From: a virus
DNA: 64,000 bases
IMG/VR virus record: IMGVR_UViG_3300012930_000002
Location: 1 to 64,000 of that record
Strand: one strand, 5' to 3'
In this document: positions 1 through 64,000 of the stretch, in pieces
How the letters are laid out: each line of letters opens with the position of its first letter
How positions within the stretch are numbered: the first letter of the stretch is position 1
The notes under the pieces: model-generated
Database searches by the model: none
Told to the model about the DNA's origin: nothing
What the model saw: only the letters and a program-made list of their open reading frames with translations
Position numbers and translations under genes: made by a program

Positions 1-257
1 ATTGCCTCGAATTGTGCGGCGATTTGGTCAAGGTTGGCTTGTGGCGGTTTGGCTGCTGATTTTGGCGCAGAAGCAATTGCTGATACAGTCTTTGACGGCT
101 GTAACTTTGACACATCGGGCACAAACTCGCTGAACTTTGGTATCTGTGCAGCGAGAGAATCAGCCGCTGCGACTTTGCCAGTCAACGCCTGATGCTTTTC
201 CTCAACGTCGCTTTCGGCAACAAAACGGCCAAATGATGGTATGGGCTGATCTTGCAT
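1..257 (-). CDS. Virion-block protein, N-terminal part (runs off window)
   Basis: The ATG at 257-255 opens a frame that stays open to the window edge (at least 85 residues). It starts two bases after the stop of the upstream gene, so it continues the virion operon. The visible part is rich in Ala, Ser, Pro and Gln and has no recognisable domain. In this position a large internal virion or ejection protein is possible, but that is only inference. Confidence 0.6.
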   Translation of the reverse strand, partial: MQDQPIPSFGRFVAESDVEEKHQALTGKVAAADSLAAQIPKFSEFVPDVSKLQPSKTVSAIASAPKSAAKPPQANLDQIAAQFEA

Positions 258-259
258 GG

Positions 260-1555
260 CTAAGGGTGTGCGGCGGCATATGCACGGGCACGTTCAATGT
301 CGCCGCCGAAGTATTTATCCGCGTAGGCTTTCATTTTAGGATCAATCCGCGTAGTTGCCGTGCCCGGTGTTGTCGCCCGCTGTTTCCATCTAATGTCAGG
401 ATAGCCGCCCTCGCTTGGTCCCGCTTCCAGCTGGTCAGGATACTGCGCGACGGCATTATCTCGTGCCACTCGCGCTGCTTGCCATTCAGGGTCGGTTGCA
501 GGATCGGCAGTTCCCTCTCCACGTGGCCGCTTACGGGTAGCATTAGTAATCAACTCCTGCACGTGCTTCATTGCTGCCGCTGCGTCCTTAGTTGATAGGC
601 GATTCTGAGTAGCTTGCTGAGCGGGAGTCATTCCACCTTCCTTTGTTTGCACCGTTGGCCCACCCTGCACACGCTCGACAGTCGTTCCCGCTGCCCCCAC
701 TCTTACTACGCTCATCGTACCGTCGTTGTTTGCTCGTACTGTAACGTGATCTTTCTCGGGCTTAAGTGCGTTGTACTGTCGCACCATTGAGTCTACGGAC
801 TTCTGTGGAAGTGCATCGACTTCGCCTAGCTTGAAGAACGTAGAGAAGTCAGGAGCGAGTGGTACTTTGGGCTCGGCGGCTGCCTTAGCTGCTGCCTTGT
901 AGCCTTCCGCTCTCGCTGCCAGCCGTGCCTTCAACTCTTCCTGGCCCACATAAGCATCATAGGCTTTCTGTTGTTGTTCCTGTGCTGTAGGGACGTAGAA
1001 ATCACCGACTGGAGTCTTAGCCCTCATTCGCGGCTCTTGTGGCGGGCCGAATGCCTCGTTCATTGCACCTGTCACGCGCTCAACTCCCGGCGTAATCGGC
1101 ACTGCACCCATCTGGTTCATGCTAAGTTGAGTTTGCAAGTCCTGCATTTGATTCGCGCGTTGAAGCCGGCCGGCCTGTACTTCCATTTGCTGTCGCTGTA
1201 GTTCACGATCTTGCTTCTGAGCCGTCGCGTTCACCATCGCACCGATGATTGCCGGACCTTGTGGGTGAAGGACGAGAAATAGCAACTCACCTAATCCAAG
1301 GTTGCTCAGGTCAATGCCGCCTTTGCCGCTGACTGAACGCGGCTTAGGCGCAGATTTAGTCGCAGGAATGCGCGGCGCAGGTAGTTGACCTGGTTGCCGA
1401 CGACCGCCATATTGGCCCGGAATGGCCGAAGGCACACTGCCTAACTGGCCAGCTTGATCAGTTGGTATACCCGCCGATTCGCCCGGCATGAGTGATGCAG
1501 TAGGTGGTAACCCGCCGTCCGTGATCAGCGCAAGAAGGTCAAGAGGATCGGTCAT
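260..1555 (-). CDS. Gln/Ala-rich putative virion protein, 431 aa
   Basis: I do not recognise the family. Residues 1-75 are Pro/Gly-rich and probably disordered. Residues 85-145 are a Gln/Arg-rich helical stretch (AQKQDRELQRQQMEVQAG) that looks like a coiled coil. Ala/Lys-rich segments follow, and the end is charged. The start overlaps the stop of the 1552-2184 gene by four bases (ATGA), so translation is coupled. Position downstream of the tail genes suggests an internal or tail-tip virion component. Confidence 0.7.
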   Translation of the reverse strand: MTDPLDLLALITDGGLPPTASLMPGESAGIPTDQAGQLGSVPSAIPGQYGGRRQPGQLPAPRIPATKSAPKPRSVSGKGGIDLSNLGLGELLFLVLHPQGPAIIGAMVNATAQKQDRELQRQQMEVQAGRLQRANQMQDLQTQLSMNQMGAVPITPGVERVTGAMNEAFGPPQEPRMRAKTPVGDFYVPTAQEQQQKAYDAYVGQEELKARLAARAEGYKAAAKAAAEPKVPLAPDFSTFFKLGEVDALPQKSVDSMVRQYNALKPEKDHVTVRANNDGTMSVVRVGAAGTTVERVQGGPTVQTKEGGMTPAQQATQNRLSTKDAAAAMKHVQELITNATRKRPRGEGTADPATDPEWQAARVARDNAVAQYPDQLEAGPSEGGYPDIRWKQRATTPGTATTRIDPKMKAYADKYFGGDIERARAYAAAHP

Positions 1556-2184
1556 ACTTGTCCTGTGAAATCAGTAAACGGCGTGCCGCTGAAGTCGCCG
1601 CTACCACCGCCTGCCAGCAGATTCTTCAAAAACTGGCTTAGCGCAAATCCACTGCCACCAATGATGTTGCCTAACTGCGACGGCCCCGTTGCTGAGCCTG
1701 TGCCCGTCTCCGTTGTATTGACCGTTCGCGGTGTCAGAAACTGATGACTTAACCCAAGCGTTGATAAGAACCGCTGCATCGCTTCCTGTCGCAGTCCCGC
1801 CTCACCCGCTTGAATCTGATTACTCCGCGCAATGTCCAGCCCCTTGAATCCTGCCCCAAGTTTACCGCTGTTGCCAAAGCCGCGTGACACCAGCGATGAC
1901 TCCAGCCGTGGCGCAATCGCATTATAGGTCTGGTTTGTCTGCGTGCGCATCAGGTTACGATCGCTCTGCATCACGTTCGGTCCCTGGCTAATCAGATCCA
2001 TTAACGTGTTCAGGTCTAATTTCTCAAGACGATGCTGGCGTGGAGTAAGAATGCCTTCCGTGCTGCCCGAGCGTGAGAAATCACTGGTACTTGTGCGGCC
2101 TGATTTGCTGTTTTGAAGCAGCCCGCCACCAATGCTAGTAGCAGCCCCGATAATTGCAGGAAGAAATGGAACAATCATTGGCAT
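1552..2184 (-). CDS. Putative virion protein with Gly/Ala-rich N-terminus, 210 aa
   Basis: The family is not recognised. Residues 1-25 are hydrophobic and Gly-rich (FLPAIIGAATSIGGGLL), which could be a membrane-active segment. The middle has a helical region rich in Gln, Arg and Leu, and the tail is Gly/Ser/Thr-rich. Short virion proteins with such an N-terminus next to longer Gln-rich proteins are common in podovirus ejection clusters. An ejection role is inferred from this context only. Confidence 0.65.
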   Translation of the reverse strand: MPMIVPFLPAIIGAATSIGGGLLQNSKSGRTSTSDFSRSGSTEGILTPRQHRLEKLDLNTLMDLISQGPNVMQSDRNLMRTQTNQTYNAIAPRLESSLVSRGFGNSGKLGAGFKGLDIARSNQIQAGEAGLRQEAMQRFLSTLGLSHQFLTPRTVNTTETGTGSATGPSQLGNIIGGSGFALSQFLKNLLAGGGSGDFSGTPFTDFTGQV

Positions 2185-2189
2185 AGTCT

Positions 2190-2741
2190 TTACTCCATCT
2201 TTAGTGACTCTCGATACAGACCATAAACCACCATGTCGATAGGCTTGCCGTCGCGCATGACTTGTGCGCTGAGTGTGCCTTCTACGCGTCCTCCAAGGCG
2301 GCTAATTAAGCCTTTAATCGCATGATTATCACTGAACACCCACATCTCAATCTTCAGAACCTTGTCATCAAACAACTCCTGACAGATCTGCTTACCCGCC
2401 GCGCCGGTTGTAGCGTCTCCTCTAAACGATTTCTTAAACACGCAATGCAGTTGGGCAATCCACCGTCTTTGTGGAAATCGAATAGCAGAAACAAATCCCC
2501 CCAGTTCATCGCCCCGCCAGATTCCCCACGTTTTAACGGATGAATCGTCTGTTATTCCAATCTCGAATTCAACGAAGCCTTCCCGGTCCTTTGGCGTGTC
2601 GTCACTAGCGATTAGTTTCCATACCGGTAAACTCCAGTCATAGAGCTGAAAGTACGCATGTGCAGGAAAGGGCGAGCGCACACTTAGCGAGCCAAGACCC
2701 GTCACCCATCGCTCCTGTCGTGAGACTGCTTGACTGCTCAT
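2190..2741 (-). CDS. GNAT-like acetyltransferase-fold protein
   Basis: 183 residues. The C-terminal half (about 90-178) has the strand-helix-strand pattern of a GNAT fold: a hydrophobic strand (WIAQLHCVF), a Gly-containing loop before a helix (GDATTGAAGKQICQELF), a strand (LKIEMWVF), then SDNHAIKGLISRLGG, the usual 'N-x-A-x-x-(L)-x-x-x-x-G' acetyl-CoA-side pattern. Phages often carry such a protein among tail genes, but its substrate is unknown. The start overlaps the stop of the GroES-like gene by four bases. Confidence 0.65.
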   Translation of the reverse strand: MSSQAVSRQERWVTGLGSLSVRSPFPAHAYFQLYDWSLPVWKLIASDDTPKDREGFVEFEIGITDDSSVKTWGIWRGDELGGFVSAIRFPQRRWIAQLHCVFKKSFRGDATTGAAGKQICQELFDDKVLKIEMWVFSDNHAIKGLISRLGGRVEGTLSAQVMRDGKPIDMVVYGLYRESLKME

Positions 2742-3022
2742 AATTCAATCACCGCAATGATATCCTGCTCCCGACACGTCCACTTTTCCTCGCCGTTCAA
2801 CTCGATTGCCTTAGCATCGTGTTTGCCAATAAGCACACGATCTCCGGCTTTCACGTCAAGCGGCTGCAAGCGGCCTCGCTTATCATACTCGCCCTTACCA
2901 GCGTACTCGACAATGTACTCTTGTGACAGCCTCACTGCTTGATCAGGTGCGAAGATAGAGCCGTAGCGCCGGGGTAGATTGAGACGCCGTGCGATTATTT
3001 TGTCGCCAATAACTTCTATCAC
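2738..3022 (-). CDS. GroES-like co-chaperonin
   Basis: 94 residues, the normal length of GroES/Cpn10. The C-terminal half matches the GroES pattern closely: VKAGDRVLIGKHDAKAIEL, then a short loop, then EEKWTCREQDIIAVIEL, corresponding to the 'V-GD-VLFGKY' and 'REDDILAVIE' segments of GroES. The start is GTG at 3022, overlapping the upstream stop. The mobile-loop region (about 18-40) differs from the bacterial one, as is usual in phage homologues such as T4 gp31. It probably caps host GroEL to fold a capsid or tail protein. Confidence 0.85.
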   Translation of the reverse strand: MIEVIGDKIIARRLNLPRRYGSIFAPDQAVRLSQEYIVEYAGKGEYDKRGRLQPLDVKAGDRVLIGKHDAKAIELNGEEKWTCREQDIIAVIEL

Positions 3023-3183
3023 TTACCTTTTACCTTACGGAGATTTGGATTCGCCTTCTTTGCTGTCGGTGACGCCTTCCGTGTCGAGTTAGCGAGAATG
3101 GCTCCAGCGTTCTTCATCGGGATACCTTCTCTTGCTGCGATTTTAGCTTGTACAGCTTGAAAGCCCGGATGCTTCTTTGCCAT
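3019..3183 (-). CDS. Small basic phage protein, 54 aa
   Basis: Starts with ATG at 3183 and stops inside the GTG start of the GroES-like gene. It begins MAKKHPGFQAVQAKIAAREG and ends in a Lys-rich tail. The pattern 'HPGFQAVQAKIA-(R/K)-(E/Q)G-(I/V)-AGAILA-(N/A)-TR-ASP-AKK-NP-L-KV' recurs in many phage and prophage small proteins of unknown function. The basic charge suggests nucleic-acid contact, but this is unproven. Confidence 0.75.
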   Translation of the reverse strand: MAKKHPGFQAVQAKIAAREGIPMKNAGAILANSTRKASPTAKKANPNLRKVKGK

Positions 3184-3206
3184 TGATCAATCTCCTTTTG
3201 TATAGA

Positions 3207-4379
3207 TTATGCCTTACCCGGCGCAAAAGTAAGTAGTAGCGCGACACCGTGAGTAGCGGCACCGCGGTGCTCCTCGCTAGTGGCTATTGCAAAGTGAAAA
3301 GTATTTTCGCCGACCTCTGGACATGGAACGGCACAATAAGAAGTTTCTATGGAAGTGTTACCAACACCAAAAAAACCGCCACCGCTGCCACCGCCCCATT
3401 CGAGAATCCCCGGAGTCGGATCAGGATCGGGCGCTATGCCGCTTGTGCTAGCTATAGCAGTGGTTGTCCCTACGAAGAGCTGGATATAAGCATATGGCCC
3501 ATTCGCGTCAACCGTTAAAGGCGGAACATGAATGCCATCAGGAAATACGAATGCCTCAAAGTTCAAGTGTTGGATTATTGGAGTCGGGCCACCTGTAGGC
3601 ACTCTGGAAATCAGATCAACCTGTGCCATTTGTATAGTAGTAACCCAGAGAGTAGGTGGATTATCTCTATCCCCAAGAGGAACAAAGGGTATAGTAAACG
3701 TCCAGTTTGTCTCTGTACCATCTGCAACTTTTGTCAACCAAGTAAAATCACTTAGCTTTCCCTGAAACGTCCATCCTGGTGAGCTAACTGCTGGCGAGCC
3801 AAATCCATCTAGTCGCGTAATACAAAAAGCTACCATCAAAGTATTAGGTGGAGGAGGCACGGAATTGCGGGTCGTATAAGTAAAACGTTCTTCGTCGCTT
3901 CCGCCGGCGGCACCGCTATCATTACCAACCATCTCAATGATACTGGGACAATCCACTGGAACACAAGGCTGACAAGGACGGCGATCTAGCATCACGTCTA
4001 AACACTCATCAAACATCTTCTCAAACCAGAAGCAGTCCTTCTCGTGCTTACGCCAGTATTCAAGAGTAATAGGCTCGCTGTCCTGTGTAGGCTGGCTGCT
4101 GAATCCAATGCCGCGCCCGCCTTGCAGATCGAGGGCCGGGCCAGCTGAATGCGAACTTGAAGCCTTTGGCTGCTTGGCGATAGTGACCGTACCATGATGT
4201 CCGGCTTGCGCCTCAATGCGAGTATTGAGCACGGCCAAATGTTGATTAATCTCTCGCACCAGCCGCGTACCGAGCCCCGGATTGCCCGCACTCTCACCAA
4301 GCGTGTTAAGATCGTCAACTATCGCTCCGCCAATGCGCCCTATACCTCGCCGGGTATTTGCGGTCTTCTTTCTAGCCAT
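3207..4379 (-). CDS. Fibre-like virion protein with duplicated N-terminal module, 390 aa
   Basis: Residues 1-130 are clearly homologous to the whole of the neighbouring 126-residue protein: both share RRGIG near the start, AGHHGTVTIA, GPALDLQGG, GFSSQP and SEPITLEYWRKHEKDC. Residues 150-390 are beta-rich, Pro/Gly/Thr-rich and typical of a fibre or spike, with a distinct 'CQPCVPVDCP' cysteine cluster at the junction. The shared module is likely a virion-attachment domain and the extra part a receptor-binding or decoration domain (inference). The start overlaps the end of the paralogue by eight bases. Confidence 0.75.
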   Translation of the reverse strand: MARKKTANTRRGIGRIGGAIVDDLNTLGESAGNPGLGTRLVREINQHLAVLNTRIEAQAGHHGTVTIAKQPKASSSHSAGPALDLQGGRGIGFSSQPTQDSEPITLEYWRKHEKDCFWFEKMFDECLDVMLDRRPCQPCVPVDCPSIIEMVGNDSGAAGGSDEERFTYTTRNSVPPPPNTLMVAFCITRLDGFGSPAVSSPGWTFQGKLSDFTWLTKVADGTETNWTFTIPFVPLGDRDNPPTLWVTTIQMAQVDLISRVPTGGPTPIIQHLNFEAFVFPDGIHVPPLTVDANGPYAYIQLFVGTTTAIASTSGIAPDPDPTPGILEWGGGSGGGFFGVGNTSIETSYCAVPCPEVGENTFHFAIATSEEHRGAATHGVALLLTFAPGKA

Positions 4380-4752
4380 TCAGCTCTATACACTCGTCAA
4401 ACATACGCTCAAACCATTGGCAGTCTTTTTCGTGTTTACGCCAATACTCAAGGGTGATAGGTTCGCTACCGTCACGCGGTTGACTACTAAATCCTACGGC
4501 ACTGCCGCCCTGTAAATCGAGCGCTGGACCAACCGTCTTCTTTTGCGTAGCAATCGTCACCGTGCCGTGATGTCCCGCCCGTGCTTCAACACGACTATTG
4601 AGCGCTGCCAGATGCCGGTTAATCTCGCTAACTAACCGAGTCCCGATGTCAGGCATGCCGATATCCTTGCCAGCAGCATTCAACTCTTCCGCAATAGCGC
4701 TACTGACCTGTCCGATCCCGCGCCGGAGATTCGCTGGTTGTCTTTTTGCCAT
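4372..4752 (-). CDS. Short paralogue of the adjacent fibre N-terminal module, 126 aa
   Basis: Aligns from its first residue with residues 1-130 of the downstream 390-residue protein (MAKRQPANLRRGIG against MARKKTANTRRGIG). This fixes the start at 4752 even though it overlaps the previous gene by 53 bases. It stops right after the EYWRKHEKDCQWFERMFDEC motif and lacks the beta-rich C-terminal domain. Either a tandem duplicate that lost its tail or a free assembly module. Confidence 0.75.
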   Translation of the reverse strand: MAKRQPANLRRGIGQVSSAIAEELNAAGKDIGMPDIGTRLVSEINRHLAALNSRVEARAGHHGTVTIATQKKTVGPALDLQGGSAVGFSSQPRDGSEPITLEYWRKHEKDCQWFERMFDECIELNG

Positions 4753-4873
4753 CTAATGCTCGCTTACATTTCTCCGCTAGCCGCCTTGCCCTCGCCCGGC
4801 ACCCCGCACACTTCGCGGTAGCGGCCTTGTGCTCGAAGAACTCGGCGGCTTTGCGTAGTGTTGCTTCCTTCAT
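4700..4873 (-). CDS. Small Cys/Lys-rich protein, 57 aa
   Basis: The ATG at 4873 overlaps the stop of the 976-residue gene (ATGA), a better start than the upstream one inside that gene. The sequence is helical and basic with a CAGC pair (AATAKCAGCRARARRLAEKC), so metal binding is possible. Its last 53 bases overlap the next gene in another frame. Function unknown. Confidence 0.55.
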   Translation of the reverse strand: MKEATLRKAAEFFEHKAATAKCAGCRARARRLAEKCKRALDGKKTTSESPARDRTGQ

Positions 4874-7800
4874 CCTACTGCATCTGCTCCAAAGCTTAAA
4901 CTTGTCCAAATCGCATCTTGGGTCTTCTGTTGCGGCAAATCAACCCACGCCCAAGACGTAGCACTTGGCGCTCCGACAAGCTTCATCCAAAACCGAATAG
5001 CCTCAATTCTACAATCAACAGTCGGCTCTAAACGAAGCTGATAAAGCCTTCCTTTAATCAACCCACCTGTTGGAATCTTCACGCTCTGCTCGCCAACAGT
5101 GGCTAGAAGCGCAGAGGTAAATCGGCTACTAATCTTGTTACCCGGCAAGTCTGTTGATAGAGTCAGTGCAACCGTTCCCGCCGTCGAATACACAATTTCT
5201 ATCTCTTTAATCAGTTTAATTCGCTCACTGGAGAAATCGAGCGGATCACTTAGATAGTATTCGGATTTTTGCCCATGCAGCCATAGACCAATCTCTTGCA
5301 CCAGCGCTCTCACCCCAAACATATGAAAGTAGCCTGTGCCGCTGGCAACCACGCGGAAATCGTGACCGTACCGCTCGGCATTCATCACCACTGGCTCGGT
5401 ACGGCGAAACAGATTAGTGCCGATGGTATGTACTTCACGCGAGGTCAGTGCAAAACTCGGCACGTCGGTTTCAAGTTTGAGTGTCACGTCCGTTGCATTC
5501 TCAAGATCGGCGTGCAGTTCGCGGATCAGTTTCACCTTTGGTGTGCCCGCGTCACTCACCTGCGTGTCAAACGACTTCGCCTCACGCGCTTCTGGATAGT
5601 AGTTGATGTCAATAGAGTCAATGAACACTTCATCTGTTACATCGCCGTGAATTCTGATTGCTAAGTTTCGTGCGCGTATACCATCACCGCTGTTGAGCTG
5701 GAACACCGTACGACCGTTGCCAAGGGTAGTGGAGACGCCTATCCCTTCCGCGTAGTAGACTGTCAGGGTGAGTGCCTGCCCGCCAGTGTTGGCGCGAACC
5801 GTCACATCCTCGAACCGCTTTTCGTTATCGTTTATTCCGCAGTCGTATGCTTTGCTGAGAAAGTCCAGCGATATTGCCGCGCCACCATCGCTGGTACCCG
5901 ATTCCAACTTGACGACTCCACCACCGTTCAACGCGCCCAGGATCCCCGCCTCGCTCTCGCCCTGAAAGCAGGTGAATGACCGGTTGTCCTGAAACCAGCG
6001 CTGAGTAGCCAGTTCACATCTGACCGTGCCTGCATCGTAGCTCACCCAGACAATCCCGTCGTCGTAACCCACAGCTACACTTGATGGATTACCTACGGGC
6101 TGAACCGATGTACCGTCCCACAACGTTACCGCTCGCCCCTTGAATATCGGGTCAATCTGCTGGCTGATTTTGCGAATGCTGGAACCGTCAACAAGATAGA
6201 TGCCTTGTCCAAGATAGGCCACGTCAACACCACCTGCCTTTGCCACCCCAGTCCTGGACGGCGTACCCATCGCGATACCAGAGGGGTGTACTTCACCTGC
6301 CGCGTCTGCCGGATCGCCAACAAGGATGAATATCTCATTTTCACCATACAGCCACGCCTCGTGTGGACGAATACTGATCCATTTAATGTCACCGGCATTC
6401 TCGTCTACGTCGGCCCAGTCGCCATCGGGTCCATCGGGGTTAGCAAACGCATAAGGCTTGTCTAAATGTGACCAATAGAAACGGCTGCCTTTCCAAGCGA
6501 GAATGCGCCCGTAGTAAGGACCAGCATCGCCATCTGCGTCGGGCGGGTCGTCGTGGTCATCTTCCAACACCACGTCAAAGTTGGTAAGATCATCCGCGCT
6601 GGCAATAATCGTATAGGTCGCGCCCATTACGGGACCAGGATCATCCTCACCATCCGCAGCTTCCTTTGCGCCATTCACCCGGTACACTGCACCAAGCGTG
6701 CCGCCTGTCAGATAGACGTTCTTGCCCGTTACCTGGGGATCGGCCGACTCCTTCATCTCGCTGACTTCAATCGAAGCGTGATTGACAACTATGGCATCGC
6801 TTGGCGGTGAGGGGTTCGATTCGTGACCGTCCTCAGTCGTATAGGTGTAATAGACCTTATAATCATCGCCCTCAAGGGTGTTGTCCTCGTCGCCAATCAT
6901 ATCCCAAGCGACAAACCAGAAGCGGGTTGCTAGCGTGAATTCCACCTTCACCCTCAGTTTAACAACCGAGCGCCAATCTTTGTCAGTAGCCGAACCAACC
7001 CGCTCGAACGCGCCGTATCTGAACTTGTCATCGGCGGCAACGTCTACTTCCTTAATTCGCTTTCGTAGATAGAAGGTAATGATTTCCTTACGCGCCGCTT
7101 TGATCATGTTCAACGGCATCCGCACGCGATAGTAGTCGTTGGTGAAAGAGCCGTCGCCTACGTCTACCTCGAAGGTTACGCCTGCAACATTACTCCACTT
7201 CTTTGCGGCAACCTTGATCTTGAACACGTCGTCAATATCCTGCCCGTCGTAGAGATTGAGGCCGACTTCCTTAGTGGCGCTGATTACCGTATCGTCGCTC
7301 CCCTGAATGAACAGGCCATCGATTCCGTGTGCGCCAAATTCAAACTCCGTGTCATCGGGGTCAACTTCCCACCCACCGCTGAAATCATCGACAACGGTTA
7401 TCACCTCCTCAGCGGTCTTAATCGTCGCCTTGTCCGTTGGAGCCTCGGCAATCCAGCGCCAGTCACTTGTGCCGTCGCTCTTACGCGGACCACCCTGACT
7501 GATGATTGCCCCGCAGTCTTTGTTAGCCGCACCCCCGCCCATTTTCCATATGTACTTCTTAAATCCAGCAATGTATGCGCTGCCTGTCGCCTGCCAACGA
7601 GAGCCCATTGCCCGCATCATCTGCTTGACATCGGAGGCCGAACAGATGGACTCGTGTCCCTTACGCGAACGAATACCATTGTTCTGATCGTAGGCGACAT
7701 TGATGCTCTTCTGGTGCTCGTGATCGGCTATCTCGGTACCGCGAGCACGCAAGTTGAGAGAGCCGCCGAGGACGCGTTGCACGGACTTTTGAAACGGCAC
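4870..7800 (-). CDS. Large tail protein, nozzle/propeller candidate, 976 aa
   Basis: Residues 1-60 carry the pattern seen at the start of tail-nozzle or stabilisation proteins (GGSLNLRARGTEIADHEHQK, then RKGHESI). The centre (about 400-620) has repeated strand-turn units such as ILAWKGSRFYWSHLDKPYAF, GENEIFILVGDPA and VAYLGQGIYLVDGSSIRKI, typical of beta-propeller tail proteins like P22 gp10 or T7 gp12. The last 300 residues are beta-rich and may be a receptor-facing domain. The role is inferred from repeat pattern, size and position after adaptor genes. It is coupled to its neighbours by one- and four-base overlaps. Confidence 0.6.
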   Translation of the reverse strand: MPFQKSVQRVLGGSLNLRARGTEIADHEHQKSINVAYDQNNGIRSRKGHESICSASDVKQMMRAMGSRWQATGSAYIAGFKKYIWKMGGGAANKDCGAIISQGGPRKSDGTSDWRWIAEAPTDKATIKTAEEVITVVDDFSGGWEVDPDDTEFEFGAHGIDGLFIQGSDDTVISATKEVGLNLYDGQDIDDVFKIKVAAKKWSNVAGVTFEVDVGDGSFTNDYYRVRMPLNMIKAARKEIITFYLRKRIKEVDVAADDKFRYGAFERVGSATDKDWRSVVKLRVKVEFTLATRFWFVAWDMIGDEDNTLEGDDYKVYYTYTTEDGHESNPSPPSDAIVVNHASIEVSEMKESADPQVTGKNVYLTGGTLGAVYRVNGAKEAADGEDDPGPVMGATYTIIASADDLTNFDVVLEDDHDDPPDADGDAGPYYGRILAWKGSRFYWSHLDKPYAFANPDGPDGDWADVDENAGDIKWISIRPHEAWLYGENEIFILVGDPADAAGEVHPSGIAMGTPSRTGVAKAGGVDVAYLGQGIYLVDGSSIRKISQQIDPIFKGRAVTLWDGTSVQPVGNPSSVAVGYDDGIVWVSYDAGTVRCELATQRWFQDNRSFTCFQGESEAGILGALNGGGVVKLESGTSDGGAAISLDFLSKAYDCGINDNEKRFEDVTVRANTGGQALTLTVYYAEGIGVSTTLGNGRTVFQLNSGDGIRARNLAIRIHGDVTDEVFIDSIDINYYPEAREAKSFDTQVSDAGTPKVKLIRELHADLENATDVTLKLETDVPSFALTSREVHTIGTNLFRRTEPVVMNAERYGHDFRVVASGTGYFHMFGVRALVQEIGLWLHGQKSEYYLSDPLDFSSERIKLIKEIEIVYSTAGTVALTLSTDLPGNKISSRFTSALLATVGEQSVKIPTGGLIKGRLYQLRLEPTVDCRIEAIRFWMKLVGAPSATSWAWVDLPQQKTQDAIWTSLSFGADAVG

Positions 7801-8432
7801 TACTGATCTCTCCCGTATAGCTCAAGGAAGTTGGGTTTGTAGAGTTGTTCGATTGCCTGAGTGGTCATCTGTGCCACTTCAGGAAGCTGCATATCTGATT
7901 CGCATTTATATGCTTCAGTCAGCGTACGCAATTCAAGCATATCGCCGAGAATCAGCGGCGCATCGAGCGTTGTGCTAGTATGCGCTTCATCGAACGCGCA
8001 GGGTGACTTGTGGTAGATCAGGTCGAGTTGTGAGCCAGCGGCTAGAGCGTTTGGCACAGGATATACGCCTAACTGATGATATTCACCGTGATCGAGATAC
8101 CAATATTGTGGAGTGCCCTGATCGTATTGAAACGATTCTGATAGCATCTCCAGTTCACTGGTACTGGACGGAATCAGCGCCACTCCATCCAGCGCTACAC
8201 GGATCACATCAAGCAGGTCAGATGGCAGCATGTAGTAAATGACACCTTGAATCAGATTGATAAACGAGTCGTTGTGTGCAACAAATAGACCGCTAGTACG
8301 GGTCGCTTCACGTAGACCGTCGTTGAACTCGCGGGTAAGGAAGGAATCGTCCCATGCCACTAAATTTGCTCGCGTGTCACTGTGGAGCATAGGCAGAAGC
8401 GCGGTGATTCTCGTTACGACCGAATCGCTCAT
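7800..8432 (-). CDS. Head-tail adaptor-like protein A, 210 aa
   Basis: Shares an architecture with the 12452-13381 product and with the C-terminus of the 8908-10890 product: an N-terminal helical part, then strands with LPSDLLDVIRVALDG, a 'GTPQYWYLDHGEY' segment, a 'GVYPVPNA' turn, a LIYHKSP strand and a C-terminal helical bundle. This pattern is found in phage connector or tail-tubular-A-like adaptors that sit under the portal. Assignment is by pattern only. Confidence 0.6.
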   Translation of the reverse strand: MSDSVVTRITALLPMLHSDTRANLVAWDDSFLTREFNDGLREATRTSGLFVAHNDSFINLIQGVIYYMLPSDLLDVIRVALDGVALIPSSTSELEMLSESFQYDQGTPQYWYLDHGEYHQLGVYPVPNALAAGSQLDLIYHKSPCAFDEAHTSTTLDAPLILGDMLELRTLTEAYKCESDMQLPEVAQMTTQAIEQLYKPNFLELYGRDQ

Positions 8433-8911
8433 GCGTTATACGCTTCCTCAATCTCAGCCGCTCGCACATCCCCAATGCCGTCAATCTCGGTTAGCGTTCC
8501 TGCCTCGATACGTTTGCGGAGCCTAGCATAGGTGTTCACGCCGCCTGCCGTGAGAAAGCTCAGATAAGGGAAGTCGTCAGGCAAACTACCCCGCTTTACT
8601 TGATTGGTCGCTTCGTCTTCGGTGGCTTCCCCGGCAGTGTCCTCAGTGGATTCTTCGACCTCGGATTTCTCGGTAGGCGATTTCTCAACGGCAGTCTCCT
8701 CTGCTGGTATCTTAGCCGCCTCATCTTCCGCATACTTTGCCAGAAACGCCTCAATCTGTTCCTCTGTCGTTGCTTTCTCCGTAGGCCCACCCGTGAACAC
8801 TATCGTAGGGCGCATTGTTGGCTGTGCTGGTGGGGCAGTGATGTCAAATGAACCATCGCTGGCAATCTGAATGCTGAGCCCCGTTTTCTCATCGGCGTAA
8901 TTATTACTCAT
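8429..8911 (-). CDS. Acidic protein with C-terminal helix-hairpin-helix motif, 160 aa
   Basis: Residues 45-115 are a long Glu/Thr/Ala low-complexity linker. The last 45 residues contain LTEIDGIGDVRAAEIEEAY, a helix-hairpin-helix with the 'G-I-G' hairpin used to contact DNA backbone. An acidic linker joined to an HhH inside the virion operon is unusual. It might touch packaged DNA at the portal or act as an assembly peptide. Coupled at both ends by four-base overlaps. Confidence 0.6.
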   Translation of the reverse strand: MSNNYADEKTGLSIQIASDGSFDITAPPAQPTMRPTIVFTGGPTEKATTEEQIEAFLAKYAEDEAAKIPAEETAVEKSPTEKSEVEESTEDTAGEATEDEATNQVKRGSLPDDFPYLSFLTAGGVNTYARLRKRIEAGTLTEIDGIGDVRAAEIEEAYNA

Positions 8912-10890
8912 GCTGCTTTCTCCTTTTTCTGCGGTCTGAACATAAAGCGGGATAGGTCGAAGTGCGTTAGTTCGACTGGCGCACTATCATAAAGCTGAGC
9001 CTGACTCCGCGCCTGCACGTACTCGCGATACTTCTTAGCGCCTTGCACGAATCTACCAAACCCTTCAAGTGTTGCCTGACTTTCAGCGCCACCTTCCTTC
9101 AGTCGCAACCACCAGATCGCTCCATCTACTAACAGCGGTAACTGATCACTCGGCACATCAAAAGCACTTTGCAAACTTGTAATCGACAACGGTTCTGCAG
9201 CGTAGGTAAAATGCAGCGACGTACCTATTGCCGGCTGCGGATAGATTGCCATAAAATCGACGCCCATCGTGCAGTAGTAACGCGCCGTGCCAGGTGTTGA
9301 CTGCCAGCCCTCGTCCAGCTTATCAAGATCGTCCAGCGTCATCGGTAGGAGCCGCGCGCCGTTTGATTGTAAGCTGACCCGCAGCGGTGCCCAGAAGTCA
9401 GATAGCTCAGAGCGAATAGAGTAGAACGTTTGACCTCCGATGAGACTGAAGCTAGCACGATGCTCGACGCACATGGTCAGCCACGCGAACAGTCGTTGAA
9501 TAATGTCGAGAGCGTGTAGCACCTCCGGTTCTGTGTAATACGTGCCGTTGTCGTCAAGCCGTTCATAGATACGAGCAACTAAATCCGCAACGTCCAGTTC
9601 GCATGTTCCAGCATCACCCGTGCTCTTTGCCCGGCGAAGAATACCGAAGAAGCTGAGCACGCCAGAAAGCGCCTGCGTTATCCGTTTGGTCAATCCTCCA
9701 GAAGTGTTTAACGTTCCACCTCGGGCAATACCGGCACGCTTTGTAAGTATTCCCGATGTTACCAGCGTTCCAGCCGGTGAAATTGCCCGAGCGTTTGTCA
9801 GCGTTCCCGTTTCTACCAACGTCCCCGCAAAATGACTACTTACCGCTTTCTTGACTGCTCCTGCTAGGTTTAAGACTCCAGCAAGGGACAGTCCCATATT
9901 GTGATCCGTGGTCAGGTCGCCGGATAAGCTGAGCTGGCCCGATGCGGCTTTTGTAATTACCGTTCTGAGCGCGCCACTTGTTGCTAGGGTTCCACCGGTA
10001 TTGAGTATCGTGACTTTAAGATTAGCTAAGGCTCCAGTACTTGCCAGTGTACCCGCAAAGGGTGTCCCTCGCGTGACTGCTTTAGTTGGAGCGCCGGACA
10101 TGGACAAGCTGCCCGCCATGCTCCGGGTGACGCTCATCTGTACGGTGCCTGCGGTGGCTAATGTGCCGCTAAAACTTGCAAACTGCGTTGTCGAGTGTAT
10201 CGAGACAGCGGCTTGAGCACCCGGTTCAATTAGCGCAGGACCGGGAGTAGCAACAGCACCATTAACCGTTGCTGTATTGCCGTAGAATAACTCGACTTCA
10301 GGACTGGCTCGACCGATTAGGGGCCAGTAATAAGGCTTGGAAGTTGGACGAATAAGAATCGGCGAAACGCCCTTAGCAAGCGCGGCGGCTTCAGCAGCAT
10401 CCAGCAACACGCCGGGCCAGATTGCAACGTTAGCAAGCCGTCCAGCACCAAACAGACTCGCATTATTGCGAGACATGAAATTAAGCGTACTGTTTGCAAA
10501 GTTGTTTGTGTTATTCGCGTTCGCGACCATCGTGACCGTAACGCTTGAACCATCCAGATAAACGGGACCGATCTCATTCGTGCTCGCGGATTTGTCAAAG
10601 ATGATGACGTAATGATGCCACGCGGCGGCGCTTGGACGATCTATCCGGCCTGTAACCTGACCAACATTACCGAGATGCGCAATGCTGATTTTTGAACTGG
10701 ATGAATTAGGGTCAACTACCCAGCCCGTTGTGCCAGTGTCCGCATTAGCCGTGTGCTCCAGCGCGAGGTCATCGTTTGTGCCGAAGGAATCCCAGTAGAG
10801 CTCAAAGGCGAGCGTAAATTTATTGACCCCGGATAGGTCAACCGAGGCAGCTTGTAAGCTGTCGTTCACGCCATCGAATAATCTCGCCAT
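8908..10890 (-). CDS. Fusion: LamG-like domain, GTL-SG repeats, adaptor-like domain, 660 aa
   Basis: Three parts are visible. Residues 1-200 look like a LamG/concanavalin-type jelly roll (MARLFDGVNDSLQAASVDLSG, AAWHHYVIIFDKS, GRLANVAIWPGVL). Residues 235-425 contain about ten degenerate repeats of the form GTL-x-T/S-x-G-x-L, each around 15-20 residues. Residues 430-640 resemble the adaptor-like proteins nearby (RLDDNGTYYTEPEVLHALD, 'GTARYYCTMGVDFMAIYPQP'). The combination suggests an adaptor fused to a surface-exposed, carbohydrate-binding fibre. Confidence 0.65.
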   Translation of the reverse strand: MARLFDGVNDSLQAASVDLSGVNKFTLAFELYWDSFGTNDDLALEHTANADTGTTGWVVDPNSSSSKISIAHLGNVGQVTGRIDRPSAAAWHHYVIIFDKSASTNEIGPVYLDGSSVTVTMVANANNTNNFANSTLNFMSRNNASLFGAGRLANVAIWPGVLLDAAEAAALAKGVSPILIRPTSKPYYWPLIGRASPEVELFYGNTATVNGAVATPGPALIEPGAQAAVSIHSTTQFASFSGTLATAGTVQMSVTRSMAGSLSMSGAPTKAVTRGTPFAGTLASTGALANLKVTILNTGGTLATSGALRTVITKAASGQLSLSGDLTTDHNMGLSLAGVLNLAGAVKKAVSSHFAGTLVETGTLTNARAISPAGTLVTSGILTKRAGIARGGTLNTSGGLTKRITQALSGVLSFFGILRRAKSTGDAGTCELDVADLVARIYERLDDNGTYYTEPEVLHALDIIQRLFAWLTMCVEHRASFSLIGGQTFYSIRSELSDFWAPLRVSLQSNGARLLPMTLDDLDKLDEGWQSTPGTARYYCTMGVDFMAIYPQPAIGTSLHFTYAAEPLSITSLQSAFDVPSDQLPLLVDGAIWWLRLKEGGAESQATLEGFGRFVQGAKKYREYVQARSQAQLYDSAPVELTHFDLSRFMFRPQKKEKAA

Positions 10891-10900
10891 GAAGGATTAT

Positions 10901-11401
10901 TTATGACTCTTTCAGCTCACACCGAAGTAGCTCACAGTCCGTCGTGATGTCATCCGTCCCGCTTGTCCCATCCGCATCACGGCGAATCTTCAACCTGAAC
11001 GCTTCGCCTACGGCTACCGAATCCATCTGCGCTCCATTGGTGAACGTAACCGCGACTACGATAAGTTGGCCCGAGGTGCCGGGCGCGGTACCGCCTGCCG
11101 ATTGAAATGAAGCAAACGAGTCCGCGTCAATGTCAAGCGAGGATGCATCCATTCGCTCAAACGCAGCCTGGATGCGAACTGAGCCCGAGGTCGCTGACGT
11201 AAAGGCCACATAGCAATTGACCGTGAGTCCGCCGCTGGCATAGTTGCGTGGCAAGACGCTGGGAAAGATCGCTTCCTCGTCTGTCGCACCATCGAAGTCA
11301 AGCACGAGATGACCATTCCGCGTGTCAAGCGTTGCATAGGCGCTCGACGGCGGCTGATTCATGTGTGGGGTGAATACTAGGAGCGTATCGCCTGATGCCA
11401 T
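10901..11401 (-). CDS. Beta-rich putative virion protein, 166 aa
   Basis: I do not recognise a named family. It is rich in Ser, Thr, Ala and Asp with alternating strands (GHLVLDFDGATDEEAIFPSV, RIQAAFERMD, EAFRLKIRRDADGTSGTDD), like small jelly-roll fibre or decoration domains. It starts on the last base of the upstream stop region and ends 11 bases before the LamG fusion gene, so it is probably co-translated and part of the same appendage. Confidence 0.6.
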   Translation of the reverse strand: MASGDTLLVFTPHMNQPPSSAYATLDTRNGHLVLDFDGATDEEAIFPSVLPRNYASGGLTVNCYVAFTSATSGSVRIQAAFERMDASSLDIDADSFASFQSAGGTAPGTSGQLIVVAVTFTNGAQMDSVAVGEAFRLKIRRDADGTSGTDDITTDCELLRCELKES

Positions 11402-12102
11402 TATGCTTCTGCGCTCGCAGTGAGATCGTAGGTCGAAGCCAAGCTATCTCCACTAAATAGAGTAATTGCAGAGTATAAGGTTCGGTCCCACAATGTACCG
11501 CCTGAAGCTGCACTTAGGATGCCATGCTCTCTGAGTGCCGCTCCGGGCGTGCCATCAAGGGTGTTGGTACCAAGCGTGCGGAAGATATTTGAACTGGCCC
11601 CCTCGGTCAGTGAACCAGTCGCGCGGGTGCTGTCAGGGTTGTACTCAGTGGTCAGCTCAGTGCCAAGTGCGGTATCAGCGTTAGATTCCGCGCCCGTACC
11701 CGTGCCAAGCCCGTGATACTTCATATTCTCCATTTCAACCGAGTTCTGCCATGCGTCTACAAGATAGTTGACACCTGCGGTCGTTACCTTTTTCCAGCCG
11801 ACTGAGCCGTAATCCTCGACAGCACGGCGGTCGTTGAAATTCAACAGCGACTCGCGCCCACGATAGACGATGATATTAAGATTACTTTCAAGAACAACGG
11901 CAGCAGAAAGCCGATCAATCAGCTCAATCGCCGCGTCCCGCGCTCCAGGCATATTTCGTGGCAGGTAACGTAATACATCACGGATAGCCTGTGCAATGTG
12001 ATCTTTCCGCTTTCGCAGAGAAGTGTCCAGTGCGGGCGGCAGCCACGCATCATGCACGTTGAGCGTGAGATTTGACTTAACCTGCTGCGGTGCTGTAGCC
12101 AT
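11401..12102 (-). CDS. Putative virion protein, 233 aa
   Basis: N-terminal 110 residues are helical and charged; the remainder is Gly/Thr/Ser-rich with MKYHGLGTGTGAESNADTAL, a segment I recall from many phage structural proteins encoded among tail genes. Function unknown. It overlaps the neighbours by one base on each side, so it belongs to the tightly coupled virion operon. Confidence 0.6.
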   Translation of the reverse strand: MATAPQQVKSNLTLNVHDAWLPPALDTSLRKRKDHIAQAIRDVLRYLPRNMPGARDAAIELIDRLSAAVVLESNLNIIVYRGRESLLNFNDRRAVEDYGSVGWKKVTTAGVNYLVDAWQNSVEMENMKYHGLGTGTGAESNADTALGTELTTEYNPDSTRATGSLTEGASSNIFRTLGTNTLDGTPGAALREHGILSAASGGTLWDRTLYSAITLFSGDSLASTYDLTASAEA

Positions 12103-12443
12103 TATGCATCCTCCTTCATCTCGCCATGCGTTACTGCGTAGTGCCGGGCAGCATAGGCACTCTGAAGCGTAAGAAACTTGATCTGCTCGCTGTAGGCATT
12201 GATAACTTGACCTATCGCAGCCTTGAGAGGAGCGAGGCCGGGATCGTCAAGATCAACATGTTCGGTTAAAGAGCGATTACCGTAGCTCGCAGTCCCGAAT
12301 AGACGAACGGTGAACGCGCCCTCGTCGTCCGCCTCAACTCGCACCCAGCAGCCACCGTAAGCCACACCGACCTTCGCTGCCGGTGGCGGATTCAGTATAA
12401 GATTCACTCCACCCTCAAAAATCGCTTCGCCCTTACTATCCAT
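12102..12443 (-). CDS. Hypothetical virion-operon protein, 113 aa
   Basis: A longer frame is open upstream, but the ATG at 12443 is preceded five bases earlier by AGGAG and lies just after the upstream stop, so it is the likely start. The protein is acidic at the N-terminus, has a beta-rich middle (GGCWVRVEADDEGAFTVRLF) and ends in a helix. No family is recognised. Confidence 0.65.
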   Translation of the reverse strand: MDSKGEAIFEGGVNLILNPPPAAKVGVAYGGCWVRVEADDEGAFTVRLFGTASYGNRSLTEHVDLDDPGLAPLKAAIGQVINAYSEQIKFLTLQSAYAARHYAVTHGEMKEDA

Positions 12444-12451
12444 ATCGTCTC

Positions 12452-13381
12452 CTAATTGCTGTTTCTCAGTTGTATCCAGTGTCGGTTGAACGTGTCGTGG
12501 TTCAACGCCCGTGCTGTTCGATGCCACGTGAATCGCTCGTCCATAATCATCGCGGTTGGGCCTTGCCGGTCGCTATCGCTGGACATGGCGTCACGTAGCA
12601 ACACTTGAAACTTCGCCTCTTTCATCTGGTAGCCGTTTAGGTCGCCCTTGATCGCGTACAATTCCGCCTCGCACCCTGCGACAATGCACTCGATTGGCAC
12701 CCACGGCAGGAAGGTGTTGGACGTAGAGGTCATCGGGTCCACCGTCTCGTGATAGTGGATGATCAGACCTTCGGCAATGGACGGTACTGGATAGAACTCG
12801 ACAGCGGCATAGACGATATTGCTGACCGTCACATCTGGCGCAGGTGCGTACAGCGATGGATGCCCAAGCGCCCAACGGTCAGTAGCGAGTTTATCAAGGT
12901 ACTCAGCGGTGACCTGATCCAAGTCCTGATTCGTGCTCGGTACTTCGATTGAGTCGATGAAGTCAACGTCAACGGGAACAGCATAGATGGACTGGAAAAT
13001 AACATACGTTCCAGTTGTTTGCGTATTACCTTCGTAAGCTCTGTCTATAGTCGCGCTCTCAGGGGAAACGTAAGTGAACACATAGGTTTCATTCTGTCCC
13101 GCTATGCGGATTCGCCGACCGGTCATCGCGGCCGTCCACACGGTATCTACACCCGTAAGTACAGTACTCGGGCCTTCTTCGCTGTCAGCAATCGCTACGA
13201 AGCCAGTTTGATAAACGGCAGTCGTCTCAATCACGCCCGACTTGACCAGCCGTGACCACTGATAGGAGCCGAGAAAGCGCTGATAGACATCGTTGACCAC
13301 GCCGAGCAACACGGTCTTATCCACACCCGCGCTCTGCGGGAGCTTGCTAAGCCTGATTTGTACTTGTCCCAGTGTCGTCAT
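12452..13381 (-). CDS. Head-tail adaptor-like protein B, 309 aa
   Basis: N-terminal helices with a 'VNDVYQRFLGSYQWSRLVKSG' type segment are typical of phage adaptor proteins, where a conserved aromatic pair follows the first helix bundle. Then come beta strands (FVAIADSEEGPSTVLTG, ESATIDRAY) and a C-terminal region with EFYPVPSIAEGLIIHYHE and IECIVAGCEAELYAIKGD, matching the 'YPVP ... LxIxYH' signature of the other two adaptor-like proteins here. Start overlaps the upstream stop by four bases. Confidence 0.65.
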   Translation of the reverse strand: MTTLGQVQIRLSKLPQSAGVDKTVLLGVVNDVYQRFLGSYQWSRLVKSGVIETTAVYQTGFVAIADSEEGPSTVLTGVDTVWTAAMTGRRIRIAGQNETYVFTYVSPESATIDRAYEGNTQTTGTYVIFQSIYAVPVDVDFIDSIEVPSTNQDLDQVTAEYLDKLATDRWALGHPSLYAPAPDVTVSNIVYAAVEFYPVPSIAEGLIIHYHETVDPMTSTSNTFLPWVPIECIVAGCEAELYAIKGDLNGYQMKEAKFQVLLRDAMSSDSDRQGPTAMIMDERFTWHRTARALNHDTFNRHWIQLRNSN

Positions 13382-13821
13382 TCTGACAACCTCTTAACGT
13401 GCTGGTTCCAGCGATGCCGCCAAGCACGGACGGTTCGCACAATATGCAGATTGCCAATCGTGATAAGATCGCCTCCCTGAATAGCTCCAAATCCCCAGAC
13501 TATTGCTGTTAAGATCATCCGCGTCCGAAGAATTTGACCCCAACGGGTAAGCGGCCAGAGCAAAGCAAGCAACCATGCTATCCATCCGTCAAGACATACC
13601 GTCATTGCTCGTGAATCATACTCGTAATCAACCACACGCAATCGTAGATTGCCTATTACAAGAATGCCGCCAGCCCCAGCGGTCCTTATTCCGATGTCAG
13701 CTAAAGACCGATGAGAAAGATGAGCAAAACGTCCGCCTACCCAGGAATAGGTTCGTGACTCTAGCTGATTATCAAGTTCATTGCGCGTCACATGAACGAT
13801 GATGTTACCGTCTGTCGTCAT
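13378..13821 (-). CDS. Hypothetical protein with hydrophobic stretch, 147 aa
   Basis: Residues 77-95 (CLDGWIAWLLALLWPLTRW) are hydrophobic enough for one membrane segment, but the rest is soluble and Arg-rich. No family is recognised. Four-base overlaps at both ends place it firmly in the operon between the fibre-like gene and adaptor B. Confidence 0.6.
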   Translation of the reverse strand: MTTDGNIIVHVTRNELDNQLESRTYSWVGGRFAHLSHRSLADIGIRTAGAGGILVIGNLRLRVVDYEYDSRAMTVCLDGWIAWLLALLWPLTRWGQILRTRMILTAIVWGFGAIQGGDLITIGNLHIVRTVRAWRHRWNQHVKRLSE

Positions 13822-14045
13822 TGCTTTCTAACGATCTCACCATCGGGTGTGATCTGGTCGCCTTCCCGTAGTTCGTATCGCGCGCCGAGTTGTCCAAGCG
13901 TGAAGTCCATCACCGTCTTGGCCGATTCCTGCTGCTTTTGCGCGGCCCGCAGAAAAGCCAAGTCCGATGTGCTCAGGCGCTCGGCGTACATTCGCTCAGC
14001 GGATACAAACGACGCCTCGAATGGCTCGGTTAGTTCTGCGCTCAT
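13818..14045 (-). CDS. Small helical protein, 75 aa
   Basis: Mostly helical with ERMYAERLSTSDLAFLRAAQ, then a short beta end (YELREGDQITPDGEIVRKQ). No family is recognised. It lies eight bases after the 262-residue gene and overlaps the next by four. Confidence 0.6.
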   Translation of the reverse strand: MSAELTEPFEASFVSAERMYAERLSTSDLAFLRAAQKQQESAKTVMDFTLGQLGARYELREGDQITPDGEIVRKQ

Positions 14046-14052
14046 ATCTCTC

Positions 14053-14841
14053 CTATGATGCAGTAGTTACAGCAACCCATGCACTGGCACCATCCGAGTT
14101 AATAAATGCCCGCGTAGACGCCGACGAACCGTTTGTAGCAAGTGCCAGTGAACCCTTCGCTGCGGTCAGCTGCGCGTTCGGAGTCGCGGAGACAAACCAG
14201 ATGCCTAACAACGCAGTAGTCGAGGTAAGAAACGCCGCTGCCGCGCCCGACGGAGCCGCAACAGCTGTCGCGTTGTTCGTCGTCACCGCACCTGTCACCG
14301 ACAGCGACACGCCCGTTGCCGCCCGGCCAAGGACGATATTGCCAGTGGCGGTTACGTTGAGTGAAAGCGTGCCCGAGCCCTGTGCGTCGATAGTCAGGTT
14401 ACCGTTGGACGCCTCGCCGATAGCTGAGACAGCAACGCCATTGCCAGTTGCCGCTGACTTAATCTTAATGCCGGTGATTGAGGTTGCCGTGTTAGAATCG
14501 ACCACCAGCGCGGGAGTAGTCGCACCCAGCCGTCCCACTGCAAACGCCGCAGCGTTCGTGGACGTGATGATCAGCTGAGCAGTCGCAGCGGTGCCAAGCA
14601 GCGAGACAACGCCGGCGTTCGTGATAGACAGGTTTGATGCGGAGTCGGCGTTATTGCGGATGAGGAAGCTGGTAGCGCCGGGAATCAGCTTAGCCGACGC
14701 AGCAGTGAAGATGATGTTACCGCTGATAGTTTGGTCGCCGGTAATAGACCCTGCGCCGCCAGGAAAGGTGACAGCATCGTTGACTATCAGCGTGCCTACT
14801 TCTACTTTAGTGAAACGGGAATATGCTCTGTCGTGAGCCAT
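14053..14841 (-). CDS. Ala/Ser/Thr-rich beta-helical fibre or decoration protein, 262 aa
   Basis: The sequence is a run of short beta units with repeated 'T-x-G-x-I/L' and Asn turns (ITGDQTISGNIIFTAAS, SNLSITNAGVVSLLGTAAT, GNLTIDAQGSGTLSLNVT), typical of tail-fibre shafts and head fibres. It is the first gene after the capsid gene, separated by a 163-base gap with a strong inverted repeat. Confidence 0.65.
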   Translation of the reverse strand: MAHDRAYSRFTKVEVGTLIVNDAVTFPGGAGSITGDQTISGNIIFTAASAKLIPGATSFLIRNNADSASNLSITNAGVVSLLGTAATAQLIITSTNAAAFAVGRLGATTPALVVDSNTATSITGIKIKSAATGNGVAVSAIGEASNGNLTIDAQGSGTLSLNVTATGNIVLGRAATGVSLSVTGAVTTNNATAVAAPSGAAAAFLTSTTALLGIWFVSATPNAQLTAAKGSLALATNGSSASTRAFINSDGASAWVAVTTAS

Positions 14842-14937
14842 GATAACCTCCTAGACGATAAGTCGAATAGCCGAAGCCTGCCTACTGGCCGAGGTCCAGC
14901 CAGCGTCCGATCCTCATCGCTGCTATCGTGATCGGTT

Positions 14938-14978
14938 CAAGATCGGGCCACAGGCTTGCGCTCAGTGACCCGATCTTG
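14938..14978. terminator. Perfect 10-bp inverted repeat after the capsid gene
   Basis: CAAGATCGGG (14938-14947) and CCCGATCTTG (14969-14978) form a perfect 10-bp stem with a 21-base loop. It lies just downstream of the capsid gene on the coding (minus) strand. There is no T-tract, so it may be an RNA-processing or partial termination element that sets capsid mRNA levels rather than a full terminator. The rest of the 14842-15004 gap shows nothing else. Confidence 0.5.
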
Positions 14979-15004
14979 CTCTAAGCTGGTGTCGTGTGGG
15001 CCAG

Positions 15005-15934
15005 CTAAGCTCCTTGCGTACCGGCAATGCCTTCCCATCCGTCAAAGCCGACATCAAACGTCATCCAGCCGGCGGTTTTGATGGAGCGGGAGTCAAAGTC
15101 AACATCGTGCATAGTTGCGAATCGCTCTCGATGGATAACACGAAGGCGAAGGTCGGAAGGGTTGGCGATGACAAACCACGCGTCGGTGTCAGTGAGGTAC
15201 TCATATACCTTAGGCGTAATAGTGCCTTGCTCGATACCGCCAGCCTTGAACGCATTGATCGTGTTGTTCGCCGTGTCGGAGCGCATCTGCGAAGACAGGA
15301 TTTCAGTCATCGCAAAGGCCAGTTCAGGCGGGCCAACCAGAAACTTTGGCAAGAGTCGTTTCTTCAATCCGCGATGATTCACGAACTTGCGAAAGAGTGT
15401 GATCATGGATTCAAGTGACGGAATGTCCAGGTCCGCATCGGTCGGCCTATTCGCCTGCGTGCCCCCGCCTACCAACGGGTGTGCTGTTGAGCATAGGATC
15501 ACGCCGTCTGGTCCGAGATACGACGAGTTGAACGCCCGGTTGTAGACGTTCGCAGACTGAACCTCGATGGTTTCCTGCGAGGATTGAGGCAGAGACGCTG
15601 TGACGGCCTTGATGATCCCGTACTTGTCATCGGCCACCATCCGGTGAGTAATACGCGTGCCAAGCGACCAATCAACTGGCGTGTAGGTCTTGTTGAACGC
15701 CTGGATTGGCGCATCGTAGCGAACGTTCTCACCTTCTGCCGTCTGATTCATCAGGCCGAGAGTAGCAATCTCGCCCTTTTGCACGATGCTGTTGGTCGTG
15801 TCTTCAACGTTGAAGAACTGAGGATACTGTTCAGGCCGTGAAGCCTGCTCATCTGCAATTACCGCCTCAAGCGCCGGAAGCATAGTCGAGAGGTAGTAAT
15901 CGGTGAACTGTAATCTACTCGATGGTATCGCCAT
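15005..15934 (-). CDS. Major capsid protein
   Basis: 309 residues, encoded after the scaffold and decoration genes. The order N-arm helix, 'VRYDAPIQAFNKTYTPVDWSLG' type E-loop segment, spine helix, DGVILCSTAHPLVGG and a C-terminal P-domain ending in DVDFDSRSIKTAGWM fits phage major head subunits with the HK97 fold (Mu gpT-like group). The STAHPL motif recurs in these proteins. The large spacing after the gene and the isolated hairpin are consistent with high expression. Confidence 0.85.
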   Translation of the reverse strand: MAIPSSRLQFTDYYLSTMLPALEAVIADEQASRPEQYPQFFNVEDTTNSIVQKGEIATLGLMNQTAEGENVRYDAPIQAFNKTYTPVDWSLGTRITHRMVADDKYGIIKAVTASLPQSSQETIEVQSANVYNRAFNSSYLGPDGVILCSTAHPLVGGGTQANRPTDADLDIPSLESMITLFRKFVNHRGLKKRLLPKFLVGPPELAFAMTEILSSQMRSDTANNTINAFKAGGIEQGTITPKVYEYLTDTDAWFVIANPSDLRLRVIHRERFATMHDVDFDSRSIKTAGWMTFDVGFDGWEGIAGTQGA

Positions 15935-15943
15935 GATTACTCC

Positions 15944-16483
15944 TTATGCCAAGCCGACTACGCCAGTCGCTCTGCGGTGATTGTTGAAGGACACTTCCCA
16001 GCGCGAGAAGGCCCCGTAAGCGTTCGCGCCGTTGAAAGCATCTGCGTAATTGTAAAGGCGGCGAAGGTGAAGTTGCAGCGTGTTGGTCGTGCTGAACGTA
16101 CTCTCGTCCATCTCGTTGAGGCTAATCTTCGTCGGGACACTGGCAACAGCAGCAGTGGTGAACTCAATGTCCACGTTGCCGCCGCGATCGGCCGCTGCAA
16201 ATCCATCCGTATCATTGTTATCCTGCATCTCGCCGATGATGAACGGATCGACCACGACAAGGTGCGTACTCGCTACTCCTGTCGCGCCGTAGTTCAGGTT
16301 GACGCCGCTGACCGCTGCGCCCGCCGCGCCGATGGCGATGTTACCGTCTGTTTCCTGCACAATCACATCATTGACGTATAACACGCCGCCGCCCGAATCC
16401 TTATCCATCTGCTCCACTTCAGGCCCAACCCCGAACATGTGGCCAATAATACGCATGCCATGTGCGTTGTCCACATTTGCCAT
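15944..16483 (-). CDS. Putative head decoration or stabilisation protein, 179 aa
   Basis: A Gly/Ala/Val-rich beta protein directly upstream of the capsid gene, the usual place for a decoration protein. Segments such as GGVLYVNDVIVQETDG and IGAAGAAVSGVNLNYGATG suggest strands and turns; the C-terminus is helical. Similar proteins next to capsid genes are common in phages. The assignment rests on position and composition. Confidence 0.6.
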   Translation of the reverse strand: MANVDNAHGMRIIGHMFGVGPEVEQMDKDSGGGVLYVNDVIVQETDGNIAIGAAGAAVSGVNLNYGATGVASTHLVVVDPFIIGEMQDNNDTDGFAAADRGGNVDIEFTTAAVASVPTKISLNEMDESTFSTTNTLQLHLRRLYNYADAFNGANAYGAFSRWEVSFNNHRRATGVVGLA

Positions 16484-16562
16484 AGCTATTCTCCTGACAC
16501 GACTTTAGGGATTAGTAACTGAAGCTGGCAGCGGGTTACGCTGTCACAACCTGATGGGATCG

Positions 16563-16579
16563 AGGACGGGTTGCGTCCT
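16563..16579. other. Short hairpin in the gap upstream of the decoration gene
   Basis: AGGACG (16563-16568) and CGTCCT (16574-16579) form a 6-bp stem with a 5-base loop, within the 140-base gap 16484-16623. No T-tract follows on either side. It could slow transcription or protect mRNA, but the evidence is weak. Confidence 0.3.
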
Positions 16580-16623
16580 ACGATGAGAGCACGGTACCAC
16601 AGATACAACCTTGAGCGCAAGTG

Positions 16624-17325
16624 CTATTTTGCATTACGTATCGCTTTGTACATATCCGAGTTGCGAATATCGCTACCGCTTGTGCCGGTACCGCCAGCAC
16701 CGCCGAGTGTGCGAGCAGTATCAAACGCATCCAGCGCCGCCGTGCCAAGTCCCATTGCCTTACCTGCATCGGCAAGCTGCTCGCGTATCGGCTCCTGACG
16801 TTGTGCCGCCTGACCATCAGTCTTAGCGTCTACTCGCCGTACTCGCTCCTCGTGAATATGCATAGGGATGGAGCTGAGAGTCATCCCGCTGACCACCACA
16901 GGCTTACCGCTTGCCTTGTCAATTACCGGCACGTAGCCGCGCTTGCCTCTGCGTTTGGTCATCACATCGCCGATGTAACGGAAGTGACGGTCAGGATTGG
17001 CAAGCTTGTAGGGCGCGGCAGCTTCCTCGAAGGGCTCGCCTTGCTCAATCTGCCCGTCCCATTCGTCGGTGATGACGTAGGCGCTTGCTTCTTCGTCAGT
17101 AAGAGTGCGGGCAAGATCGGGAACGGCGAAAGCAGCAGTAACGTCAGGTGGCGATGGTGGTTCAGGCACGGCCTCCATGATCAGCTTTGACCTGTCCACC
17201 TTAACCGAGTTACCGTCAGCCATCTTGACCCGCACATCGCCGAAGCGACCATCTGCAATTACGCCCTCTTCGATATTTGGCCCAAGCTGAACCTTGACTG
17301 TTGTACCTACTGGAATAATGTCCAT
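16624..17325 (-). CDS. Hypothetical head-assembly-region protein, 233 aa
   Basis: Residues 1-50 form a small beta barrel-like start (VGTTVKVQLGPNIEEGVIAD, then GDVRVKMADGNSVKVDRSKL). A charged middle contains RKRGYVPVIDKASGKPVVVSG, and the C-terminus is Gly-rich. GGAGA lies before the start codon. It sits between scaffold and decoration genes, so a role in head assembly is possible. No family is recognised. Confidence 0.6.
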   Translation of the reverse strand: MDIIPVGTTVKVQLGPNIEEGVIADGRFGDVRVKMADGNSVKVDRSKLIMEAVPEPPSPPDVTAAFAVPDLARTLTDEEASAYVITDEWDGQIEQGEPFEEAAAPYKLANPDRHFRYIGDVMTKRRGKRGYVPVIDKASGKPVVVSGMTLSSIPMHIHEERVRRVDAKTDGQAAQRQEPIREQLADAGKAMGLGTAALDAFDTARTLGGAGGTGTSGSDIRNSDMYKAIRNAK

Positions 17326-17335
17326 TGCGATTCTC

Positions 17336-18175
17336 CTATTTCCACTTCACTACACGCGGCATCTGCTCGATGATCTTTTCAACCGGGATACCAAGCCCGC
17401 GCGAATGCTTCTGAATCAGCTCCATTTGATCGGCGGGAATGTTGGCGAACTTGTCAGGAGCAGCTGCTTTACGGCCCTTGCTGCCAGCTTGGGCGGCAAT
17501 TGCGGCAGTGCGCTGGCCGTTGAGGGGGCGAGGAACAGTAGCAGCGGTTGCCACTTCCTCTTCGTCGTCCTTTGTCGCACCGCCAGCACGCAAATAATCA
17601 GCCTCGGCCTGACTAATTGCTAGCTTCATTGCTACCAGCGGGTCTAGATTCTTCATGCTCTCATCCTGCTGCATTGCACGAATCTTTCCAGCGACAAGCT
17701 GAGTAAGCGGATGCTTGTTATCGGCAAGTTCAGGAAGGCGCTGCTGCTCGGTTACCCACGCACTCTCAAGTCGTCGTTGCTCGCCGGTAATAGCATTGGC
17801 TTTAGCATCGGTAACGGACTGAGCAATAGCCTGAGCCCGCTGAGTCGCAATACGATCAACCAAGCCAGCAAACTTCTGCTTATCATTCAGAGCAGTGCCC
17901 CATTCATCGTCGCTGATGTCAAAAGCAGGCGGCTCAACGGCCTTTACCGGTTCAGCCGCCTCAGCCTTGGCAATCGCTTTGTCGTACCAGAACACCGACT
18001 GCTTTTCCGCGTCTTCGCGCAGCTTTGTCTCATGCTCGAACTTGCGAGTTAGTTCATCTAGCTGAGACTGTAACACGACAGGATCAGGCGCGTCATCTAC
18101 CGTCTCGTCCACTGTTGCATTTGGGTCAATCACATAGTTAGGATCGACCGCTGCATTGTCCACATTTGCACTCAT
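17336..18175 (-). CDS. Scaffolding protein
   Basis: 279 residues, acidic and mostly helical. Residues 35-70 form a coiled coil (LQSQLDELTRKFEHETKLRE), the middle is long helices rich in Ala, Gln and Glu, and the basic C-terminus (after residue 235) would bind capsid. No enzymatic motif. The position between portal and capsid genes and the composition match phage scaffolds. It starts two bases after the upstream stop. Confidence 0.7.
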   Translation of the reverse strand: MSANVDNAAVDPNYVIDPNATVDETVDDAPDPVVLQSQLDELTRKFEHETKLREDAEKQSVFWYDKAIAKAEAAEPVKAVEPPAFDISDDEWGTALNDKQKFAGLVDRIATQRAQAIAQSVTDAKANAITGEQRRLESAWVTEQQRLPELADNKHPLTQLVAGKIRAMQQDESMKNLDPLVAMKLAISQAEADYLRAGGATKDDEEEVATAATVPRPLNGQRTAAIAAQAGSKGRKAAAPDKFANIPADQMELIQKHSRGLGIPVEKIIEQMPRVVKWK

Positions 18176-18177
18176 GG

Positions 18178-18360
18178 TTAATTATCCTCGCCTCGCAAAT
18201 CTTCCTCATGACTGTCTATCGCACAACGTATCGTGCTCACCCATTGACAAGCTAAAGTATCACTTATCTGGATGTACCGAGAACCTTCAGGATTGTCTAT
18301 GTCACTACCTAGACGTGGCGCATCCTCAATAGTCTTAGCAAGGTCCAACAAGTCGCTCAT
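18178..18360 (-). CDS. Small acidic protein, 60 aa
   Basis: Acidic protein with a CxW pattern (SDTLACQWVSTIRCAIDSHE). Starts in a four-base overlap and stops two bases before the scaffold start. Function unknown. Confidence 0.55.
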   Translation of the reverse strand: MSDLLDLAKTIEDAPRLGSDIDNPEGSRYIQISDTLACQWVSTIRCAIDSHEEDLRGEDN

Positions 18361-18539
18361 ACTTGTTCACCTTCCTGGTCAGCGACCGCCACTATTGCGC
18401 GGCCACCAGTAGATGCGCCTTGTCGTATCTCCCGCTCAAACTGCCTCAGCGCTTCTGCCAGCCACGCGACTGGATCGGCGCGCTGGTTGGCGTTTAGTTC
18501 GTCGTAGATGACCCGTGCGCGTTCTTCGATGCTGATCAT
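18357..18539 (-). CDS. Small helical protein, 60 aa
   Basis: Helical: MISIEERARVIYDELNAN, then WLAEALRQFEREIRQG. Overlaps both neighbours by four bases. Resembles many phage small proteins of unknown role. Confidence 0.55.
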   Translation of the reverse strand: MISIEERARVIYDELNANQRADPVAWLAEALRQFEREIRQGASTGGRAIVAVADQEGEQV

Positions 18540-18664
18540 AGATAGATTCCTCGTTCAGCAAGCAGCTTGACTAGATGCTGCCATTCATCCTTATCGTAAT
18601 TCGGCTGACTCGCAGCTTTAGTCCAAAGGCGATGAAAGAGAGCGTTGATTTCCTCGCTGCTCAT
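18536..18664 (-). CDS. Small protein, 42 aa
   Basis: Starts ATG at 18664 in a four-base overlap with the previous stop and ends TGA inside the next start. It begins MSSEEINALFHRLWTKAASQ and ends with a helix (LVKLLAERGIYL). Perfect coupling at both ends is the main support. Function unknown. Confidence 0.55.
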   Translation of the reverse strand: MSSEEINALFHRLWTKAASQPNYDKDEWQHLVKLLAERGIYL

Positions 18665-18891
18665 TTCTTTCTCCGTCGCTTTGCTGCCGTCGCTCGGTTA
18701 TTACGTTTCACTCTAAATACAACGCTGATCCGCCCACTTAATTCCTTCTTGGCGCGAAACTGCATTTTATGTACTAGATCACAGTCACAGCAAGCTAGCC
18801 GATAGTTGCGATCACCGTGGCCGTGTAGCGGCGAAATCCAGCGGCTCCATCCGTTCGCCTCGGCATATTCTTGTCGATAGCGCTTAGGCAT
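18661..18891 (-). CDS. Small Cys-containing basic protein, 76 aa
   Basis: Contains 'YRLACCDCDLVHKMQF' in the middle and an Arg-rich tail with FRVKRNNRATAAKRRRK. I recall this 'LACCDCgLVH' signature in many phage and prophage small proteins of unknown function. The CCxC may bind metal, and the basic tail suggests nucleic-acid contact. Confidence 0.65.
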   Translation of the reverse strand: MPKRYRQEYAEANGWSRWISPLHGHGDRNYRLACCDCDLVHKMQFRAKKELSGRISVVFRVKRNNRATAAKRRRKK

Positions 18892-19300
18892 GCATCCCTT
18901 TCCGTAATCGCCGCCAATGCTCCCTTACCATCCTCGCCATCATCTCTTCCTTGCTGAGATGCTTAAACCTACCCGCCGCTGTCGCCGTGCTCATTCGCGC
19001 TGTTAATGCATCTGAATGCCTGCGACACAGTAGTTCGGCCACACCTGCCGCGACGTGCATGTACAGCTTGCCGCCGAGTTGATCAGCAGTCTTGAGACAT
19101 TCAGCGCATCGGGCCATTTGCGTCGGTTGTACGGCAAGTAGGTCAAGCAAGGTCGCATAGGCTTTCTGCTCATCCGCGTAGCACGTCTCGCAAATGTGGC
19201 CGCGCAGGTCATCCCCGCCGACAATATCGTCAACGGAAGGGGTGACTGCTTTGCCGCATACCCGACAAGGAAGGCCAAAGATGACAGCCGGTGCAATCAC
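18884..19300 (-). CDS. Double zinc-finger-like protein, 138 aa
   Basis: Two Cys clusters are seen: CRVCGKAV with HICETCYADE (about 12-42) and ARCAECLKTA followed by a distal Cys-His pair (LLCRRHSDAL). Each could hold one zinc. The C-terminus is basic and helical. Sits between portal and scaffold genes with short overlaps. Role unknown. Confidence 0.6.
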   Translation of the reverse strand: MIAPAVIFGLPCRVCGKAVTPSVDDIVGGDDLRGHICETCYADEQKAYATLLDLLAVQPTQMARCAECLKTADQLGGKLYMHVAAGVAELLCRRHSDALTARMSTATAAGRFKHLSKEEMMARMVREHWRRLRKGMHA

Positions 19301-19662
19301 AAACTCTCCATCAGCGCCGCTACGATGCGCGTGAAAAGTACGTCACGTTGCTGCTCCTCGCGAGGTAAGAGCGACCACGGGAGGAGACGACGATGGCACT
19401 TCTGTTTCACGTCCGTAAACTCGGCCAGCCGCCAACCGTCATGCAGAAGCGTCACCATCCAGCGGTCGTGTGCGGACGAAGCAGGCGCGCCGCGATTCTC
19501 CACGCAGAACAGCACGCGGGCTTCGATCTCAGCCTTCGCGGGCGCTGCCAGCTTATCAAACGGCTGCTGTGAGAAGTCACCGAAGACTTGCTGGTTGTAG
19601 GCACGGCTGGCCTCATACGCGATCTTGGCAATGTCAGTAATGTTCACTCCGCTCCTTTCCAA
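19297..19662 (-). CDS. RyR-domain protein, 121 aa
   Basis: Residues 7-115 match the prokaryotic/phage RyR domain pattern: IAKIAYEASRAYNQQVFGD, then a 'W/F-D-L' segment, helix EIEARVLFCVENRGAP, 'DRWMVTLLHDGWRLAEFTDV' and finally WSLLPREEQQRDVLFTRIV, corresponding to 'YDxLPxEQRxKDxLFxxIV'. The domain is named after ryanodine receptors. Its phage role is unknown; ligand or nucleotide sensing has been proposed for related domains. Confidence 0.75.
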   Translation of the reverse strand: MERSGVNITDIAKIAYEASRAYNQQVFGDFSQQPFDKLAAPAKAEIEARVLFCVENRGAPASSAHDRWMVTLLHDGWRLAEFTDVKQKCHRRLLPWSLLPREEQQRDVLFTRIVAALMESL

Positions 19663-19958
19663 CCAAATGCCGCATCCGCCTTAGCGTGTGCGCTATCTTC
19701 CTTATCCTCGAAGCTGGCGAGTTCGCCGGTTAATTCTTCAATCATCTGCTCGCGCAAAATACGCATCTCGTACAACGTGCGAATGCTGCCCTGCCGCTGA
19801 CCAACCTCTTGTATACCCATATCGCGGATCGACGCAGTATGCGCCTGCTCAAGCATTTGGGCCACACGGGCCATGATCAGCGCCCACCCCGGATGCGTCT
19901 CAAGGTCACGGAGGGCGTCGCGGTCGCTGGATTTAGGACTGGCTAGTGGATTTGGCAT
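19644..19958 (-). CDS. Hypothetical helical protein, 104 aa
   Basis: Helical throughout, with HPGWALIMARVAQMLEQ near the N-terminus and a charged coiled-coil-like C-terminus (MRILREQMIEELTGELASFE). Similar small 'HPGW' proteins are common between portal and scaffold genes of podoviruses, where some are minor virion components. Function unassigned. Confidence 0.6.
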   Translation of the reverse strand: MPNPLASPKSSDRDALRDLETHPGWALIMARVAQMLEQAHTASIRDMGIQEVGQRQGSIRTLYEMRILREQMIEELTGELASFEDKEDSAHAKADAAFGWKGAE

Positions 19959-20058
19959 GATAACTCACGAAGTCAAACTTTCCGTTGCGAACCGTGAACG
20001 CGCCCCAAGAGTCCGGTGATGACTCACGGGTCCATATTTCTTTACACTCAGTCGTCAT
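19933..20058 (-). CDS. Small protein, 41 aa
   Basis: ATG at 20058 lies inside the 3' end of the previous small gene, and the stop lies 26 bases inside the next one. It begins MTTECKEIWTRESSPDSWGA and has a short beta end (FTVRNGKFDFVSY). Only coding look and the chain of overlaps support it. Confidence 0.45.
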   Translation of the reverse strand: MTTECKEIWTRESSPDSWGAFTVRNGKFDFVSYHAKSTSQS

Positions 20059-20155
20059 TAAGGTCATAAGGCTTATATAAGAAAGGAGTGCAGGCTGCAA
20101 CGCTTGGATGCACGGGCTTAGGACGTTTGCTAAATAACTTCCGTAGAAAGCTCAT
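20048..20155 (-). CDS. Small basic protein, 35 aa
   Basis: Starts at an ATGA overlap with the previous stop. It begins MSFLRKLFSKRPKPVHPSVA and ends YDLNDD. The start resembles short amphipathic basic peptides in phage virion operons. Function unknown. Confidence 0.45.
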   Translation of the reverse strand: MSFLRKLFSKRPKPVHPSVAACTPFLYKPYDLNDD

Positions 20156-20310
20156 GACAACCCCTCCCGTGCCTCAGGTCGAGCAATGGCGTTGGCCTGA
20201 TCCATAGCTTTTATGAAATCCTCATCGCTCGCATCGCGAACAAAGGCGCGTAGAAACACCCAGCCGCTCTCGTGTCGCCACTGTTCAATAAGCTCGCGCT
20301 TGTAACCCAC
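20152..20310 (-). CDS. Small protein with GTG start, 52 aa
   Basis: The GTG at 20310 is preceded by GAGGC; no ATG is available in frame after the upstream TGA. The sequence (KRELIEQWRHESGWVFLRAF and ANAIARPEAREG) is protein-like and its stop overlaps the next ATG. Function unknown. Confidence 0.45.
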   Translation of the reverse strand: MGYKRELIEQWRHESGWVFLRAFVRDASDEDFIKAMDQANAIARPEAREGLS

Positions 20311-20328
20311 CGCCTCAATTTGAGCTAT

Positions 20329-20514
20329 TCATTCACTGGCCGAAGTTCCCTGCGAGTTCACCGAATACGGATGTTCTGTAAGTTCAAACACCGGTTCTTC
20401 AAATAACCGTCCGTAATACTGACAATCTGGATTATCACAACGGAGCGTCGGAGGAATCCTGGATAGCGCCTGTCCGCATTCGCAACGTAGGACAGGATAA
20501 ATTCTCGCCTTCAT
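20329..20514 (-). CDS. Zinc-ribbon-like small protein, 61 aa
   Basis: Residues 9-32 carry LRCECGQALSR and LRCDNPDCQYYG, a C-x-C ... C-x4-C ribbon. Directly downstream of portal with a four-base overlap, so translation of the two is linked. Function unknown. Confidence 0.6.
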   Translation of the reverse strand: MKARIYPVLRCECGQALSRIPPTLRCDNPDCQYYGRLFEEPVFELTEHPYSVNSQGTSASE

Positions 20515-22868
20515 GAAATCCCTGGCATTCCTTGCGTCACATCACCACCACTTGGCTGTCCGCCGCTGAACTGGCCCGGTTGCGGAGGCGATGGCATTCC
20601 TGGTTGTCCACCGTTCTGCCCGCCCATCGGAGCCATACTCGCTTGTCCGGTCAACTCAGCCGGATCAACGCCAAGATGATTAGCCACGGTTGCTATCGCC
20701 GCCTGCCGCATCGCCACCTGCATCGCTGCTGCAATCTTCTTCTGCTTCTGCTGAATGTGCTCGATGATGTGCTGGCCGAGAGCTTTATTCGCGCTTGGAT
20801 CAGGCTCGCGACTAGCTACCGCCTCGCCTAATTGTACCTGATGCTTGGCAATGTGCAAGTCGTCCTGGTCGAGGGCGTGAACGTGCACTTCCTCACCTTG
20901 CAGAATCCGCGTCCACTCCTCATCGGGATTCATCGGTATGTCGATTGGCGGCGGTTCGGGCACGATCATCTTGAAGTTGTCGCGGCCCATTGCCTTGTAA
21001 AAGTCATTCAGCACGTGCCACTGGGCCTGCGGATTGGTCTGCACAAGCGGGGTCATTAGCGCGGTTTGTGTAAGTATTGTCGCTTTCTCCTTCTCCGCCT
21101 CACGACTCATACTCGACGTGGCAAATTTCAACTGAAAGTCGTAGCGACCACCCCGTTCCTCGGCAGTCATCTCGCCGAAGCCCTTACTGGTCGCAAACAA
21201 GCCATTCGCCTTCTCCTCGGTCACGCGAAAGAACACGGACTCAGGCGCATAGCTGGAATCAATCAGCCAGATGCGTTGTAATATTCGTGACAGGTGCTCT
21301 CTCAGTGTCACGTTATCCAAGTTCAGGCGTACATCGCCCTTGCTCATTAGCGCAATCTGTCCACGCGCCGTCCTCGGTGCATTGGGCCGGTCAATTGCAC
21401 GGCCAAGGGTCTGGTCGCTAACGCCCGTGACACGTTCCGCATAACTCATCAACGCTTGCTCTTGAACGGTTGTGTACTGAAGGTCGGTTCTGAAATCAAG
21501 CATACGCGCATCGGTTGCAGGATTATCTAGTTCGATAACCATCTTTGGTGTCCATCGTGCCTGCTTGAACTGATAGCCTTCGCCGCGCTTCACTCCCAAT
21601 ACCGGCCCGACCGAACCTTCGCCTCCTTCAGTACGAAGATTGTTGTTCACGGTCAACTCATACGCCGTATCTACCAGCATCTCCGGGTAGCCCTTGCACC
21701 AGTACTCGCCTGTGTCAGAGTAAGCAATCTCATCAAGTGGTCGTCGGTCTTTCATGCCAGGATACAGGTCTGCTAATCGCTGTTCGCTGATTGTCTCGCC
21801 GGTTTCGGTAATGCGCCGTACGACTAGCGGCGTCTCTTTCATCTCACGCTTATCCCAATCTTCAAGGCCCACATCCTCGCCGTTATAGAGATAGCCATCT
21901 TGTTGGCCATCGGCAACAGCGTTCGTGTTACCCGCCTTGAGCATCCGCCAGTTGCCGTACCATTCCTGTACCTCAACGGTGTTCCGCGCCGATTGCCCGC
22001 CGTAGGTGATGCCCTCGATACCGTCATTCGCTGTTCGTACAGGCTGAGCATCTTGTGAACCGTGCCGGCCTTCGTGACTGCTGGCAGCCTTGTAGATTCG
22101 CGCCCAATTGATTGGATCGCTGATAGAGCCCGGTCGATACTTGCCAGCCAGTTCATCGCGCAGCAGGTCATCAGGTGTGGCTCGGTAACGATGAATGACA
22201 AAGCTGAACTCGTGCAGGCTGGTGACCTCCTCGGCGGGTACGATTAGATCATCAGGATAGAGCGGGATGAAGTCCGGTCCCTCGTAGTCAACTTGTGCGT
22301 TACCGCTCGCATCTTCATAGGTCTTCTGGCAGTAGGGAATCTTGACGAACGCCCGCCCAAACAGCAAACAACGGAATAGCAGCGTAATCAGCGGCGACTT
22401 GATCTTCATCGCGCTCATCACCAGCCAGGTCATGTACAGGCCGACTTTGGGCGCGGTTTCTTGGTCGGTCGGCCCGACTGGATCAGCAACAATCTCCGCG
22501 TCGTCGCCAAACAGCGAGTCCACGACATTAGCTAGCTTCGCCAGTATCGTCCACTCAATCAGTGGCACCTTAAAGTTGGGCTTGCCAATTGCGCCGTCAG
22601 GCCCGCCAACTGGCGTGCGCCAGAGATTATAGAAATGAGCAAAGCGATTCATCCGCCCGCGATGGTCGGCAATAGCGGAGGTGAAATCGCTGTCGATTTG
22701 GTCAGCGAGGCGGCGGCGCTCGATGTTGCTGAGTTGTAAGAACGTTGCGGACAGCGGTGGCGATTCGCCTGACTGCTCATCGGGCAGGCCGGGAGAGTCG
22801 GCGTAGGTGGACGGGTCGGGTGGCAGTTGCTCGGGTTGACCGTTAGGCGGCTGTGTGATTGGATACAT
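20511..22868 (-). CDS. Portal protein
   Basis: 785 residues, a typical podovirus portal size, directly after TerL (four-base gap including the stop). The N-terminal 90 residues contain RRRLADQIDSDFTSAIADHRG and the GPDGAIGKPNFKVPLIEWT segment seen in portals. The centre has a wing or stem helical region around residues 450-560 (VSDQTLGRAIDRPNAPRTAR). The C-terminus is Gln/Gly/Pro-rich and disordered. It would form the dodecameric head vertex through which DNA is pumped. Confidence 0.85.
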   Translation of the reverse strand: MYPITQPPNGQPEQLPPDPSTYADSPGLPDEQSGESPPLSATFLQLSNIERRRLADQIDSDFTSAIADHRGRMNRFAHFYNLWRTPVGGPDGAIGKPNFKVPLIEWTILAKLANVVDSLFGDDAEIVADPVGPTDQETAPKVGLYMTWLVMSAMKIKSPLITLLFRCLLFGRAFVKIPYCQKTYEDASGNAQVDYEGPDFIPLYPDDLIVPAEEVTSLHEFSFVIHRYRATPDDLLRDELAGKYRPGSISDPINWARIYKAASSHEGRHGSQDAQPVRTANDGIEGITYGGQSARNTVEVQEWYGNWRMLKAGNTNAVADGQQDGYLYNGEDVGLEDWDKREMKETPLVVRRITETGETISEQRLADLYPGMKDRRPLDEIAYSDTGEYWCKGYPEMLVDTAYELTVNNNLRTEGGEGSVGPVLGVKRGEGYQFKQARWTPKMVIELDNPATDARMLDFRTDLQYTTVQEQALMSYAERVTGVSDQTLGRAIDRPNAPRTARGQIALMSKGDVRLNLDNVTLREHLSRILQRIWLIDSSYAPESVFFRVTEEKANGLFATSKGFGEMTAEERGGRYDFQLKFATSSMSREAEKEKATILTQTALMTPLVQTNPQAQWHVLNDFYKAMGRDNFKMIVPEPPPIDIPMNPDEEWTRILQGEEVHVHALDQDDLHIAKHQVQLGEAVASREPDPSANKALGQHIIEHIQQKQKKIAAAMQVAMRQAAIATVANHLGVDPAELTGQASMAPMGGQNGGQPGMPSPPQPGQFSGGQPSGGDVTQGMPGIS

Positions 22869-22871
22869 AGA

Positions 22872-24734
22872 TTACATTCGAGAGCGAAACCTGTTCAAGT
22901 CCCGCTGCTGTGTCACCTGTCCGTAGAACGCACCTGCTGCGCGTTCACTGGCGGTCTGCCCGTAGCTTGGATCGAACTTGCCGTGTTGTTTCTCTTGCTT
23001 AGCCAGTTCGGTCGATGCAAACAGCTCGCGAGCGTAAGGCAGACCGATTGCTGATAGCCCTCCCGATGTGCAGGTGTCGTCATGACAGCCAGATTCGGCT
23101 TCAGCCCTACCACCTGTCTTAATCTTGAAACTGTACGCTTCTCTGATCGAAACCTTTGAGCGAAGTATTAATCCGCCATCGCCAAATCCTGCCAGCGCCG
23201 ATTCATAAGCTGCAATCCATTGATCTCTAGTTGTGCTGGTCGTCTTAAACCCGATCTTGTTCGTAGCCGGCCTACCCGCCTCATCGTAGATCACGCGATG
23301 ATAGAGCCGATCACTGGGATAGCCCAGAGCGATGAGCGAGTCTACGGTTGACTGACCGATACCGTTCACCTCCGGCACGATGTATGCCCAGTTATACCAC
23401 TTGCCCAACTCGAACAGATAGCGCCCGAACTCACTTGGAGTGAGCCGTTCACGCAATTGAGCGACTTGGATACCAACCGCCGCCTCGAACACGTCACCAA
23501 CCGAGTAGTCGGGGTCTGCCGTGCCGGTCCCCTCGTTCACGTCGATACCTTCGCTCGTGTCTGCCCCGATCACATAGCCGTGGCCCTTTTGCGGTCGCTC
23601 CCACACGTGTAGTGCGCCGCGCTCACTGACTTCAAGAAACGTCTCCGCACGTGGCCCAATCTGCTCAACTCGCAACTCACCACGAATGGACGGCTCGACG
23701 GCAAGGTGTCGCTTGATGTAGGCAGGACGAAAACGCGGACGACCAGAGCTGATAAACGCTTCCTCTGCCGTGCTCGGATACTCCTGCCGAAACCGGTCCT
23801 CGTCCCCTTCGCACTTGTTCGCTATGCACCAGCGTCGCCAGTTGATTCGCTCAAGCGAGAGGCTAAACGCACGCATCAACTCCCGCTCTTCCGTGCTCAT
23901 TGAGGCCTGGAATTGTTCAGCAGGAACGTCCAGCGCGCGTGTGTACTCTTCGTGCTCCCACCAGGCAAGGAATACAGCGACAAAATCATTCTTCCCCTCG
24001 ACTGCCCGGTTCCACGCATCGTAAAACGCGCCACCCATGCCGTTGGCCGTGCTCTCGATGATAAGCATGGTGTCTGGATCATCAGGAAGCGACTGCATCA
24101 GTCCGGTCATTAGAGTTGCTGCGTTGCGATAGAACGCGTACTCGGACAGGTGAATGCGGCGGGCTGTAAACGAGCGGCCCCCTGCGAGATTATTCGCCGT
24201 CTCGACCTGGACGTAGCTTTCATTCGCCCACTTCATCAATTCTTGTTGTGGATTGTCGAGGTTCTTGGGCGTGATAAGTGCAGGCAGCTTGACGCCGTGA
24301 TAGGGCGTGTAGTGCTTCTGAAATCGCTTGTAGTACTCGAATATCTTCTTAGCGCTGTCATTGTCATGGGCAACAACCATCGCCGCCTGCCCTTTGACAA
24401 ACGCCGTCTCCTTGAATATCTTCATTGCTGCGCCCGTTGAGATCCACGCTTGGCGAGGCTTCAGGTAGATCACACGCACAGGCTTGCCAGCAGCACGTTG
24501 CTTCTGGATTGCCTCAAATAGTCGTCGCTGACCATGTCCCCACTTGCCGCTAGTCAGCTTACCTGATTTATCCTGTACGGTCAGGCTCGCACAGAACGCC
24601 TCATCATCTTGCCACTCGGGTACGTTCCACGGCGCTGGATTAGTCACACGAAGAGTTGCAATGGCCACATCAGCAGCCAGGGCGGCAGCGGCGAGTTGCG
24701 CAGATGTGGGAGGCGGGATGGTGGAGGTGGACAT
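22872..24734 (-). CDS. Terminase large subunit
   Basis: 620 residues. The N-terminal ATPase shows a divergent Walker A region VIYLKPRQAWISTGAAMKIF (the 'PRQ-G-ST' variant with Trp-Ile for the usual Gly), a Walker B-like RRIHLSEYAFY and the downstream ESTANGMGGAFYDAWNRA segment. The C-terminal RNaseH-like nuclease begins at VIGADTSEGIDV, with later acidic residues near IVPEVNGIGQ and SGCHDDTC. It cuts and pumps DNA into the prohead through the portal. Confidence 0.9.
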   Translation of the reverse strand: MSTSTIPPPTSAQLAAAALAADVAIATLRVTNPAPWNVPEWQDDEAFCASLTVQDKSGKLTSGKWGHGQRRLFEAIQKQRAAGKPVRVIYLKPRQAWISTGAAMKIFKETAFVKGQAAMVVAHDNDSAKKIFEYYKRFQKHYTPYHGVKLPALITPKNLDNPQQELMKWANESYVQVETANNLAGGRSFTARRIHLSEYAFYRNAATLMTGLMQSLPDDPDTMLIIESTANGMGGAFYDAWNRAVEGKNDFVAVFLAWWEHEEYTRALDVPAEQFQASMSTEERELMRAFSLSLERINWRRWCIANKCEGDEDRFRQEYPSTAEEAFISSGRPRFRPAYIKRHLAVEPSIRGELRVEQIGPRAETFLEVSERGALHVWERPQKGHGYVIGADTSEGIDVNEGTGTADPDYSVGDVFEAAVGIQVAQLRERLTPSEFGRYLFELGKWYNWAYIVPEVNGIGQSTVDSLIALGYPSDRLYHRVIYDEAGRPATNKIGFKTTSTTRDQWIAAYESALAGFGDGGLILRSKVSIREAYSFKIKTGGRAEAESGCHDDTCTSGGLSAIGLPYARELFASTELAKQEKQHGKFDPSYGQTASERAAGAFYGQVTQQRDLNRFRSRM

Positions 24735-24868
24735 TACCGAATCGTTTTGTCGTACCGCTTTAATTCCAAATAGGCCTTACTCAATTCCGGCAAACACCGG
24801 TCAAGATGAACAGGCAGAAGTTGAGGTATGCCAAATAGCCTCCACTTGAGATAGTGCCAGAGCTTCAT
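24734..24868 (-). CDS. Small basic protein upstream of terL, 44 aa
   Basis: Starts ATG at 24868 (four-base overlap with the previous stop) and ends TAA sharing TAATG with the terL start. It begins MKLWHYLKWRLFGIPQLLPV and is amphipathic and basic. Function unknown; tight coupling is the support. Confidence 0.5.
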   Translation of the reverse strand: MKLWHYLKWRLFGIPQLLPVHLDRCLPELSKAYLELKRYDKTIR

Positions 24869-24957
24869 TGCGCACCTCGCAGCCACTTCCGCCAGAACGG
24901 TGATAGAGATCGCAGCCAGCGACGGTGGCGGAGGTTACGGATTATCGCGGTGATCAT
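24865..24957 (-). CDS. Small Arg/Trp-rich peptide, 30 aa
   Basis: ATG at 24957, TGA overlapping the next ATG. It begins MITAIIRNLRHRRWLRSLSP and is strongly basic. Supported only by coupling and position eight bases after the previous gene. Confidence 0.4.
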   Translation of the reverse strand: MITAIIRNLRHRRWLRSLSPFWRKWLRGAQ

Positions 24958-24965
24958 TATAACAT

Positions 24966-25157
24966 TTACCTTTCGACATGCGGGAAGACGCAGTCAATAA
25001 GATCCAAACCAGCACATCCCTTCATATGTCGCCGATATGCCCTTTCCCAAAATTCAGGTGAGTGGCCAAACGAATAAGTACGGAGAAATGTGAGCAAAGC
25101 AACACTACCCTGCGACCTCGCGATCTCTAAATCCTCACGTTGTTTTGCCGTCATCAC
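24966..25157 (-). CDS. Small hypothetical protein, 63 aa
   Basis: Starts MMTAKQREDLEIARSQGSVA and contains SFGHSPEFWERAYRRHMKG. Helical. No family recognised. In the packaging cluster between the small-terminase candidate and terL. Confidence 0.5.
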   Translation of the reverse strand: MMTAKQREDLEIARSQGSVALLTFLRTYSFGHSPEFWERAYRRHMKGCAGLDLIDCVFPHVER

Positions 25158-25182
25158 ACGCCCTGAAACCGGCTCCCACGGC

Positions 25183-25665
25183 CTACTTTACGTCTACCAA
25201 CTCTCTCAACTCCGGCCTCGCAGCCAGCATCCATTCACGCGCTATGTCCAGCGAGACGCCGTGATCGCGGGCGAGTTTCGTAGCTGCATCGAGGATAACC
25301 CGCACCTGGACAACGTTCACGTTCACATCGCTCGTAATATCAACACGTTGCGGTGCTTTACCCTCAGTGCGGTCGGTGATTTCTTTGACGGCGGGCAAAG
25401 ACGGAGTCAGCGGAGAACTGCCACGAGCATCCTTAATTTGACGTAGCGCGATCTCTTCAGCAACGTTGACTGGCTCGTACCCATCAAGCTCATCGGGAGC
25501 TAGCAGAATCAGCCGTTTGTAGCATTCACTGACAAACACTTGGCCCTTGCGGACGCCGCCAGGATTACCTGATTCACCAGATTGAAACTTATTGAGATTG
25601 GCTAGGGAATTAGGGTGGATATATCTCTGTTTTTCAGAGACGGAAGATTGAACGTCTGCACTCAT
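25183..25665 (-). CDS. DUF5681-like protein, small-terminase candidate, 160 aa
   Basis: The N-terminal LANLNKFQSGESGNPGGVRK is the 'F-(K/Q)-GxSGNPxGRxKG' motif of DUF5681-type proteins, which often lie just before large terminase genes. A helical region and an acidic, valine-rich section follow, then ARDHGVSLDIAREWMLAARP. By position it is the best candidate for the DNA-recognition subunit of the terminase; no classical HTH was seen. Confidence 0.6.
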   Translation of the reverse strand: MSADVQSSVSEKQRYIHPNSLANLNKFQSGESGNPGGVRKGQVFVSECYKRLILLAPDELDGYEPVNVAEEIALRQIKDARGSSPLTPSLPAVKEITDRTEGKAPQRVDITSDVNVNVVQVRVILDAATKLARDHGVSLDIAREWMLAARPELRELVDVK

Positions 25666-25671
25666 AATCGG

Positions 25672-25905
25672 CTAGTAGTAATTAATCAGTTCGGTTGAAA
25701 CTTTAACCGCTTTTGATTCTTCCGTTTGACGCCCGCGATAGTTCGCCTCAGTCGCGGTCATTTTACCTGAGTAGAGCCAACAGCGCCAAAGCATTAGGCC
25801 GAGGATTGAGCGCAGGTAATCGTTGCTGGTAACAGTGATTAGACCAGCAGCAATCTTGCGTGATTTGATTTCACGGCGAGTTTTCTTGGAAAGGTTTCGG
25901 GCCAC
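25672..25905 (-). CDS. First gene of the leftward virion operon, 77 aa
   Basis: Basic N-terminus (MARNLSKKTRREIKSRKIA) followed by a hydrophobic helix (SILGLMLWRCWLYSG). No family recognised. It starts the long minus-strand block and ends six bases before the DUF5681-like gene. Confidence 0.55.
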   Translation of the reverse strand: MARNLSKKTRREIKSRKIAAGLITVTSNDYLRSILGLMLWRCWLYSGKMTATEANYRGRQTEESKAVKVSTELINYY

Positions 25906-26141
25906 GATTTGAGAAAGCGGTAGCTAAACTTGCGCCCTGATACGACCTGGCTCAACTCCGGTCGCCAAGGATTTGAGCGCATCACAAGCGAGAGTAGCCA
26001 CCGCTAAAGAAATTACCGGCAAGGAGGAGCGGCCTCTCGGGCGCAAGTCTAAGCGCAAAAGGCGAGGCGTGTCAATGATAAAATTGCACATATCGAATTA
26101 CTACTTGACAAGTTAATAATTCTTCGGTTATCATTAGCGCA
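25906..26141. promoter_or_regulatory. Divergent control region between virion and early blocks
   Basis: 236 bases without a gene, between divergent transcription units. A perfect 10-bp inverted repeat, ACTTGCGCCC (25928-25937) and GGGCGCAAGT (26039-26048), frames the left half. A minus-strand promoter candidate (TTGACA 26075-26070, 18-base spacer, TAGACT 26051-26046) overlaps the right arm and points into the virion block. The early promoter lies at 26105-26134. Confidence 0.55.
26105..26134 (+). promoter_or_regulatory. Early promoter P1, probably leaderless
   Basis: TTGACA (26105-26110), 18-base spacer, TATCAT (26129-26134). The ATG at 26142 begins only 7 bases after the -10 box, so the usual start point is at 26141 or so and the transcript would have almost no leader. 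The spacer contains TAATTCT (26117-26123), shared with P2. Confidence 0.75.
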
Positions 26142-26345
26142 ATGAAAGACGATTTCACGATAGCCACAAAGGATGCTGCTACCGAGCTTGGCGTGACCGC
26201 TAGTCGAGTGCGCCAGTTGTTCTATGCTGGCATCTTATCTGCAAAGCTCATTGGCCGCGACTTATTTATTTCGGAGCGATCTATCGATAAGGCTAAGCAA
26301 CGCAAGACTTTACCCGGTCCCGCGAAAAAAGACCAGCAAGATTGA
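26142..26345 (+). CDS. HTH (excisionase/MerR-type) regulator, 67 aa
   Basis: Residues 10-52 match the HTH_17-type winged helix: AATELGVTASRVRQLFYAG, then LSAKLIGRDLFISERSIDKA, where 'A-x-x-LGV-x-x-x-RV-Q-L--G ... IGR-x-x-x-I' is the family pattern. First rightward gene, opposite the virion operon, flanked by two similar promoters that share a TAATTCT box, so it probably controls both (inference). Its start fits a leaderless transcript; no Shine-Dalgarno site is seen. Confidence 0.75.
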   Translation: MKDDFTIATKDAATELGVTASRVRQLFYAGILSAKLIGRDLFISERSIDKAKQRKTLPGPAKKDQQD

Positions 26346-26354
26346 ATTATTTGC

Positions 26355-26383
26355 TTGACAGATAGTAATTCTAGGAGTAATAT
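26355..26383 (+). promoter_or_regulatory. Early promoter P2
   Basis: TTGACA (26355-26360), 17-base spacer, TAATAT (26378-26383). The ATG of the next gene is at 26393, nine bases after the -10 box, predicting a leader of about three bases. TAATTCT recurs in the spacer at 26366-26372, six bases after the -35 box (seven in P1). Confidence 0.75.
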
Positions 26384-26392
26384 CTATTCAAG

Positions 26393-26536
26393 ATGAACAG
26401 CAAAACACAGAACGAGCCGACATTCGCGCAAGTCATTGGGCAAGCGATGACCGACTGGAATAATGCGACCAAAGAGCAGCGGCAAGAAGCGCTGGCTTAT
26501 GCTGCGGAGCAAGCGCGGCGCGTTGAGAGAGTATAA
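26393..26536 (+). CDS. Small helical protein, 47 aa
   Basis: Starts ATG at 26393 directly behind P2 and ends TAA at 26536. Helical (FAQVIGQAMTDWNNATKEQ, then QEALAYAAEQARR). No family recognised. It is the first gene of the main early operon, so probably expressed immediately on infection. Confidence 0.55.
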   Translation: MNSKTQNEPTFAQVIGQAMTDWNNATKEQRQEALAYAAEQARRVERV

Positions 26537-26558
26537 GCGGCAAGGAGAGCGACAAACG

Positions 26559-26681
26559 ATGAAGCTGCCCTTTATAATTCTGATCCATGCCCATGATTAT
26601 ATCTGGCAATCCGATTGGCCTTTTGCGGTTAGAAAAGACGCTACTCAACTTATTTGGGGGCTAATTTGCAAAGGAGTCTAG
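26559..26681 (+). CDS. Small protein, 40 aa
   Basis: AAGGAGAG precedes the ATG at 26559. Aromatic and hydrophobic (MKLPFIILIHAHDYIWQSDW). A longer open frame upstream overlaps the previous gene and is less likely. Function unknown. Confidence 0.5.
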   Translation: MKLPFIILIHAHDYIWQSDWPFAVRKDATQLIWGLICKGV

Positions 26682-26726
26682 TTGTCAAAACATCCACCCG
26701 TGATTATAGCACAGGGAGGTAACGAG

Positions 26727-26915
26727 ATGAGCAAGCAAGTAGTGCGAACCGGCAAATCGACAATGCTGATGGAGAAAGCACAGCGAGAAATCCACGCCAA
26801 CCTCTGGCTCGCATTTGAGCTTGGGTACAAGGCTGCTGAAAAGGGTCAGAACTGGCAAGCGGCACAGATGGAATTTGACAAGACGCTCGATGACGCGATG
26901 AAAGCAAAGGAGTAG
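26727..26915 (+). CDS. Small helical protein, 62 aa
   Basis: GGGAGGTAACGAG before the ATG at 26727 selects this start over the TTG at 26682. Charged and helical (STMLMEKAQREIHANLWLAF, then AAQMEFDKTLDDAMKAKE). No family recognised. Confidence 0.6.
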   Translation: MSKQVVRTGKSTMLMEKAQREIHANLWLAFELGYKAAEKGQNWQAAQMEFDKTLDDAMKAKE

Positions 26916-26917
26916 TC

Positions 26918-27166
26918 ATGTACACCACATCCGACACAACCGAAGAAGCATTACAGGCCGCGTACATCAAATTGCACGGCGAGCGCATGTCAGAGACGGT
27001 AGCGCTGACCTGGATGGATGATGGTCACATTGACAATCGCGAAGTCGCGTTATTCATCGCGCTGCGAAAGGCGCTTGATGAGCACCTGACCGACCTTGAA
27101 CTAGCCGAACTGGCGAGCAGGTGCGTGCAAGGGCCGACGTTTGCAGAGTTTTGTGAAGGAGAGTGA
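26918..27166 (+). CDS. Hypothetical protein, 82 aa
   Basis: Acidic helical protein with VALTWMDDGHIDNREVALFI. Starts two bases after the previous stop. No family recognised. Confidence 0.55.
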   Translation: MYTTSDTTEEALQAAYIKLHGERMSETVALTWMDDGHIDNREVALFIALRKALDEHLTDLELAELASRCVQGPTFAEFCEGE

Positions 27167-27453
27167 TGACGAATCTAAATAAAGTTATTCGGCGAAACAC
27201 AAGTGCGCATAGGCACGAAAAGTCCAAAACTCGTGCAATCATCTTGTCACTAGAGCCGCCGGCCAAGGTCGGAGTCAGGCTTATGGGAACACGGCAAACA
27301 TACCGCCTCGATGCTGAATCAGTCTACGAGATTGCTGTTCTCGCACACGAGCGACAGATTGAGCGTGAAGCAAAGCGGCTAGTCAAAGATTGCAAATCTA
27401 TCCGAGAAGCGAGAGCGAAAGCGCGCCGACAGTGCAAAGCGTTACTGGCATAA
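27166..27453 (+). CDS. Basic hypothetical protein, 95 aa
   Basis: ATG at 27166 overlaps the upstream stop and has AAGGAG four bases before it; a GTG three bases earlier is the alternative. Contains AIILSLEPPAKVGVRLMGTR and a Lys/Arg-rich coiled-coil C-terminus. Charge suggests nucleic-acid binding, function unknown. Confidence 0.55.
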   Translation: MTNLNKVIRRNTSAHRHEKSKTRAIILSLEPPAKVGVRLMGTRQTYRLDAESVYEIAVLAHERQIEREAKRLVKDCKSIREARAKARRQCKALLA

Positions 27454-27465
27454 AAGGGAGCAATT

Positions 27466-27705
27466 ATGAGCACGCTACTGAGTGACCAGCTTGACCAAGA
27501 GCGGATCGAGGATGCGCACGCAGACCTAAGCGAGTGGCTGGTCAATGCACGCACGGACCTTGCCAGCTTCGCAACATCTTTGCACCGCGCCCATCGTGAG
27601 GCGACTATTGCGGAGCCCGTCACGGCGTTATACATCCTACCGATGATCAAGGCAGCACGAGAATTGGAACAGCAATTGAGCGAGCTTATCGAGGTGAGGA
27701 AATGA
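27466..27705 (+). CDS. Helical hypothetical protein, 79 aa
   Basis: Predicted all-helical, with DLSEWLVNARTDLASFATSL and a C-terminal ARELEQQLSELIEVRK coiled coil. GGGAGC lies before the start. No family recognised. Confidence 0.55.
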   Translation: MSTLLSDQLDQERIEDAHADLSEWLVNARTDLASFATSLHRAHREATIAEPVTALYILPMIKAARELEQQLSELIEVRK

Positions 27706-27944
27706 GCGATTGTGCCGCTCAAGAAACACTACGATGGATCGCTACTCTGCCCTATGATGACGAGCGCAACTTTGGCGATCTCCTTGTAGTTCAGCAAGCT
27801 CTCGATGGTCGCTGTACTCGTCACGAGCACGATCATCAAATCGTCGATGCGCTTGAGGCAATCTTGAGGCAATGTGGAGAAAGGAAATCGGCGGCGATAC
27901 GGAGCGGCATATCAATACAGCGGTGCATTGTGGAGAAAGCCTAA
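27702..27944 (+). CDS. Hypothetical protein, 80 aa
   Basis: Four-base overlap with the previous gene. Begins MSDCAAQETLRWIATLPYDD and contains VVQQALDGRCTRHEHDHQIV, with Cys and His that might bind metal. The following 116 bases (27945-28060) hold only short frames, including a 39-codon one at 27872-27991 that overlaps this gene; none is convincing. Confidence 0.5.
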   Translation: MSDCAAQETLRWIATLPYDDERNFGDLLVVQQALDGRCTRHEHDHQIVDALEAILRQCGERKSAAIRSGISIQRCIVEKA

Positions 27945-28060
27945 GAGTGGCAGTAGAAAAGTGGCTGGCGGTTGATTGCGATAAAGAGTGAGACGAAATG
28001 ATAATCAGTCGGACATACAGCGACAGTTGGATCAGCTTATCAGCGTGAGAGGTAAGTAAA

Positions 28061-28174
28061 ATGGACGATGATGCAAACTGCGAAGAAACTGGCGATTATA
28101 GTGAAGGTTGCTGCTGCAAGACTTGTATAAACAATGGTTTTGGTGCAGCAACGGAGGGCAAAAACGATGAGTAG
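28061..28174 (+). CDS. Tiny Cys-rich acidic protein, 37 aa
   Basis: GAGAGG precedes the ATG at 28061. Contains EGCCCKTC, a dense Cys cluster that could bind metal. The stop overlaps the next start by eight bases. Function unknown. Confidence 0.45.
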   Translation: MDDDANCEETGDYSEGCCCKTCINNGFGAATEGKNDE

Positions 28175-28868
28175 CGCAATTGACATGTGGGGCAGTGACA
28201 CGATACCAGATGACGACCCGGACGGCACGGCAGCCGAGGCGCAAGAGGCGGATGATTTATTAACCGAGCTGTTCGGTCAAATTGAACGAGCTTGGATTGA
28301 CCATCACGACCGCATGCTCGTTTACGAATTGAGCGAAAAGCACCCTGAATTTCGCGATCAGTTGTATGAGTTCTTTGAGGATCTTGTTTTGGGTCCGAGC
28401 AACCAGTTCAACAGAGAAATTGAGGAGGCTGAGGACCGGGTTCATAAATGGCTTCAGTCATCTGGGATCGAGATCGCCAAGGCTGCCGCGGTGCAAAAGG
28501 CGGATGAGGATGAGGAACGCTGGCCTGAACGCTATCAGCAACTTTGTCCGGAGCGCTATCCTGCAATCGAGGCAGCAAGTCATACATGTGATTATTGTAA
28601 TGGACTTGGCGAAGTGTTTGATCCTTTCGGGCGTAATCAATTAGCAACTTGTCCAAAGTGCAAAGGTGAAGGCGTGCGCCTAGATGCGATATTAGCAATT
28701 GACCGCCCCGGAATGTCCACCGACTTACTGGCGATGGCAGAGCGGGCAGACCTTGAAATGCTCAACAGGTATCGCAATCACGATAGGATCGCATTACAGC
28801 TTTGCGATTTCTGGAGTGAGTGCCACGCTTTTGCAGCAGAGCTTCAGCGGCGGGAGGAGCAACGATGA
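28167..28868 (+). CDS. DnaJ-type zinc-finger protein, 233 aa
   Basis: The ATG at 28167 follows ACGGAGGG; an earlier ATG overlaps the preceding gene. Around residues 142-170 two CxxCxGxG-type knuckles appear: CDYCNGLGEVFD and TCPKCKGEGVRLD, as in the DnaJ cysteine-rich region. The flanking sequence is acidic and helical and lacks a J domain. Possibly a substrate-binding or RNA-binding phage protein; not a co-chaperone by itself. Confidence 0.65.
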   Translation: MSSAIDMWGSDTIPDDDPDGTAAEAQEADDLLTELFGQIERAWIDHHDRMLVYELSEKHPEFRDQLYEFFEDLVLGPSNQFNREIEEAEDRVHKWLQSSGIEIAKAAAVQKADEDEERWPERYQQLCPERYPAIEAASHTCDYCNGLGEVFDPFGRNQLATCPKCKGEGVRLDAILAIDRPGMSTDLLAMAERADLEMLNRYRNHDRIALQLCDFWSECHAFAAELQRREEQR

Positions 28869-29047
28869 CGACAACACGAGTGAAGTTACAGAGACAGCTT
28901 GATGAATTGGATTCTAAGATCGCACATGCTGCGCAGGCTTCGCGTATGGCTCAAGAGCGGTTTCAGAAACTACAGCGAGAACGTATTAACGTACAACAGC
29001 AAATGAATGAAATGCTGCGAGCGGAATTGGCAAAGGAGCAGCCATGA
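28865..29047 (+). CDS. Coiled-coil protein, 60 aa
   Basis: Entirely charged heptads (VKLQRQLDELDSKIAHAAQ, then RFQKLQRERINVQQQMNEML). Four-base overlaps on both sides; this selects 28865 as the start. Likely oligomeric; partner unknown. Confidence 0.6.
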   Translation: MTTTRVKLQRQLDELDSKIAHAAQASRMAQERFQKLQRERINVQQQMNEMLRAELAKEQP

Positions 29048-29343
29048 GCACAACCGATAACGACGCCCGCGCTATTGCCAAGATGAACGACGCGGAATTT
29101 GCAGAGGGGCTGCAACGGCTGGAGCGAATCATCGCCCCTGCCGCTATCGGCACAGACGAATGGCGGCGAGCTGAGCGGAACCGGGCAGAGGCCACACTTG
29201 CCCAGGCGTTCGAGGATGCACTTGAACAACTAGGGTACCGAGCCAGTGTCGAAGTAGTCGCTAATATCATCGGTGCGCGCGGCGAGGAAGAGCGGGCGGC
29301 GGCGCTGTTTGAGGCAGCGGAAACGCGAGAGGACGGACAATGA
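29044..29343 (+). CDS. Helical hypothetical protein, 99 aa
   Basis: Acidic helical protein with AEFAEGLQRLERIIAPAAIG and LAQAFEDALEQLGYRASVE. No family recognised. Overlaps the upstream coiled-coil gene by four bases. Confidence 0.55.
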   Translation: MSTTDNDARAIAKMNDAEFAEGLQRLERIIAPAAIGTDEWRRAERNRAEATLAQAFEDALEQLGYRASVEVVANIIGARGEEERAAALFEAAETREDGQ

Positions 29344-29399
29344 ACAAACGGGCGCGATAATCCTGATACCGAAGCAGGCGAGCGCAGAGGAGGATGGTG

Positions 29400-29642
29400 A
29401 TGACGGCAGATGAAATACGACAGTTTCACGCAAGGCTTGAACCTCAGTTCAATAAACGACTAGATAAAGATTCATCTAGCGAATTGACGGCTAAAGCTCA
29501 GATGATCAGCTTGATTTACCAAGCCGAGATCGCGGCTCAATTGGCGGAAATGACCGCTCTCGCCCGCCTGCGGCTCAAGGCGGAGTACGCGCAGGATGAG
29601 ACGGAGCAAGGTAAGATTTATGAGGAGATTGAAAAGTTATGA
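29400..29642 (+). CDS. Helical hypothetical protein, 80 aa
   Basis: AGGAGG lies six bases before the ATG at 29400; the ATG at 29394 would have no spacing. Charged helices (MTADEIRQFHARLEPQFNK and AQLAEMTALARLRLKAEYAQ). No family recognised. Confidence 0.55.
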   Translation: MTADEIRQFHARLEPQFNKRLDKDSSSELTAKAQMISLIYQAEIAAQLAEMTALARLRLKAEYAQDETEQGKIYEEIEKL

Positions 29643-30034
29643 CGCTTTGGCGACGAATTGGCCGATGGATTTTTCCAACAGGGCGAGTGCCGTTTCCCTG
29701 TCTTGATCCGAAAATCTACAAGCTGCGTTTGCAAGATCGCTGTGACCGATTACCGACCTTCATCAAGCATCGCATCTATCCGTTGGTTGTTCAGAATTGT
29801 CATATGGTTCTTGAGGCTGAAGCGGGTGGCACGTATCGGGCTGTTGCTAAGCACCTATGGTGGGTACTTAAACACGATGTTGAATCAGTTCACTGGCATT
29901 GGCGAGAACGGCTAGCATACTTGGCTCTTCGGCTACGCGGGTGGGACCGGACAGCCATAGCAATGAAAGCGGAGAGCGATTATTACGCCGAGTTTCCAGA
30001 AGAGGAAGAGACTGCGGAGGAAATTGAGCAATGA
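29639..30034 (+). CDS. Trp/Arg-rich hypothetical protein, 131 aa
   Basis: Basic N-terminus (MTLWRRIGRWIFPTGR), several Trp-rich helices (AVAKHLWWVLKHDVESVHWH), and an acidic tail. No family recognised. Could be a small DNA- or RNA-binding protein, without proof. Confidence 0.55.
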   Translation: MTLWRRIGRWIFPTGRVPFPCLDPKIYKLRLQDRCDRLPTFIKHRIYPLVVQNCHMVLEAEAGGTYRAVAKHLWWVLKHDVESVHWHWRERLAYLALRLRGWDRTAIAMKAESDYYAEFPEEEETAEEIEQ

Positions 30035-30378
30035 GTCTCATAATCACCGACTACCCCGATAACGGCGAGACTAGCCAATATCCATTCGACTCACGTGTAC
30101 CCCGCCGCATAGTCGTGCTGAGAGGACGGTGGGGGAGATGGAATCCTCGCGTCCACGAACGCGTTGACGGATGCGTTGCTGACGTGGTAGAATCAACGCA
30201 TGAGCAAGTGCCGGTTGCCGGGGTGGGCGACGGTAAGAGCCAATTACCGCAAGGGCAAAGCTTATCAAGGGCACACGCCGAGCTTACGGGGCCAGTACAT
30301 CCCATGTGGCTACTGTTTCGAGAATTGGGCATCTGGATACGATCACATCCGGTCCGTCTCGCGTGGTGGAAGCGATGA
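30031..30378 (+). CDS. Hypothetical protein partly overlapped by an HNH gene, 115 aa
   Basis: Starts in a four-base overlap; the first 55 residues (MSLIITDYPDNGETSQYPFD, then VVLRGRWGRWNPRVHERVDG) look coding. The last 60 residues overlap the HNH gene in another frame and look less natural. The original 3' end may have been displaced when the HNH gene arrived. Confidence 0.45.
   Translation: MSLIITDYPDNGETSQYPFDSRVPRRIVVLRGRWGRWNPRVHERVDGCVADVVESTHEQVPVAGVGDGKSQLPQGQSLSRAHAELTGPVHPMWLLFRELGIWIRSHPVRLAWWKR
30164..30193 (+). promoter_or_regulatory. Leaderless promoter of an HNH gene
   Basis: TTGACG (30164-30169), 18-base spacer, TAGAAT (30188-30193). The usual start point seven bases on is exactly the A of the ATG at 30200. 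The homing-type gene thus seems to carry its own promoter inside the preceding frame. Confidence 0.65.
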
Positions 30379-30682
30379 AGCGTCTAATCTATATCCATCG
30401 TGTCGGCGATGTAATAACCTGCTTGGTGCAAAACTATTCGCATCGCTAGAGGAGAAACGAGAGTATGTCAGACACAGGCTTATTGAAAAAGGAAAGTGGC
30501 GTCTGCCCAATCTGCAAGAAGAAGTTCAAGAAAGTTACGAAGCATCAAGTTTTCGATCTGCCAAAGTGCAGACGAAAACATTGGGAGTTGATGCACCCGC
30601 GTATGAATATGGACACGCAATCGACTGCGAACACTGCGGAAAATCAACAGTGAGGAAACAAGTATGGACAGACGTAAAGTAG
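30200..30682 (+). CDS. HNH endonuclease
   Basis: 160 residues. The HNH core spans about 30-90: IPCGYCFENWASGYDHIRSV, then SRGGSDEASNLYPSCRRCNN, with the CxxC pair, the DH catalytic pair, Asn and the second CxxC of zinc-stabilised HNH nucleases. After residue 95 the sequence is less typical, and another frame (30465-30653) encodes a zinc knuckle. Free-standing phage HNH genes usually spread by cutting related genomes. Its own leaderless promoter supports mobility. Confidence 0.8.
   Translation: MSKCRLPGWATVRANYRKGKAYQGHTPSLRGQYIPCGYCFENWASGYDHIRSVSRGGSDEASNLYPSCRRCNNLLGAKLFASLEEKREYVRHRLIEKGKWRLPNLQEEVQESYEASSFRSAKVQTKTLGVDAPAYEYGHAIDCEHCGKSTVRKQVWTDVK
30465..30653 (+). CDS. Zinc-knuckle frame overlapping the HNH 3' part, 62 aa
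   Basis: Fully inside the HNH frame, shifted by one base. Residues 13-42 carry GVCPICKKKFKKVTKHQVF and LPKCRRKHWELMH, matching the 'CxxCgkxF ... F-s-x-KCrxxyW' zinc ribbon frequent in phage proteins. Either a genuine overlapping gene or the displaced C-terminal domain of the HNH protein after a frameshift. Confidence 0.45.
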   Translation: MSDTGLLKKESGVCPICKKKFKKVTKHQVFDLPKCRRKHWELMHPRMNMDTQSTANTAENQQ

Positions 30683-30795
30683 ACGGCACGATCTGGCAGG
30701 TGCGCGAGATCAAGATATTCGGCTTTGTGATCTGGCACTGGAATACGAAGCGACTGACCACGGCGGAACTGATGCGACGGATTGGTATTCGTTGA
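30664..30795 (+). CDS. Small basic protein, 43 aa
   Basis: AGGAA precedes the ATG at 30664, which overlaps the HNH stop by 19 bases. Beta-like sequence (GTIWQVREIKIFGFVIWHW). Function unknown. Confidence 0.45.
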   Translation: MDRRKVDGTIWQVREIKIFGFVIWHWNTKRLTTAELMRRIGIR

Positions 30796-30866
30796 TGACG
30801 GACGCCGAGCGCGGGCAAGGGGACAGCACGAATGCACGTTTACATCGTCTGTTGAAAGGAACCTAA
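30795..30866 (+). CDS. Coupled mini-peptide, 24 aa
   Basis: TGATG at its start and TAATG at its end link it to both neighbours. MTDAERGQGDSTNARLHRLL. Possibly only a coupling device. Confidence 0.3.
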   Translation: MTDAERGQGDSTNARLHRLLKGT

Positions 30867-31132
30867 TGGGCAATCGAATTATTAAACAACCTGACGGCAA
30901 ATTTGCAGTATGGTCAACGGCCGTAGACGCTTCCACGATGATCGACGCAACGCCTGATGAGATTGTCGAAGAGTGGCTATCTGATGAGCGAGCACGATTA
31001 ACACAGCGGGCAGAACAAATCACTACCGCTTTAGACGCAGACGAGCGCCCTTATCACCAATTTACTGAATCGTGGGAAGAAGCGCTGGAAACGTATCAAG
31101 ATATTCACGGCGAGTCGTTCGATTTAGAGTAG
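30866..31132 (+). CDS. Hypothetical protein, 88 aa
   Basis: GAAAGGAACCTA precedes the ATG at 30866. Begins MGNRIIKQPDGKFAVWSTAV, a pattern seen in many small phage proteins, followed by charged helices. Function unknown. The downstream 12-codon frame at 31142-31180 probably only couples to the next gene. Confidence 0.6.
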   Translation: MGNRIIKQPDGKFAVWSTAVDASTMIDATPDEIVEEWLSDERARLTQRAEQITTALDADERPYHQFTESWEEALETYQDIHGESFDLE

Positions 31133-31176
31133 GAACGGGCAATGGCCGAGAGACGGAAGCGGGAGGCGGAAGGGCG

Positions 31177-31350
31177 ATGACGACATTTGAAATAGAGAAC
31201 AGCACAAAGAAACAGCGAGCCATGCTCAGGTTGGGATACGACATTGAGCAACTGGATTCCAGGTATACCAACGTCACGTGTGAGGATGCGGAGATTGACG
31301 ACCTAAGTGAGCTTTTAGACGAAATGGGTTTGGAGTATCGGCTAGCATAG
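31177..31350 (+). CDS. Acidic small protein, 57 aa
   Basis: GGAAGGGCG precedes the ATG at 31177. MTTFEIENSTKKQRAMLRLG, then an acidic end (EDAEIDDLSELLDEMGLEYR). No family recognised. Confidence 0.5.
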   Translation: MTTFEIENSTKKQRAMLRLGYDIEQLDSRYTNVTCEDAEIDDLSELLDEMGLEYRLA

Positions 31351-31358
31351 GATCACAA

Positions 31359-32012
31359 ATGAGATTCACGATAGCTAAGAATTTGCGCGGCGTGCCAGAA
31401 GGATTCAGCGGCGAAGTCGTTACCGCCGACGAATACGACACGCTCCAGGCTTGCTATGATAAGGCGCAGACTCAGCACGACGCTTATCAAAACGGTCTGC
31501 AACGGATCGCTGCCGCAGTCGGCGTCGATACACCATTGCAGCTTATAACCGAAGCCGAAAATAACGAGCAGGATTACTTCGATCTACTGATTAAGATCAT
31601 CCAGCGCAATTACATGGAGCCAGTCGCCGCTCTCGCTGCTCGTTGCGACGAACTTAGCAGCCGTTATAGAGCCGTACTCGCTGAGAACTATACTGATCTA
31701 CTTGACCAAATGGATGAAGCCTGGGGCGTTAGCGGCCAGCCGGAGCGTGTTGAGATTAATGCTTTCATTGAGAGCCGCCGTGTGCATAAGCCGACGACAC
31801 GATTACGAGAGCGGATCGCCACACTGGAGGCCGAGATTGAGGAAGCGTGCGCGGATTGCTGTATCGACTGTCGCGTTTCTAAATCCGACCGCACTGAACC
31901 CGGCGACTGGATTCATGTGTTTCAAAGCAGGATTGTCGGTAGCGGGCATCGGTACTGTTTTGCTGCCTCTATTCGCGAACGAGCGTATCAACGGAAGCAG
32001 AAAGGCAAATGA
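31359..32012 (+). CDS. Coiled-coil protein with C-terminal Cys cluster, 217 aa
   Basis: Long helical region (residues 25-165) with an acidic second half, then EACADCCIDCRVSKSDRTEP and a beta-like tail. The CxxCCxxC cluster could bind zinc. No family recognised. Stop overlaps the next start by four bases. Confidence 0.55.
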   Translation: MRFTIAKNLRGVPEGFSGEVVTADEYDTLQACYDKAQTQHDAYQNGLQRIAAAVGVDTPLQLITEAENNEQDYFDLLIKIIQRNYMEPVAALAARCDELSSRYRAVLAENYTDLLDQMDEAWGVSGQPERVEINAFIESRRVHKPTTRLRERIATLEAEIEEACADCCIDCRVSKSDRTEPGDWIHVFQSRIVGSGHRYCFAASIRERAYQRKQKGK

Positions 32013-32215
32013 GCGACAGACAAAATCCACCAAAGCCGAGTAGCGCTAAAGCCATGCGGAAGTATGTCCATAAAGCCGCACACGACACCTATTCAAATCG
32101 CCAGTGGTGTAATGGACATCAGGCTTGGCACTATCGCGGCGCGTTCAGCAGTGGTCGAGCAAATGATTGCCTTGAAGTGCTGCGGCATAGGCGAAAGCAG
32201 AAAGCAGAACAATGA
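32009..32215 (+). CDS. Small basic protein, 68 aa
   Basis: Basic, His/Trp/Cys-containing (KAAHDTYSNRQWCNGHQAWH). Overlaps both neighbours by four bases. Function unknown. Confidence 0.5.
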   Translation: MSDRQNPPKPSSAKAMRKYVHKAAHDTYSNRQWCNGHQAWHYRGAFSSGRANDCLEVLRHRRKQKAEQ

Positions 32216-32373
32216 CAATGAACATAGTCAACCTAATCGTAATTATCAGTTGCACCGTTGTCGCTACTCTCTGTGCGACAAAGAATCTGTGGCCGGTTGT
32301 CGCAATCAGCATTGGCGCAGTCCTGCTTAACGCTATTGGCTTACTGCTCAGAAATCACCAGCGCACTTCCTAG
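32212..32373 (+). CDS. Two-span membrane protein, 53 aa
   Basis: Two hydrophobic segments: residues 3-22 (MNIVNLIVIISCTVVATLC) and 28-46 (PVVAISIGAVLLNAIGLLL), then a short basic tail. ATGs at 32212 and 32218 are both possible. Resembles many tiny phage membrane proteins; role unknown. Confidence 0.6.
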   Translation: MTMNIVNLIVIISCTVVATLCATKNLWPVVAISIGAVLLNAIGLLLRNHQRTS

Positions 32374-32418
32374 CTTGCCAGCTCTTTGAAGATGTGATAG
32401 GATAGGCAAGACAAGAAC

Positions 32419-32536
32419 GGGCGAGTAGACTCCGCCGAATAGACTGTTGGGCAGGCCCTTTAGTTCTAGGGCGCTTCTGGCATTCTCACGCCCAATGAGA
32501 GAGTCTACTAGCGCCGGGCGCTCTGGAACTAAGGGG
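32419..32536 (+). promoter_or_regulatory. Structured leader hiding the helicase ribosome binding site
   Basis: 32456-32476 pairs with 32516-32536 over about 21 positions (core CCCTTTAGTTC with GAACTAAGGGG, a few G-U pairs). The 3' arm contains AAGGGG, eight bases before the TTG start at 32545. The loop holds a second hairpin (32484-32501) and GAGTCTACT (32501-32509), which can pair with AGTAGACTC at 32424-32432 upstream, giving a pseudoknot topology. CTTTTC follows the stem, so partial termination is also possible. Confidence 0.65.
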
Positions 32537-32544
32537 CTTTTCAT

Positions 32545-33954
32545 TTGCCTACAAAACCGAACGGACGCTATTTCTCTCTTACCGATGACGGTAACGGCAA
32601 ACTTTTCACGCAGCTCTTTCACGGTCAGGTTCTTTTCGATACTTCAACGGGTCAGTGGTATTACTGGAATAAGCAACGATGGGTTACTGATTCCAATTGG
32701 CGTATGTGGCGCGCGGCAAAGTTAGTTTCACGGCAGCGAACACAAGCCGCTCGTGAAATGCCCGATGGGGATATGAAAGTAGCAATGTTAGGCTTTGCAA
32801 AACAATCACTCAATGTGCCAAAGATTGAATCGCTATTACGGTCGGCACGATCAGAATACGGAATGTCTACAACTGGAGCTGAATGGGATGCAGAGCCGTT
32901 GTTACTAGGTTGTCAGAATGGCGTGCTCGATCTTGCCACAGGCAGATTAATAAAGCCTCAATCTAAGATGCGTATTACACAACAGGCCAATACAGTGTTT
33001 GATCCTGCCGCAAAGTGTCCATTGTGGGAAAAGACGCTACAGTCTTACTGGCCCGATGACGACGAGATAGTCGGATTCGTGCAACGGGCAGTGGGCTATT
33101 CAATGTCAGGTTCAATTAGCGAGCAGGTATTCTTTTGTCTATTTGGTGAAGGCGCGAACGGTAAGAGTACATTTCTCGGAGTAATCCAAAAACTACTTGG
33201 TGACTACGCTTACACAATGCCATTCTCAACTGTTGAGTTTGACAATCGTTCGACTATTTCAAATGACGTAGCAGCATTGCGTGGAAAACGGTTTGTACTA
33301 TCAAGCGAGACACAAGAGGATATCCGACTGAACGAAGGGCGCATCAAGTCATTAACCGGTGATTCAACTATCACCGCTCGGTTCCTGCGCCAAGAATATT
33401 TTACTTTTCAACCAGTCGGCAAGTTCTGGCTCGCATTCAATCATAAACCACGTATCGTCGATCAGAGCTATGGATTGTGGCGGCGACTTCGGCTGATTTG
33501 CTTCAATCAGACATTTGATAAAGAACGGCGAGTTAAGGGACTAGAACAGCAGCTACTCGCTGAGTTGCCCGGCATTCTTACTTGGGCCGTGCGCGGGTGC
33601 CTTGACTGGCAGAAGCAGGGATTAGAAGCAACTGCTTCGATTTTACGCGAGACCGAGCGATACAAACGAGAATCCAACATACTGGACGATTATCTAGAGG
33701 ATCGTTGCTTGCGCCAAGAGGGATTGAGCGTACCTAAGGCTGATCTCTATGCCGACTATCTTGATTGGTGTGCGGATAACAGAGAAAAGTGGCCAGTTGG
33801 CAAAAAAGGATTTAGCCAGCGCATCCTCGGCATGGGCATTCGCGACGGGCATAAGAAAGAAGGCCACTCAACTGTTCGTATCTGGCTCGGGCTAGACATT
33901 CAATCTGTAAACCAATCTGTAAACCAAGTAAGTGACGTAGATTCAGTGAATTAG
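32545..33954 (+). CDS. P4/D5-type replicative helicase
   Basis: 469 residues. The N-terminus (GRYFSLTDDGNGKLFTQLF, then GQWYYWNKQRW) is the D5_N-type start seen in phage/plasmid P4-family primase-helicases. The superfamily 3 ATPase has Walker A LFGEGANGKSTFLG, and GKRFVLSSETQEDIRLNEGR as the Walker B/B' region, then NHKPRI and WRRLRLICF. A C-terminal winged-helix part follows. No primase domain is fused. The start is TTG with AAGGGG buried in an upstream hairpin. The last codons (SVNQSVNQVSDVDSVN) belong to a DNA repeat array. Confidence 0.85.
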   Translation: MPTKPNGRYFSLTDDGNGKLFTQLFHGQVLFDTSTGQWYYWNKQRWVTDSNWRMWRAAKLVSRQRTQAAREMPDGDMKVAMLGFAKQSLNVPKIESLLRSARSEYGMSTTGAEWDAEPLLLGCQNGVLDLATGRLIKPQSKMRITQQANTVFDPAAKCPLWEKTLQSYWPDDDEIVGFVQRAVGYSMSGSISEQVFFCLFGEGANGKSTFLGVIQKLLGDYAYTMPFSTVEFDNRSTISNDVAALRGKRFVLSSETQEDIRLNEGRIKSLTGDSTITARFLRQEYFTFQPVGKFWLAFNHKPRIVDQSYGLWRRLRLICFNQTFDKERRVKGLEQQLLAELPGILTWAVRGCLDWQKQGLEATASILRETERYKRESNILDDYLEDRCLRQEGLSVPKADLYADYLDWCADNREKWPVGKKGFSQRILGMGIRDGHKKEGHSTVRIWLGLDIQSVNQSVNQVSDVDSVN

Positions 33955-34138
33955 AGAAATGGATTTTTTCCGTTTACACTTGGATTTTTGAAGTGTAAAC
34001 CAAGGAAGTGACACAGACTCAATGAATTATAGTCAATTTTCTATTAAAGTTTACACTTCAAAACTACATAGAACGCGCTCATGCGCATGCGCGCGCACCG
34101 TCGATTGGAATTTGAGGCTCCATCTGTAAACTGTAAAC
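33906..34138. repeat. TGTAAAC box array, origin or operator candidate
   Basis: Seven copies of TGTAAAC or its complement lie at 33906, 33918, 33972 (inverted), 33994, 34049 (inverted), 34125 and 34132. Two form a perfect 10-bp inverted repeat, GTTTACACTT (33972-33981) and AAGTGTAAAC (33991-34000). A degenerate direct repeat of about 37 bases covers 33918-33954 and 33994-34030. GC-alternating DNA (34081-34097) follows. Location between the two helicase genes suits a replication origin or a shared operator. Confidence 0.65.
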
Positions 34139-34149
34139 GGAGGTTTTCA

Positions 34150-35445
34150 ATGGAATCAATAGTTAGCTACGACGACGATGATCTAGCGGTGGAGTTTGAC
34201 GAGCAGCCGAGCGGTCAAGTTGCCACAGAGTTTCTGACCGGAAGCGCCGGCACGGGCAAGAGCTACGAGGTTAACCGGCGCATCGAGGTCAATCCGAGCT
34301 ATGCACTAATCGCCGCCACAACCGGCATTGCCGCTATCAACCTTGGCGAAGGTGTGACCACGATCAACGCCGCCCTTGGCTACTTCGACACCGAAAGCCT
34401 GATCGACAGCTACGTGCAAGGCTGGTTGACAAAGCGGCTGCGAAAGATTGCCAAGATGGGCTATGAGAACCTGGTGATTGACGAAGTGTCGATGATGGCT
34501 GCTGAGCAACTGGACTGTATTGTCAAGGCGATGGATGAGGTAGGAAGCATGGGGCTTGTGCTGACCGGCGACTTTTGCCAGCTGCCACCGATCAAGGCGC
34601 GTTGGGCATTTGAGGCCGACTGTTGGCGAGAGCGGTTCGAGGGCGAGCACGTAACGAAGCTGACCAAGTGTTGGCGACAGGATGATGTGACCTTTCTAGC
34701 AGCACTAGCGGCGATTCGGCGCGGCGACGGCGACCAAGGGGTTGAACTACTTGACCAATGTAGTATCACCTACGCCAGCAACAATGCGCTCGACTTCGCG
34801 GGCACTACACTGGTTAGCAAGAACGATGAAGTCGAGCGATTCAACTGGGTCTGTCATAGCAAGCTGACCACTCCTGCAATGACCGTAAAATCGTTCCGCT
34901 GGGGAAAACAGAAAGGTGAGTGGAAACTGGTGCCTGAACGGTTGGAGTTAAAACAAGGCGCATATGTAATGATTCTCGCGAATAAGCGATGGAATCCAGA
35001 TGACGGCGATGGATTCGAATATGTCAACGGGGACTGCGGCGATATTGTCAGCGTCGATAAGACAAGCGGTGTTTTCACCGTAGCGCTCAAGCGAGATGGG
35101 CGAGAAGTGCGAGTGACGCCGATTACCCGCCGCAATGAGCAAAAAGAGCGACCTGCCGACGAAAGCGAGCGGACATATTTTGATGAAATAAAGAAGCGAT
35201 GGATAGTAGGCGAGATTAGCTACGTGCCGCTGCGACTGGCCTATGCGAGCACTGTTCATAAGAGCCAAGGACTGTCACTGGACGCAGTGCAGATCAACTT
35301 GACTAATGCGTTTTTTGGAAGCCCGGCAATGGCATATGTCGCACTTTCACGCTGTCGAGCCGTTAGCGGACTGCGGATCGTCGGCGACAGGGACACGTTA
35401 AGACGGCGGGTGAAAACTGATCCAAAGGTGCTACGGTTTTTGTAA
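34150..35445 (+). CDS. Pif1/RecD-like superfamily 1B helicase
   Basis: 431 residues from the ATG at 34150, preceded by CGGAGG. Motif I is FLTGSAGTGKSYEV, motif II VIDEVSMM, motif III LTGDFCQLPPIKARW. The C-terminal 2B/SH3-type region ends with TVHKSQGLSLDAVQI and YVALSRCRAVSGLRIVG, the Pif1/Dda signature. Acts as a 5'-3' DNA helicase, probably at replication or recombination forks. It lies directly after the box array. Confidence 0.9.
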   Translation: MESIVSYDDDDLAVEFDEQPSGQVATEFLTGSAGTGKSYEVNRRIEVNPSYALIAATTGIAAINLGEGVTTINAALGYFDTESLIDSYVQGWLTKRLRKIAKMGYENLVIDEVSMMAAEQLDCIVKAMDEVGSMGLVLTGDFCQLPPIKARWAFEADCWRERFEGEHVTKLTKCWRQDDVTFLAALAAIRRGDGDQGVELLDQCSITYASNNALDFAGTTLVSKNDEVERFNWVCHSKLTTPAMTVKSFRWGKQKGEWKLVPERLELKQGAYVMILANKRWNPDDGDGFEYVNGDCGDIVSVDKTSGVFTVALKRDGREVRVTPITRRNEQKERPADESERTYFDEIKKRWIVGEISYVPLRLAYASTVHKSQGLSLDAVQINLTNAFFGSPAMAYVALSRCRAVSGLRIVGDRDTLRRRVKTDPKVLRFL

Positions 35446-35486
35446 TGCGTATCATAATCCCCCCTGCCAAAGAAGGAGACAACGTG

Positions 35487-35627
35487 ATGCGCGACGGCCT
35501 GTATCAAGTCACAACGCGCTATTTGACGGCCGGGTTCGTGGTCGAGAATGGCAAAGTAACAATATATGCACCGATCCTGAGAGCGCGATTAAGCTACTGG
35601 ATGACGGTAGCGGTGAGAATTGGCTAA
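35487..35627 (+). CDS. Small phage protein, 46 aa
   Basis: GAAGGAGACAACGTG precedes the ATG at 35487, a better start than the ATG at 35445. MRDGLYQVTTRYLTAGFVVE then APILRARLSYWMTVA: this 'LYQVTTRYLTAGFVVE' pattern is widespread in phage and prophage small proteins of unknown function. Confidence 0.75.
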   Translation: MRDGLYQVTTRYLTAGFVVENGKVTIYAPILRARLSYWMTVAVRIG

Positions 35628-35646
35628 CGAGAGGGGAGACAGCGTG

Positions 35647-35964
35647 ATGGACGATTATCCGACCGATGACGAACTGGAGCGGATTACCAAGTGGCCACAC
35701 GATGATCCTGCCGGCTGGTTTAAATATGTGCGCTCGGTTGGAAACTACTGGAGCGATCAACCTCCGTGGGGCTGGCACGAAGAGACTGCGGACGATGACG
35801 GTAAGCAGGTTAAAGAGATTCACGTTTCAACGGGCGGCTGGTCTGGCAACGAAGACATTATCCTCGCGATGCAACAGAACTTTGTCTTATGGTCGCTCAA
35901 TTGGTACCAGCACCAGACCGGCGGACATTACATCTTTCGGCTACATCCAGCACTTGGAGAATGA
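35647..35964 (+). CDS. Hypothetical protein, 105 aa
   Basis: AGAGGGGAGACAGCGTG precedes the ATG at 35647. Trp- and Asp-rich (WPHDDPAGWFKYVRSVGNYW), then KQVKEIHVSTGGWSGNEDII and FVLWSLNWYQHQTGGHYIF, a pattern I recall from small phage proteins of unknown role. Confidence 0.65.
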   Translation: MDDYPTDDELERITKWPHDDPAGWFKYVRSVGNYWSDQPPWGWHEETADDDGKQVKEIHVSTGGWSGNEDIILAMQQNFVLWSLNWYQHQTGGHYIFRLHPALGE

Positions 35965-36155
35965 CGGCGATGAGACAACTACCACGAAGCATCAAGAGTT
36001 TCCTTTGTTACAACCTGCATATCCACGTTGACCTGAATCACGGGCCGTTCGAGGACGGTAGCTATCAGAGCTGGTGTCATTGGTGCGGCTGGCGAAAGTC
36101 CTACGCGATTGGATTCAAGGGGATGCTCACATCGCGATTTATGGAGTGGGAGTAA
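35961..36155 (+). CDS. Small protein with CHWCGW motif, 64 aa
   Basis: Begins MTAMRQLPRSIKSFLCYNLH; contains SWCHWCGWRKSYAIGFKGML, a single CxxC. Four-base overlap with the previous gene and TAATG with the next. Its start ATGACGGCGATGA is repeated at the next gene. Confidence 0.55.
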   Translation: MTAMRQLPRSIKSFLCYNLHIHVDLNHGPFEDGSYQSWCHWCGWRKSYAIGFKGMLTSRFMEWE

Positions 36156-36343
36156 TGACGGCGATGACGACAGCAGTAGTAACCGACAAGTTCAAGGTTC
36201 ACGTTTGGGTCTGCGGTGATTACGCCAGTGCCTATGAGTTCAATACTCGCGAAGAAGCACGGGCAGATATTGAATCGCGCCAGCCGATGCTTGCTTGTCA
36301 TTGCTATTACGAAACGGAGGAGCCAGATGACGATAGCAACTAG
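36155..36343 (+). CDS. Small beta protein, 62 aa
   Basis: Begins MTAMTTAVVTDKFKVHVWVC; the strand pattern and CHCYYETEEPDDD tail look coding. No family recognised. Confidence 0.5.
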   Translation: MTAMTTAVVTDKFKVHVWVCGDYASAYEFNTREEARADIESRQPMLACHCYYETEEPDDDSN

Positions 36344-36470
36344 GCTAGAGCGGCTAGAGACACTGTATGCCGCCCTCGTCCGTCACCAATCCGACCTGCA
36401 TAACTGGCGGTGGATAGAAGTGCTGGCAGCAATGAAAGCGATAGGAGAAACCGATGAGCAAAATACTTGA
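36327..36470 (+). CDS. Small helical protein, 47 aa
   Basis: MTIATRLERLETLYAALVRH; a short coiled coil. Overlaps the neighbours by 17 bases on both sides; GGAGCC is before the start. Function unknown. Confidence 0.5.
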   Translation: MTIATRLERLETLYAALVRHQSDLHNWRWIEVLAAMKAIGETDEQNT

Positions 36471-36900
36471 TCCGAATCGTCGCTATGTTGTCGGCTTCGT
36501 CTTCTCTCTTGATCGCCATAATGTTCTCCTGATCCGCAAAAAGCGTCCAGTTTGGCAAGAGGGAAAGCTAAACGGTATCGGCGGTGCAATCGAGACAGGT
36601 GAGACGCCAACCGCCGCAATGGTCCGCGAGTTTGCTGAAGAATGCGGGATAGTCTTACCGCTCCAAGCGTGGCAGTTGTTTGCCTCAATTCGCGATAGTC
36701 GCGGTTGGTGGGTTGATTTTTTCTACGCTTGGCACGGTGAGATAGGCGATGCGCGATCGTTGACCGATGAGGACGTTGAGTTAGTGCCGGTCAGTTTTAT
36801 CAGCAATGCCAAGTGCTTACCAAGTCTTCGCTGGCTGATTCCAATGGCGTTGTCAATGAGCAGCGAGAGTCATCGTGGTTATGAGATTCAAGAGAGGTAG
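36454..36900 (+). CDS. Nudix hydrolase, 148 aa
   Basis: Complete Nudix box at residues 44-66: GGAIETGETPTAAMVREFAE, then ECG-I, with the REFAEE catalytic metal-binding glutamates. The N-terminal strand VVGFVFSLDRHNVLLIRKK and KLNGIGGAIE fit MutT/NudF-type folds. Likely removes damaged or regulatory nucleoside diphosphate derivatives. Position next to DNA modification genes may indicate nucleotide-pool cleaning, which is inference. Confidence 0.9.
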   Translation: MSKILDPNRRYVVGFVFSLDRHNVLLIRKKRPVWQEGKLNGIGGAIETGETPTAAMVREFAEECGIVLPLQAWQLFASIRDSRGWWVDFFYAWHGEIGDARSLTDEDVELVPVSFISNAKCLPSLRWLIPMALSMSSESHRGYEIQER

Positions 36901-36903
36901 AAC

Positions 36904-37158
36904 GTGGCAAAATCACAGAACCAAACACCAGCGCTATTCGATCTAGGTGAACCAGCAGCCATGACAGCACCCGCAATAGTCACTGTCGATCCTGGCGCAC
37001 TGACGCGATTGCTAACCGAGTACGCCGAGGGCAAGGAGCGGCGGCGCGAGGTGGCGATGGAGTTATGGGCGCACCCTGAAAGTCCGCTGTTTGATGAACT
37101 GATGCGGGCGTTGGAGGCAGCAGAGGCACATGGACAATGGAAGAAAGAACACTTTTAA
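36904..37158 (+). CDS. Hypothetical protein, 84 aa
   Basis: GTG start three bases after the Nudix stop, with AGAGAGG before it. N-terminal part is Ala/Pro-rich; C-terminus is helical (VAMELWAHPESPLFDELMRA). It overlaps the methyltransferase start by 22 bases. Unknown. Confidence 0.5.
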   Translation: MAKSQNQTPALFDLGEPAAMTAPAIVTVDPGALTRLLTEYAEGKERRREVAMELWAHPESPLFDELMRALEAAEAHGQWKKEHF

Positions 37159-37901
37159 CCTTTGGCTCATTGTTCGCAGGTATCGGCGGCTTTGATTTAG
37201 GTCTTGAACGTGCTGGAATGAAATGCAAATGGCAAGTTGAGATTGATGATTATGCATCGAAAGTCCTCGCGAAACACTGGCCCAATGTTACCCGATTTCG
37301 AGACGTGCGGGAGTGTGGAAGGCATAACCTTGCCAACGTTGATCTCATCTGCGGAGGGTTTCCGTGTCAAGACATCAGCAATGCAGGAAAACGAGCGGGA
37401 ATTGACGGAGAGCGCAGCGGATTATGGTCGGAGTACGCAAGAATCATTCGCGAGTTACGACCCCAATACGTGCTCGTGGAAAACGTCGCAGCTTTGCTTG
37501 GGCGGGGAATGGGCAGAGTTCTCGGAGACTTGGCCGCGTGCGGGTATGATGCAGAGTGGGACATGTTACCCGCTTGTGCCTTTGGTGCCAAACATATCCG
37601 TGAAAGACTTTGGATATTATCCTACCCCTACGAAAAGCGACCACAAAGGCGCATCTTCGGGATGTGGAAAGATCAAGAACGAAGAACTTTCGATGCTTCG
37701 TTATTATCTATTCAGCTTGGAGCCAATCATTGGGACGCTTTACCCTCATCCAGAGTTTGTCGAGTGGCTAATGGGATTCCCAATAGGGCACACAGAACTA
37801 TGACGGTTGGGAATAGTATCGTCCCCCAAATCGCAGAATGGATCGGACGAAGAATCATAGCCGCAGAGGAGCATGGAGCATGGAAAGCACGGAACTTTTA
37901 G
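37137..37901 (+). CDS. DNA cytosine-5 methyltransferase, compact
   Basis: 254 residues, short for the family (usually 330 or more) because the target-recognition part is small. Motif I FGSLFAGIGGFDLGLERAG, motif IV GGFPCQDIS with the catalytic Cys, motif VI LVENVAALL, motif VIII-like HIRERLWILSY, and motif IX/X NRAHRTMTVGNSIVPQIAEW. All catalytic motifs are present, so it should be active. A second 188-codon frame lies entirely inside it. It probably protects phage DNA from host restriction. Confidence 0.9.
   Translation: MEERTLLTFGSLFAGIGGFDLGLERAGMKCKWQVEIDDYASKVLAKHWPNVTRFRDVRECGRHNLANVDLICGGFPCQDISNAGKRAGIDGERSGLWSEYARIIRELRPQYVLVENVAALLGRGMGRVLGDLAACGYDAEWDMLPACAFGAKHIRERLWILSYPYEKRPQRRIFGMWKDQERRTFDASLLSIQLGANHWDALPSSRVCRVANGIPNRAHRTMTVGNSIVPQIAEWIGRRIIAAEEHGAWKARNF
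37237..37803 (+). CDS. Overprinted frame inside the C5 methyltransferase gene, 188 aa
   Basis: The +1 frame stays open from a TTG at 37237 (ATGs at 37246, 37252 and 37381) to TGA at 37803. Its product holds ESFASYDPNTCSWKTSQLCL, WAEFSETWPRAGMMQSGTC, FGYYPTPTKSDHKG and EFVEWLMGFPIGHTEL. From memory these motifs mark a recurrent, usually unnamed phage protein family often found near methyltransferases. They lie exactly over methyltransferase motifs VI to IX. No convincing ribosome binding site was found, so expression is uncertain. Confidence 0.5.
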   Translation: MRLMIMHRKSSRNTGPMLPDFETCGSVEGITLPTLISSAEGFRVKTSAMQENERELTESAADYGRSTQESFASYDPNTCSWKTSQLCLGGEWAEFSETWPRAGMMQSGTCYPLVPLVPNISVKDFGYYPTPTKSDHKGASSGCGKIKNEELSMLRYYLFSLEPIIGTLYPHPEFVEWLMGFPIGHTEL

Positions 37902-40156
37902 GTGAGCGGGATTATACTGATTTTCTAGCGAGCAAGCGACTGGTTGCGCCCGCTACTGGCATTGAGATCGACCGCGCCGATTTGCACCCTGCCATGTTTC
38001 CCTTTCAGGCGGACGTAACAACTTGGGCGCTACGTAAGGGCCGTGCGGCAATGTTTCTAGATTGCGTCGCGGGATCATCGCGAATACTGACATCGCAAGG
38101 CTACCAACCTATTCAAGAGCGGAATCGGCAATGGACAGAAATTTATTCGCTGTCACCAACAGGTCCGGTTGTTACTCCTGCTTTTATCTTTAAGAAGGGC
38201 AATGCGGGCCTATTACGTATTCGCACTCAAGGCGGCAGAACTATTGAGATCGCTTCACGGCATCTATTCTTAACGTCTTCCGGCTGGCTTTTGGCTTCCG
38301 AGATCGAGGTCGGCGTATCGCTTGCAGTATCCGACGCCGACCGTCTTCTGTCCATTTTGGAATCCGGCCAGTTAGTTCAGCACGAAGATGATCGCCATTG
38401 GTCGGATACAATTCAAGATTGTCAGGCTCGTTACACTGTTTCCCCTTCGCAGTGTTCTTATGGTGAACCACCTCTTCGGGGCGCAAGTATCGCCCAATTA
38501 CCATTTCTATCACAAGTCGGTGTTCAAGAACTCGCCCCGCTTTTGAGGCAAATGGATGTTCGGGACAATAAATTGAAACGTACCCATCCGCGTCTAAGTA
38601 TCGGCCGCCTTTCCATGCGGGATTATGTGACCCCGGCAAGCTATGCTGAGAGTGACGCGGGATATTGTTCCTTTTCATCGTTTGCCAAATGGTATTCTTT
38701 GAATAGCCAAGAACTATTCCGACCTGCTTCATCCGATAGCCCTGAGCAGTCAATTCCCGAATTTTCTCAATCTCATCAAGTTGAAGATTATATAAGCGAG
38801 GTCGTCCAGTTTTCATGCTTAGAAGTATACCATGATCCTATAGTCAGTGTCGAGAAAGTAGATGCGGCGGACTATTATGATATGTACGTACCCGGCTATC
38901 ACAATTACCTTGCAGAAGGTATGTGGCATCATAATACAGGTCTTGGCAAATCGTTCTGTCAAATTGAATGGGCGCGCATCCTCAATAACCAGGGTTACTG
39001 CGTGTTGATAGTAGCCCCTCTCGCTGTCGCTAAACAAACTGTGCGCGAGGCTGCGAAGTGGGGTACGGCAATCGAGTATGTGCGAGAGCCGGCAGCAATC
39101 AGCGGCACAACTGAAACGATCATCACCAACTATGAACACGTGCAGAAGTTCGATATGCGGCAGTTTGGCGGCGTGGTACTGGACGAATCAAGCATCCTCA
39201 AGTCGCAAGACGGTAAGACACGTACACGGTTGATTGAAATGTGCCGCGAGATACCTTTCCGCCTATGCTGCACGGCCACCCCTGCACCAAACGACATTAG
39301 CGAGATTGCCAACCATGCTGAGTTCTTAGGATTGATGTCCCGCACTGAAATGCTCGCCCATTTCTTCGTTCACGGTGACACCGGCTGGCGACTGAAAGGT
39401 CACGCTAGCGAACCGTTCTATCGCTGGCTGGCGTCCTGGGGGATGTCAGTGAAGAAGCCGAGCGACCTGGGCTACGAGGACGGTGCATTCATCTTGCCAC
39501 CGCTTACCATCACTCCGCACTTTGTTCAAACCGACTGGAAGCCGGACGGGATGCTATTCAGCGTCAAGTTACGTGGCATCGGCGAACGGTCACAAGCACG
39601 GAAGGCGACACTGCTACCACGTGTTGCGAAAACAGTTGAGATTGTTGAAGCGGAGCCGAACCAACGTTGGCTGATCTTTTGTGACACGAACGATGAATCG
39701 ACGGCATTGAAAAAAGCACTGGATGCAGTCGAGGTCAAGGGCAGCGATACGCTAGATCACAAAGAACGGTCACTGCTTGGATTTGCCAACGGTGACATTC
39801 CGCGACTTGTAAGCAAGACCTCAATTGCGGGCTTTGGTTTGAATCTCCAAGTCTGCTCCCGCGTCCTTTACTGCGGCCTCAGCGACAGTGAGGAAAAGTT
39901 CTATCAAGGCACCCGGCGAGTCTGGCGATTTGGCCAGCCTGATCCCGTTACCGCGCATATCGTGCTGAGCGATGCCGAGTATCCGATCTACGAGAACGTG
40001 ATGAGGAAAGAAGCGAAGGCAGCAGAGATGTCAGCTAACCTGATTCAGAATGTCGCTGCATATGAACGCACCGAGATCAGTTCGCATCTTGGCAGCTTTA
40101 ACTATGCGGACGATCAGGAAATAAAGCTTCCATCTTGGCTTAATGGTGGTGTATAA
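37880..40156 (+). CDS. SNF2/DEAD-like helicase interrupted by an intein
   Basis: 758 residues from the ATG at 37880 (AGAGGAG nine bases before). The first 61 residues include AMFPFQADVTTWALRKGRAA. The P-loop reads FLD | TGLGKSFCQ, split by 291 intein residues. After it come VLIVAPLAVAKQTVREAAKW, motif II VVLDESSILKS, motif III CTATPAPND, and C-terminal SIAGFGLNLQVC with VWRFGQPDPVTAHI, the SNF2 motif VI region. After splicing the protein has about 467 residues. Similar helicases next to methyltransferases are found in phages; the task may be DNA translocation during modification or recombination. Confidence 0.85.
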   Translation: MESTELLGERDYTDFLASKRLVAPATGIEIDRADLHPAMFPFQADVTTWALRKGRAAMFLDCVAGSSRILTSQGYQPIQERNRQWTEIYSLSPTGPVVTPAFIFKKGNAGLLRIRTQGGRTIEIASRHLFLTSSGWLLASEIEVGVSLAVSDADRLLSILESGQLVQHEDDRHWSDTIQDCQARYTVSPSQCSYGEPPLRGASIAQLPFLSQVGVQELAPLLRQMDVRDNKLKRTHPRLSIGRLSMRDYVTPASYAESDAGYCSFSSFAKWYSLNSQELFRPASSDSPEQSIPEFSQSHQVEDYISEVVQFSCLEVYHDPIVSVEKVDAADYYDMYVPGYHNYLAEGMWHHNTGLGKSFCQIEWARILNNQGYCVLIVAPLAVAKQTVREAAKWGTAIEYVREPAAISGTTETIITNYEHVQKFDMRQFGGVVLDESSILKSQDGKTRTRLIEMCREIPFRLCCTATPAPNDISEIANHAEFLGLMSRTEMLAHFFVHGDTGWRLKGHASEPFYRWLASWGMSVKKPSDLGYEDGAFILPPLTITPHFVQTDWKPDGMLFSVKLRGIGERSQARKATLLPRVAKTVEIVEAEPNQRWLIFCDTNDESTALKKALDAVEVKGSDTLDHKERSLLGFANGDIPRLVSKTSIAGFGLNLQVCSRVLYCGLSDSEEKFYQGTRRVWRFGQPDPVTAHIVLSDAEYPIYENVMRKEAKAAEMSANLIQNVAAYERTEISSHLGSFNYADDQEIKLPSWLNGGV
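38241..38816 (-). CDS. HNH homing endonuclease encoded antisense to the intein
   Basis: 191 residues. N-terminal HTH (EIEKIRELTAQGYRMKQVG, then LGYSKNTIWQTMKR), a linker with HNPAWKGGRYLDADGYVSI, and an HNH_3-type core: EHRLVIEMVIGRYLRPEEVV, HHKNTAKGKQCNEPDNLEL, then YPTNGDHLRAEL. Basic C-terminus. The gene lies wholly within the intein coding region on the other strand, and the two reading frames are both open. It has its own promoter-like sequence. It would cut intein-free helicase alleles. Confidence 0.85.
   Translation of the reverse strand: MKTGRPRLYNLQLDEIEKIRELTAQGYRMKQVGIVLGYSKNTIWQTMKRNNIPRHSQHSLPGSHNPAWKGGRYLDADGYVSIYCPEHPFASKAGRVLEHRLVIEMVIGRYLRPEEVVHHKNTAKGKQCNEPDNLELYPTNGDHLRAELTGRIPKWTEDGRRRILQAIRRPRSRKPKASRKTLRIDAVKRSQ
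38824..38853 (-). promoter_or_regulatory. Leaderless promoter for the antisense endonuclease
   Basis: On the minus strand TCGACA (38853-38848), 18-base spacer, TATACT (38829-38824). The ATG at 38816 starts seven bases after the -10 box, so the transcript would be leaderless; no Shine-Dalgarno sequence is seen. It lies inside the C-terminal splicing domain of the intein. Confidence 0.6.
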
Positions 40157-40157
40157 T
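40152..40157 (+). promoter_or_regulatory. -10 box of a probable leaderless HNH promoter
   Basis: A perfect TATAAT formed by the last codons of the helicase gene. The GTG at 40164 lies at the expected start point. The -35 region is poor (TTCCAT at 40128-40133), so strength depends on context. Confidence 0.5.
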
Positions 40158-40163
40158 GGTGGC

Positions 40164-40949
40164 GTGAAGATTCCGTTGCCGGTACGTCAAAAAGTCAAGT
40201 GTGCGATCTGTGACAGAACTCTTAGTCGGGTTATTTGGAACTACCCAAAGAATCGGCCTATCGCCTTTTTCTTTTGTAACAACAGCTGCAAGGGGCAATG
40301 GCAAAGAGAACAGCGGGAGGCATTAGGATTTACGCGAGAATGGCTGATAGAGCAGTATATTGTTCTTAAAAAGACGGCTAATGATATTGCTACTGAGATC
40401 GGTCGTGATCCTAAGCGCGTTTGGGAATGGATCAGGGATTATAAAATTGCGACTCGCCCACGTGGAACCGCAACTCATCTGAAAGGCGGCGTGCCGTTTG
40501 GACGTGGCAACATTGGCCGGAAGCATTCACCTGAAATGAAAGCAAAGCTACGAGCTATCGCATTAGCTGACGGTCGCGTTCCTTATGATCCAAAAGTCGG
40601 ACCTCCGTTCAAAGGAAAACGTGGAGCCGAAACACCAAACTGGAAAGGCGGTGTTACGCCAGAGCGACAGGCTTTTTATTCATCGCCTGAATGGGCAAAA
40701 GCGATCAAGGCAGTCTGGCATCGAGCGGATGCAAAATGCGAGCGATGCGGATTAGATCATCGGACGATTGATCGAACAAAGAAACGGTTTCATGTTCATC
40801 ATATCGTTAGCTTTCAAATACGCGAGCTGCGGGCGGTAGTAAGCAATCTCGCATTACTCTGTGATACCTGTCATCGATGGGTACATAGCAAAAGGAATAA
40901 GAACCATGAGTTCATCCGCGAAAGTAATGGCGCAGGCACAGGGCTCTAA
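40164..40949 (+). CDS. HNH endonuclease with zinc finger and HTH
   Basis: 261 residues from the GTG at 40164. An N-terminal zinc ribbon (KCAICDRTLSRVIWNY, FFFCNNSCKGQW) is followed by an HTH (ANDIATEIGRDPKRVWEWIR), a GRKHSPEMKAKLRAIA segment like the NUMOD3 DNA-binding motif, and the HNH core KCERCGLDHRT, FHVHHIVSFQIRE, LALLCDTCHRWVHS. The modular build is typical of homing nucleases. Lies between the helicase and methyltransferase genes and overlaps the latter by 44 bases. Confidence 0.85.
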   Translation: MKIPLPVRQKVKCAICDRTLSRVIWNYPKNRPIAFFFCNNSCKGQWQREQREALGFTREWLIEQYIVLKKTANDIATEIGRDPKRVWEWIRDYKIATRPRGTATHLKGGVPFGRGNIGRKHSPEMKAKLRAIALADGRVPYDPKVGPPFKGKRGAETPNWKGGVTPERQAFYSSPEWAKAIKAVWHRADAKCERCGLDHRTIDRTKKRFHVHHIVSFQIRELRAVVSNLALLCDTCHRWVHSKRNKNHEFIRESNGAGTGL

Positions 40950-41895
40950 TTGGGCTTTATATAATGGGGATTCTGCCGAGATTATGAAAGGGCTTCCTTC
41001 CGAGTCTGTTGACTTAAGCCTGTTCTCTCCGCCTTTTGGCGCATTATTTGTGTATTCCAATACCGAACGTGATCTAGGTAACAGCAAAAACGCGGATGAG
41101 TTCTTTACCCACTTCGCCTACATTACCAGTGAAATTTATCGCGTGATGAAACCGGGACGGAATGTCTGTGTACACGTCGCGCAGTTGCCATTGACTAAAC
41201 AGACAGATGGCGTCATCGGCATCAAGGACTTTCGCGGTGATGTAATCCGGCACTTTGTCGCGCAGAATTTTATCTTTCACGGCGAAGTTTGTATAGACAA
41301 AGATCCGCAAGCCCAGGCAATTCGCACGCACAATAAGGGGTTGTTATTCGTGCAGCTCAAGAAGGACTCAAGCTGGTTGCGACCCGCGTTCGCTGACTAC
41401 GTGCTAGTGTTTCGCAAGCCTGGAGAGAACGCCGTAGCGATCCATCCTAATATCAGTAACGACGACTGGATCAAGTGGGCACATCCGCTTTGGCAAATTG
41501 AAACGACTGACGAGGACCGAGCGCTATTCGATAGCTCCGAGCTGTTCGACCTTGCGCCGGGCACTCCGCTAATCTGGTACGGCATTCGCGAGAGTGACAC
41601 GCTGCAAGGCATGCGTGAGGCTCGTGATGAGAAGGACGGCAAGCATATTTGTCCGTTGCAGCTTGGTACGATAGAGCGATGTGTTAGGTTGTGGAGTAAT
41701 CCAGGCGAGCTAGTGTTCTCGCCCTTTGCAGGCATCGGCAGCGAGCCGTATCAAGCGGTCAAGTTTGGCCGGCGCGGATTAGGTATTGAACTGAAGCCAC
41801 AGTATTACTCTGTCGCCGTCAAAAACCTCCAGCAAGCCGAGCGTGAGGCGATGTCAGGATCGCTGTTTGGGCTGATGGAAGCTGCCGCGCCGTAG
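40906..41895 (+). CDS. DNA N4/N6-type methyltransferase
   Basis: 329 residues from the ATG at 40906 (AAGGA upstream); a GTG and ATG further up lie inside the HNH gene. Motif IV is VDLSLFSPPFGALFVYS, and motif I near the C-terminus is GELVFSPFAGIGSEPYQAVK followed by RRGLGIELKPQY. Motif IV before motif I indicates the beta class of amino-methyltransferases. SPPF suggests N4-cytosine or N6-adenine methylation. Together with the helicase it may form a modification pair. Confidence 0.85.
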   Translation: MSSSAKVMAQAQGSNWALYNGDSAEIMKGLPSESVDLSLFSPPFGALFVYSNTERDLGNSKNADEFFTHFAYITSEIYRVMKPGRNVCVHVAQLPLTKQTDGVIGIKDFRGDVIRHFVAQNFIFHGEVCIDKDPQAQAIRTHNKGLLFVQLKKDSSWLRPAFADYVLVFRKPGENAVAIHPNISNDDWIKWAHPLWQIETTDEDRALFDSSELFDLAPGTPLIWYGIRESDTLQGMREARDEKDGKHICPLQLGTIERCVRLWSNPGELVFSPFAGIGSEPYQAVKFGRRGLGIELKPQYYSVAVKNLQQAEREAMSGSLFGLMEAAAP

Positions 41896-41944
41896 CCCCT
41901 CCACCCCGTTTATCCGCAGGTGGAAAAATAGTTGCAGAAAGTTC

Positions 41945-41973
41945 TTGACAAGATATACGCAAAGATATACACT
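41945..41973 (+). promoter_or_regulatory. Promoter with AGATATAC direct repeat
   Basis: TTGACA (41945-41950), 17-base spacer, TACACT (41968-41973); ATG at 41984. AGATATAC occurs twice (41951-41958 and 41963-41970) within the promoter, so the next gene's product may bind it and autoregulate. Confidence 0.6.
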
Positions 41974-41983
41974 CCAATCCGCA

Positions 41984-42148
41984 ATGAAATCTAGAAAGAG
42001 AGAGCCGCGAACCAAACCGCTACTGGTCAGGATGAATGAATATGAGCGCGACGAGTTAGCACGGCTGGCTCGGCGGTGGGACGTGACGCCAACAGAAGCA
42101 ATACGGTTGGCAATTCGCGTTATCAATGATCGGTTGGTGAAACTATGA
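41984..42148 (+). CDS. Ribbon-helix-helix-type regulator, 54 aa
   Basis: A basic start (MKSRKREPRTKPLLVRMNE) then YERDELARLARRWDVTPTEA and IRLAIRVIN: a short strand and two helices, the CopG/Arc RHH pattern. ATG at 41984 lies ten bases after a -10 box and has no Shine-Dalgarno site. Probably an autoregulator of the segment 41984-44252. Confidence 0.7.
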   Translation: MKSRKREPRTKPLLVRMNEYERDELARLARRWDVTPTEAIRLAIRVINDRLVKL

Positions 42149-42396
42149 TTAAAGTGACGCTTGATGACGGTGATTATGATCTGCTGAAAGACGCAATTGC
42201 TCTAAAGAAGCTCGACATCCAAAGGATTACGAAATGGGAGCTTCCTTTATCAAATACTACCACTGCAAAATTGGAGATTGTCGGGCCGGTGGATGAGCTA
42301 CTTGCTATTGAGTTCTTCACCGTTGCAATGGATATCATCGTAGCGGCACGAGATAAACTTATGCCGGCGACAGCGATTAAAGGAGCACAGCAATGA
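42145..42396 (+). CDS. Hypothetical protein, 83 aa
   Basis: Begins MIKVTLDDGDYDLLKDAIAL; ends ARDKLMPATAIKGAQQ. Four-base overlaps at both ends. No family recognised. Confidence 0.55.
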   Translation: MIKVTLDDGDYDLLKDAIALKKLDIQRITKWELPLSNTTTAKLEIVGPVDELLAIEFFTVAMDIIVAARDKLMPATAIKGAQQ

Positions 42397-42648
42397 CCTC
42401 ACCGTTTGACGATTTCAAGTTCAAGATTGGCGATCTCGTGCAGCTTTGCAGTGAGCCTCCGGTTGGCGGATACATCATCGTTCAGCGGCTACTCGTGCAA
42501 GGGAGTTGCTGGCGGTCAATTTCGCGCTTATGGGCTTTCTGAAGATATGAGGCCGTGGCGACCTGAAATAGAGTTACAGGCATCAGAACTCGCACCTATC
42601 GCGGCTCACTGGCATTTCAGCTATGACAAACCGGAGGAGAGCAAATGA
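42393..42648 (+). pseudogene. Frameshifted small gene
   Basis: AAAGGAGC precedes ATG at 42393. Frame 0 encodes MTSPFDDFKFKIGDLVQLCS, then EPPVGGYIIVQRLLV, then runs into nonsense and TGA. The +1 frame continues naturally with GQFRAYGLSEDMRPWRPE and ends with its TGA overlapping the next ATG. Joined, the product of about 84 residues resembles small phage proteins of the 'KF-(V/I)GDLVQL-SEP-VGG-IIVQRLL' type. One base shift near 42490-42510 explains it: mutation, assembly error or programmed shift. Confidence 0.65.
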
Positions 42649-42833
42649 CCTCACCGATTACAGCGACGAGAGCTAACAGTAAGACGCCTGAAGAGTACGC
42701 AAAGGCACAGGAGATACCAATGGAAGTACTGACCGAACAATTAGTTCGTAGTCTACTTCGTAACGCCTTCGCAGCAGGAATCAACGAAGGGCTAAATATA
42801 GCGATGAAGAAAATCGAGGAGTACGAACGATGA
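42645..42833 (+). CDS. Small helical protein, 62 aa
   Basis: GGAGAGCAA precedes the start. Begins MTSPITATRANSKTPEEYAK, sharing the ATGACCTCACCG start with the previous gene; then EQLVRSLLRNAFAAGINEGL. No family recognised. Confidence 0.55.
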   Translation: MTSPITATRANSKTPEEYAKAQEIPMEVLTEQLVRSLLRNAFAAGINEGLNIAMKKIEEYER

Positions 42834-43012
42834 CCGCCAGCACAATCGCGTTAGATGAACCAACCGAAACAGCCGCCCAGACCGCAATCCGCGCCAAGAT
42901 CGCCAAGCTGGAGGACGATGCAATCGCGAATCGCATCAAGGCCATTGGGCGGGCGGTCAAGACGCGGCAAGAGCGACAGGCCGAGACGGTAATTGCTGTA
43001 AAGCGGAGTTGA
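42830..43012 (+). CDS. Small helical protein, 60 aa
   Basis: MTASTIALDEPTETAAQTAI, then a charged helix with RIKAIGRAVKTRQERQAET. Overlaps the previous gene by four bases. Unknown. Confidence 0.5.
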   Translation: MTASTIALDEPTETAAQTAIRAKIAKLEDDAIANRIKAIGRAVKTRQERQAETVIAVKRS

Positions 43013-43027
43013 AGAAGGATTAGGACA

Positions 43028-43204
43028 ATGACAGCAATGAACAACAACCAACTCTATGTCAAACTCTTACGATTAGACCCGACTATTCGAGCTACTATTC
43101 AAGACGTTCTTTGTGAGCTTCGATACCGTATTGCTTTCGATAGCCAGAGAAGCGAAGAGGCCGTGCAAAACGAGTGCGAGGAGATAGCGAGAAGTGGACA
43201 ATAA
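43028..43204 (+). CDS. Small protein, 58 aa
   Basis: GAAGGATTAGGACA precedes the ATG at 43028. MTAMNNNQLYVKLLRLDPTI; acidic helical end. Its stop overlaps the nuclease start by 11 bases. Unknown. Confidence 0.5.
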   Translation: MTAMNNNQLYVKLLRLDPTIRATIQDVLCELRYRIAFDSQRSEEAVQNECEEIARSGQ

Positions 43205-44252
43205 GATTAGCAACCCGTCTTTCAGTTCCTTGAGCCAGTATCGTAACTGCCAGCTACTCTACAAATACGGCAATCACCTTGGGCTGGTGCCACGAGGGGC
43301 GGCGACTAATCACGACCTGCTGTACGGCTCAGCGGGACACGCGGCACTGGCGGCGCTTTACAACAATGAGCCAATACGGGCGGTAGGCGAGACATTTATG
43401 AATGCTTATCCCGCTGGCCTCTATCCAGACCCGCTGCCCAAATACGGTCAAGGCAAGAGTCAGGCTAACTTTCTTGCTGCCCTATGGCGATACATCAATG
43501 ACATCTGGCGGGTGGATTGCGAGAACTGGGAGGTGCTGAGCGTAGAGAGGCCGGAGAGCACCGAGGGCCTGGGCGAGTATGACCACCTGCTGGTGCTGGA
43601 CCTAGTTGTTCGCGACAAGCAAGACGGATTAGTCTGGGGTATAGATCACAAAATTACTGGCAGCTATCTTAGCGACATCTGGCCACGCTACGAGCTATCG
43701 TCGCAGGTGCGAATGTATACCGCTGACATCAAGCGGCGATACGGGAATTGCGGCGGGTTTATTATCAATGCTATCAGCTTGAGACATCGCAGTAAAGCAT
43801 ATACACCGCGAACAGGAGCCGACAAGGGGAAGCAGCTACCAGCGGGAGATTGGTTCGCATTCGGGCGGATGGTATACCGGCCTAATGAAGAATGCTTAAA
43901 GCTGGAACAGGCAAATGTGCAAGCTACCACCGACGCAATGCGGGACAGCATACAGCGCGACGTGTGGAGCTACAATACCGCTCGATGCCACATTGGTAAG
44001 GATTACGCTTGCCCATTCGTCACCATCTGCCAACCCGGCTGGTCGTGGCCGCAGGACAGGGAGAGCATTCTGGAGTACTACCGGCAGCGATGCGGACAGA
44101 GGATCATCGCGACAGGTGCAACAATTGGTCATTGCGAGCTGAACCGAGAGCACGATGGCGAATGCAGTCCCAATGCGCCAGAAGAATCGCCACTGCCGCA
44201 GATCATTGTTGTGCCAGAGAACGATCCCTATTTCGCCAGTATCGAGGACTAG
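43194..44252 (+). CDS. PD-(D/E)XK nuclease with Cys cluster (Cas4/RecB-like)
   Basis: 352 residues, GTG start preceded by GAGGAG at a distance. SFSSLSQYRNCQLLYKYGN is the usual entry motif of RecB/Cas4-type nucleases, GSAGHAALAALY the second, and EYDHLLVLDLVVRDKQDGLV with WGIDHKITG the catalytic D...DxK core (DHK). C-terminal CHIGKDYACPFVTICQPGW supplies three cysteines for a likely iron-sulphur cluster. It probably resects DNA ends for the Sak4-like recombinase encoded downstream. Confidence 0.85.
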   Translation: MDNKISNPSFSSLSQYRNCQLLYKYGNHLGLVPRGAATNHDLLYGSAGHAALAALYNNEPIRAVGETFMNAYPAGLYPDPLPKYGQGKSQANFLAALWRYINDIWRVDCENWEVLSVERPESTEGLGEYDHLLVLDLVVRDKQDGLVWGIDHKITGSYLSDIWPRYELSSQVRMYTADIKRRYGNCGGFIINAISLRHRSKAYTPRTGADKGKQLPAGDWFAFGRMVYRPNEECLKLEQANVQATTDAMRDSIQRDVWSYNTARCHIGKDYACPFVTICQPGWSWPQDRESILEYYRQRCGQRIIATGATIGHCELNREHDGECSPNAPEESPLPQIIVVPENDPYFASIED

Positions 44253-44254
44253 CT

Positions 44255-44563
44255 ATGATGCCTTTAATTACTATTCTCTGTTTGGCTTTCGCGCAGAACG
44301 TGTCATTCAGCATTGTCAGTTGTAGTCGCAATCGCAGTAGCTTCAGCTACCATATGATGGCATCAGTGTTCAGCAACGGCATCTGGTTCCTGACATTCCG
44401 ACAGCTGGTTATGGGTGAGATGAATTGGTTATTGTTTATCCCGTACACCATTGGCACCGTTGCTGGCAGTCTATCGGGAGCGAAGCTGTCAATGTGGATA
44501 GAAGCAAAGATTGGCGCAGTTTCAGACGCGCATATACCAATACCAATCAGAGCAAAGGACTAA
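44255..44563 (+). CDS. Phage membrane protein, 102 aa
   Basis: Three hydrophobic parts: PLITILCLAFAQNVSFSIV, MMASVFSNGIWFLTFRQLV and WLLFIPYTIGTVAGSLSGAK. The order 'AQN-SF--VSR-RN ... HG-AS-FSNGIW ... YTIGTV-GS--G' recurs in many phage genomes as an unnamed membrane protein. ATGs at 44255 and 44258 are both possible. Confidence 0.7.
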   Translation: MMPLITILCLAFAQNVSFSIVSCSRNRSSFSYHMMASVFSNGIWFLTFRQLVMGEMNWLLFIPYTIGTVAGSLSGAKLSMWIEAKIGAVSDAHIPIPIRAKD

Positions 44564-44568
44564 CAGCA

Positions 44569-45570
44569 ATGGATGTAGCTACTCTCAAATCGCGTCGTCC
44601 CGCTTACGCTGTCTGCCTCATCGGCGCTGCTGGCAGTGGCAAGACTCAACAGGGTTGCACCTTTCCAAAGGTCTACTACATCGGCACTGACCCGACTGGC
44701 CTTGATACTGTCTTGCGCAACCCTGAGAACGCAAAGCTAGTGGCGAATGTCGTAGCAGGCAATGTGCTCAACGGGCTACCTGCTGAGGACGTGTTTGCTG
44801 ACGATGAAACTAGCGAGAGCAGCATCTACGGCAACATCGCACTCGCCTGTGACATGGCTGAACGAGGCGAGATTAGGACGATCTTTCTGGACAATCTCAC
44901 CTACCTACTTGAGCCGATGTATTGGCGCTTTATTGGCGGTGATAAGGCGGTGGATACAAGACAGGCGTACCGGCAAGTCGCAGGCTTTGCTGGTGACCTT
45001 GTACTGTCACGATTACTGCCCTTGGCCAACCGCCAAGGTATCAACGTAGTCATCAGCATCCATATCCAGCGCGAAAGTAAGGAAGCGGTGGAGGGAATTG
45101 AGAACTTTAACAGCGGCAAGCGGAAGCTTGAAGAGGTTGGCGGGAGTAAGAGACACGTGAATCTCAAGAGCGACCTGTCACCAATGGTCATAGGCGGACT
45201 GCGGCAAAAGATAGCGGGTATGCCCAGTGCTCAGCTCTGGCTGAATAACGACTTGCAGGATGGCAAGCTGGTGTATGAAGCGTATTGTCAGAAGCAGTAC
45301 GTTGCCGCTTGGGATGCCGAGATCGAGGCGAAGAACCGCTACGGCCTACCGCCAACGCTAGTGCTGACCGGCGCAAGTCTCTATGCCACGTTAGTCCAGG
45401 CCAGCAAGCGGGCGATGGAGGCGCAGAAGGCGGTAGCAGCAAAGGCGACCGCAAGCGCGACTAAGGTTACCAGCCCCGGCGATGGGCCACCGCCAGAGCC
45501 AGTAGCAGTAACCAGTGGCCTCGCCCCAAGTGGGCAAACACTAATCAATGACAAGGAGAGAAAATCATGA
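44569..45570 (+). CDS. Sak4-like ATPase (RecA-fold recombination protein)
   Basis: 333 residues from the ATG at 44569 (AAAGGA upstream). Walker A is LIGAAGSGKTQQG, Walker B is IRTIFLDNLTYLLEP, followed by QAYRQVAGFAGDLVLSRLLP and INVVISIHIQRES, the AAA_24/Sak4 pattern. C-terminal 60 residues are Ala/Pro/Lys-rich and probably disordered. Such single-domain RecA relatives promote single-strand annealing with a phage ssDNA-binding protein, which fits the next gene. Confidence 0.8.
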   Translation: MDVATLKSRRPAYAVCLIGAAGSGKTQQGCTFPKVYYIGTDPTGLDTVLRNPENAKLVANVVAGNVLNGLPAEDVFADDETSESSIYGNIALACDMAERGEIRTIFLDNLTYLLEPMYWRFIGGDKAVDTRQAYRQVAGFAGDLVLSRLLPLANRQGINVVISIHIQRESKEAVEGIENFNSGKRKLEEVGGSKRHVNLKSDLSPMVIGGLRQKIAGMPSAQLWLNNDLQDGKLVYEAYCQKQYVAAWDAEIEAKNRYGLPPTLVLTGASLYATLVQASKRAMEAQKAVAAKATASATKVTSPGDGPPPEPVAVTSGLAPSGQTLINDKERKS

Positions 45571-46349
45571 GTAGCGCAGAGACAGAAGTAGCAGCAGCGA
45601 CAACAGTGGACGACATCCCGAACGACGAAGAAGTAGCCGGGGCAGCGGCCGCTCCCGCTGGCGACGGTACGCCCGATTGGGTCAAGGAAGGCACCACAGA
45701 AGACGAGGACGACATCCCTAGTCAAGCAGTCGCCGGCGCAAAGCCGATGGAACCGTTTGGCGACTGGGTTGAGCCAGCAAAGGGCGTGGAGCTGGAGATC
45801 GTTAAGGCGGTGGTCGAAACATACGTACCGCGTGACGAGAGTGAGTGGAAGTTCAAGCAGATGAACGTTCATCTCAAGGTCAAGAATGGCATCACCTACA
45901 AGGCCGGGCAGAAGCCGATGTACAAGGGAAAGATGTTCTTTCATCGCTTCTACGTGGCAGTGAACCGAGCAGCAGAGCAGGCAGGCGTCTACGACTTCAG
46001 CAAAAATGCCCAAGGCAAGCCGACTGTGTTCTGGGATGTACCGCGCAAAGGGGATGACAAGGCGGGGCAGGCGTGGGGGGATTACAACGAGTTCTTGGTC
46101 GCGCTTGGTTTCCCGACTGACGGTTCCCTGCGGAACAACAAGAGCTTCCGGGACAGCCTTGTCGGTCGTGGCATCATCTACGATATCGACAAGGACAAGA
46201 AAGAAGAATACAACCGCCAAACCGAGAAGCGAGAGAAGGTGGCCGGCGAGTTTGTCAACGCGCTACGGCATGCGAAGGCGACAAAGGTGGCAGCGGTGGC
46301 TCCGGTAGCAGCAGCGGCGACAGCTGACACGCCCGACTGGGAGAGCTAG
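45567..46349 (+). CDS. Probable ssDNA-binding protein, recombinase partner, 260 aa
   Basis: Acidic N-terminal tail (residues 1-65), a beta-rich centre (VELEIVKAVVETYVPRDESE, QMNVHLKVK, KMFFHRFYVAVN) of OB-fold type, and SFRDSLVGRGIIYDIDKDKK. It is coupled by four bases to the Sak4-like gene. Phage Sak4 genes usually neighbour an SSB or a DUF669-type protein, and this fits either. Name kept general because the OB fold is inferred. Confidence 0.6.
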   Translation: MSSAETEVAAATTVDDIPNDEEVAGAAAAPAGDGTPDWVKEGTTEDEDDIPSQAVAGAKPMEPFGDWVEPAKGVELEIVKAVVETYVPRDESEWKFKQMNVHLKVKNGITYKAGQKPMYKGKMFFHRFYVAVNRAAEQAGVYDFSKNAQGKPTVFWDVPRKGDDKAGQAWGDYNEFLVALGFPTDGSLRNNKSFRDSLVGRGIIYDIDKDKKEEYNRQTEKREKVAGEFVNALRHAKATKVAAVAPVAAAATADTPDWES

Positions 46350-46354
46350 CAACG

Positions 46355-46462
46355 ATGGTGGCACTTACTAATGTGACAGGGAGGCCGGTAGTGGCGGCGC
46401 GGGTTAATCAGGTCGTGTTCACTTTGCCCTCCCTGCCCCTCAGTAAGCCAGACAGGTCATAA
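46355..46462 (+). pseudogene. Orphaned rusA 5' fragment
   Basis: 35 codons; residues 17-30 (VNQVVFTLPSLPLSK) parallel INSVTMILPDLPISKNK at the start of the intact RusA-like protein 650 bases downstream. The fragment then diverges and ends with TAA two bases before the HNH ATG. Best read as the original 5' end of rusA, separated by insertion of the HNH gene. Confidence 0.6.
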
Positions 46463-46464
46463 AA

Positions 46465-47112
46465 ATGGGAAAAAGAAAATATCCGCTAGTTCAAGTCGGA
46501 GATGTTTTTAATAGGCTAACAGTTATAGCTTTAGGCGAACCGTTTCAGACCAAACGTCAGTCACTTAAGCGATGGCGATGTAAATGTACCTGCGGTAAAG
46601 AGTGTCTCGCTTACGATTACGCATTGCCTTCAAGTCGTACTGTTTCCTGCGGATGTTTTCAGAGAGAATCAGCTAGTATCGCCTTAAGGATTACAAGCAC
46701 AACCCACGGTGAAACTGGCAGTCCTGAGCATCGCACTTGGATTCGTATGAACGAACGATGTTATCGAGAAGCACATGATAACTATAAGCATTACGGCGGT
46801 AGGGGTATATCTGTGTGTGAGCAATGGAGGCTATCTTTCACTGCCTTTCTTCAGGACGTTGGCCGAAAGCCGTCGCCACGTCATACCCTTGATCGAATTG
46901 ACAATAATGGCAACTACGAACCAAGTAACGTGCGATGGGCTACACAGAAAGAACAGTGTCGGAATAGACGAACGAATCGACTTATAAATATCGGGGAAAA
47001 GGTTCAAACTATCGCGCAATGGTCAGATGAAACAGGTATTAAATACGCGACTCTTTATCGACGACTAGAGTTAGGATGGCCACCGGAGAAATTATTATGT
47101 CCAACGGTATAA
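46465..47112 (+). CDS. HNH endonuclease inserted in the rusA region
   Basis: 215 residues. N-terminal zinc-binding region (RWRCKCTCGKECLAYDY, SCGCFQRES), then HRTWIRMNERCYREAHDNYK, HYGGRGISVCEQW, HTLDRIDNNGNYEPSNVRW and ATQKEQCRNRRTNR, the HNH/AP2-neighbouring family widespread in phages. A C-terminal HTH (QTIAQWSDETGIKYATLYRR) could read DNA. Separates the rusA 5' fragment from the functional rusA frame and overlaps its start by 16 bases. Confidence 0.85.
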   Translation: MGKRKYPLVQVGDVFNRLTVIALGEPFQTKRQSLKRWRCKCTCGKECLAYDYALPSSRTVSCGCFQRESASIALRITSTTHGETGSPEHRTWIRMNERCYREAHDNYKHYGGRGISVCEQWRLSFTAFLQDVGRKPSPRHTLDRIDNNGNYEPSNVRWATQKEQCRNRRTNRLINIGEKVQTIAQWSDETGIKYATLYRRLELGWPPEKLLCPTV

Positions 47113-47513
47113 ATTCGGTGACTATGATTCTTCCAGATTTGCCGATAAGCAAAAATAAGTTGTATGGACCAGAGCCACGTACTATTCATGGTAATAGGGT
47201 AACCTGGGGGCCAACGCTAGAAGCGCGGCGATGGAGGTCTGGTATGCAGCGCTACGTGAAACCGTTGGCGATAGCAGCCACCAGCACTGTTGCTTGGGAC
47301 TTGCACTACTACTTCAATCGCTACCTGAAGGATGGTTGCACTTGGCGCAAGGTTGACGTGAGCAACTTTATCGACTGGACAATTGACACCGTGACCATGA
47401 AGCAAGAGTGGGATGATTATCTGCTGTCGCGGCTGGTGGTGACGTTTAGCCATGATGCAGATAGGCCGCGTGTGGCAATTAGGCTAACGGAGATAGTAAA
47501 TGGCAAACATTGA
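47097..47513 (+). CDS. RusA-family Holliday junction resolvase
   Basis: 138 residues from the ATG at 47097 (CGGAGA upstream, inside the HNH 3' end). MILPDLPISKNKLYGPEPRT is the RusA-type 'LP-PPS-N--Y' start, and KVDVSNFIDWTIDTVTMKQE with WDDYLLSRLVVTFSHDADRP carry the acidic residues for metal binding. Resolves branched DNA before packaging. Its 5' end may have been rebuilt after the HNH insertion. Confidence 0.75.
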   Translation: MSNGINSVTMILPDLPISKNKLYGPEPRTIHGNRVTWGPTLEARRWRSGMQRYVKPLAIAATSTVAWDLHYYFNRYLKDGCTWRKVDVSNFIDWTIDTVTMKQEWDDYLLSRLVVTFSHDADRPRVAIRLTEIVNGKH

Positions 47514-47643
47514 AACCTACCACTCTGGACATCGGTACGTGAACGGTATGCACTGGATCGCACAATGCCCGACTTGTAGCGCGCTGGTGGCTAAGGCGGA
47601 ACAGGTGGCGGCGAGTGCGGCTAATGACAGCAGTAAACGTTAG
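47500..47643 (+). CDS. Small CPTC protein, 47 aa
   Basis: MANIETYHSGHRYVNGMHWI, then AQCPTCSALVAKAEQ. A single CxxC; overlaps the RusA 3' end by 14 bases. Unknown. Confidence 0.5.
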   Translation: MANIETYHSGHRYVNGMHWIAQCPTCSALVAKAEQVAASAANDSSKR

Positions 47644-47705
47644 TCACTGGCGCGACTACTGGGGGCGTGGTAGAGGGGTGGCAATGATAACAACGGAGGA
47701 TAGCG

Positions 47706-48071
47706 ATGAAAAATCCAGAAGATCCAAAGCTCAACATCAATGTTCGCTTACTACGGCGAATTCAGCGGGCGATTCTGAAGTGGCCGAAGAGTTATGATCA
47801 AAGCTCATTTGGCCCCTTGTTCGCGTTCAATGCTAAGAAGCAAAAAGAGCCAACCTGTGGAACAGCCTGTTGTATTGCCGGGTGGGCCTGCGCATTAGAG
47901 GGAATGCCACCTGCTGATATGTATAGTGATGTTCCCATGCAAGCGCGTGAGCTATTGGGACTGACTAGAGATCAAGCGGGTGAATTATTCCAAGGACGTA
48001 GAGCAACGACTAAAAGGGCCGTCAAAGCAATCGACCGGCTAATAGCAACTAGGGGTGCGCGGAGTTGGTAG
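47706..48071 (+). CDS. Hypothetical protein, 121 aa
   Basis: ACGGAGG lies before the start. Contains TCGTACCIAGWACALEGMPP and LGLTRDQAGELFQGRRATTK, a pattern found in several phage and bacterial small proteins of unknown role ('CG-(T/A)-CCIAGWA ... LGL-----LF'). Confidence 0.7.
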   Translation: MKNPEDPKLNINVRLLRRIQRAILKWPKSYDQSSFGPLFAFNAKKQKEPTCGTACCIAGWACALEGMPPADMYSDVPMQARELLGLTRDQAGELFQGRRATTKRAVKAIDRLIATRGARSW

Positions 48072-48090
48072 GAGCGAAAGGAGCACAACC

Positions 48091-48459
48091 ATGAGCAATT
48101 CCGAGAAGGTGATAGCCGAAGATCTACGGAATCGTTTTGACGATCAGATGCTCGCGGATTTGCACCGCGATGTGTTAGCAGAAGATGTTCCGTGGAGAGA
48201 TTGCGCAAAGTGCCTTGCCGGCAGAGTCATTATGGCCGGTGCTCTCGCAGTCGATACCAGAGCACTTAATAAAGCATATCTATATCTTGGCGATGACGAC
48301 TCCTCGCGCTACAAGCGACTACGGCCCTTAGTGGCTGCTGAACTCGCCCGCCGCGCCTCTCTCCGCGCCGCCGTAGCAGGTGAGATAGCGGAGTGGGGGA
48401 GAGGACTGAGCACAGTAGACGCGACAGTCGCAAATGGGTGCGGAGTCATCCTCCGTTGA
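48091..48459 (+). CDS. Hypothetical protein, 122 aa
   Basis: AAAGGAGCACAACC selects the ATG at 48091. Charged N-terminal half (DDQMLADLHRDVLAEDVPW, DCAKCLAG), an Ala/Arg-rich C-terminal half. CxxC at about 35-40. Unknown. Confidence 0.55.
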   Translation: MSNSEKVIAEDLRNRFDDQMLADLHRDVLAEDVPWRDCAKCLAGRVIMAGALAVDTRALNKAYLYLGDDDSSRYKRLRPLVAAELARRASLRAAVAGEIAEWGRGLSTVDATVANGCGVILR

Positions 48460-48864
48460 AGTTCGATTCTTCACGGCTGTCATTGCGAATCGTTGACAAT
48501 TATGGGCGGTAAGACCGGCTAACGGCACCTGCCAGTCGGTCGCAGTGGTGATACTATGCAACCCTAGCCGCCCTTCCAGTTCTTTGAGATCGAATAATGA
48601 CCCCTTGAGTCTGGCGCAGTGGTCATTGAGGGCAGAAGGAAGCAACTACAGACCGTTACGGTTGTGGTCATGAACACTGAGCGACCTGAGCCACTGCGCC
48701 ACTCAGGGAAGCGAAAGCTAGACCTGTAGCACATCAACGAGGGTACGAGGACAGAGCGTGATGTAAAAGATCCGCGACCAAGAGTGCCAAAGCTGGTTCC
48801 AAATCCAGCCTCGCGCCAGCAACCCCGGCCCAACCCTCTTGCTTGGTAAGATGGAGGATGAACC
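48460..48864 (+). ncRNA. 405-base gene-free region with several RNA-like stems
   Basis: No convincing frame on either strand. GGGCGGT (48504-48510) pairs with GCCGCCC (48567-48573) and encloses GACCG/CGGTC (48513-48517, 48537-48541). CCTTGAG plus TGGCGCAGTGG (48603-48622, two-base bulge) pairs with CCACTGCGCCACTCAGGG (48691-48708), enclosing a smaller hairpin near 48645-48668. AATGACC (48596-48602) can instead pair with GGTCATT (48621-48627). A structured RNA or DNA origin is possible; strand is assumed. Confidence 0.45.
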
Positions 48865-49023
48865 TTGAAGGTCGCAATGTTACTATTCGCGCTTTTGATC
48901 GCTGGCGTAGTTGGCTGCTGTGTGTTTATCGCAACTGGCCATGCCGCTTGGGGGTTTGCTGCTCAAGGTTTCTGTAGCCTCTTGGTAGTGCTAACGGATC
49001 AGCTTGTCGAGAATCAAAAGTGA
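48865..49023 (+). CDS. Small membrane protein with TTG start, 52 aa
   Basis: GGAGG lies seven bases before the TTG at 48865. Hydrophobic throughout (MKVAMLLFALLIAGVVGCCV, then GFAAQGFCSLLVVL): one or two spans. Role unknown. Confidence 0.55.
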   Translation: MKVAMLLFALLIAGVVGCCVFIATGHAAWGFAAQGFCSLLVVLTDQLVENQK

Positions 49024-49069
49024 GATGGTGGAAGTAAGGGGGTTGGCTGATTGCAGTAAGGATGATGCT

Positions 49070-49357
49070 ATGGAACTTACAGAACAAATCGCGGAGCTGA
49101 GTAGTCAGATAAGGCAACTCAGCGAGCAACGTCAGACGTTAATTCAGCAATGGGCGGCTCAAGTGTCGCCGTGGAAAATCGGAGATATCACGGACGTTCG
49201 TGGCTACACATTCCAAGGGAAACAATGCAAGGTGACATTCATTGGAGGGAAGCTAAGTTATAGTGGCCGCCCCCAGGTCCAAATAGTAGGAAGAATACTA
49301 AAGCAAGACGGAACCGATGGTAAGAACATGGCTGATTGGTGCTGGAGTCCGGAATGA
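49070..49357 (+). CDS. Coiled-coil plus beta-barrel-like protein, 95 aa
   Basis: AAGGATG precedes the ATG at 49070; an ATG at 49025 is the alternative. Coiled coil LTEQIAELSSQIRQLSEQR, then WKIGDITDVRGYTFQGKQCK and GRPQVQIVGRILKQDG, an SH3-like strand pattern. An 18-codon frame (49354-49410) follows in a four-base overlap and is probably only a linker. Confidence 0.55.
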   Translation: MELTEQIAELSSQIRQLSEQRQTLIQQWAAQVSPWKIGDITDVRGYTFQGKQCKVTFIGGKLSYSGRPQVQIVGRILKQDGTDGKNMADWCWSPE

Positions 49358-49415
49358 CACCACCCGCCATGCTCGCCTACGCGATTGTGCTGGAGGATGT
49401 GTTGCAATAAGCACG

Positions 49416-49595
49416 ATGAAACCTACCGATAAGCTGATCTGCCCATACTGTGACGAGGAACTGGAAGGCGAGGCAGATGATTATGCTATTGCCGGACGAA
49501 TTGGACCTGATAGCGAATCGTCCACGCAATGTGGTTATTGTGACGAGTGGTTTCGAGTACGGAGGCTGGCAAATGGACAAATCCAATTCAGATAA
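49416..49595 (+). CDS. Zinc-ribbon protein, 59 aa
   Basis: MKPTDKLICPYCDEELEGEA, then TQCGYCDEWFRVRR: two CxxC pairs 30 residues apart. Probably a structural zinc site. Unknown role. Confidence 0.6.
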   Translation: MKPTDKLICPYCDEELEGEADDYAIAGRIGPDSESSTQCGYCDEWFRVRRLANGQIQFR

Positions 49596-49881
49596 GACTA
49601 CTGACACACTACTGAATGAGCTTGCCGAGCGGATTGCCAAGAGGCTATTTGTTAACGGCTGTGGCGAGCATGCTAAGCGGCTTGTACTTGAACTGGATAA
49701 CGGTCGTGATGGTGGAGGTTGGTGCGAAAGTGCCGTAAGAGATCAGGTCGCCGCCGAACTAGCAGGCATAGGAGCAGTACTGGACGCCGCACGTCGCGTA
49801 GTAGCCAATCCCGCTTGGGCTGGCGTATGCGATGAGGACGTGGAGTTGGAGCGGGCACTGGCTGTACTTTACCGTGAGTAA
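49573..49881 (+). CDS. Hypothetical protein, 102 aa
   Basis: ACGGAGG precedes the ATG at 49573. Helical (LLNELAERIAKRLFVNGCGE, AAELAGIGAVLDAARRVV). Overlaps the previous gene by 23 bases. Unknown. Confidence 0.55.
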   Translation: MDKSNSDKTTDTLLNELAERIAKRLFVNGCGEHAKRLVLELDNGRDGGGWCESAVRDQVAAELAGIGAVLDAARRVVANPAWAGVCDEDVELERALAVLYRE

Positions 49882-49883
49882 AA

Positions 49884-50103
49884 ATGATGACTGCCAACCC
49901 TATCAACGAGGCCTTAGCGCAAATTGCGGAGCGAATCACTCGAGCTCGGGAACATTTTCTCTGCGGTGTTGGAAAAGGCGCAGATTGTCATCATCGCCCG
50001 GCATCACCACGATGACTGTTGCCCTGATGCAAGAGCGTTTGAAGCAGCGCTGACTGACTTACGAGTTGCTCTTGACGACCTTTACCGTAAGGAACAACCA
50101 TGA
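49884..50103 (+). pseudogene. Frameshifted small gene
   Basis: Frame 0 encodes MMTANPINEALAQIAERITR then, after ARE, becomes unnatural and stops at about 50012. The +1 frame continues with IFSAVLEKAQIVIIARHHHD and ALTDLRVALDDLYRKEQP, ending in TGA that overlaps the next ATG. A shift near the TTTT at 49957-49960 joins the two halves (about 72 residues). Confidence 0.6.
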
Positions 50104-50330
50104 CCAAGCATATGAAGCGACAAGCGCTGAACGCGGTTGTAGGGGCAATCTGTCTAACTGTTCTCATCTGGAACCCTATTCATGCCCCTGCAACAGCGTG
50201 GATGCTTGTAGCGGCGTTCTTCTTCGGTGCGCTATTCGGACTTGCGATTAAGGCAATTACCGTTGAAGGGCATCTGCATCGAGAGCATCTACCCCAATCA
50301 TCCATTGACTATATTCTAAGTAACGACTAG
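50100..50330 (+). CDS. Two-span membrane protein, 76 aa
   Basis: Hydrophobic AVVGAICLTVLIWNPIH and AWMLVAAFFFGALFGLAIKA segments, then a soluble tail. Four-base overlap with the broken gene upstream. Role unknown. Confidence 0.55.
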   Translation: MTKHMKRQALNAVVGAICLTVLIWNPIHAPATAWMLVAAFFFGALFGLAIKAITVEGHLHREHLPQSSIDYILSND

Positions 50331-50388
50331 GGGCAATCATGACCACCACCAACCAGCCTGACCGCCGCTAGGCTTATGGGATAGATTG

Positions 50389-50511
50389 ATGACGCCGCAG
50401 GATAAAGAAAGATGGTGCCGTAAGTGTAAACGCCGTACTTGGCATCTCTATCATCGGTTCTGGGTCTGCTATGAATGTCGCACGAAGACGCGAGATAAGC
50501 GATATGAGTAA
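50389..50511 (+). CDS. Tiny zinc-ribbon protein, 40 aa
   Basis: MTPQDKERWCRKCKRRTWHL, then FWVCYECRTKTRD: two CxxC pairs, basic. Overlaps the next start by eight bases. Unknown. Confidence 0.55.
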   Translation: MTPQDKERWCRKCKRRTWHLYHRFWVCYECRTKTRDKRYE

Positions 50512-51118
50512 GGACCACACCAACCAACCCAACCCCGCACAAGCCGCTGGTGATTGGGCAGATGTTATTGCAGCTGAGAAGTTGCCGTGCGTTTTGTGGA
50601 ACGGCACAGGATGTAGCTTTCATCAGACTGATTGCCCGACGGTCTTTCGCCCTGCCGTAGCCGCCGCTCTTCGTGAAGCCGCAGCAACCTTAGCTTACGG
50701 TAGCGCTCCGACCGAAGCACGGATAATGTTCGGCAAAGCTTTGTACCCTGATCTAAACGGAGACGCTCCCGAAGGAATGCCCAATACACTCTGGGCCTTT
50801 GCTAAAGAAGCAGCACGGCAAATCAAAGCCCGCGCCGAAGGACAGCGGGAGATCGAGCGGCTAGAACGAGTCTGCGAATTTCTCAATACGCGAATTGGCG
50901 AGATGGCAAATGAGAAGCAGGAAGCCGAGCAGCACGGCTACAAGAAGGCGATTGAGGACGCAGCCTCGATAGCGCACAAAGCTGCACTGTGGGCGGCTGA
51001 GAGAACTGAGAATAACCCTCGCAGTGATGATCCGCGATACGGACATAAAGCTACTACTGCTGTAGAGATTGAACGACAGATTCGCGCCCTCAAGGAGGCA
51101 CACGATGAGCAGCGATAA
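50504..51118 (+). CDS. Coiled-coil protein, 204 aa
   Basis: ATG at 50504 within the end of the zinc-ribbon gene. First 85 residues contain DCPTVFRPAVAAALREAAAT and LNGDAPEGMPNTLWAFAKEA; the rest is charged heptads (EIERLERVCEFLNTRIGEMA). CAAGGAGG at its end serves the next gene. No family recognised. Confidence 0.55.
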   Translation: MSKDHTNQPNPAQAAGDWADVIAAEKLPCVLWNGTGCSFHQTDCPTVFRPAVAAALREAAATLAYGSAPTEARIMFGKALYPDLNGDAPEGMPNTLWAFAKEAARQIKARAEGQREIERLERVCEFLNTRIGEMANEKQEAEQHGYKKAIEDAASIAHKAALWAAERTENNPRSDDPRYGHKATTAVEIERQIRALKEAHDEQR

Positions 51119-51221
51119 AAGTCTACAATTTCTCGTAACGTTTCTGTTGCTTCGGGGCGGGGTAGCGCTAATTACCGGCGGGTTGATTTGTATTATCTTT
51201 GTATTTCGGAGGTTGCAATGA
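51105..51221 (+). CDS. Single-span membrane peptide, 38 aa
   Basis: MSSDKSLQFLVTFLLLRGGV, then ITGGLICIIFVFRR. AAGGAGG precedes the start. Its stop shares ATGA with the next gene. Role unknown. Confidence 0.5.
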   Translation: MSSDKSLQFLVTFLLLRGGVALITGGLICIIFVFRRLQ

Positions 51222-51493
51222 GCAGCGACAGGAGCAGCAGCGCCTTTGACACGTGGTTCAAAGAAACAACTTGGGCCGCTCATGGGTGCGAGCCCGGCGC
51301 TGCTGATGCGTGGAACGCGGCTACTGAGCAAGAGCGGGCGCGATGCTTAGCGGCGGTTGCTACTATCGAGCACCAGCTTGATCCGCTATTCGACGGGCGA
51401 TACTGTGCTGGCTATATGATCGCCTGTGATGAAATCGCCCGCAGGATCAGCCAGCCCGAAGCAGAGGGCGGGGAGGAGGATGACCAGTCGTGA
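51218..51493 (+). CDS. Hypothetical protein, 91 aa
   Basis: CGGAGG precedes the ATG at 51218. Begins MSSDRSSSAFDTWFKETTWA; Trp- and acid-rich with Cys residues. The start repeats ATGAGCAGCGAYARRAG of the gene before. Unknown. Confidence 0.5.
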   Translation: MSSDRSSSAFDTWFKETTWAAHGCEPGAADAWNAATEQERARCLAAVATIEHQLDPLFDGRYCAGYMIACDEIARRISQPEAEGGEEDDQS

Positions 51494-51614
51494 GCGCAAA
51501 CAATTACGTGAGGCAATTCGACTACTCTGTGCACCTCAAAAGGACGCAAGCAATTGGGATAGGGCTATGAGAATCTTACAGCGGCTATGCCGGGAGAGGA
51601 GTAAGGACGGATGA
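51480..51614 (+). CDS. Small basic protein, 44 aa
   Basis: GGGGAGGAGG precedes the ATG at 51480. MTSRERKQLREAIRLLCAPQ, then a helical basic end. Overlaps the previous gene by 14 bases. Unknown. Confidence 0.5.
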   Translation: MTSRERKQLREAIRLLCAPQKDASNWDRAMRILQRLCRERSKDG

Positions 51615-51787
51615 GTGACAAGATCGACAAGATCAAGGTCGGCGACTGGGTCCGTTTCTACCAAGATGGTAGGCTGGTCATCGGCATCGTGCAATACGTC
51701 CACAAGTAGGAGTTCGATGACGATTTAGAGCTTTGCACGGACATAGGCGAAACTTCGACCGATGCAGTTCAGGAGGTGCGGCGATGA
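51611..51787 (+). pseudogene. Small gene with in-frame TAG
   Basis: The first 32 codons (MSDKIDKIKVGDWVRFYQDG, then RLVIGIVQYVHK) stop at TAG 51707-51709. Without it the frame runs to TGA at 51787 with EFDDDLELCTDIGETSTDAV then QEVRR, and this stop overlaps the next ATG. The joined 'KVGDWVRFY--GRLVIG-VQY ... ELCTDIG-----VLEVR' pattern is a familiar small phage protein. One nonsense change, a readthrough site, or an assembly error. Confidence 0.65.
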
Positions 51788-52560
51788 GCGTCAAGACTGA
51801 GCTAGAGGCAGCTTTGGACGCGATCAAGCAGCGACAGAAAGCGGCACAGTCAAGTACCGACACGAAAGCGTTGTTGATTCAGACTTTCATCACCGACCTG
51901 CCGTGGCTGATTGAGCAAGTCGAGCGGCTGGAGCAAGAGAATGCTGAATGTCAAGGCAAGCCACACTCATCAAAGGCGCAAGAGCAGTCACATCGAAATC
52001 AGATTGACACACTGCACGGGATTGCCAAGAAGCTGACGACGGATAACGCGAAGCTAGAGCGGGAGAATGCCGAACTGCGACAATTAAATATCGAACAAAC
52101 CCGTGTATCTCGCGGCTATTGCGGAGAAATGATAAAAGCACGAAACCAAGTAGCGCGACTGCGAGAGGCATTGGAAACCATTGCTTCGCAACCTACTGGC
52201 CTGCCTGTTTCTCCTGACGCGCGGAGAGATGAGGCGCAGCTACGAAAGCTTGATACCGAGGATGCCATTGCAATAGCCCGCTCGCTTGAAGGGGAGAAAC
52301 GGATTGCAGAGCTTGAGCAGCAACTTGAGGAAACTATTAATAACGCTAATAACCTCAGTGAGATTCGTTGTCGTCAGGTAGACGAACTTGAAACGTCAGT
52401 CGAGCAGCTACAAGCCGAACTTGCAGTGCTCAGGGAAGCGTGTGCACCATTTGTCAAGGTAGTACATCTGATTGACAGGATGGGCGACGATACGATGGTT
52501 GCAAAGAAGCACTGGCACAAACTCGCTGCCGCTGTAGGCGAGACGGAGGAAGTGAAATGA
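51784..52560 (+). CDS. Long coiled-coil protein, 258 aa
   Basis: CAGGAGG precedes the ATG at 51784. Heptads run almost throughout (LIEQVERLEQENAEC, LERENAELRQLNIEQTRV, IAELEQQLEETINNANNLSE, VEQLQAELAVLREACAPF). The end (HLIDRMGDDTMVAKKHWHKL) resembles ends of other phage coiled-coil proteins. Likely a scaffold or anti-host protein; no direct evidence. Confidence 0.6.
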   Translation: MSVKTELEAALDAIKQRQKAAQSSTDTKALLIQTFITDLPWLIEQVERLEQENAECQGKPHSSKAQEQSHRNQIDTLHGIAKKLTTDNAKLERENAELRQLNIEQTRVSRGYCGEMIKARNQVARLREALETIASQPTGLPVSPDARRDEAQLRKLDTEDAIAIARSLEGEKRIAELEQQLEETINNANNLSEIRCRQVDELETSVEQLQAELAVLREACAPFVKVVHLIDRMGDDTMVAKKHWHKLAAAVGETEEVK

Positions 52561-52772
52561 GCAAGCAAGATTTGCAGGCGAAAGCCTTCAGGCCACGGAG
52601 CGTTGGAGTCATAGATATATTCCCTAAACCAGAGGTTGTCTATTTAGACGATGCCCTCGCCGAACTCACTCGCCACGAGCAGCGCATCGCTGAACTTGAG
52701 CAGCATAAGCGCACACACCCTTGTATGGGCACAGACTGTAACTGCGATATGTATGAAGAGGAAGTGAAATGA
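52557..52772 (+). CDS. Small protein, 71 aa
   Basis: Shares with its neighbours the LTRHEQRIAELEQHK segment; ends with THPCMGTDCNCDMYEEE (CxxxxCxC). Four-base overlaps. Possibly derived from the adjacent coiled-coil gene. Unknown. Confidence 0.55.
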   Translation: MSKQDLQAKAFRPRSVGVIDIFPKPEVVYLDDALAELTRHEQRIAELEQHKRTHPCMGTDCNCDMYEEEVK

Positions 52773-53236
52773 GCTACTGTGGATTCTCAGACTGTTTCAT
52801 TCAGGGGCCGCACGTCCATAGTTCAGCGTCAACCATAGTTGATAAACCGAGCGCTGAACGTATTGCAGAACTCGAAGCTGAACTCGCCCGCCACGAGCAG
52901 GCTGGCGCGAAGTTGATACTGCGGCTACGCCATCACGATTGCGGGGCTACAACTCCTGAGGACCGTTTACGCTGTCATCTACAGGCCGTTGGTGCTTGTA
53001 CTACTTGCCAACTTGTAGATGCCAAGAACCACGTGGCGGGCCTGATGCTGCGGCTGCATCGGGCAACGGACGCGTTAGGACAAATCGCTAATGATCCTCA
53101 CTGTGTTTATACTAACTACTACGGGACAGACCCCCAGTACAACACGGGCGTCACTGACGGGCATCGCTGTGCTGCGACTAAGGCCCGCGCCGCCCTCAGC
53201 CAGCTTGAAGACGGGGGCGCGGAGGTTAGCAAATGA
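52769..53236 (+). CDS. Cys/His-rich protein with coiled coil, 155 aa
   Basis: Starts MSYCGFSDCFIQGPHVHSSA, then ERIAELEAELARHEQAGAKL (a repeat of the neighbour's segment) and VGACTTCQLVDAKNHVAGLM. Several Cys/His sets could bind zinc. Unknown. Confidence 0.55.
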   Translation: MSYCGFSDCFIQGPHVHSSASTIVDKPSAERIAELEAELARHEQAGAKLILRLRHHDCGATTPEDRLRCHLQAVGACTTCQLVDAKNHVAGLMLRLHRATDALGQIANDPHCVYTNYYGTDPQYNTGVTDGHRCAATKARAALSQLEDGGAEVSK

Positions 53237-53457
53237 GTTACGGTCTAGTCGTATGTAATATGTGCAATCGCGAAGTTCATCAAAGAACAAATCGTGTTTG
53301 GTTTCACTGCGCCGACATGCAGCCGATTTGCGAGAACGGGCAGGCGATCTATCCTAAAGGCGCAGCAGACATCGCGGGCCAGTTTTGCGCGGCAGACGAT
53401 CTTGACGGTGAGTACGAGCAAGAACGTAAGCGACGACAGAAAGAGGCTAGCAAATGA
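53233..53457 (+). CDS. Cys-rich small protein, 74 aa
   Basis: MSYGLVVCNMCNREVHQRTN, then VWFHCADMQPICENGQAIYP: a CxxC and further Cys/His ligands form a probable zinc finger. Acidic tail. Four-base overlaps. Unknown. Confidence 0.55.
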   Translation: MSYGLVVCNMCNREVHQRTNRVWFHCADMQPICENGQAIYPKGAADIAGQFCAADDLDGEYEQERKRRQKEASK

Positions 53458-53612
53458 ACCGGCAAGCAAGAGCACATAGAGCAATTCAGGGCCGGTGGCA
53501 ACGTGAGAAACCGCGATGCGCGTGTGGCTCTACTGAAACTAACTGGAAAGGGCTATGTAAGAAATGCGGCTCGCTTATGCGCCCGAAACAAGGTAAAGGA
53601 AAGAAGCGGTGA
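53454..53612 (+). CDS. Basic zinc-ribbon protein, 52 aa
   Basis: MNRQARAHRAIQGRWQREKP, then RCACGSTETNWKGLCKKCGS: CxC ... CxxC, strongly basic end. Overlaps both neighbours by four bases. May bind nucleic acid. Confidence 0.55.
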   Translation: MNRQARAHRAIQGRWQREKPRCACGSTETNWKGLCKKCGSLMRPKQGKGKKR

Positions 53613-53710
53613 ACCCACCCTCCCGCACAACCGTAACCTTTGCGCTGCTGCTTGGCGGGTTGCTGATTGTGATTGGGTACGATGTAAGTTTTCTATGGTG
53701 GCTATTATGA
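53609..53710 (+). CDS. Single-span membrane peptide, GTG start, 33 aa
   Basis: AAAGGAAAGAAGCG lies before GTG at 53609. One span (TFALLLGGLLIVIGYDV) and a Trp-rich end. Stop shares ATGA with the next gene. Unknown. Confidence 0.45.
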   Translation: MNPPSRTTVTFALLLGGLLIVIGYDVSFLWWLL

Positions 53711-53988
53711 CAAGGCCGACCGACGCAGACATGCTTAAGCTGGAGCAGGCATTCTTTCGTAATCTTCAACGTGACGATTGTGAATATGGAGCCATTGGGG
53801 TTGATTGTAAGCGGCCCTTTGGTAATTCGGATGTTGAAGGCGACATATTAGAATTAATTGGCGCTAAGCCTGATGGTGACGACGGTGAATCAGAATACTG
53901 GAGCCGCTGTCAGCGAGAATACGCAGCAGATATGTACAGCGATCTAATTGAATGGCTACAAAAGAAGTACCTGAGAAAGTCGCGATGA
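53707..53988 (+). CDS. Acidic hypothetical protein, 93 aa
   Basis: MTRPTDADMLKLEQAFFRNL, then VDCKRPFGNSDVEGDILELI and CQREYAADMYSDLIEWLQKK. This 'CKRPFGNSDVEGDILE-IG' core is familiar from phage proteins of unknown role. Coupled by four bases. Confidence 0.6.
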   Translation: MTRPTDADMLKLEQAFFRNLQRDDCEYGAIGVDCKRPFGNSDVEGDILELIGAKPDGDDGESEYWSRCQREYAADMYSDLIEWLQKKYLRKSR

Positions 53989-54016
53989 CCGCTGCGTTTC
54001 TGGTGGAGATGGGGAG

Positions 54017-54217
54017 ATGAGTTACGGAAGTATCACAGTTCAGCGCTGTGGCTATTGCTGGAGTCCGTCTAGCGATTGCCGCGTCGTGCAGCTTAGAGAA
54101 GCGCCGCGCGTATGGCAATCACCTATTCTCGCCTGTACGAGCTGTCGCAAATACCTTCGTGGAGTATTTCGTTATGTTCGTAAACCTGCGACACCAAACC
54201 GGGAGCCAGCCTCTTAG
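54017..54217 (+). CDS. Zinc-ribbon small protein, 66 aa
   Basis: GGGGAG precedes the ATG at 54017. MSYGSITVQRCGYCWSPSSD, then ILACTSCRKYLRGVFRYV: two CxxC pairs. An overlapping frame at 54048-54281 looks less natural. Unknown. Confidence 0.5.
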   Translation: MSYGSITVQRCGYCWSPSSDCRVVQLREAPRVWQSPILACTSCRKYLRGVFRYVRKPATPNREPAS

Positions 54218-54270
54218 CCACGTCAGAAGCAGTTGCAATCAAGCCGTCAAAGTACAAAAGGAGATTAACG

Positions 54271-54678
54271 ATGAGAGATAACGATGACAGCGATTATCGA
54301 CGTATGCGAAGATGGATTCTCGGCACGATTGGAGGCGCAATATTTATTGCAGCAGTATTAACCATCGGCTGCCCTCCATACAATGTCTGGACAGCGAAAC
54401 TGGCAGGTGAAGCAGAACTTTCTCACGCTGAGAGCGCTCGCCGAATCCAGATTACCCAAGCGGGCGCAGAACGGGAGGCGGCACAGTTGCGAGCTGATGC
54501 AATAGCAATTGTTGGTAAGGCCGCAACTGACTTTCCAGCATATAGACAGCAGGAGTTTATTGGCGCATTCGCTGAAGCGCTCAAGGAAGGCAAGATCACG
54601 CAGATCATGTACATTCCAACTGAGGCGAATATCCCAATCATTGAGGCGGGGCGGCACCCGCTACCGAAGAAAGAATAG
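54271..54678 (+). CDS. Membrane-anchored SPFH-tail-like protein, 135 aa
   Basis: AAAGGAGATTAACG precedes the ATG. N-terminal span at 15-35 (ILGTIGGAIFIAAVLTIGC), then a coiled coil GEAELSHAESARRIQITQAG and AEREAAQLRADAIAIVGKAA, and the end IMYIPTEANIPIIEAGR. This resembles the C-terminal helix-rich part of band-7/SPFH proteins and recurs in phages. Membrane scaffold role is possible. Confidence 0.65.
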   Translation: MRDNDDSDYRRMRRWILGTIGGAIFIAAVLTIGCPPYNVWTAKLAGEAELSHAESARRIQITQAGAEREAAQLRADAIAIVGKAATDFPAYRQQEFIGAFAEALKEGKITQIMYIPTEANIPIIEAGRHPLPKKE

Positions 54679-54683
54679 CTAAC

Positions 54684-54709
54684 GGGAGCCAGCCCCTTGA
54701 CCGGCTCCC
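54684..54709. terminator. Terminator-like hairpin between convergent genes
   Basis: GGGAGCC (54684-54690) and GGCTCCC (54703-54709) form a 7-bp GC-rich stem. No T-tract; its place between converging transcripts suggests bidirectional use. Confidence 0.5.
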
Positions 54710-54732
54710 TGCTGATCGGTGCTGTGATTCGC

Positions 54733-54963
54733 CTACGGATTGGCGGCAACTGCGTCTGCAAGTCCTTGGGTTGATGCTGTCAACGAAGCAACTTCGGCAG
54801 TCACCGGAGCAAGTTCCTCGGCGGTCGCACCGTTCGCCAGCGCCGCATCAACCGCAGCTTGAATACGAGCCGCGATTCCATTCAGCACGGCAACCGCTGA
54901 TGCGATGACGCCGTTAGTTGTTTCGACTTGGGCGCGAAGGTCTTCTAGAACTGGATTTGGCAT
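54733..54963 (-). CDS. Small helical protein of inserted minus-strand pair, 76 aa
   Basis: GGAGAACGAA precedes the start. Begins MPNPVLEDLRAQVETTNGVI; the end (EVASLTASTQGLADAVAANP) resembles the end of the other pair member. Helical, Ala-rich, common in phages as a short unnamed protein. Opposite in direction to everything around it. Confidence 0.6.
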   Translation of the reverse strand: MPNPVLEDLRAQVETTNGVIASAVAVLNGIAARIQAAVDAALANGATAEELAPVTAEVASLTASTQGLADAVAANP

Positions 54964-54979
54964 TTCGTTCTCCTAAAGG

Positions 54980-55297
54980 TTAAGGGGTTCCCGTGTTTGC
55001 CTTCACCGCCGCAGCTAAGGCCGCAGTAGAAGGAGTAAGTTTGGCAGTGAGCGCTGCGAGTTCTGGGTCAATCTCGACCAGCCCTTGAAGCAGCGTCTTG
55101 ATGGAATTATCAATGTCGGTTTCGGCTTCGACCTTTGCGATTAAAGATGACAGGTCGAGTGCTTCTTGCTCCTCGCGTCCTTCGATGCGATCAAGGCGGC
55201 GATTCATTCTACGAAGCTGGCCGGCGATAGAGTCAAACTCCTCAATAGCAGAAATGATGCGGCTAGCTAGTTCGTCTGGTACGTCGATAGTTGCCAT
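54980..55297 (-). CDS. Helical protein of inserted minus-strand pair, 105 aa
   Basis: MATIDVPDELASRIISAIEE, then a coiled coil (LRRMNRRLDRIEGREEQEAL) and a C-terminal ELAALTAKLTPSTAALAAAV similar to its neighbour. ATG at 55297; a weak TTGCTC-17-TAGAGT promoter is possible just upstream. A moron-like insertion is inferred. Confidence 0.6.
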   Translation of the reverse strand: MATIDVPDELASRIISAIEEFDSIAGQLRRMNRRLDRIEGREEQEALDLSSLIAKVEAETDIDNSIKTLLQGLVEIDPELAALTAKLTPSTAALAAAVKANTGTP

Positions 55298-55354
55298 CTC
55301 GCTGCAACTCTAGCACGATTGGCCGGGAAGAGCAAGACGATTTGCAACGGGGGC

Positions 55355-55383
55355 TTGACACACCATTGCGCTCGTGGTACAAT
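55355..55383 (+). promoter_or_regulatory. Promoter of the second plus-strand block
   Basis: TTGACA (55355-55360), 17-base spacer, TACAAT (55378-55383). The GTG at 55393 is nine bases after the -10 box, giving a leader of about three bases. One of the best promoter matches in the window. Confidence 0.75.
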
Positions 55384-55392
55384 AAGTAGTAA

Positions 55393-55602
55393 GTGAAACA
55401 ATGGGGTGACGCGCTGAGATGCATAGCATTAATCCCGGAACCGCCGTACTACTTACATGAGCATCGTTGTCGGCGACCGGCGACTAAGAAGATTGGCGAC
55501 TATGGCGTCTGTGGCACCCACGCTAAAGTTGCTCAACGGTGGCTAGATCAAAAGCGGCTTGTGCCTATGGTGGAACACTGGTGGAAGCGGGAGGCGCGTT
55601 AA
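55393..55602 (+). CDS. Small Cys/His protein, GTG start, 69 aa
   Basis: Starts GTG at 55393 right behind the promoter. Contains YYLHEHRCRRPATKKIGDYG and VCGTHAKVAQRWLDQ; Cys and His could hold a metal. Similar 'R-CRRPA--KIGDYGVCGTHA' proteins occur in phages. First gene of the block, so early expressed. Confidence 0.65.
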   Translation: MKQWGDALRCIALIPEPPYYLHEHRCRRPATKKIGDYGVCGTHAKVAQRWLDQKRLVPMVEHWWKREAR

Positions 55603-55603
55603 C

Positions 55604-55828
55604 ATGCTCAACCTCGCCACAGTAATGAAACAGTATCGATGGGCCAGTAAACGCACTTTGCGTGAACTTGGCAGCGAGATTGGCCTGCCAGCAGCAACCC
55701 TGATGCGTCTGGAACAAGGCTACGCATCAGACGGGCCGACATTCGCGAAACTGATAGCGTGGCTGCTCGTTGATGACGGACAATCGGCGCAGCGCAGTCC
55801 AGCGCACGCTAAGCGGGGGAAGAAATGA
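55604..55828 (+). CDS. XRE-type HTH protein, 74 aa
   Basis: MLNLATVMKQYRWASKRTLR, then ELGSEIGLPAATLMRLEQG and FAKLIAWLL: the five-helix Cro/CI pattern with recognition helix PAATLMRLEQG. Second gene behind the 55355 promoter, so it may repress it. ATG at 55604 one base after the upstream stop. Confidence 0.75.
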   Translation: MLNLATVMKQYRWASKRTLRELGSEIGLPAATLMRLEQGYASDGPTFAKLIAWLLVDDGQSAQRSPAHAKRGKK

Positions 55829-56238
55829 GTGCAAGATTAAACACCGTGATCTTTACAGCGCACCTAATCAGCGAGGTTTGCTGCAGGTGTGGCATTTGTT
55901 TCGGCGTCCCTTCAGAGTTTCTGAATAATAGAATCAAAGATAAGGCTCAATTTTACTGTCCAAACGGTCACGGTCAATCCTATGTCGAAAGCGAAGCTGA
56001 TAAAGTGCGCCGCGAAATGCAGAAACAGCTTGACGCCGAGAAGAACCGCGTTGAGTTTCTCCGCCGCGAAAACGAGAGCAAGAAACGAGAATTGATAGCC
56101 ACGAAAGGCAAACTGACAAAGGTAAAGAACCGGATTAAGAACGGTGTCTGTCCAGTCTGTCGGCGAAACTTCGCAGCCCTTGGCAAGCACCTGAGAAAAC
56201 AGCATCCAGAGTTTTGTGAGCAGGAAGTCCATCAATGA
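55825..56238 (+). CDS. Zinc-binding coiled-coil protein, 137 aa
   Basis: Starts with a four-Cys/His knuckle (VCCRCGICFGVPSEF, FYCPNGHGQSY), a basic coiled coil (EMQKQLDAEKNRVEFLRREN), and a C-terminal C2H2-like finger (CPVCRRNFAALGKHLRKQHP). This layout recurs in phage proteins of unknown function. Coupled by four bases. Confidence 0.7.
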   Translation: MSARLNTVIFTAHLISEVCCRCGICFGVPSEFLNNRIKDKAQFYCPNGHGQSYVESEADKVRREMQKQLDAEKNRVEFLRRENESKKRELIATKGKLTKVKNRIKNGVCPVCRRNFAALGKHLRKQHPEFCEQEVHQ

Positions 56239-56417
56239 GTGACTGTCTAGCGGAATTACATCTTGGAGATGATTATGGGGATAATCAATGCACGATACAT
56301 TGTCAACTACCGCCTGAACATGAACCCCCGCACTGTGAGCGATTCCAACGCGGAGGATTGCCGGTAGTTATCACATGGCATATTGATGACAGGGAAGACA
56401 AAGAGGACGGTTATTAA
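56235..56417 (+). CDS. Small acidic protein, 60 aa
   Basis: MSDCLAELHLGDDYGDNQCT, then IHCQLPPEHEPPHCERFQRG: Cys/His repeat that could bind zinc ('C-C-L-PEHEGPH' pattern familiar from phages). Four-base overlap upstream. Confidence 0.6.
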   Translation: MSDCLAELHLGDDYGDNQCTIHCQLPPEHEPPHCERFQRGGLPVVITWHIDDREDKEDGY

Positions 56418-56430
56418 AGGAGCGCGCCCG

Positions 56431-56709
56431 ATGACGAAACGCAGCACGAAGCGACCACGCCTTATTCGCTGTGAAATCAGATACAACGCTAAGCAAGGTG
56501 CGTGGTATTATCGTGAGAAGATAGACGGCGTGTGGGAGCCAAGCTATGAGGGCTTCCCTAAACTCGCGTTCATCAGGGACACCGTTCAGCGACTTCGACA
56601 GCGCATTGCTTTAGTGCCAGCGTGCTTCTCCCTGCGAATCTACAAGCGAAATGGACAGTACCAGGATGAGCGAAGTTATGGGCATGACCCGAGAAAGTCA
56701 AAGGGATAA
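56431..56709 (+). CDS. DUF2188-like basic protein, 92 aa
   Basis: AAAGGAGCGCGCCCG selects the ATG at 56431. IRYNAKQGAWYYREKIDGVW and FSLRIYKRNGQYQDERSYGH show the two-stranded 'W-v--------F-----A' and 'L-I-k-dG-iq-E-tYg' pattern of DUF2188-type proteins. Function unknown. Confidence 0.6.
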   Translation: MTKRSTKRPRLIRCEIRYNAKQGAWYYREKIDGVWEPSYEGFPKLAFIRDTVQRLRQRIALVPACFSLRIYKRNGQYQDERSYGHDPRKSKG

Positions 56710-56711
56710 AA

Positions 56712-56963
56712 ATGAAGCACGATCAAGATGCTCGGTTTTATTATGAAATCATTCCGTTAACCTTTGGCCGCGCTCGGATCATCTATACCGACGGAACTGT
56801 CATAGCAGATGGTTGGTGATATGACGGTCCAATTGCTGCGGTCGCGGCACTCGAAGCATTTCAGCAAAACGAAGATGAGGAACCGGAAGGATGGATGCGA
56901 CATCCGCAATCTGGCCGGCGGCGTCCGAATGGCGACAGAAATAAAGAATATATTTATCCCTAG
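56712..56963 (+). pseudogene. Small gene with in-frame TGA
   Basis: Frame: MKHDQDARFYYEIIPLTFGR, then IIYTDGTVIADGW and TGA at 56817-56819. The same frame continues with YDGPIAAVAALEAFQQNE, EPEGWMRHPQSGRRRPNG, DRNKEYIYP and TAG. Together 83 codons, similar to the phage protein type '..DGW-YD----A--AA...EP-GW-RHP-(S/T)GRRRP-GD--KEY'. TGA would be one base from Cys or Trp codons. Mutation, readthrough or sequencing error. Confidence 0.65.
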
Positions 56964-56981
56964 TATTTAGCGCAGGCGTTG

Positions 56982-57107
56982 ATGATCCGCTTCCTCTACT
57001 TCATCCTCGGCTTGCTGATCGGCATAGCGACAGTTGAGACAGGAGAGAATAAATGCGTTACTGGTTCGACACTGAATTCATCGAGGACGGTAGAACGATT
57101 GACCTGA
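56982..57107 (+). CDS. Possible membrane peptide, 41 aa
   Basis: Starts MIRFLYFILGLLIGIATVET, one hydrophobic span, then enters the exonuclease gene in another frame. Only the first half looks natural. Low support. Confidence 0.3.
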   Translation: MIRFLYFILGLLIGIATVETGENKCVTGSTLNSSRTVERLT

Positions 57108-57586
57108 TTAGCATCGGGATCGTCGCTGAAGACGGGCGCGAGTTCTACGGACAGAACGCTATCTGTGACTTTGGAAACGCAAGTGGATGGGTAGAAGATA
57201 ACGTGTTAGTTCACTTACAAGAGTTTGACCTCAACTGCTACCAGCCTGCGAATCCTTCAACACTTGCTGCGCCTTGGTATTCTAAGAGCGAGCTAGCCGT
57301 AGCCATTCAGCAATTTATCAGTGGCGACAAACCCGAATTCTGGGCCTATTATGCCGATTACGATTGGGTTGTACTTTGCCAGCTGTTCGGCACGATGATG
57401 GACTTACCCAAAGGCTGGCCAATGTACTGTCGAGACATTAAACAATGGTGCGACATGCTCGGCAACCCAAAACTACCTGTGCAGAGCGACACGGAGCATC
57501 ACGCGTTAGCGGACGCCCGTTGGAATAAGACGGCTTGGGAATTCTTAGATCGCTATCACTGGATCGTGATTGCAACGGCGAGATAG
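57053..57586 (+). CDS. DEDDh 3'-5' exonuclease (Rv2179c-like)
   Basis: 177 residues. Motif I RYWFDTEFIEDGRTIDLISI (catalytic Asp and Glu), motif II YYADYDWVVLCQLFGTMMDL, motif III HHALADARWNK with the DEDDh His-Asp pair. The family trims RNA or DNA 3' ends. AGGAGA precedes the ATG. Probably acts on host or phage RNA. Confidence 0.85.
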   Translation: MRYWFDTEFIEDGRTIDLISIGIVAEDGREFYGQNAICDFGNASGWVEDNVLVHLQEFDLNCYQPANPSTLAAPWYSKSELAVAIQQFISGDKPEFWAYYADYDWVVLCQLFGTMMDLPKGWPMYCRDIKQWCDMLGNPKLPVQSDTEHHALADARWNKTAWEFLDRYHWIVIATAR

Positions 57587-57596
57587 AAGAACGGCA

Positions 57597-58070
57597 ATGA
57601 GAATCAGCTATAGCGACGATGAACAGTATCCCGGTCAATTCAATCTCTGGCAGGCGAACTGTGACCGTTCGCTGGTAGGGAGGAAGGGCCAGGCGGCGTT
57701 GCGAGAGTTGGAGGCGGCGCTAGTCGCTCTGCCTAACAAACGGTTGATCGCAGATGAGTTTGAGAACGAGGAAGGCATCTGTCCGCTGGCCGCAGTAGCA
57801 AAATATCGTGGTCTGACCAGGAGTGATATTAAGGCTGACCCTGAATCCGAGATGGAAGAAGTCGGTGTTGAGCTTGGCATGCCCCGGCTGGTTGCGTGGA
57901 AGATTGTCGAGTTGAATGACATCATCATTGATGGGCATTACGCTGACACAGTAGGGCCAGTTCGATACGGCGGCTGGCGACCTCGTGTGTTCATCCCCGC
58001 CATGCCAGAAGAACGGTACGAAAAGGTACTGTCTTGGGTTAGGTCGCGAATTGTTACGGAGGTAGGATGA
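57597..58070 (+). CDS. Hypothetical protein, 157 aa
   Basis: ATG at 57597 is favoured over one at 57570 inside the previous gene. Residues 25-90: FNLWQANCDRSLVGRKGQAA, LRELEAALVALPNKRLIADE and GICPLAAVAKYRGLTR; C-terminal RPRVFIPAMPEERYEKVLSW. A recurrent phage protein pattern ('LRELEAALLALP-KRLI'), function unknown. Confidence 0.7.
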   Translation: MRISYSDDEQYPGQFNLWQANCDRSLVGRKGQAALRELEAALVALPNKRLIADEFENEEGICPLAAVAKYRGLTRSDIKADPESEMEEVGVELGMPRLVAWKIVELNDIIIDGHYADTVGPVRYGGWRPRVFIPAMPEERYEKVLSWVRSRIVTEVG

Positions 58071-58585
58071 GCACGACAACGGAACTCACGGGCATAATCA
58101 ACGCGCATTCTGTGATCTTCAAAGCACCTGACGGCACCGATTTGCCCGTCCACCTCTACCGTGGCGGTGATGTATCAGTGCCGGGGATTGCGACGTTGAA
58201 AGCACTGAACGTGAGCAAGGTCATTAGCTTGCAGAACGCCAAACAAGACTCAGCCGCCACAATCCTATTCGAGCACGCACGCGTAGAGGAAGCGGGGATG
58301 ACGTGGGTGAATGTACCAATGGACTCGTCAGGCGTGTTCAGCTACGATGATATTAGCAAGGTGCCGCAGGTGCTGAGCGAAATTCAGAACACAATAGGGC
58401 CGGTCCTAATTCACTGCTCGAAAGGCGCTGACAGATCCTCCGTGGTCGCCTCAATCTATCGTATCCAGCATGGCTGGAGCGTTGATAAGGCAATCAAAGA
58501 GGGTCAGTCATATGGTTGGGCCTGGTGGAACAGCGGGATGCGTAAGGCGGTCAGGCAGTGGGCAAAGGATCAAGGATATAAGTAA
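58067..58585 (+). CDS. Dual-specificity/tyrosine phosphatase-like protein
   Basis: 172 residues. The catalytic loop VLIHCSKGADRSSVVASIYR fits HCx5RS. Upstream LKALNVSKVISLQNAKQDS and TWVNVPMDSSGVFSYDD match the beta-strands and general-acid loop region (Asp near 88). Probably removes phosphate from protein or small molecules. In a phage operon it may alter a host signal or kinase-based defence; that role is inference. Confidence 0.85.
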   Translation: MSTTTELTGIINAHSVIFKAPDGTDLPVHLYRGGDVSVPGIATLKALNVSKVISLQNAKQDSAATILFEHARVEEAGMTWVNVPMDSSGVFSYDDISKVPQVLSEIQNTIGPVLIHCSKGADRSSVVASIYRIQHGWSVDKAIKEGQSYGWAWWNSGMRKAVRQWAKDQGYK

Positions 58586-58761
58586 TGCCAACGACTCTTG
58601 ATAGCACCGTCATCACAACCGCTCAGCAAGAGCTACTTCGCTACATGATCCAGCAGGCGATAGTTGACCGGCTTGGGCGGGCGATGACGGCGGGTGAGAT
58701 AACGACTATGGAGTATTGGTTGACGTGGATAGAAGCGTGGCCAAAGGAAGATAAGCAATGA
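58585..58761 (+). CDS. Small helical protein, 58 aa
   Basis: MPTTLDSTVITTAQQELLRY, then RLGRAMTAGEITTMEYWLTW. Overlaps the phosphatase stop by one base and the next by four. Unknown. Confidence 0.55.
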   Translation: MPTTLDSTVITTAQQELLRYMIQQAIVDRLGRAMTAGEITTMEYWLTWIEAWPKEDKQ

Positions 58762-58880
58762 TCAAAGTCCTCTGTCCTCGCTGCTGCGGTCGCGGCTTCT
58801 TTCGCTGGCTTGCCCCCTACGGTTGGGACCGGCTCAATTGTGCGCTGTGTCACGGAGTGGGATGGTTGGTGAGGAGCTAG
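58758..58880 (+). CDS. Tiny DnaJ-type zinc protein, 40 aa
   Basis: MIKVLCPRCCGRGFFRWLAP, then LNCALCHGVGWLVRS: two CxxCxGxG-like knuckles form one probable zinc site. Unknown role. Confidence 0.6.
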   Translation: MIKVLCPRCCGRGFFRWLAPYGWDRLNCALCHGVGWLVRS

Positions 58881-58883
58881 TAG

Positions 58884-59444
58884 ATGGAACGAATCTTGAT
58901 CGCCTGTGAGTTTAGCGGAATCGTGCGGGATGCTTTCTTGGCACGAGGCCATGAGGCTTATAGCTGTGATTTATTGCCTAGTGAACGTAGCAGCGAGCGA
59001 CATTATCAGTGCCCGGTAGAATTAGTTCTTGACGGTGGTTGGGATTTGCTTATTGCCTTCCCGCCCTGTACTCATTTGGCTGTTAGTGGCGCTCGCTGGT
59101 TCAAGAATAAGATGACCGAACAGGATGCGGCGCTTTCCTTTATCCGTGTCCTAATGGCATGGCCGTGTCCTCGTATTGCAATTGAGAATCCTATCGGCAT
59201 AATCAGTAGTAAGATTCGGAAACCTGACCAAATCATTCAGCCGTGGCAATTTGGACACGGTGAAGTCAAGGCAACATGTTTGTGGCTCAAAGGACTTCCG
59301 CCTCTGTGCCCTACTGATATTGTGGATGGTCGCAGACCGCGAGTGCATCACGAGCCACCGTCGCCTGAGCGATGGAAGAACCGTAGCCGAACATTGCCCG
59401 GTATTGCAAAAGCAATGGCCGAACAATGGGGCGGGATACTATAA
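58884..59444 (+). CDS. C5-methylase-like protein without recognition domain, 186 aa
   Basis: ERILIACEFSGIVRDAFLAR resembles methylase motif I, and WDLLIAFPPCTHLAVSGARW carries the PPC of C5-type motif IV. IAIENPIGIISS parallels motif VI ENP. No target-recognition domain or motif X is seen. This 'CEFSG-VRDAF ... FPPCTHLAVSGARWF' protein is widespread in phages; activity is unproven. Confidence 0.75.
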   Translation: MERILIACEFSGIVRDAFLARGHEAYSCDLLPSERSSERHYQCPVELVLDGGWDLLIAFPPCTHLAVSGARWFKNKMTEQDAALSFIRVLMAWPCPRIAIENPIGIISSKIRKPDQIIQPWQFGHGEVKATCLWLKGLPPLCPTDIVDGRRPRVHHEPPSPERWKNRSRTLPGIAKAMAEQWGGIL

Positions 59445-59478
59445 TGCCCACAGTGCAAGTGGCGCAGGGGGAATCGTA

Positions 59479-59679
59479 ATGTACGATGACGTGCTGGTTG
59501 AAGAGATCGCTGAGCAGCTATACGACGCAGGGGTGGCGGTAGATGGCTACAACCCTGCCGAGCATTTCAAGCAAAGTAGGGATTATGAGAGCGTGTTCTA
59601 TGAGCGCTACTTCAGCCGGCTCCCAGAAGACGTGCAGGATGCGTATCGAAGGCAAGCTGAATGCAACAAATCCTTATGA
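59479..59679 (+). CDS. Small acidic protein, 66 aa
   Basis: GGGGGAATCGTA precedes the ATG at 59479. MYDDVLVEEIAEQLYDAGVA; acidic helical with SRDYESVFYERYFSRLPEDV. Unknown. Confidence 0.55.
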   Translation: MYDDVLVEEIAEQLYDAGVAVDGYNPAEHFKQSRDYESVFYERYFSRLPEDVQDAYRRQAECNKSL

Positions 59680-59691
59680 GCGAGATTGACT

Positions 59692-59820
59692 ATGAAGGTC
59701 GAAGTAACCGTCCACAGCACGCAGGAACTGACCGAGTGGCTAATGACCCACTACCCCAACGATGAGTTTGGACGGGACGAGGTGGTGGTGAGGTTGGTGC
59801 GAGATGCGGTAAAGGAGTAA
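59692..59820 (+). CDS. Small protein, 42 aa
   Basis: MKVEVTVHSTQELTEWLMTH, then EFGRDEVVVRLVRDAVKE. An overlapping 29-codon frame (59676-59765) is less likely. Unknown. Confidence 0.5.
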   Translation: MKVEVTVHSTQELTEWLMTHYPNDEFGRDEVVVRLVRDAVKE

Positions 59821-59891
59821 AGTTATAACTGGAATGATTGTCGGTTCATGTCAAAGTCTAGTCTAGTGCGAGTTTGAAAAGGAGAAATACT

Positions 59892-60323
59892 ATGTCAGGT
59901 TTGGTAGGTTCAACAAACGCAACAAGTCCGCCCCTCGTCATCGAGGGAGCGACCACGCAGATAACGGCGCAGTCGTATCTTAGCGTCGAGTCGGTTCATC
60001 TCTTCACACAGGCTGTTCGTGAATACGTGCGGATCAATCCAGAGCCGCAAAATCAAGGGCACTCGCGAAGTAGCCGTGAGAAGGCGCATGAGATAGGGGA
60101 TTGCTGTAGTCCGCTCAACGGACAACAACCAATCTTCGCCCTACTCGGTTATGAGGATATTCAGACGTTAGAGGGGCGACTACTAACTTTGGTAGATGCG
60201 TCTTTCTCTGACCGAGAGCAAAGGAAGGCGTTTAAGGATATGATACGTCGTGAGATTTGGTATAACTGGGTGAAGCACCTTGATACCGACGATGTTCATA
60301 TCGGGATGCCGCCAAGCAGGTAG
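59892..60323 (+). CDS. Last rightward gene, 143 aa
   Basis: AAAAGGAGAAATACT gives a strong site for the ATG at 59892. Contains NATSPPLVIEGATTQITAQS, LGYEDIQTLEGRLLTLVDAS and REQRKAFKDMIRREIWYNWV. 71 bases precede it (59821-59891), where a weak promoter (TTGTCG, TCTAGT) is possible. No family recognised. It converges with the lysis module; nothing clear terminates the two. Confidence 0.6.
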   Translation: MSGLVGSTNATSPPLVIEGATTQITAQSYLSVESVHLFTQAVREYVRINPEPQNQGHSRSSREKAHEIGDCCSPLNGQQPIFALLGYEDIQTLEGRLLTLVDASFSDREQRKAFKDMIRREIWYNWVKHLDTDDVHIGMPPSR

Positions 60324-60366
60324 TTTCAGAACCGACAATCATTCACTTAAACAACAGCAAGAATGC

Positions 60367-60582
60367 CTAGCCCTTCCCAACCAGCGAAATCAAGAACCAC
60401 AGTAGCAGGATGCCGCCGAGCGCCACTGCAATCCAGATTGCCCAACCTCGAATTGGCTCCGGAAACTTACTGAGAAGCCACCATAGCAGCGCAGCGAACA
60501 GCACCAAGATCAGGATGATAAGCAGGATTTCTGGCAACGTAGCCAGTGAGAACTGCGGGATGAGCAGAGCAAGCATTGCCAT
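60367..60582 (-). CDS. Holin-like membrane protein, 71 aa
   Basis: GCGGAGGTA precedes the ATG. Two spans: LPEILLIILILVLFAALLWW and WAIWIAVALGGILLLWFLIS, with a basic end. Last gene of the lysis module. Holin or antiholin, by pattern. Confidence 0.6.
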   Translation of the reverse strand: MAMLALLIPQFSLATLPEILLIILILVLFAALLWWLLSKFPEPIRGWAIWIAVALGGILLLWFLISLVGKG

Positions 60583-60678
60583 TACCTCCGCTGGTGAAAA
60601 TCGGACCCCCAGCGAGCGCTAAGAGTCGGGACTATCGCTTAAGGTTACTAGAGTTGGGCTGAGCTTAACACGACCGCT

Positions 60679-60795
60679 CTACACCGTCAAAGCCCAAGCT
60701 GCACGTGTCACTAGTCGCATCACCGCCAGTCCAGCAGCCGTGCAAGCCGCGAGAGCCAACCAGAACAGCACTAGGACTGCGTAGCCACGCTTCAT
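60679..60795 (-). CDS. Small lipoprotein-like peptide, 38 aa
   Basis: MKRGYAVLVLFWLALAACTA has a signal-like start with a LAAC lipobox, then AGLAVMRLVTRAAWALTV. Could be an Rz1-type outer-membrane partner, which would imply a Gram-negative host, but the mature part is short and not Pro-rich. Confidence 0.4.
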   Translation of the reverse strand: MKRGYAVLVLFWLALAACTAAGLAVMRLVTRAAWALTV

Positions 60796-60797
60796 GG

Positions 60798-61025
60798 TCA
60801 CGCTTCGCCGATCAGCTGGTCAAGCTCATCATCCACGAGCTTCAGTATCTTTTGCGCCTTCTCGCCCTTCAGCTGCGGTGCTGCCTGTAGCAAAAGCGCC
60901 GGCAGAACCGGGAAGATAAAGCTCATAAAGAAGCTGAGGAAGAAGCTGCCCGCTGATGCGGATGCTAGGTGTGTTGCGATTTGCTTTTGTGCTGCTGCTT
61001 GTTTGTCAGTTACTTTGTCGCTCAT
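60798..61025 (-). CDS. Membrane protein of the lysis module, 75 aa
   Basis: AGGAGAACTA precedes the ATG. Amphipathic N-terminus, span FFLSFFMSFIFPVLPALLL, then a charged helix (AQKILKLVDDELDQLIGEA). Holin-like by size, position and composition. Confidence 0.55.
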   Translation of the reverse strand: MSDKVTDKQAAAQKQIATHLASASAGSFFLSFFMSFIFPVLPALLLQAAPQLKGEKAQKILKLVDDELDQLIGEA

Positions 61026-61134
61026 TAGTTCTCCTTTTAGTCTTAGTCGCGGCTGTCCGATTCCCGATTCTCCACGGACGCTTCCCGATGAAGGATTTTA
61101 CCCTTACCAGCCGGTTCTTGTCGAACGTAGGCAT
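61006..61134 (-). CDS. Possible small basic protein, 42 aa
   Basis: Fills part of the gap 61026-61225. MPTFDKNRLVRVKSFIGKRP; very basic. It overlaps the next gene by 20 bases and has no good ribosome site. Otherwise the gap shows nothing. Confidence 0.3.
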   Translation of the reverse strand: MPTFDKNRLVRVKSFIGKRPWRIGNRTAATKTKRRTNERQSN

Positions 61135-61225
61135 TCAGCTTCGGGCGTGCTAATTTATTTATCGTGTCTGTCGGGGTTGGTTAGTTCCCCACCATCTACA
61201 CCAAGCCGCGATAGTTTTATTCTTC

Positions 61226-62236
61226 CTACTCAATCGTCTCAATCTGTACTATCGCATCCTTCAACACCCACGCCGTGTTGAACTCGCCCTTGAGTACCAC
61301 CACACCCTCATCATTGTTCTTGATTCGCGCCTGAAATTGCAAGGCACCCGCGTTCACCGTCACCTGTCGCCCGTGCAGGTTGGGCAAGTCTACTTCAGTC
61401 GCAGCAACGATCTTGCCCGGTTTCAGCAATAGCACTCGCGCTGCAAAGGTGTGATGGTTTGGGTCGGGTGGCGGCGGGGGAGGAGGGGGAGGAGGTGCGA
61501 TGAAGTCAATCACGTCGATCAGTTGATAGCCATAGACGTGGCGAGATTGAAAGTTACCGCCCTCTAGGAAGTGCCACTTCACACGAATGATTCTGAGATA
61601 TCGCCCCCAGGAGTTTAGGAAGATAGCGTGATCATTGTCTCCTAGCCCGTCATACGCGATGAAACAAAGTTGGTGATACCCCGATGTCGCGATCTCATTT
61701 GAATCCCAGCCCAGCACAGACGGTAGCAACATTGCTACGACACAGGGTCCATTTGCCACCAAGGCCGAGGCTAAGGTCAACCGCCACGCATTAGCTACTT
61801 GGGGAGCGAACGCATAACCCTGAATCTTCCGTATGAATCCTGTCGCCGGTTCAACAAGGCCGTAGTCACGGATATACCGTAGAGCGCGATCGGTAGAGAT
61901 CCCATTTTGCCCGGTGCCGCCACAGGCGCGATACAGTGCCTCGGCGTCATACATCCGCCAAAGCCTCTCATCCTTGAAGTCCTCAATTGACTTTGCGCCA
62001 CCCGAGGAATAAGCAACGCAGGCCCCTTCACCGTCCTGATCGTAAGCCACGCCAATTGCCGCCGAGATAGACTCTTCGGTCATCTCCGCATCCACGACGA
62101 TGCAGCTTGGCGGGGGCGATTCCGCGAGAACCTCTGCCGTATTGGGCTCGAGCTCAAGGTGCCAGTCGCGTAGGTCGGAGTCGCGAAACAATGCCCCGGT
62201 ACCGCCCCAATTTGGATCAAGTTGCGCTAAGTTCAT
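61226..62236 (-). CDS. Papain-like (C1) cysteine protease with Pro-rich linker, 336 aa
   Basis: Residues 45-245 form a C1-type peptidase: AYDQDGEGACVAYSSGG has the catalytic Cys after the oxyanion Gln, GYHQLCFIAYDGLGDNDHAI supplies the His region, and FLNSWGRY the Asn motif. A run of ten Pro (IAPPPPPPPPPPDPN) links to a 75-residue beta-rich domain. No signal peptide. Phages carry such proteases in tails or lysis modules; here it lies between lysozyme and holin-like genes, so it may cut a host wall or a virion protein. Confidence 0.8.
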   Translation of the reverse strand: MNLAQLDPNWGGTGALFRDSDLRDWHLELEPNTAEVLAESPPPSCIVVDAEMTEESISAAIGVAYDQDGEGACVAYSSGGAKSIEDFKDERLWRMYDAEALYRACGGTGQNGISTDRALRYIRDYGLVEPATGFIRKIQGYAFAPQVANAWRLTLASALVANGPCVVAMLLPSVLGWDSNEIATSGYHQLCFIAYDGLGDNDHAIFLNSWGRYLRIIRVKWHFLEGGNFQSRHVYGYQLIDVIDFIAPPPPPPPPPPDPNHHTFAARVLLLKPGKIVAATEVDLPNLHGRQVTVNAGALQFQARIKNNDEGVVVLKGEFNTAWVLKDAIVQIETIE

Positions 62237-62708
62237 AAACTCCTCGCCACATTTTTATCTCAACCTCGCGCCGGTTTACAAGTCCCTGTACGACCTTGCC
62301 ACCCGCACGTGTCCAGCGCCTCAATTGTGCTGGTATGGCAATCAGGTCTTGAGAGCGAATCAGCTTCAGCAACGTTGAGTTGAGAAAGGCGTTTGCGCCA
62401 ACATTGAAGGTAAAGGATACAAGCGCGTCAAACTGGCAGCCCAGCAGTTCACCTGTCGCCGTGCTGACAATATCCTCGACGGGCTTGATGTCCTGGGCGA
62501 GTAGCGCATCTATTTGCTCGGTGGTCAATCCCTCGCTCCAGCGCACCGGCTCACCAGCGATGTAGAGCTTGCCGCTGAATAGCTCGGACCGCGACAGCAA
62601 ATGACCTACACCGATTGTCGGCAGGCCCATTACATCCTTGTACATCTTAGCGCGAGAACCTTCAAGTCGAGTGAGAACCGCTCTGCCTTCAGGTGATAGC
62701 TTCATCAT
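62217..62708 (-). CDS. GH24 lysozyme (endolysin)
   Basis: 163 residues, T4-lysozyme type. Catalytic Glu in RLEGSRAKMYKDVMGLPTIG with IGVGHLLS, then FDALVSFTFNVGANAFLNST and AQLRRWTRAGGKVVQGLVNR, which is the 'W--AGG-----GL--RR--E' signature. No signal sequence, so it needs a holin. It overlaps the protease start by 20 bases. Confidence 0.9.
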   Translation of the reverse strand: MMKLSPEGRAVLTRLEGSRAKMYKDVMGLPTIGVGHLLSRSELFSGKLYIAGEPVRWSEGLTTEQIDALLAQDIKPVEDIVSTATGELLGCQFDALVSFTFNVGANAFLNSTLLKLIRSQDLIAIPAQLRRWTRAGGKVVQGLVNRREVEIKMWRGVYELSAT

Positions 62709-62711
62709 TGT

Positions 62712-62879
62712 CTAGCTCTTCGCGTTCGGCACATTGTACACGCCGATGAACGCCACGACTGCTGCTGCTACTACCGTACTCCACTCAACTGGCGTGATCA
62801 CTCCGTCCATAGAGGCGGTAGTGAATGCGCCGACAGCAGCAAGAACGGCGGCGAGTATAGCCTTTCGGTAGGTAGCCAT
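62712..62879 (-). CDS. Holin, 55 aa
   Basis: ATG at 62879 preceded by GGAGAGTGA. Two hydrophobic helices (KAILAAVLAAVGAFTTAS and VEWSTVVAAAVVAFIGVYNV) with a short turn containing GVITPVEW, typical of r1t-like phage holins directly upstream of an endolysin. Stop lies three bases before the lysozyme ATG. Confidence 0.75.
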   Translation of the reverse strand: MATYRKAILAAVLAAVGAFTTASMDGVITPVEWSTVVAAAVVAFIGVYNVPNAKS

Positions 62880-63001
62880 TCACTCTCCTGCGTATCGTTG
62901 ACCAGCACGAGGCCCCAACTCTTCTCACAAATTGGAATCCCACTAGCCCCGCCACGGCCCACCAACCAGCCCCAACGGTTCTACGTGCCGGTCAATATAG
63001 G

Positions 63002-63056
63002 TGACCGCTGCAATTTCGCTAAAAGCCTTCACGGGGAAGGCTTTTTACAGCGGTCA
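63002..63056. terminator. Bidirectional terminator, nested stems
   Basis: AAAAGCCTTC (63021-63030) and GAAGGCTTTT (63036-63045) form a perfect 10-bp stem with A- and T-tracts, a textbook bidirectional terminator. An outer 9-bp stem TGACCGCTG (63002-63010) and CAGCGGTCA (63048-63056) encloses it. Sits in the 270-base gap 62880-63149. Confidence 0.8.
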
Positions 63057-63069
63057 ATTTCAAAGATAG

Positions 63070-63105
63070 GATGGAGACGGTGCAGAAAATACCGCCTCCA
63101 TCTTT
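63070..63105. terminator. Second hairpin in the lysis-module gap
   Basis: GATGGAG then CGGT (63070-63081) pair with ACCG then CTCCATC (63091-63102), one mismatch, followed by TTT on the plus strand. A third, smaller stem (CGTCCG 63107-63112, CGGACG 63123-63128) follows. Both flanking genes are on the minus strand, so the module is divided here. Confidence 0.55.
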
Positions 63106-63149
63106 CCGTCCGGTGGACCTTACGGACGCGACGGATTATCAAACTCACG

Positions 63150-63416
63150 CTACGGTGACATCTTCGCATCAATGCGTCTAGCCGTTTCTTCAATCAGCCC
63201 CCGTAGCCCATCGTGATACTTCATATCGCTTGTGTAATGATCGGCGCAGAGCTGTTTCATCTTATCACGCAAATCATTGAAGTCTGAAAGGTTGAAAGCA
63301 CTACTAAGCAATTCTTGTCCTAAGATATCCAACACCTTCAGGTCTGCATTAATGAGCTTTTGCATTCCGCGTCCACCACCGTGATTGATAATGATTTTAT
63401 CCGGGTATCCTGGCAT
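63150..63416 (-). CDS. Hypothetical protein, 88 aa
   Basis: GGAGATACG precedes the start. Helical, with LINADLKVLDILGQELLSSA and LRGLIEETARRIDAKM. No family recognised. Ends just before the terminator cluster. Confidence 0.55.
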   Translation of the reverse strand: MPGYPDKIIINHGGGRGMQKLINADLKVLDILGQELLSSAFNLSDFNDLRDKMKQLCADHYTSDMKYHDGLRGLIEETARRIDAKMSP

Positions 63417-63425
63417 CGTATCTCC

Positions 63426-63926
63426 TTACTGTACTGGCATCTTAAATCCGTGACTCTCCAACGAGATACTAATCTGTCGATAGCGCTCATCACTCAAGGC
63501 CAGCTTCATCTCTGTCACCTTGCGGTATTCGATAAAGTTCTCGCGAGTCTCACGTAGCTGCTCGGTCAGTACCGCATTGCTGACTCTGATTTCACCTTCG
63601 GTTGTCTTGGCAATGTAGAGCGCGGTGAACACCCATCCAAGAAACACTACGGCAATAGTGATAAACGTTCGTCCCCAAGCACCCGGACCATTACCGTTCG
63701 CGGGCTGCACCGCTGCCGTTTGATTCGACAGTTTCGTCAGCAGCATAACTGACCCTGAGATATTGTGAACCATATCCCTAAGATCGGCTATGTCGGCCAG
63801 TTCCTGTTTAGTCATCGGCTCACCGTGATGTTCGTCACTATTCTGACGCGGGTGCAACTTTTTGGTAATCGGTTCCTCACGCTGGCTTATTTTACCTGTC
63901 GGAAAGTCTGCCGTTGTTGCGCTCAT
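63426..63926 (-). CDS. Membrane protein with coiled coil, spanin-like candidate, 166 aa
   Basis: One span near residues 87-105 (FITIAVVFLGWVFTALYIA), a soluble N-terminal half and a coiled-coil C-terminal half (VLTEQLRETRENFIEYRKVT). Topology resembles i-spanin or phage 'membrane-anchored' proteins; no partner is certain. The 74 bases beyond (63927-64000) hold no clear feature. Confidence 0.5.
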   Translation of the reverse strand: MSATTADFPTGKISQREEPITKKLHPRQNSDEHHGEPMTKQELADIADLRDMVHNISGSVMLLTKLSNQTAAVQPANGNGPGAWGRTFITIAVVFLGWVFTALYIAKTTEGEIRVSNAVLTEQLRETRENFIEYRKVTEMKLALSDERYRQISISLESHGFKMPVQ

Positions 63927-64000
63927 TGCACACTCTCATTTCTCCAAGCTGCTCACTGCGTCCTCAATGTGGCTTCGTAATAAAATACAGAATGATACCG

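Follow-up and report, generated by a model that had tools for sequence, protein, structure and literature searches.

A phage helicase gene is interrupted in its P-loop by a predicted intein, and the strand opposite this intein carries a gene for an HTH+HNH endonuclease. Both strands of the overlap are under selection: the HNH protein is under purifying selection, and the sense frame is held open.

We consider it highly probable that this is a mobile protein-splicing element whose homing endonuclease gene lies antisense in the slot, a loop of the HINT domain, where other inteins hold an in-frame one, with splicing, antisense expression, target and cleavage as we infer them here. The helicase precursor would be translated through the intein, and the two halves of the splicing domain would fold with about 150 residues of disordered, unselected linker between them. 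Cys1, the block B His67, His290-Asn291 and the +1 Thr would excise the intein and restore the P-loop FLD-TGLGKS. A minus-strand transcript beginning within the C-terminal splicing region would yield the HTH-HNH nuclease, which would cut or nick intein-free helicase genes at their P-loop codons; recombinational repair would then copy the element in and destroy the target. More tentatively, such elements may form an old class, abundant among environmental phages, whose strand arrangement has a function of its own. The gene's own promoter inside the C-terminal splicing region could time homing apart from the host protein, and transcription of the antisense strand might also adjust how strongly an essential host gene is expressed.

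The helicase intein and its antisense gene

The window, by which we mean the whole stretch of 64,000 nt that was analysed, is part of a 71.8-kb virus record. Its ORF at 37838-40156 (+), 772 aa, encodes an SF2/SNF2-type phage helicase whose Walker A motif is interrupted (...AMFLD^C...HHN^TGLGKS...) by an insert of 291 aa at 38063-38935 (+), running from Cys1 at 38063-38065 to the HHN end at 38935 and followed by a +1 Thr (ACA) (Table 1). The initial annotation had described an intein that splits the helicase P-loop and has both N- and C-terminal splicing blocks. That description holds, positions included: the insert matches Pfam Intein_splicing (1.5e-12) and NCBIfam intein_Nterm (TIGR01445), both over the cut-off, and a sequence-profile comparison relates it to DnaB inteins at 5e-23. 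C1, H67, Y282, H290 and N291 are invariant in 31 inteins taken one per cluster from the family described below. The window's block B motif reads ASRH, not TxxH, with the invariant His67; five loci (L066, L069, L075, L079, L080) have Lys-Asn in place of His-Asn before SGKT.

An AlphaFold model of the window intein is of high confidence over residues 1-92 and 255-291, with a pLDDT of about 40 in the middle. A Foldseek search with the HINT halves retrieved the mini-inteins 4o1r (Npu DnaB) and 2in0 (Mtu RecA) at TM(target) 0.87-0.88. By every feature open to testing (Cys1, block B His, His-Asn, +1 Thr, modelled HINT fold) the insert is a class 1 intein, from which we infer splicing. The initial annotation had also held that its middle contains no endonuclease in frame, and had named an in-frame domain beforehand as the outcome that would speak against it. 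Searches of the sense product against Pfam, NCBIfam and PHROGs recognised no endonuclease family, and its middle is predicted to be disordered. The insert is not an endonuclease-bearing intein in the accepted sense, the endonuclease being out of frame and antisense.

Table 1. Positions of the helicase, intein and antisense features in the window
Feature	Coordinates	Strand	Evidence
N-extein of the SF2/SNF2-type helicase, ending ...AMFLD	37838..38062	+	ORF; Helicase_C and SNF2-rel_dom (Pfam, on the whole ORF)
Intein N-terminal splicing region: Cys1, block B, His67 at 38261-38263; predicted HINT fold, residues 1-92	38063..38338	+	TIGR01445, 2e-7; C1 and H67 invariant; pLDDT about 90
Intein sense middle, residues 93-254; open frame without a domain, largely disordered by prediction; opposite the HNH gene	38339..38824	+	pLDDT about 40 over 100-250; pN/pS 2.16 in the overlap core
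Intein C-terminal splicing region: Asp273, Tyr282, His290, Asn291	38825..38935	+	Profile, conservation, structure model
C-extein from T-GLGKS (second half of Walker A), helicase motor domains, stop codon	38936..40156	+	Pfam; phrog_62 DNA helicase, 4.9e-54 (PHROG profiles)
HTH+HNH endonuclease gene, 191 aa; ATG at 38816, TAG at 38241-38243	38241..38816	-	Pfam HNH_3, 8e-6 (25.8 bits, cut-off 24.8); Pfam HTH_38, weak; PHROG HNH endonuclease phrog_10730, 1.3e-28; pLDDT 88
Promoter-like site, extended -10, TCGACA-18-TGgTATACT; ends about 7 nt before the ATG	38824..38853	-	Consensus match only, not evidence of function

The minus strand had been said to encode a complete HTH-plus-HNH nuclease within the middle of the intein. 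The gene and its coordinates stand, on the HNH_3, weak HTH_38 and PHROG matches; its confinement to the non-splicing middle does not, as it spans intein codons 60-252 and overlaps block B, including His67. In 33 sequences of the HNH protein, H119, N129, N133, N140 and H143 are invariant. The protein is modelled with good confidence. A Foldseek search of the model against the PDB gave nothing at E<=0.001 and returned mostly HTH proteins, so the HNH assignment rests on sequence profiles.

The surroundings hold further genes of related kinds. Directly 3' of the helicase, on the sense strand, lies another HNH gene that looks unrelated to the first and matches an HTH domain weakly (40143-40949 (+); PF01844, 1.8e-8). 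The helicase/HNH cluster is flanked by C5-cytosine and N6/N4 DNA methyltransferase genes (37137-37901 and 40861-41895 (+)).

Distribution, empty sites and loss of the HNH block

A search of viral contigs with the window intein protein found no relative, and the nuclease proved the better probe. Searching with the HNH protein, GenBank phages included, gave 83 loci besides the window where an ORF possesses both intein ends and the HNH gene runs antisense within it. Once the window is added, the set contains 65 different intein DNA sequences, which fall into 31 HNH clusters. Most hosts are terminases, namely large subunits of several families. SNF2 helicases are hosts in the window, L037 and L108, and a clamp loader in L048 (3837-4736 (-), P-loop GPSG^CGKTT, where the +1 residue is Cys); two further P-loop hosts (L001, L052) were left without a class. 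Nearly all insertion points lie inside the P-loop, mostly right before [ST]GK[ST]. Nine loci are in cultured phages: seven Pectobacterium phages, Dickeya phage Setonix and Pseudoalteromonas phage PHS3. Among the annotated Pectobacterium phage records, those examined leave out the antisense gene. The GenBank record of PHS3 (L026, KX912252.1) shows only a C-terminal piece of the terminase, together with an opposite-strand HNH gene; the open frame is actually continuous and forms one intein-bearing terminase. A terminase with an antisense-HNH intein was also seen in the Enterobacter cloacae chromosome NZ_CP056117.1 (L115), presumably in a prophage.

A second survey used a profile of the C-terminal splicing block plus P-loop instead of the HNH protein. 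It recovered 80 inteins, of which 69 have the antisense HNH in the same phase; this proportion describes the clade and not all inteins, the probe being derived from HNH-bearing inteins. The others are ten mini-inteins of 131-145 aa with no HNH detected and one intein (L355) with an in-frame LAGLIDADG-like sequence by inspection. Counted among the 69 is a short intein with an HNH remnant (L282); L323 also retains a remnant of the block. Overall there are about 102 distinct antisense-HNH intein proteins, as an upper estimate.

Close terminase relatives were empty exactly between GGNR and SGK in 74 of 79 cases; in the other five the intein is present, its frame open and the HNH motif antisense to it. 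One occupied and one empty terminase locus (L064 and L124) are 98.9% identical over 1600 nt of flank, and the identity is still about 98% when some 1.7 kb on the upstream side and 2.5 kb on the downstream side are compared. Four of the six bases touching the junction differ, as would be expected from a recent conversion tract, precise loss being the alternative. Empty cultured relatives also exist for the Pectobacterium terminase. Near-identical terminase genes thus differ by presence or absence at one exact site. The window's own helicase locus differs in this respect: of 80 helicase relatives, 77 were readable and all 77 were empty. No close intein-bearing relative of this locus was found, so direct support for recent mobility is confined to terminase relatives.

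Loss of the HNH block could be followed at shared sites. L303 (301 aa) and L298 (131 aa) occupy the same site and differ by a single gap of about 510 nt; throughout the same-site pairs with and without the block (L303/L298, L321 and L293/L319) there is one gap, of about 490-510 nt. The mini-inteins without the block retain all splicing blocks. They are scattered in a tree of the splicing domains, a quick tree with many open forks in which well-supported branches force at least five changes. Distances between splicing domains correlate with those between HNH proteins (Mantel r 0.50, 0/2000), and this correlation and the scatter are consistent with invasion, decay and loss. The element has been gained or lost recently, and the HNH block has been lost repeatedly.

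These data bear on a different reading, which treats the antisense HNH as a selfish gene in its own right that settled in a mini-intein as a safe site and is expressed there without driving intein homing. The persistence of mini-inteins that lack the HNH gene, and the existence of the free-standing relatives L038 and L039, are in its favor. Together with L018, these free-standing genes nest within the window's HNH subclade; HNH genes have therefore also moved independently of inteins, by exchange between free and nested forms. Yet a strict hitchhiker should occupy many more contexts and orientations than the constant slot and phase seen in 69 of 80 related P-loop inteins, and it would not account for the correlated distances or for exact empty sites being common. 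We regard this reading as improbable.

We find it more improbable still that the HNH protein is active but serves the phage and not homing, for instance as a terminase-adjacent packaging nuclease or in the exclusion of competitors. HNH proteins are known packaging partners, HK97 gp74 being an example, and the predominance of terminases among the hosts is in keeping with such a role. However, the window host is a helicase and that of L048 a clamp loader, and most terminase relatives lack the element, so that it is not needed for packaging.

Two-strand selection and expression signals

The initial annotation had noted that both strands are open over 576 bases, with base 3 of the intein codons facing base 2 of the nuclease codons. 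Both statements proved right: across these 576 nt, antisense codon positions 1, 2 and 3 face sense positions 1, 3 and 2, and every member of the family has this same phase. When synonymous HNH codons of the window were permuted, a mean of 6.6 stops appeared in the sense frame, which stayed open in 0 of 2000 permutations. Permutation within each of 31 representatives gave an expectation of 190.5 sense stops, and 0 were observed; the loci had been chosen for an ORF spanning both intein ends, and among strong HNH matches only the free-standing L038 and L039 are without such an ORF.

Selection was counted in 18 disjoint, independent close pairs of equal length. Differences at sense codon positions 1/2/3 numbered 86/57/220 in the N flank, 145/440/157 in the overlap and 45/33/125 in the C flank (chi-square p 1e-47 and 1e-32). 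In the flanks, changes concentrate on sense position 3; in the overlap, they concentrate on sense position 2, the base that serves as wobble for the antisense codons. Pooled pN/pS is 0.16 for the HNH protein and 0.19 for the splicing flanks; the value of 2.16 for the sense frame of the overlap reflects the geometry of the overlap and not positive selection. The antisense frame is conserved across homologues, contrary to the other refuting outcome that the initial annotation had named, a broken or unconserved antisense frame; this is seen both in the pN/pS of the 18 pairs and in its presence in most related P-loop inteins found by the C-terminal splicing block. Descent of the sense middle from a decayed in-frame endonuclease was considered and is ruled out by the codon-position counts, the pN/pS values and the single-gap pairs with and without the block.

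The same counts make it hardly credible that the sense middle is itself functional, as a cryptic endonuclease or a regulator, with the HNH gene secondary. Such a middle would indeed be part of the translated precursor and is kept free of stops. Against this, its sense pN/pS, its differences on sense position 2, its low pLDDT and its lack of any family match all point the other way, mini-inteins without the block keep every splicing block, and the codon-position test largely refutes the idea. A coincidental overlap, in which one of the two frames is no gene, can be dismissed: in this phase an antisense wobble change can often avoid a sense stop, but the permutation test, recurrence in 31 clusters, the conserved HNH and splicing residues and the Shine-Dalgarno sequences refute it.

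In 13 of 31 clusters the first HNH start has such a Shine-Dalgarno sequence, of at least 5 nt, in front of it, compared with 9 of 608 antisense ATGs in exteins; at 6 nt or more the counts are 9 of 31 and 0 of 608. At the window HNH start, no Shine-Dalgarno sequence was found. The promoter-like site there scores above shuffles of the same stretch (P<0.005), and it ends about 7 nt before the ATG, so that the window gene is possibly translated from a leaderless mRNA. Only 7 of the 31 clusters have promoter-like signals that score above shuffles of their own sequence (P<0.05), although enrichment had looked strong against extein controls; this enrichment is no more than suggestive.

Significance and relation to known systems

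In about a hundred distinct inteins, spread over several host genes, selection acts at once on two unrelated proteins encoded by opposite strands of the same DNA. The antisense wobble falls on sense position 2, which makes the family a natural test case for the evolution of antisense overlapping genes. The tolerance of an intein for some 150 residues of arbitrary loop sequence is of interest for protein engineering. An intein scored as endonuclease-free may have an endonuclease encoded opposite to it, and both strands should therefore be inspected when intein mobility is surveyed. The cultured phages, Pectobacterium phage Taid and its relatives and Pseudoalteromonas phage PHS3, make the system testable.

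The initial annotation knew of no intein of antisense design. A full-text search of the open-access literature likewise found no description of an antisense endonuclease gene in an intein; it found antisense homing endonuclease genes only in introns, and an out-of-frame HNH gene on the same strand only in a non-intein insert. The latter are the ShiLan domain and the Pacc40 insert in phage DNA methylases, with a same-strand HNH in a shifted frame and no splicing blocks, judged not to be inteins by their authors (Arsenault, Gosselin, Gogarten 2025, PMC11855218). They share with the window insert an HNH gene hidden in an insert that is open in the host frame. The window insert is not of the ShiLan type, having its HNH antisense and all splicing blocks. 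Phage Bipolar (L031, ShiLan type) and a huge-phage DNA methyltransferase (L029) have a frame-shifted HNH gene on the sense strand and were excluded from our family. In L029 (LR756508.1, methyltransferase at 2061-4415 (+)), we observed that the HNH gene at 2434-3321 (+) overlaps an insert, CITPDTEIL...FVTGN^S, that looks intein-like by eye and is not recognised by Pfam or NCBIfam. It is possible that this locus is a bridge between ShiLan-type inserts and antisense-HNH inteins.

A homing gene antisense to its host element, as in the window intein, is described for group I introns in nuclear rDNA (PMC9548176). Such an RNA intron differs in being free of the need for an open frame on the host strand. 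The window insert itself is not a group I intron, an Rfam search of 37700-39300 having given nothing up to E=1. The phage HNH homing endonuclease I-HmuI (PDB 1u3e), which is intron-encoded in sense, resembles the window protein in its HNH core (weak profile match, E 0.008), but the domain order differs, as the HTH precedes the HNH in the window protein.

Fractured genes with split inteins, reportedly described by Dassa et al. in 2009, are said to have separate endonuclease genes intervening between the two parts of the host gene. The separate endonuclease gene tied to an intein is common to both systems, whereas the window host gene is continuous through the antisense gene. To our knowledge, endonuclease-bearing inteins have splicing and endonuclease domains on one polypeptide. 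An in-frame HNH_3 intein is found, for example, in the dCTP deaminase of cyanophage CL131 (PMC6293099). The window intein is like those with in-frame LAGLIDADG or HNH_3 domains in its HINT domain, its insertion at a conserved active site such as a P-loop, the position of the endonuclease between the splicing halves, and its exact empty sites. It is unlike them in that its endonuclease is a separate gene on the complementary strand and its sense product is without an endonuclease domain.
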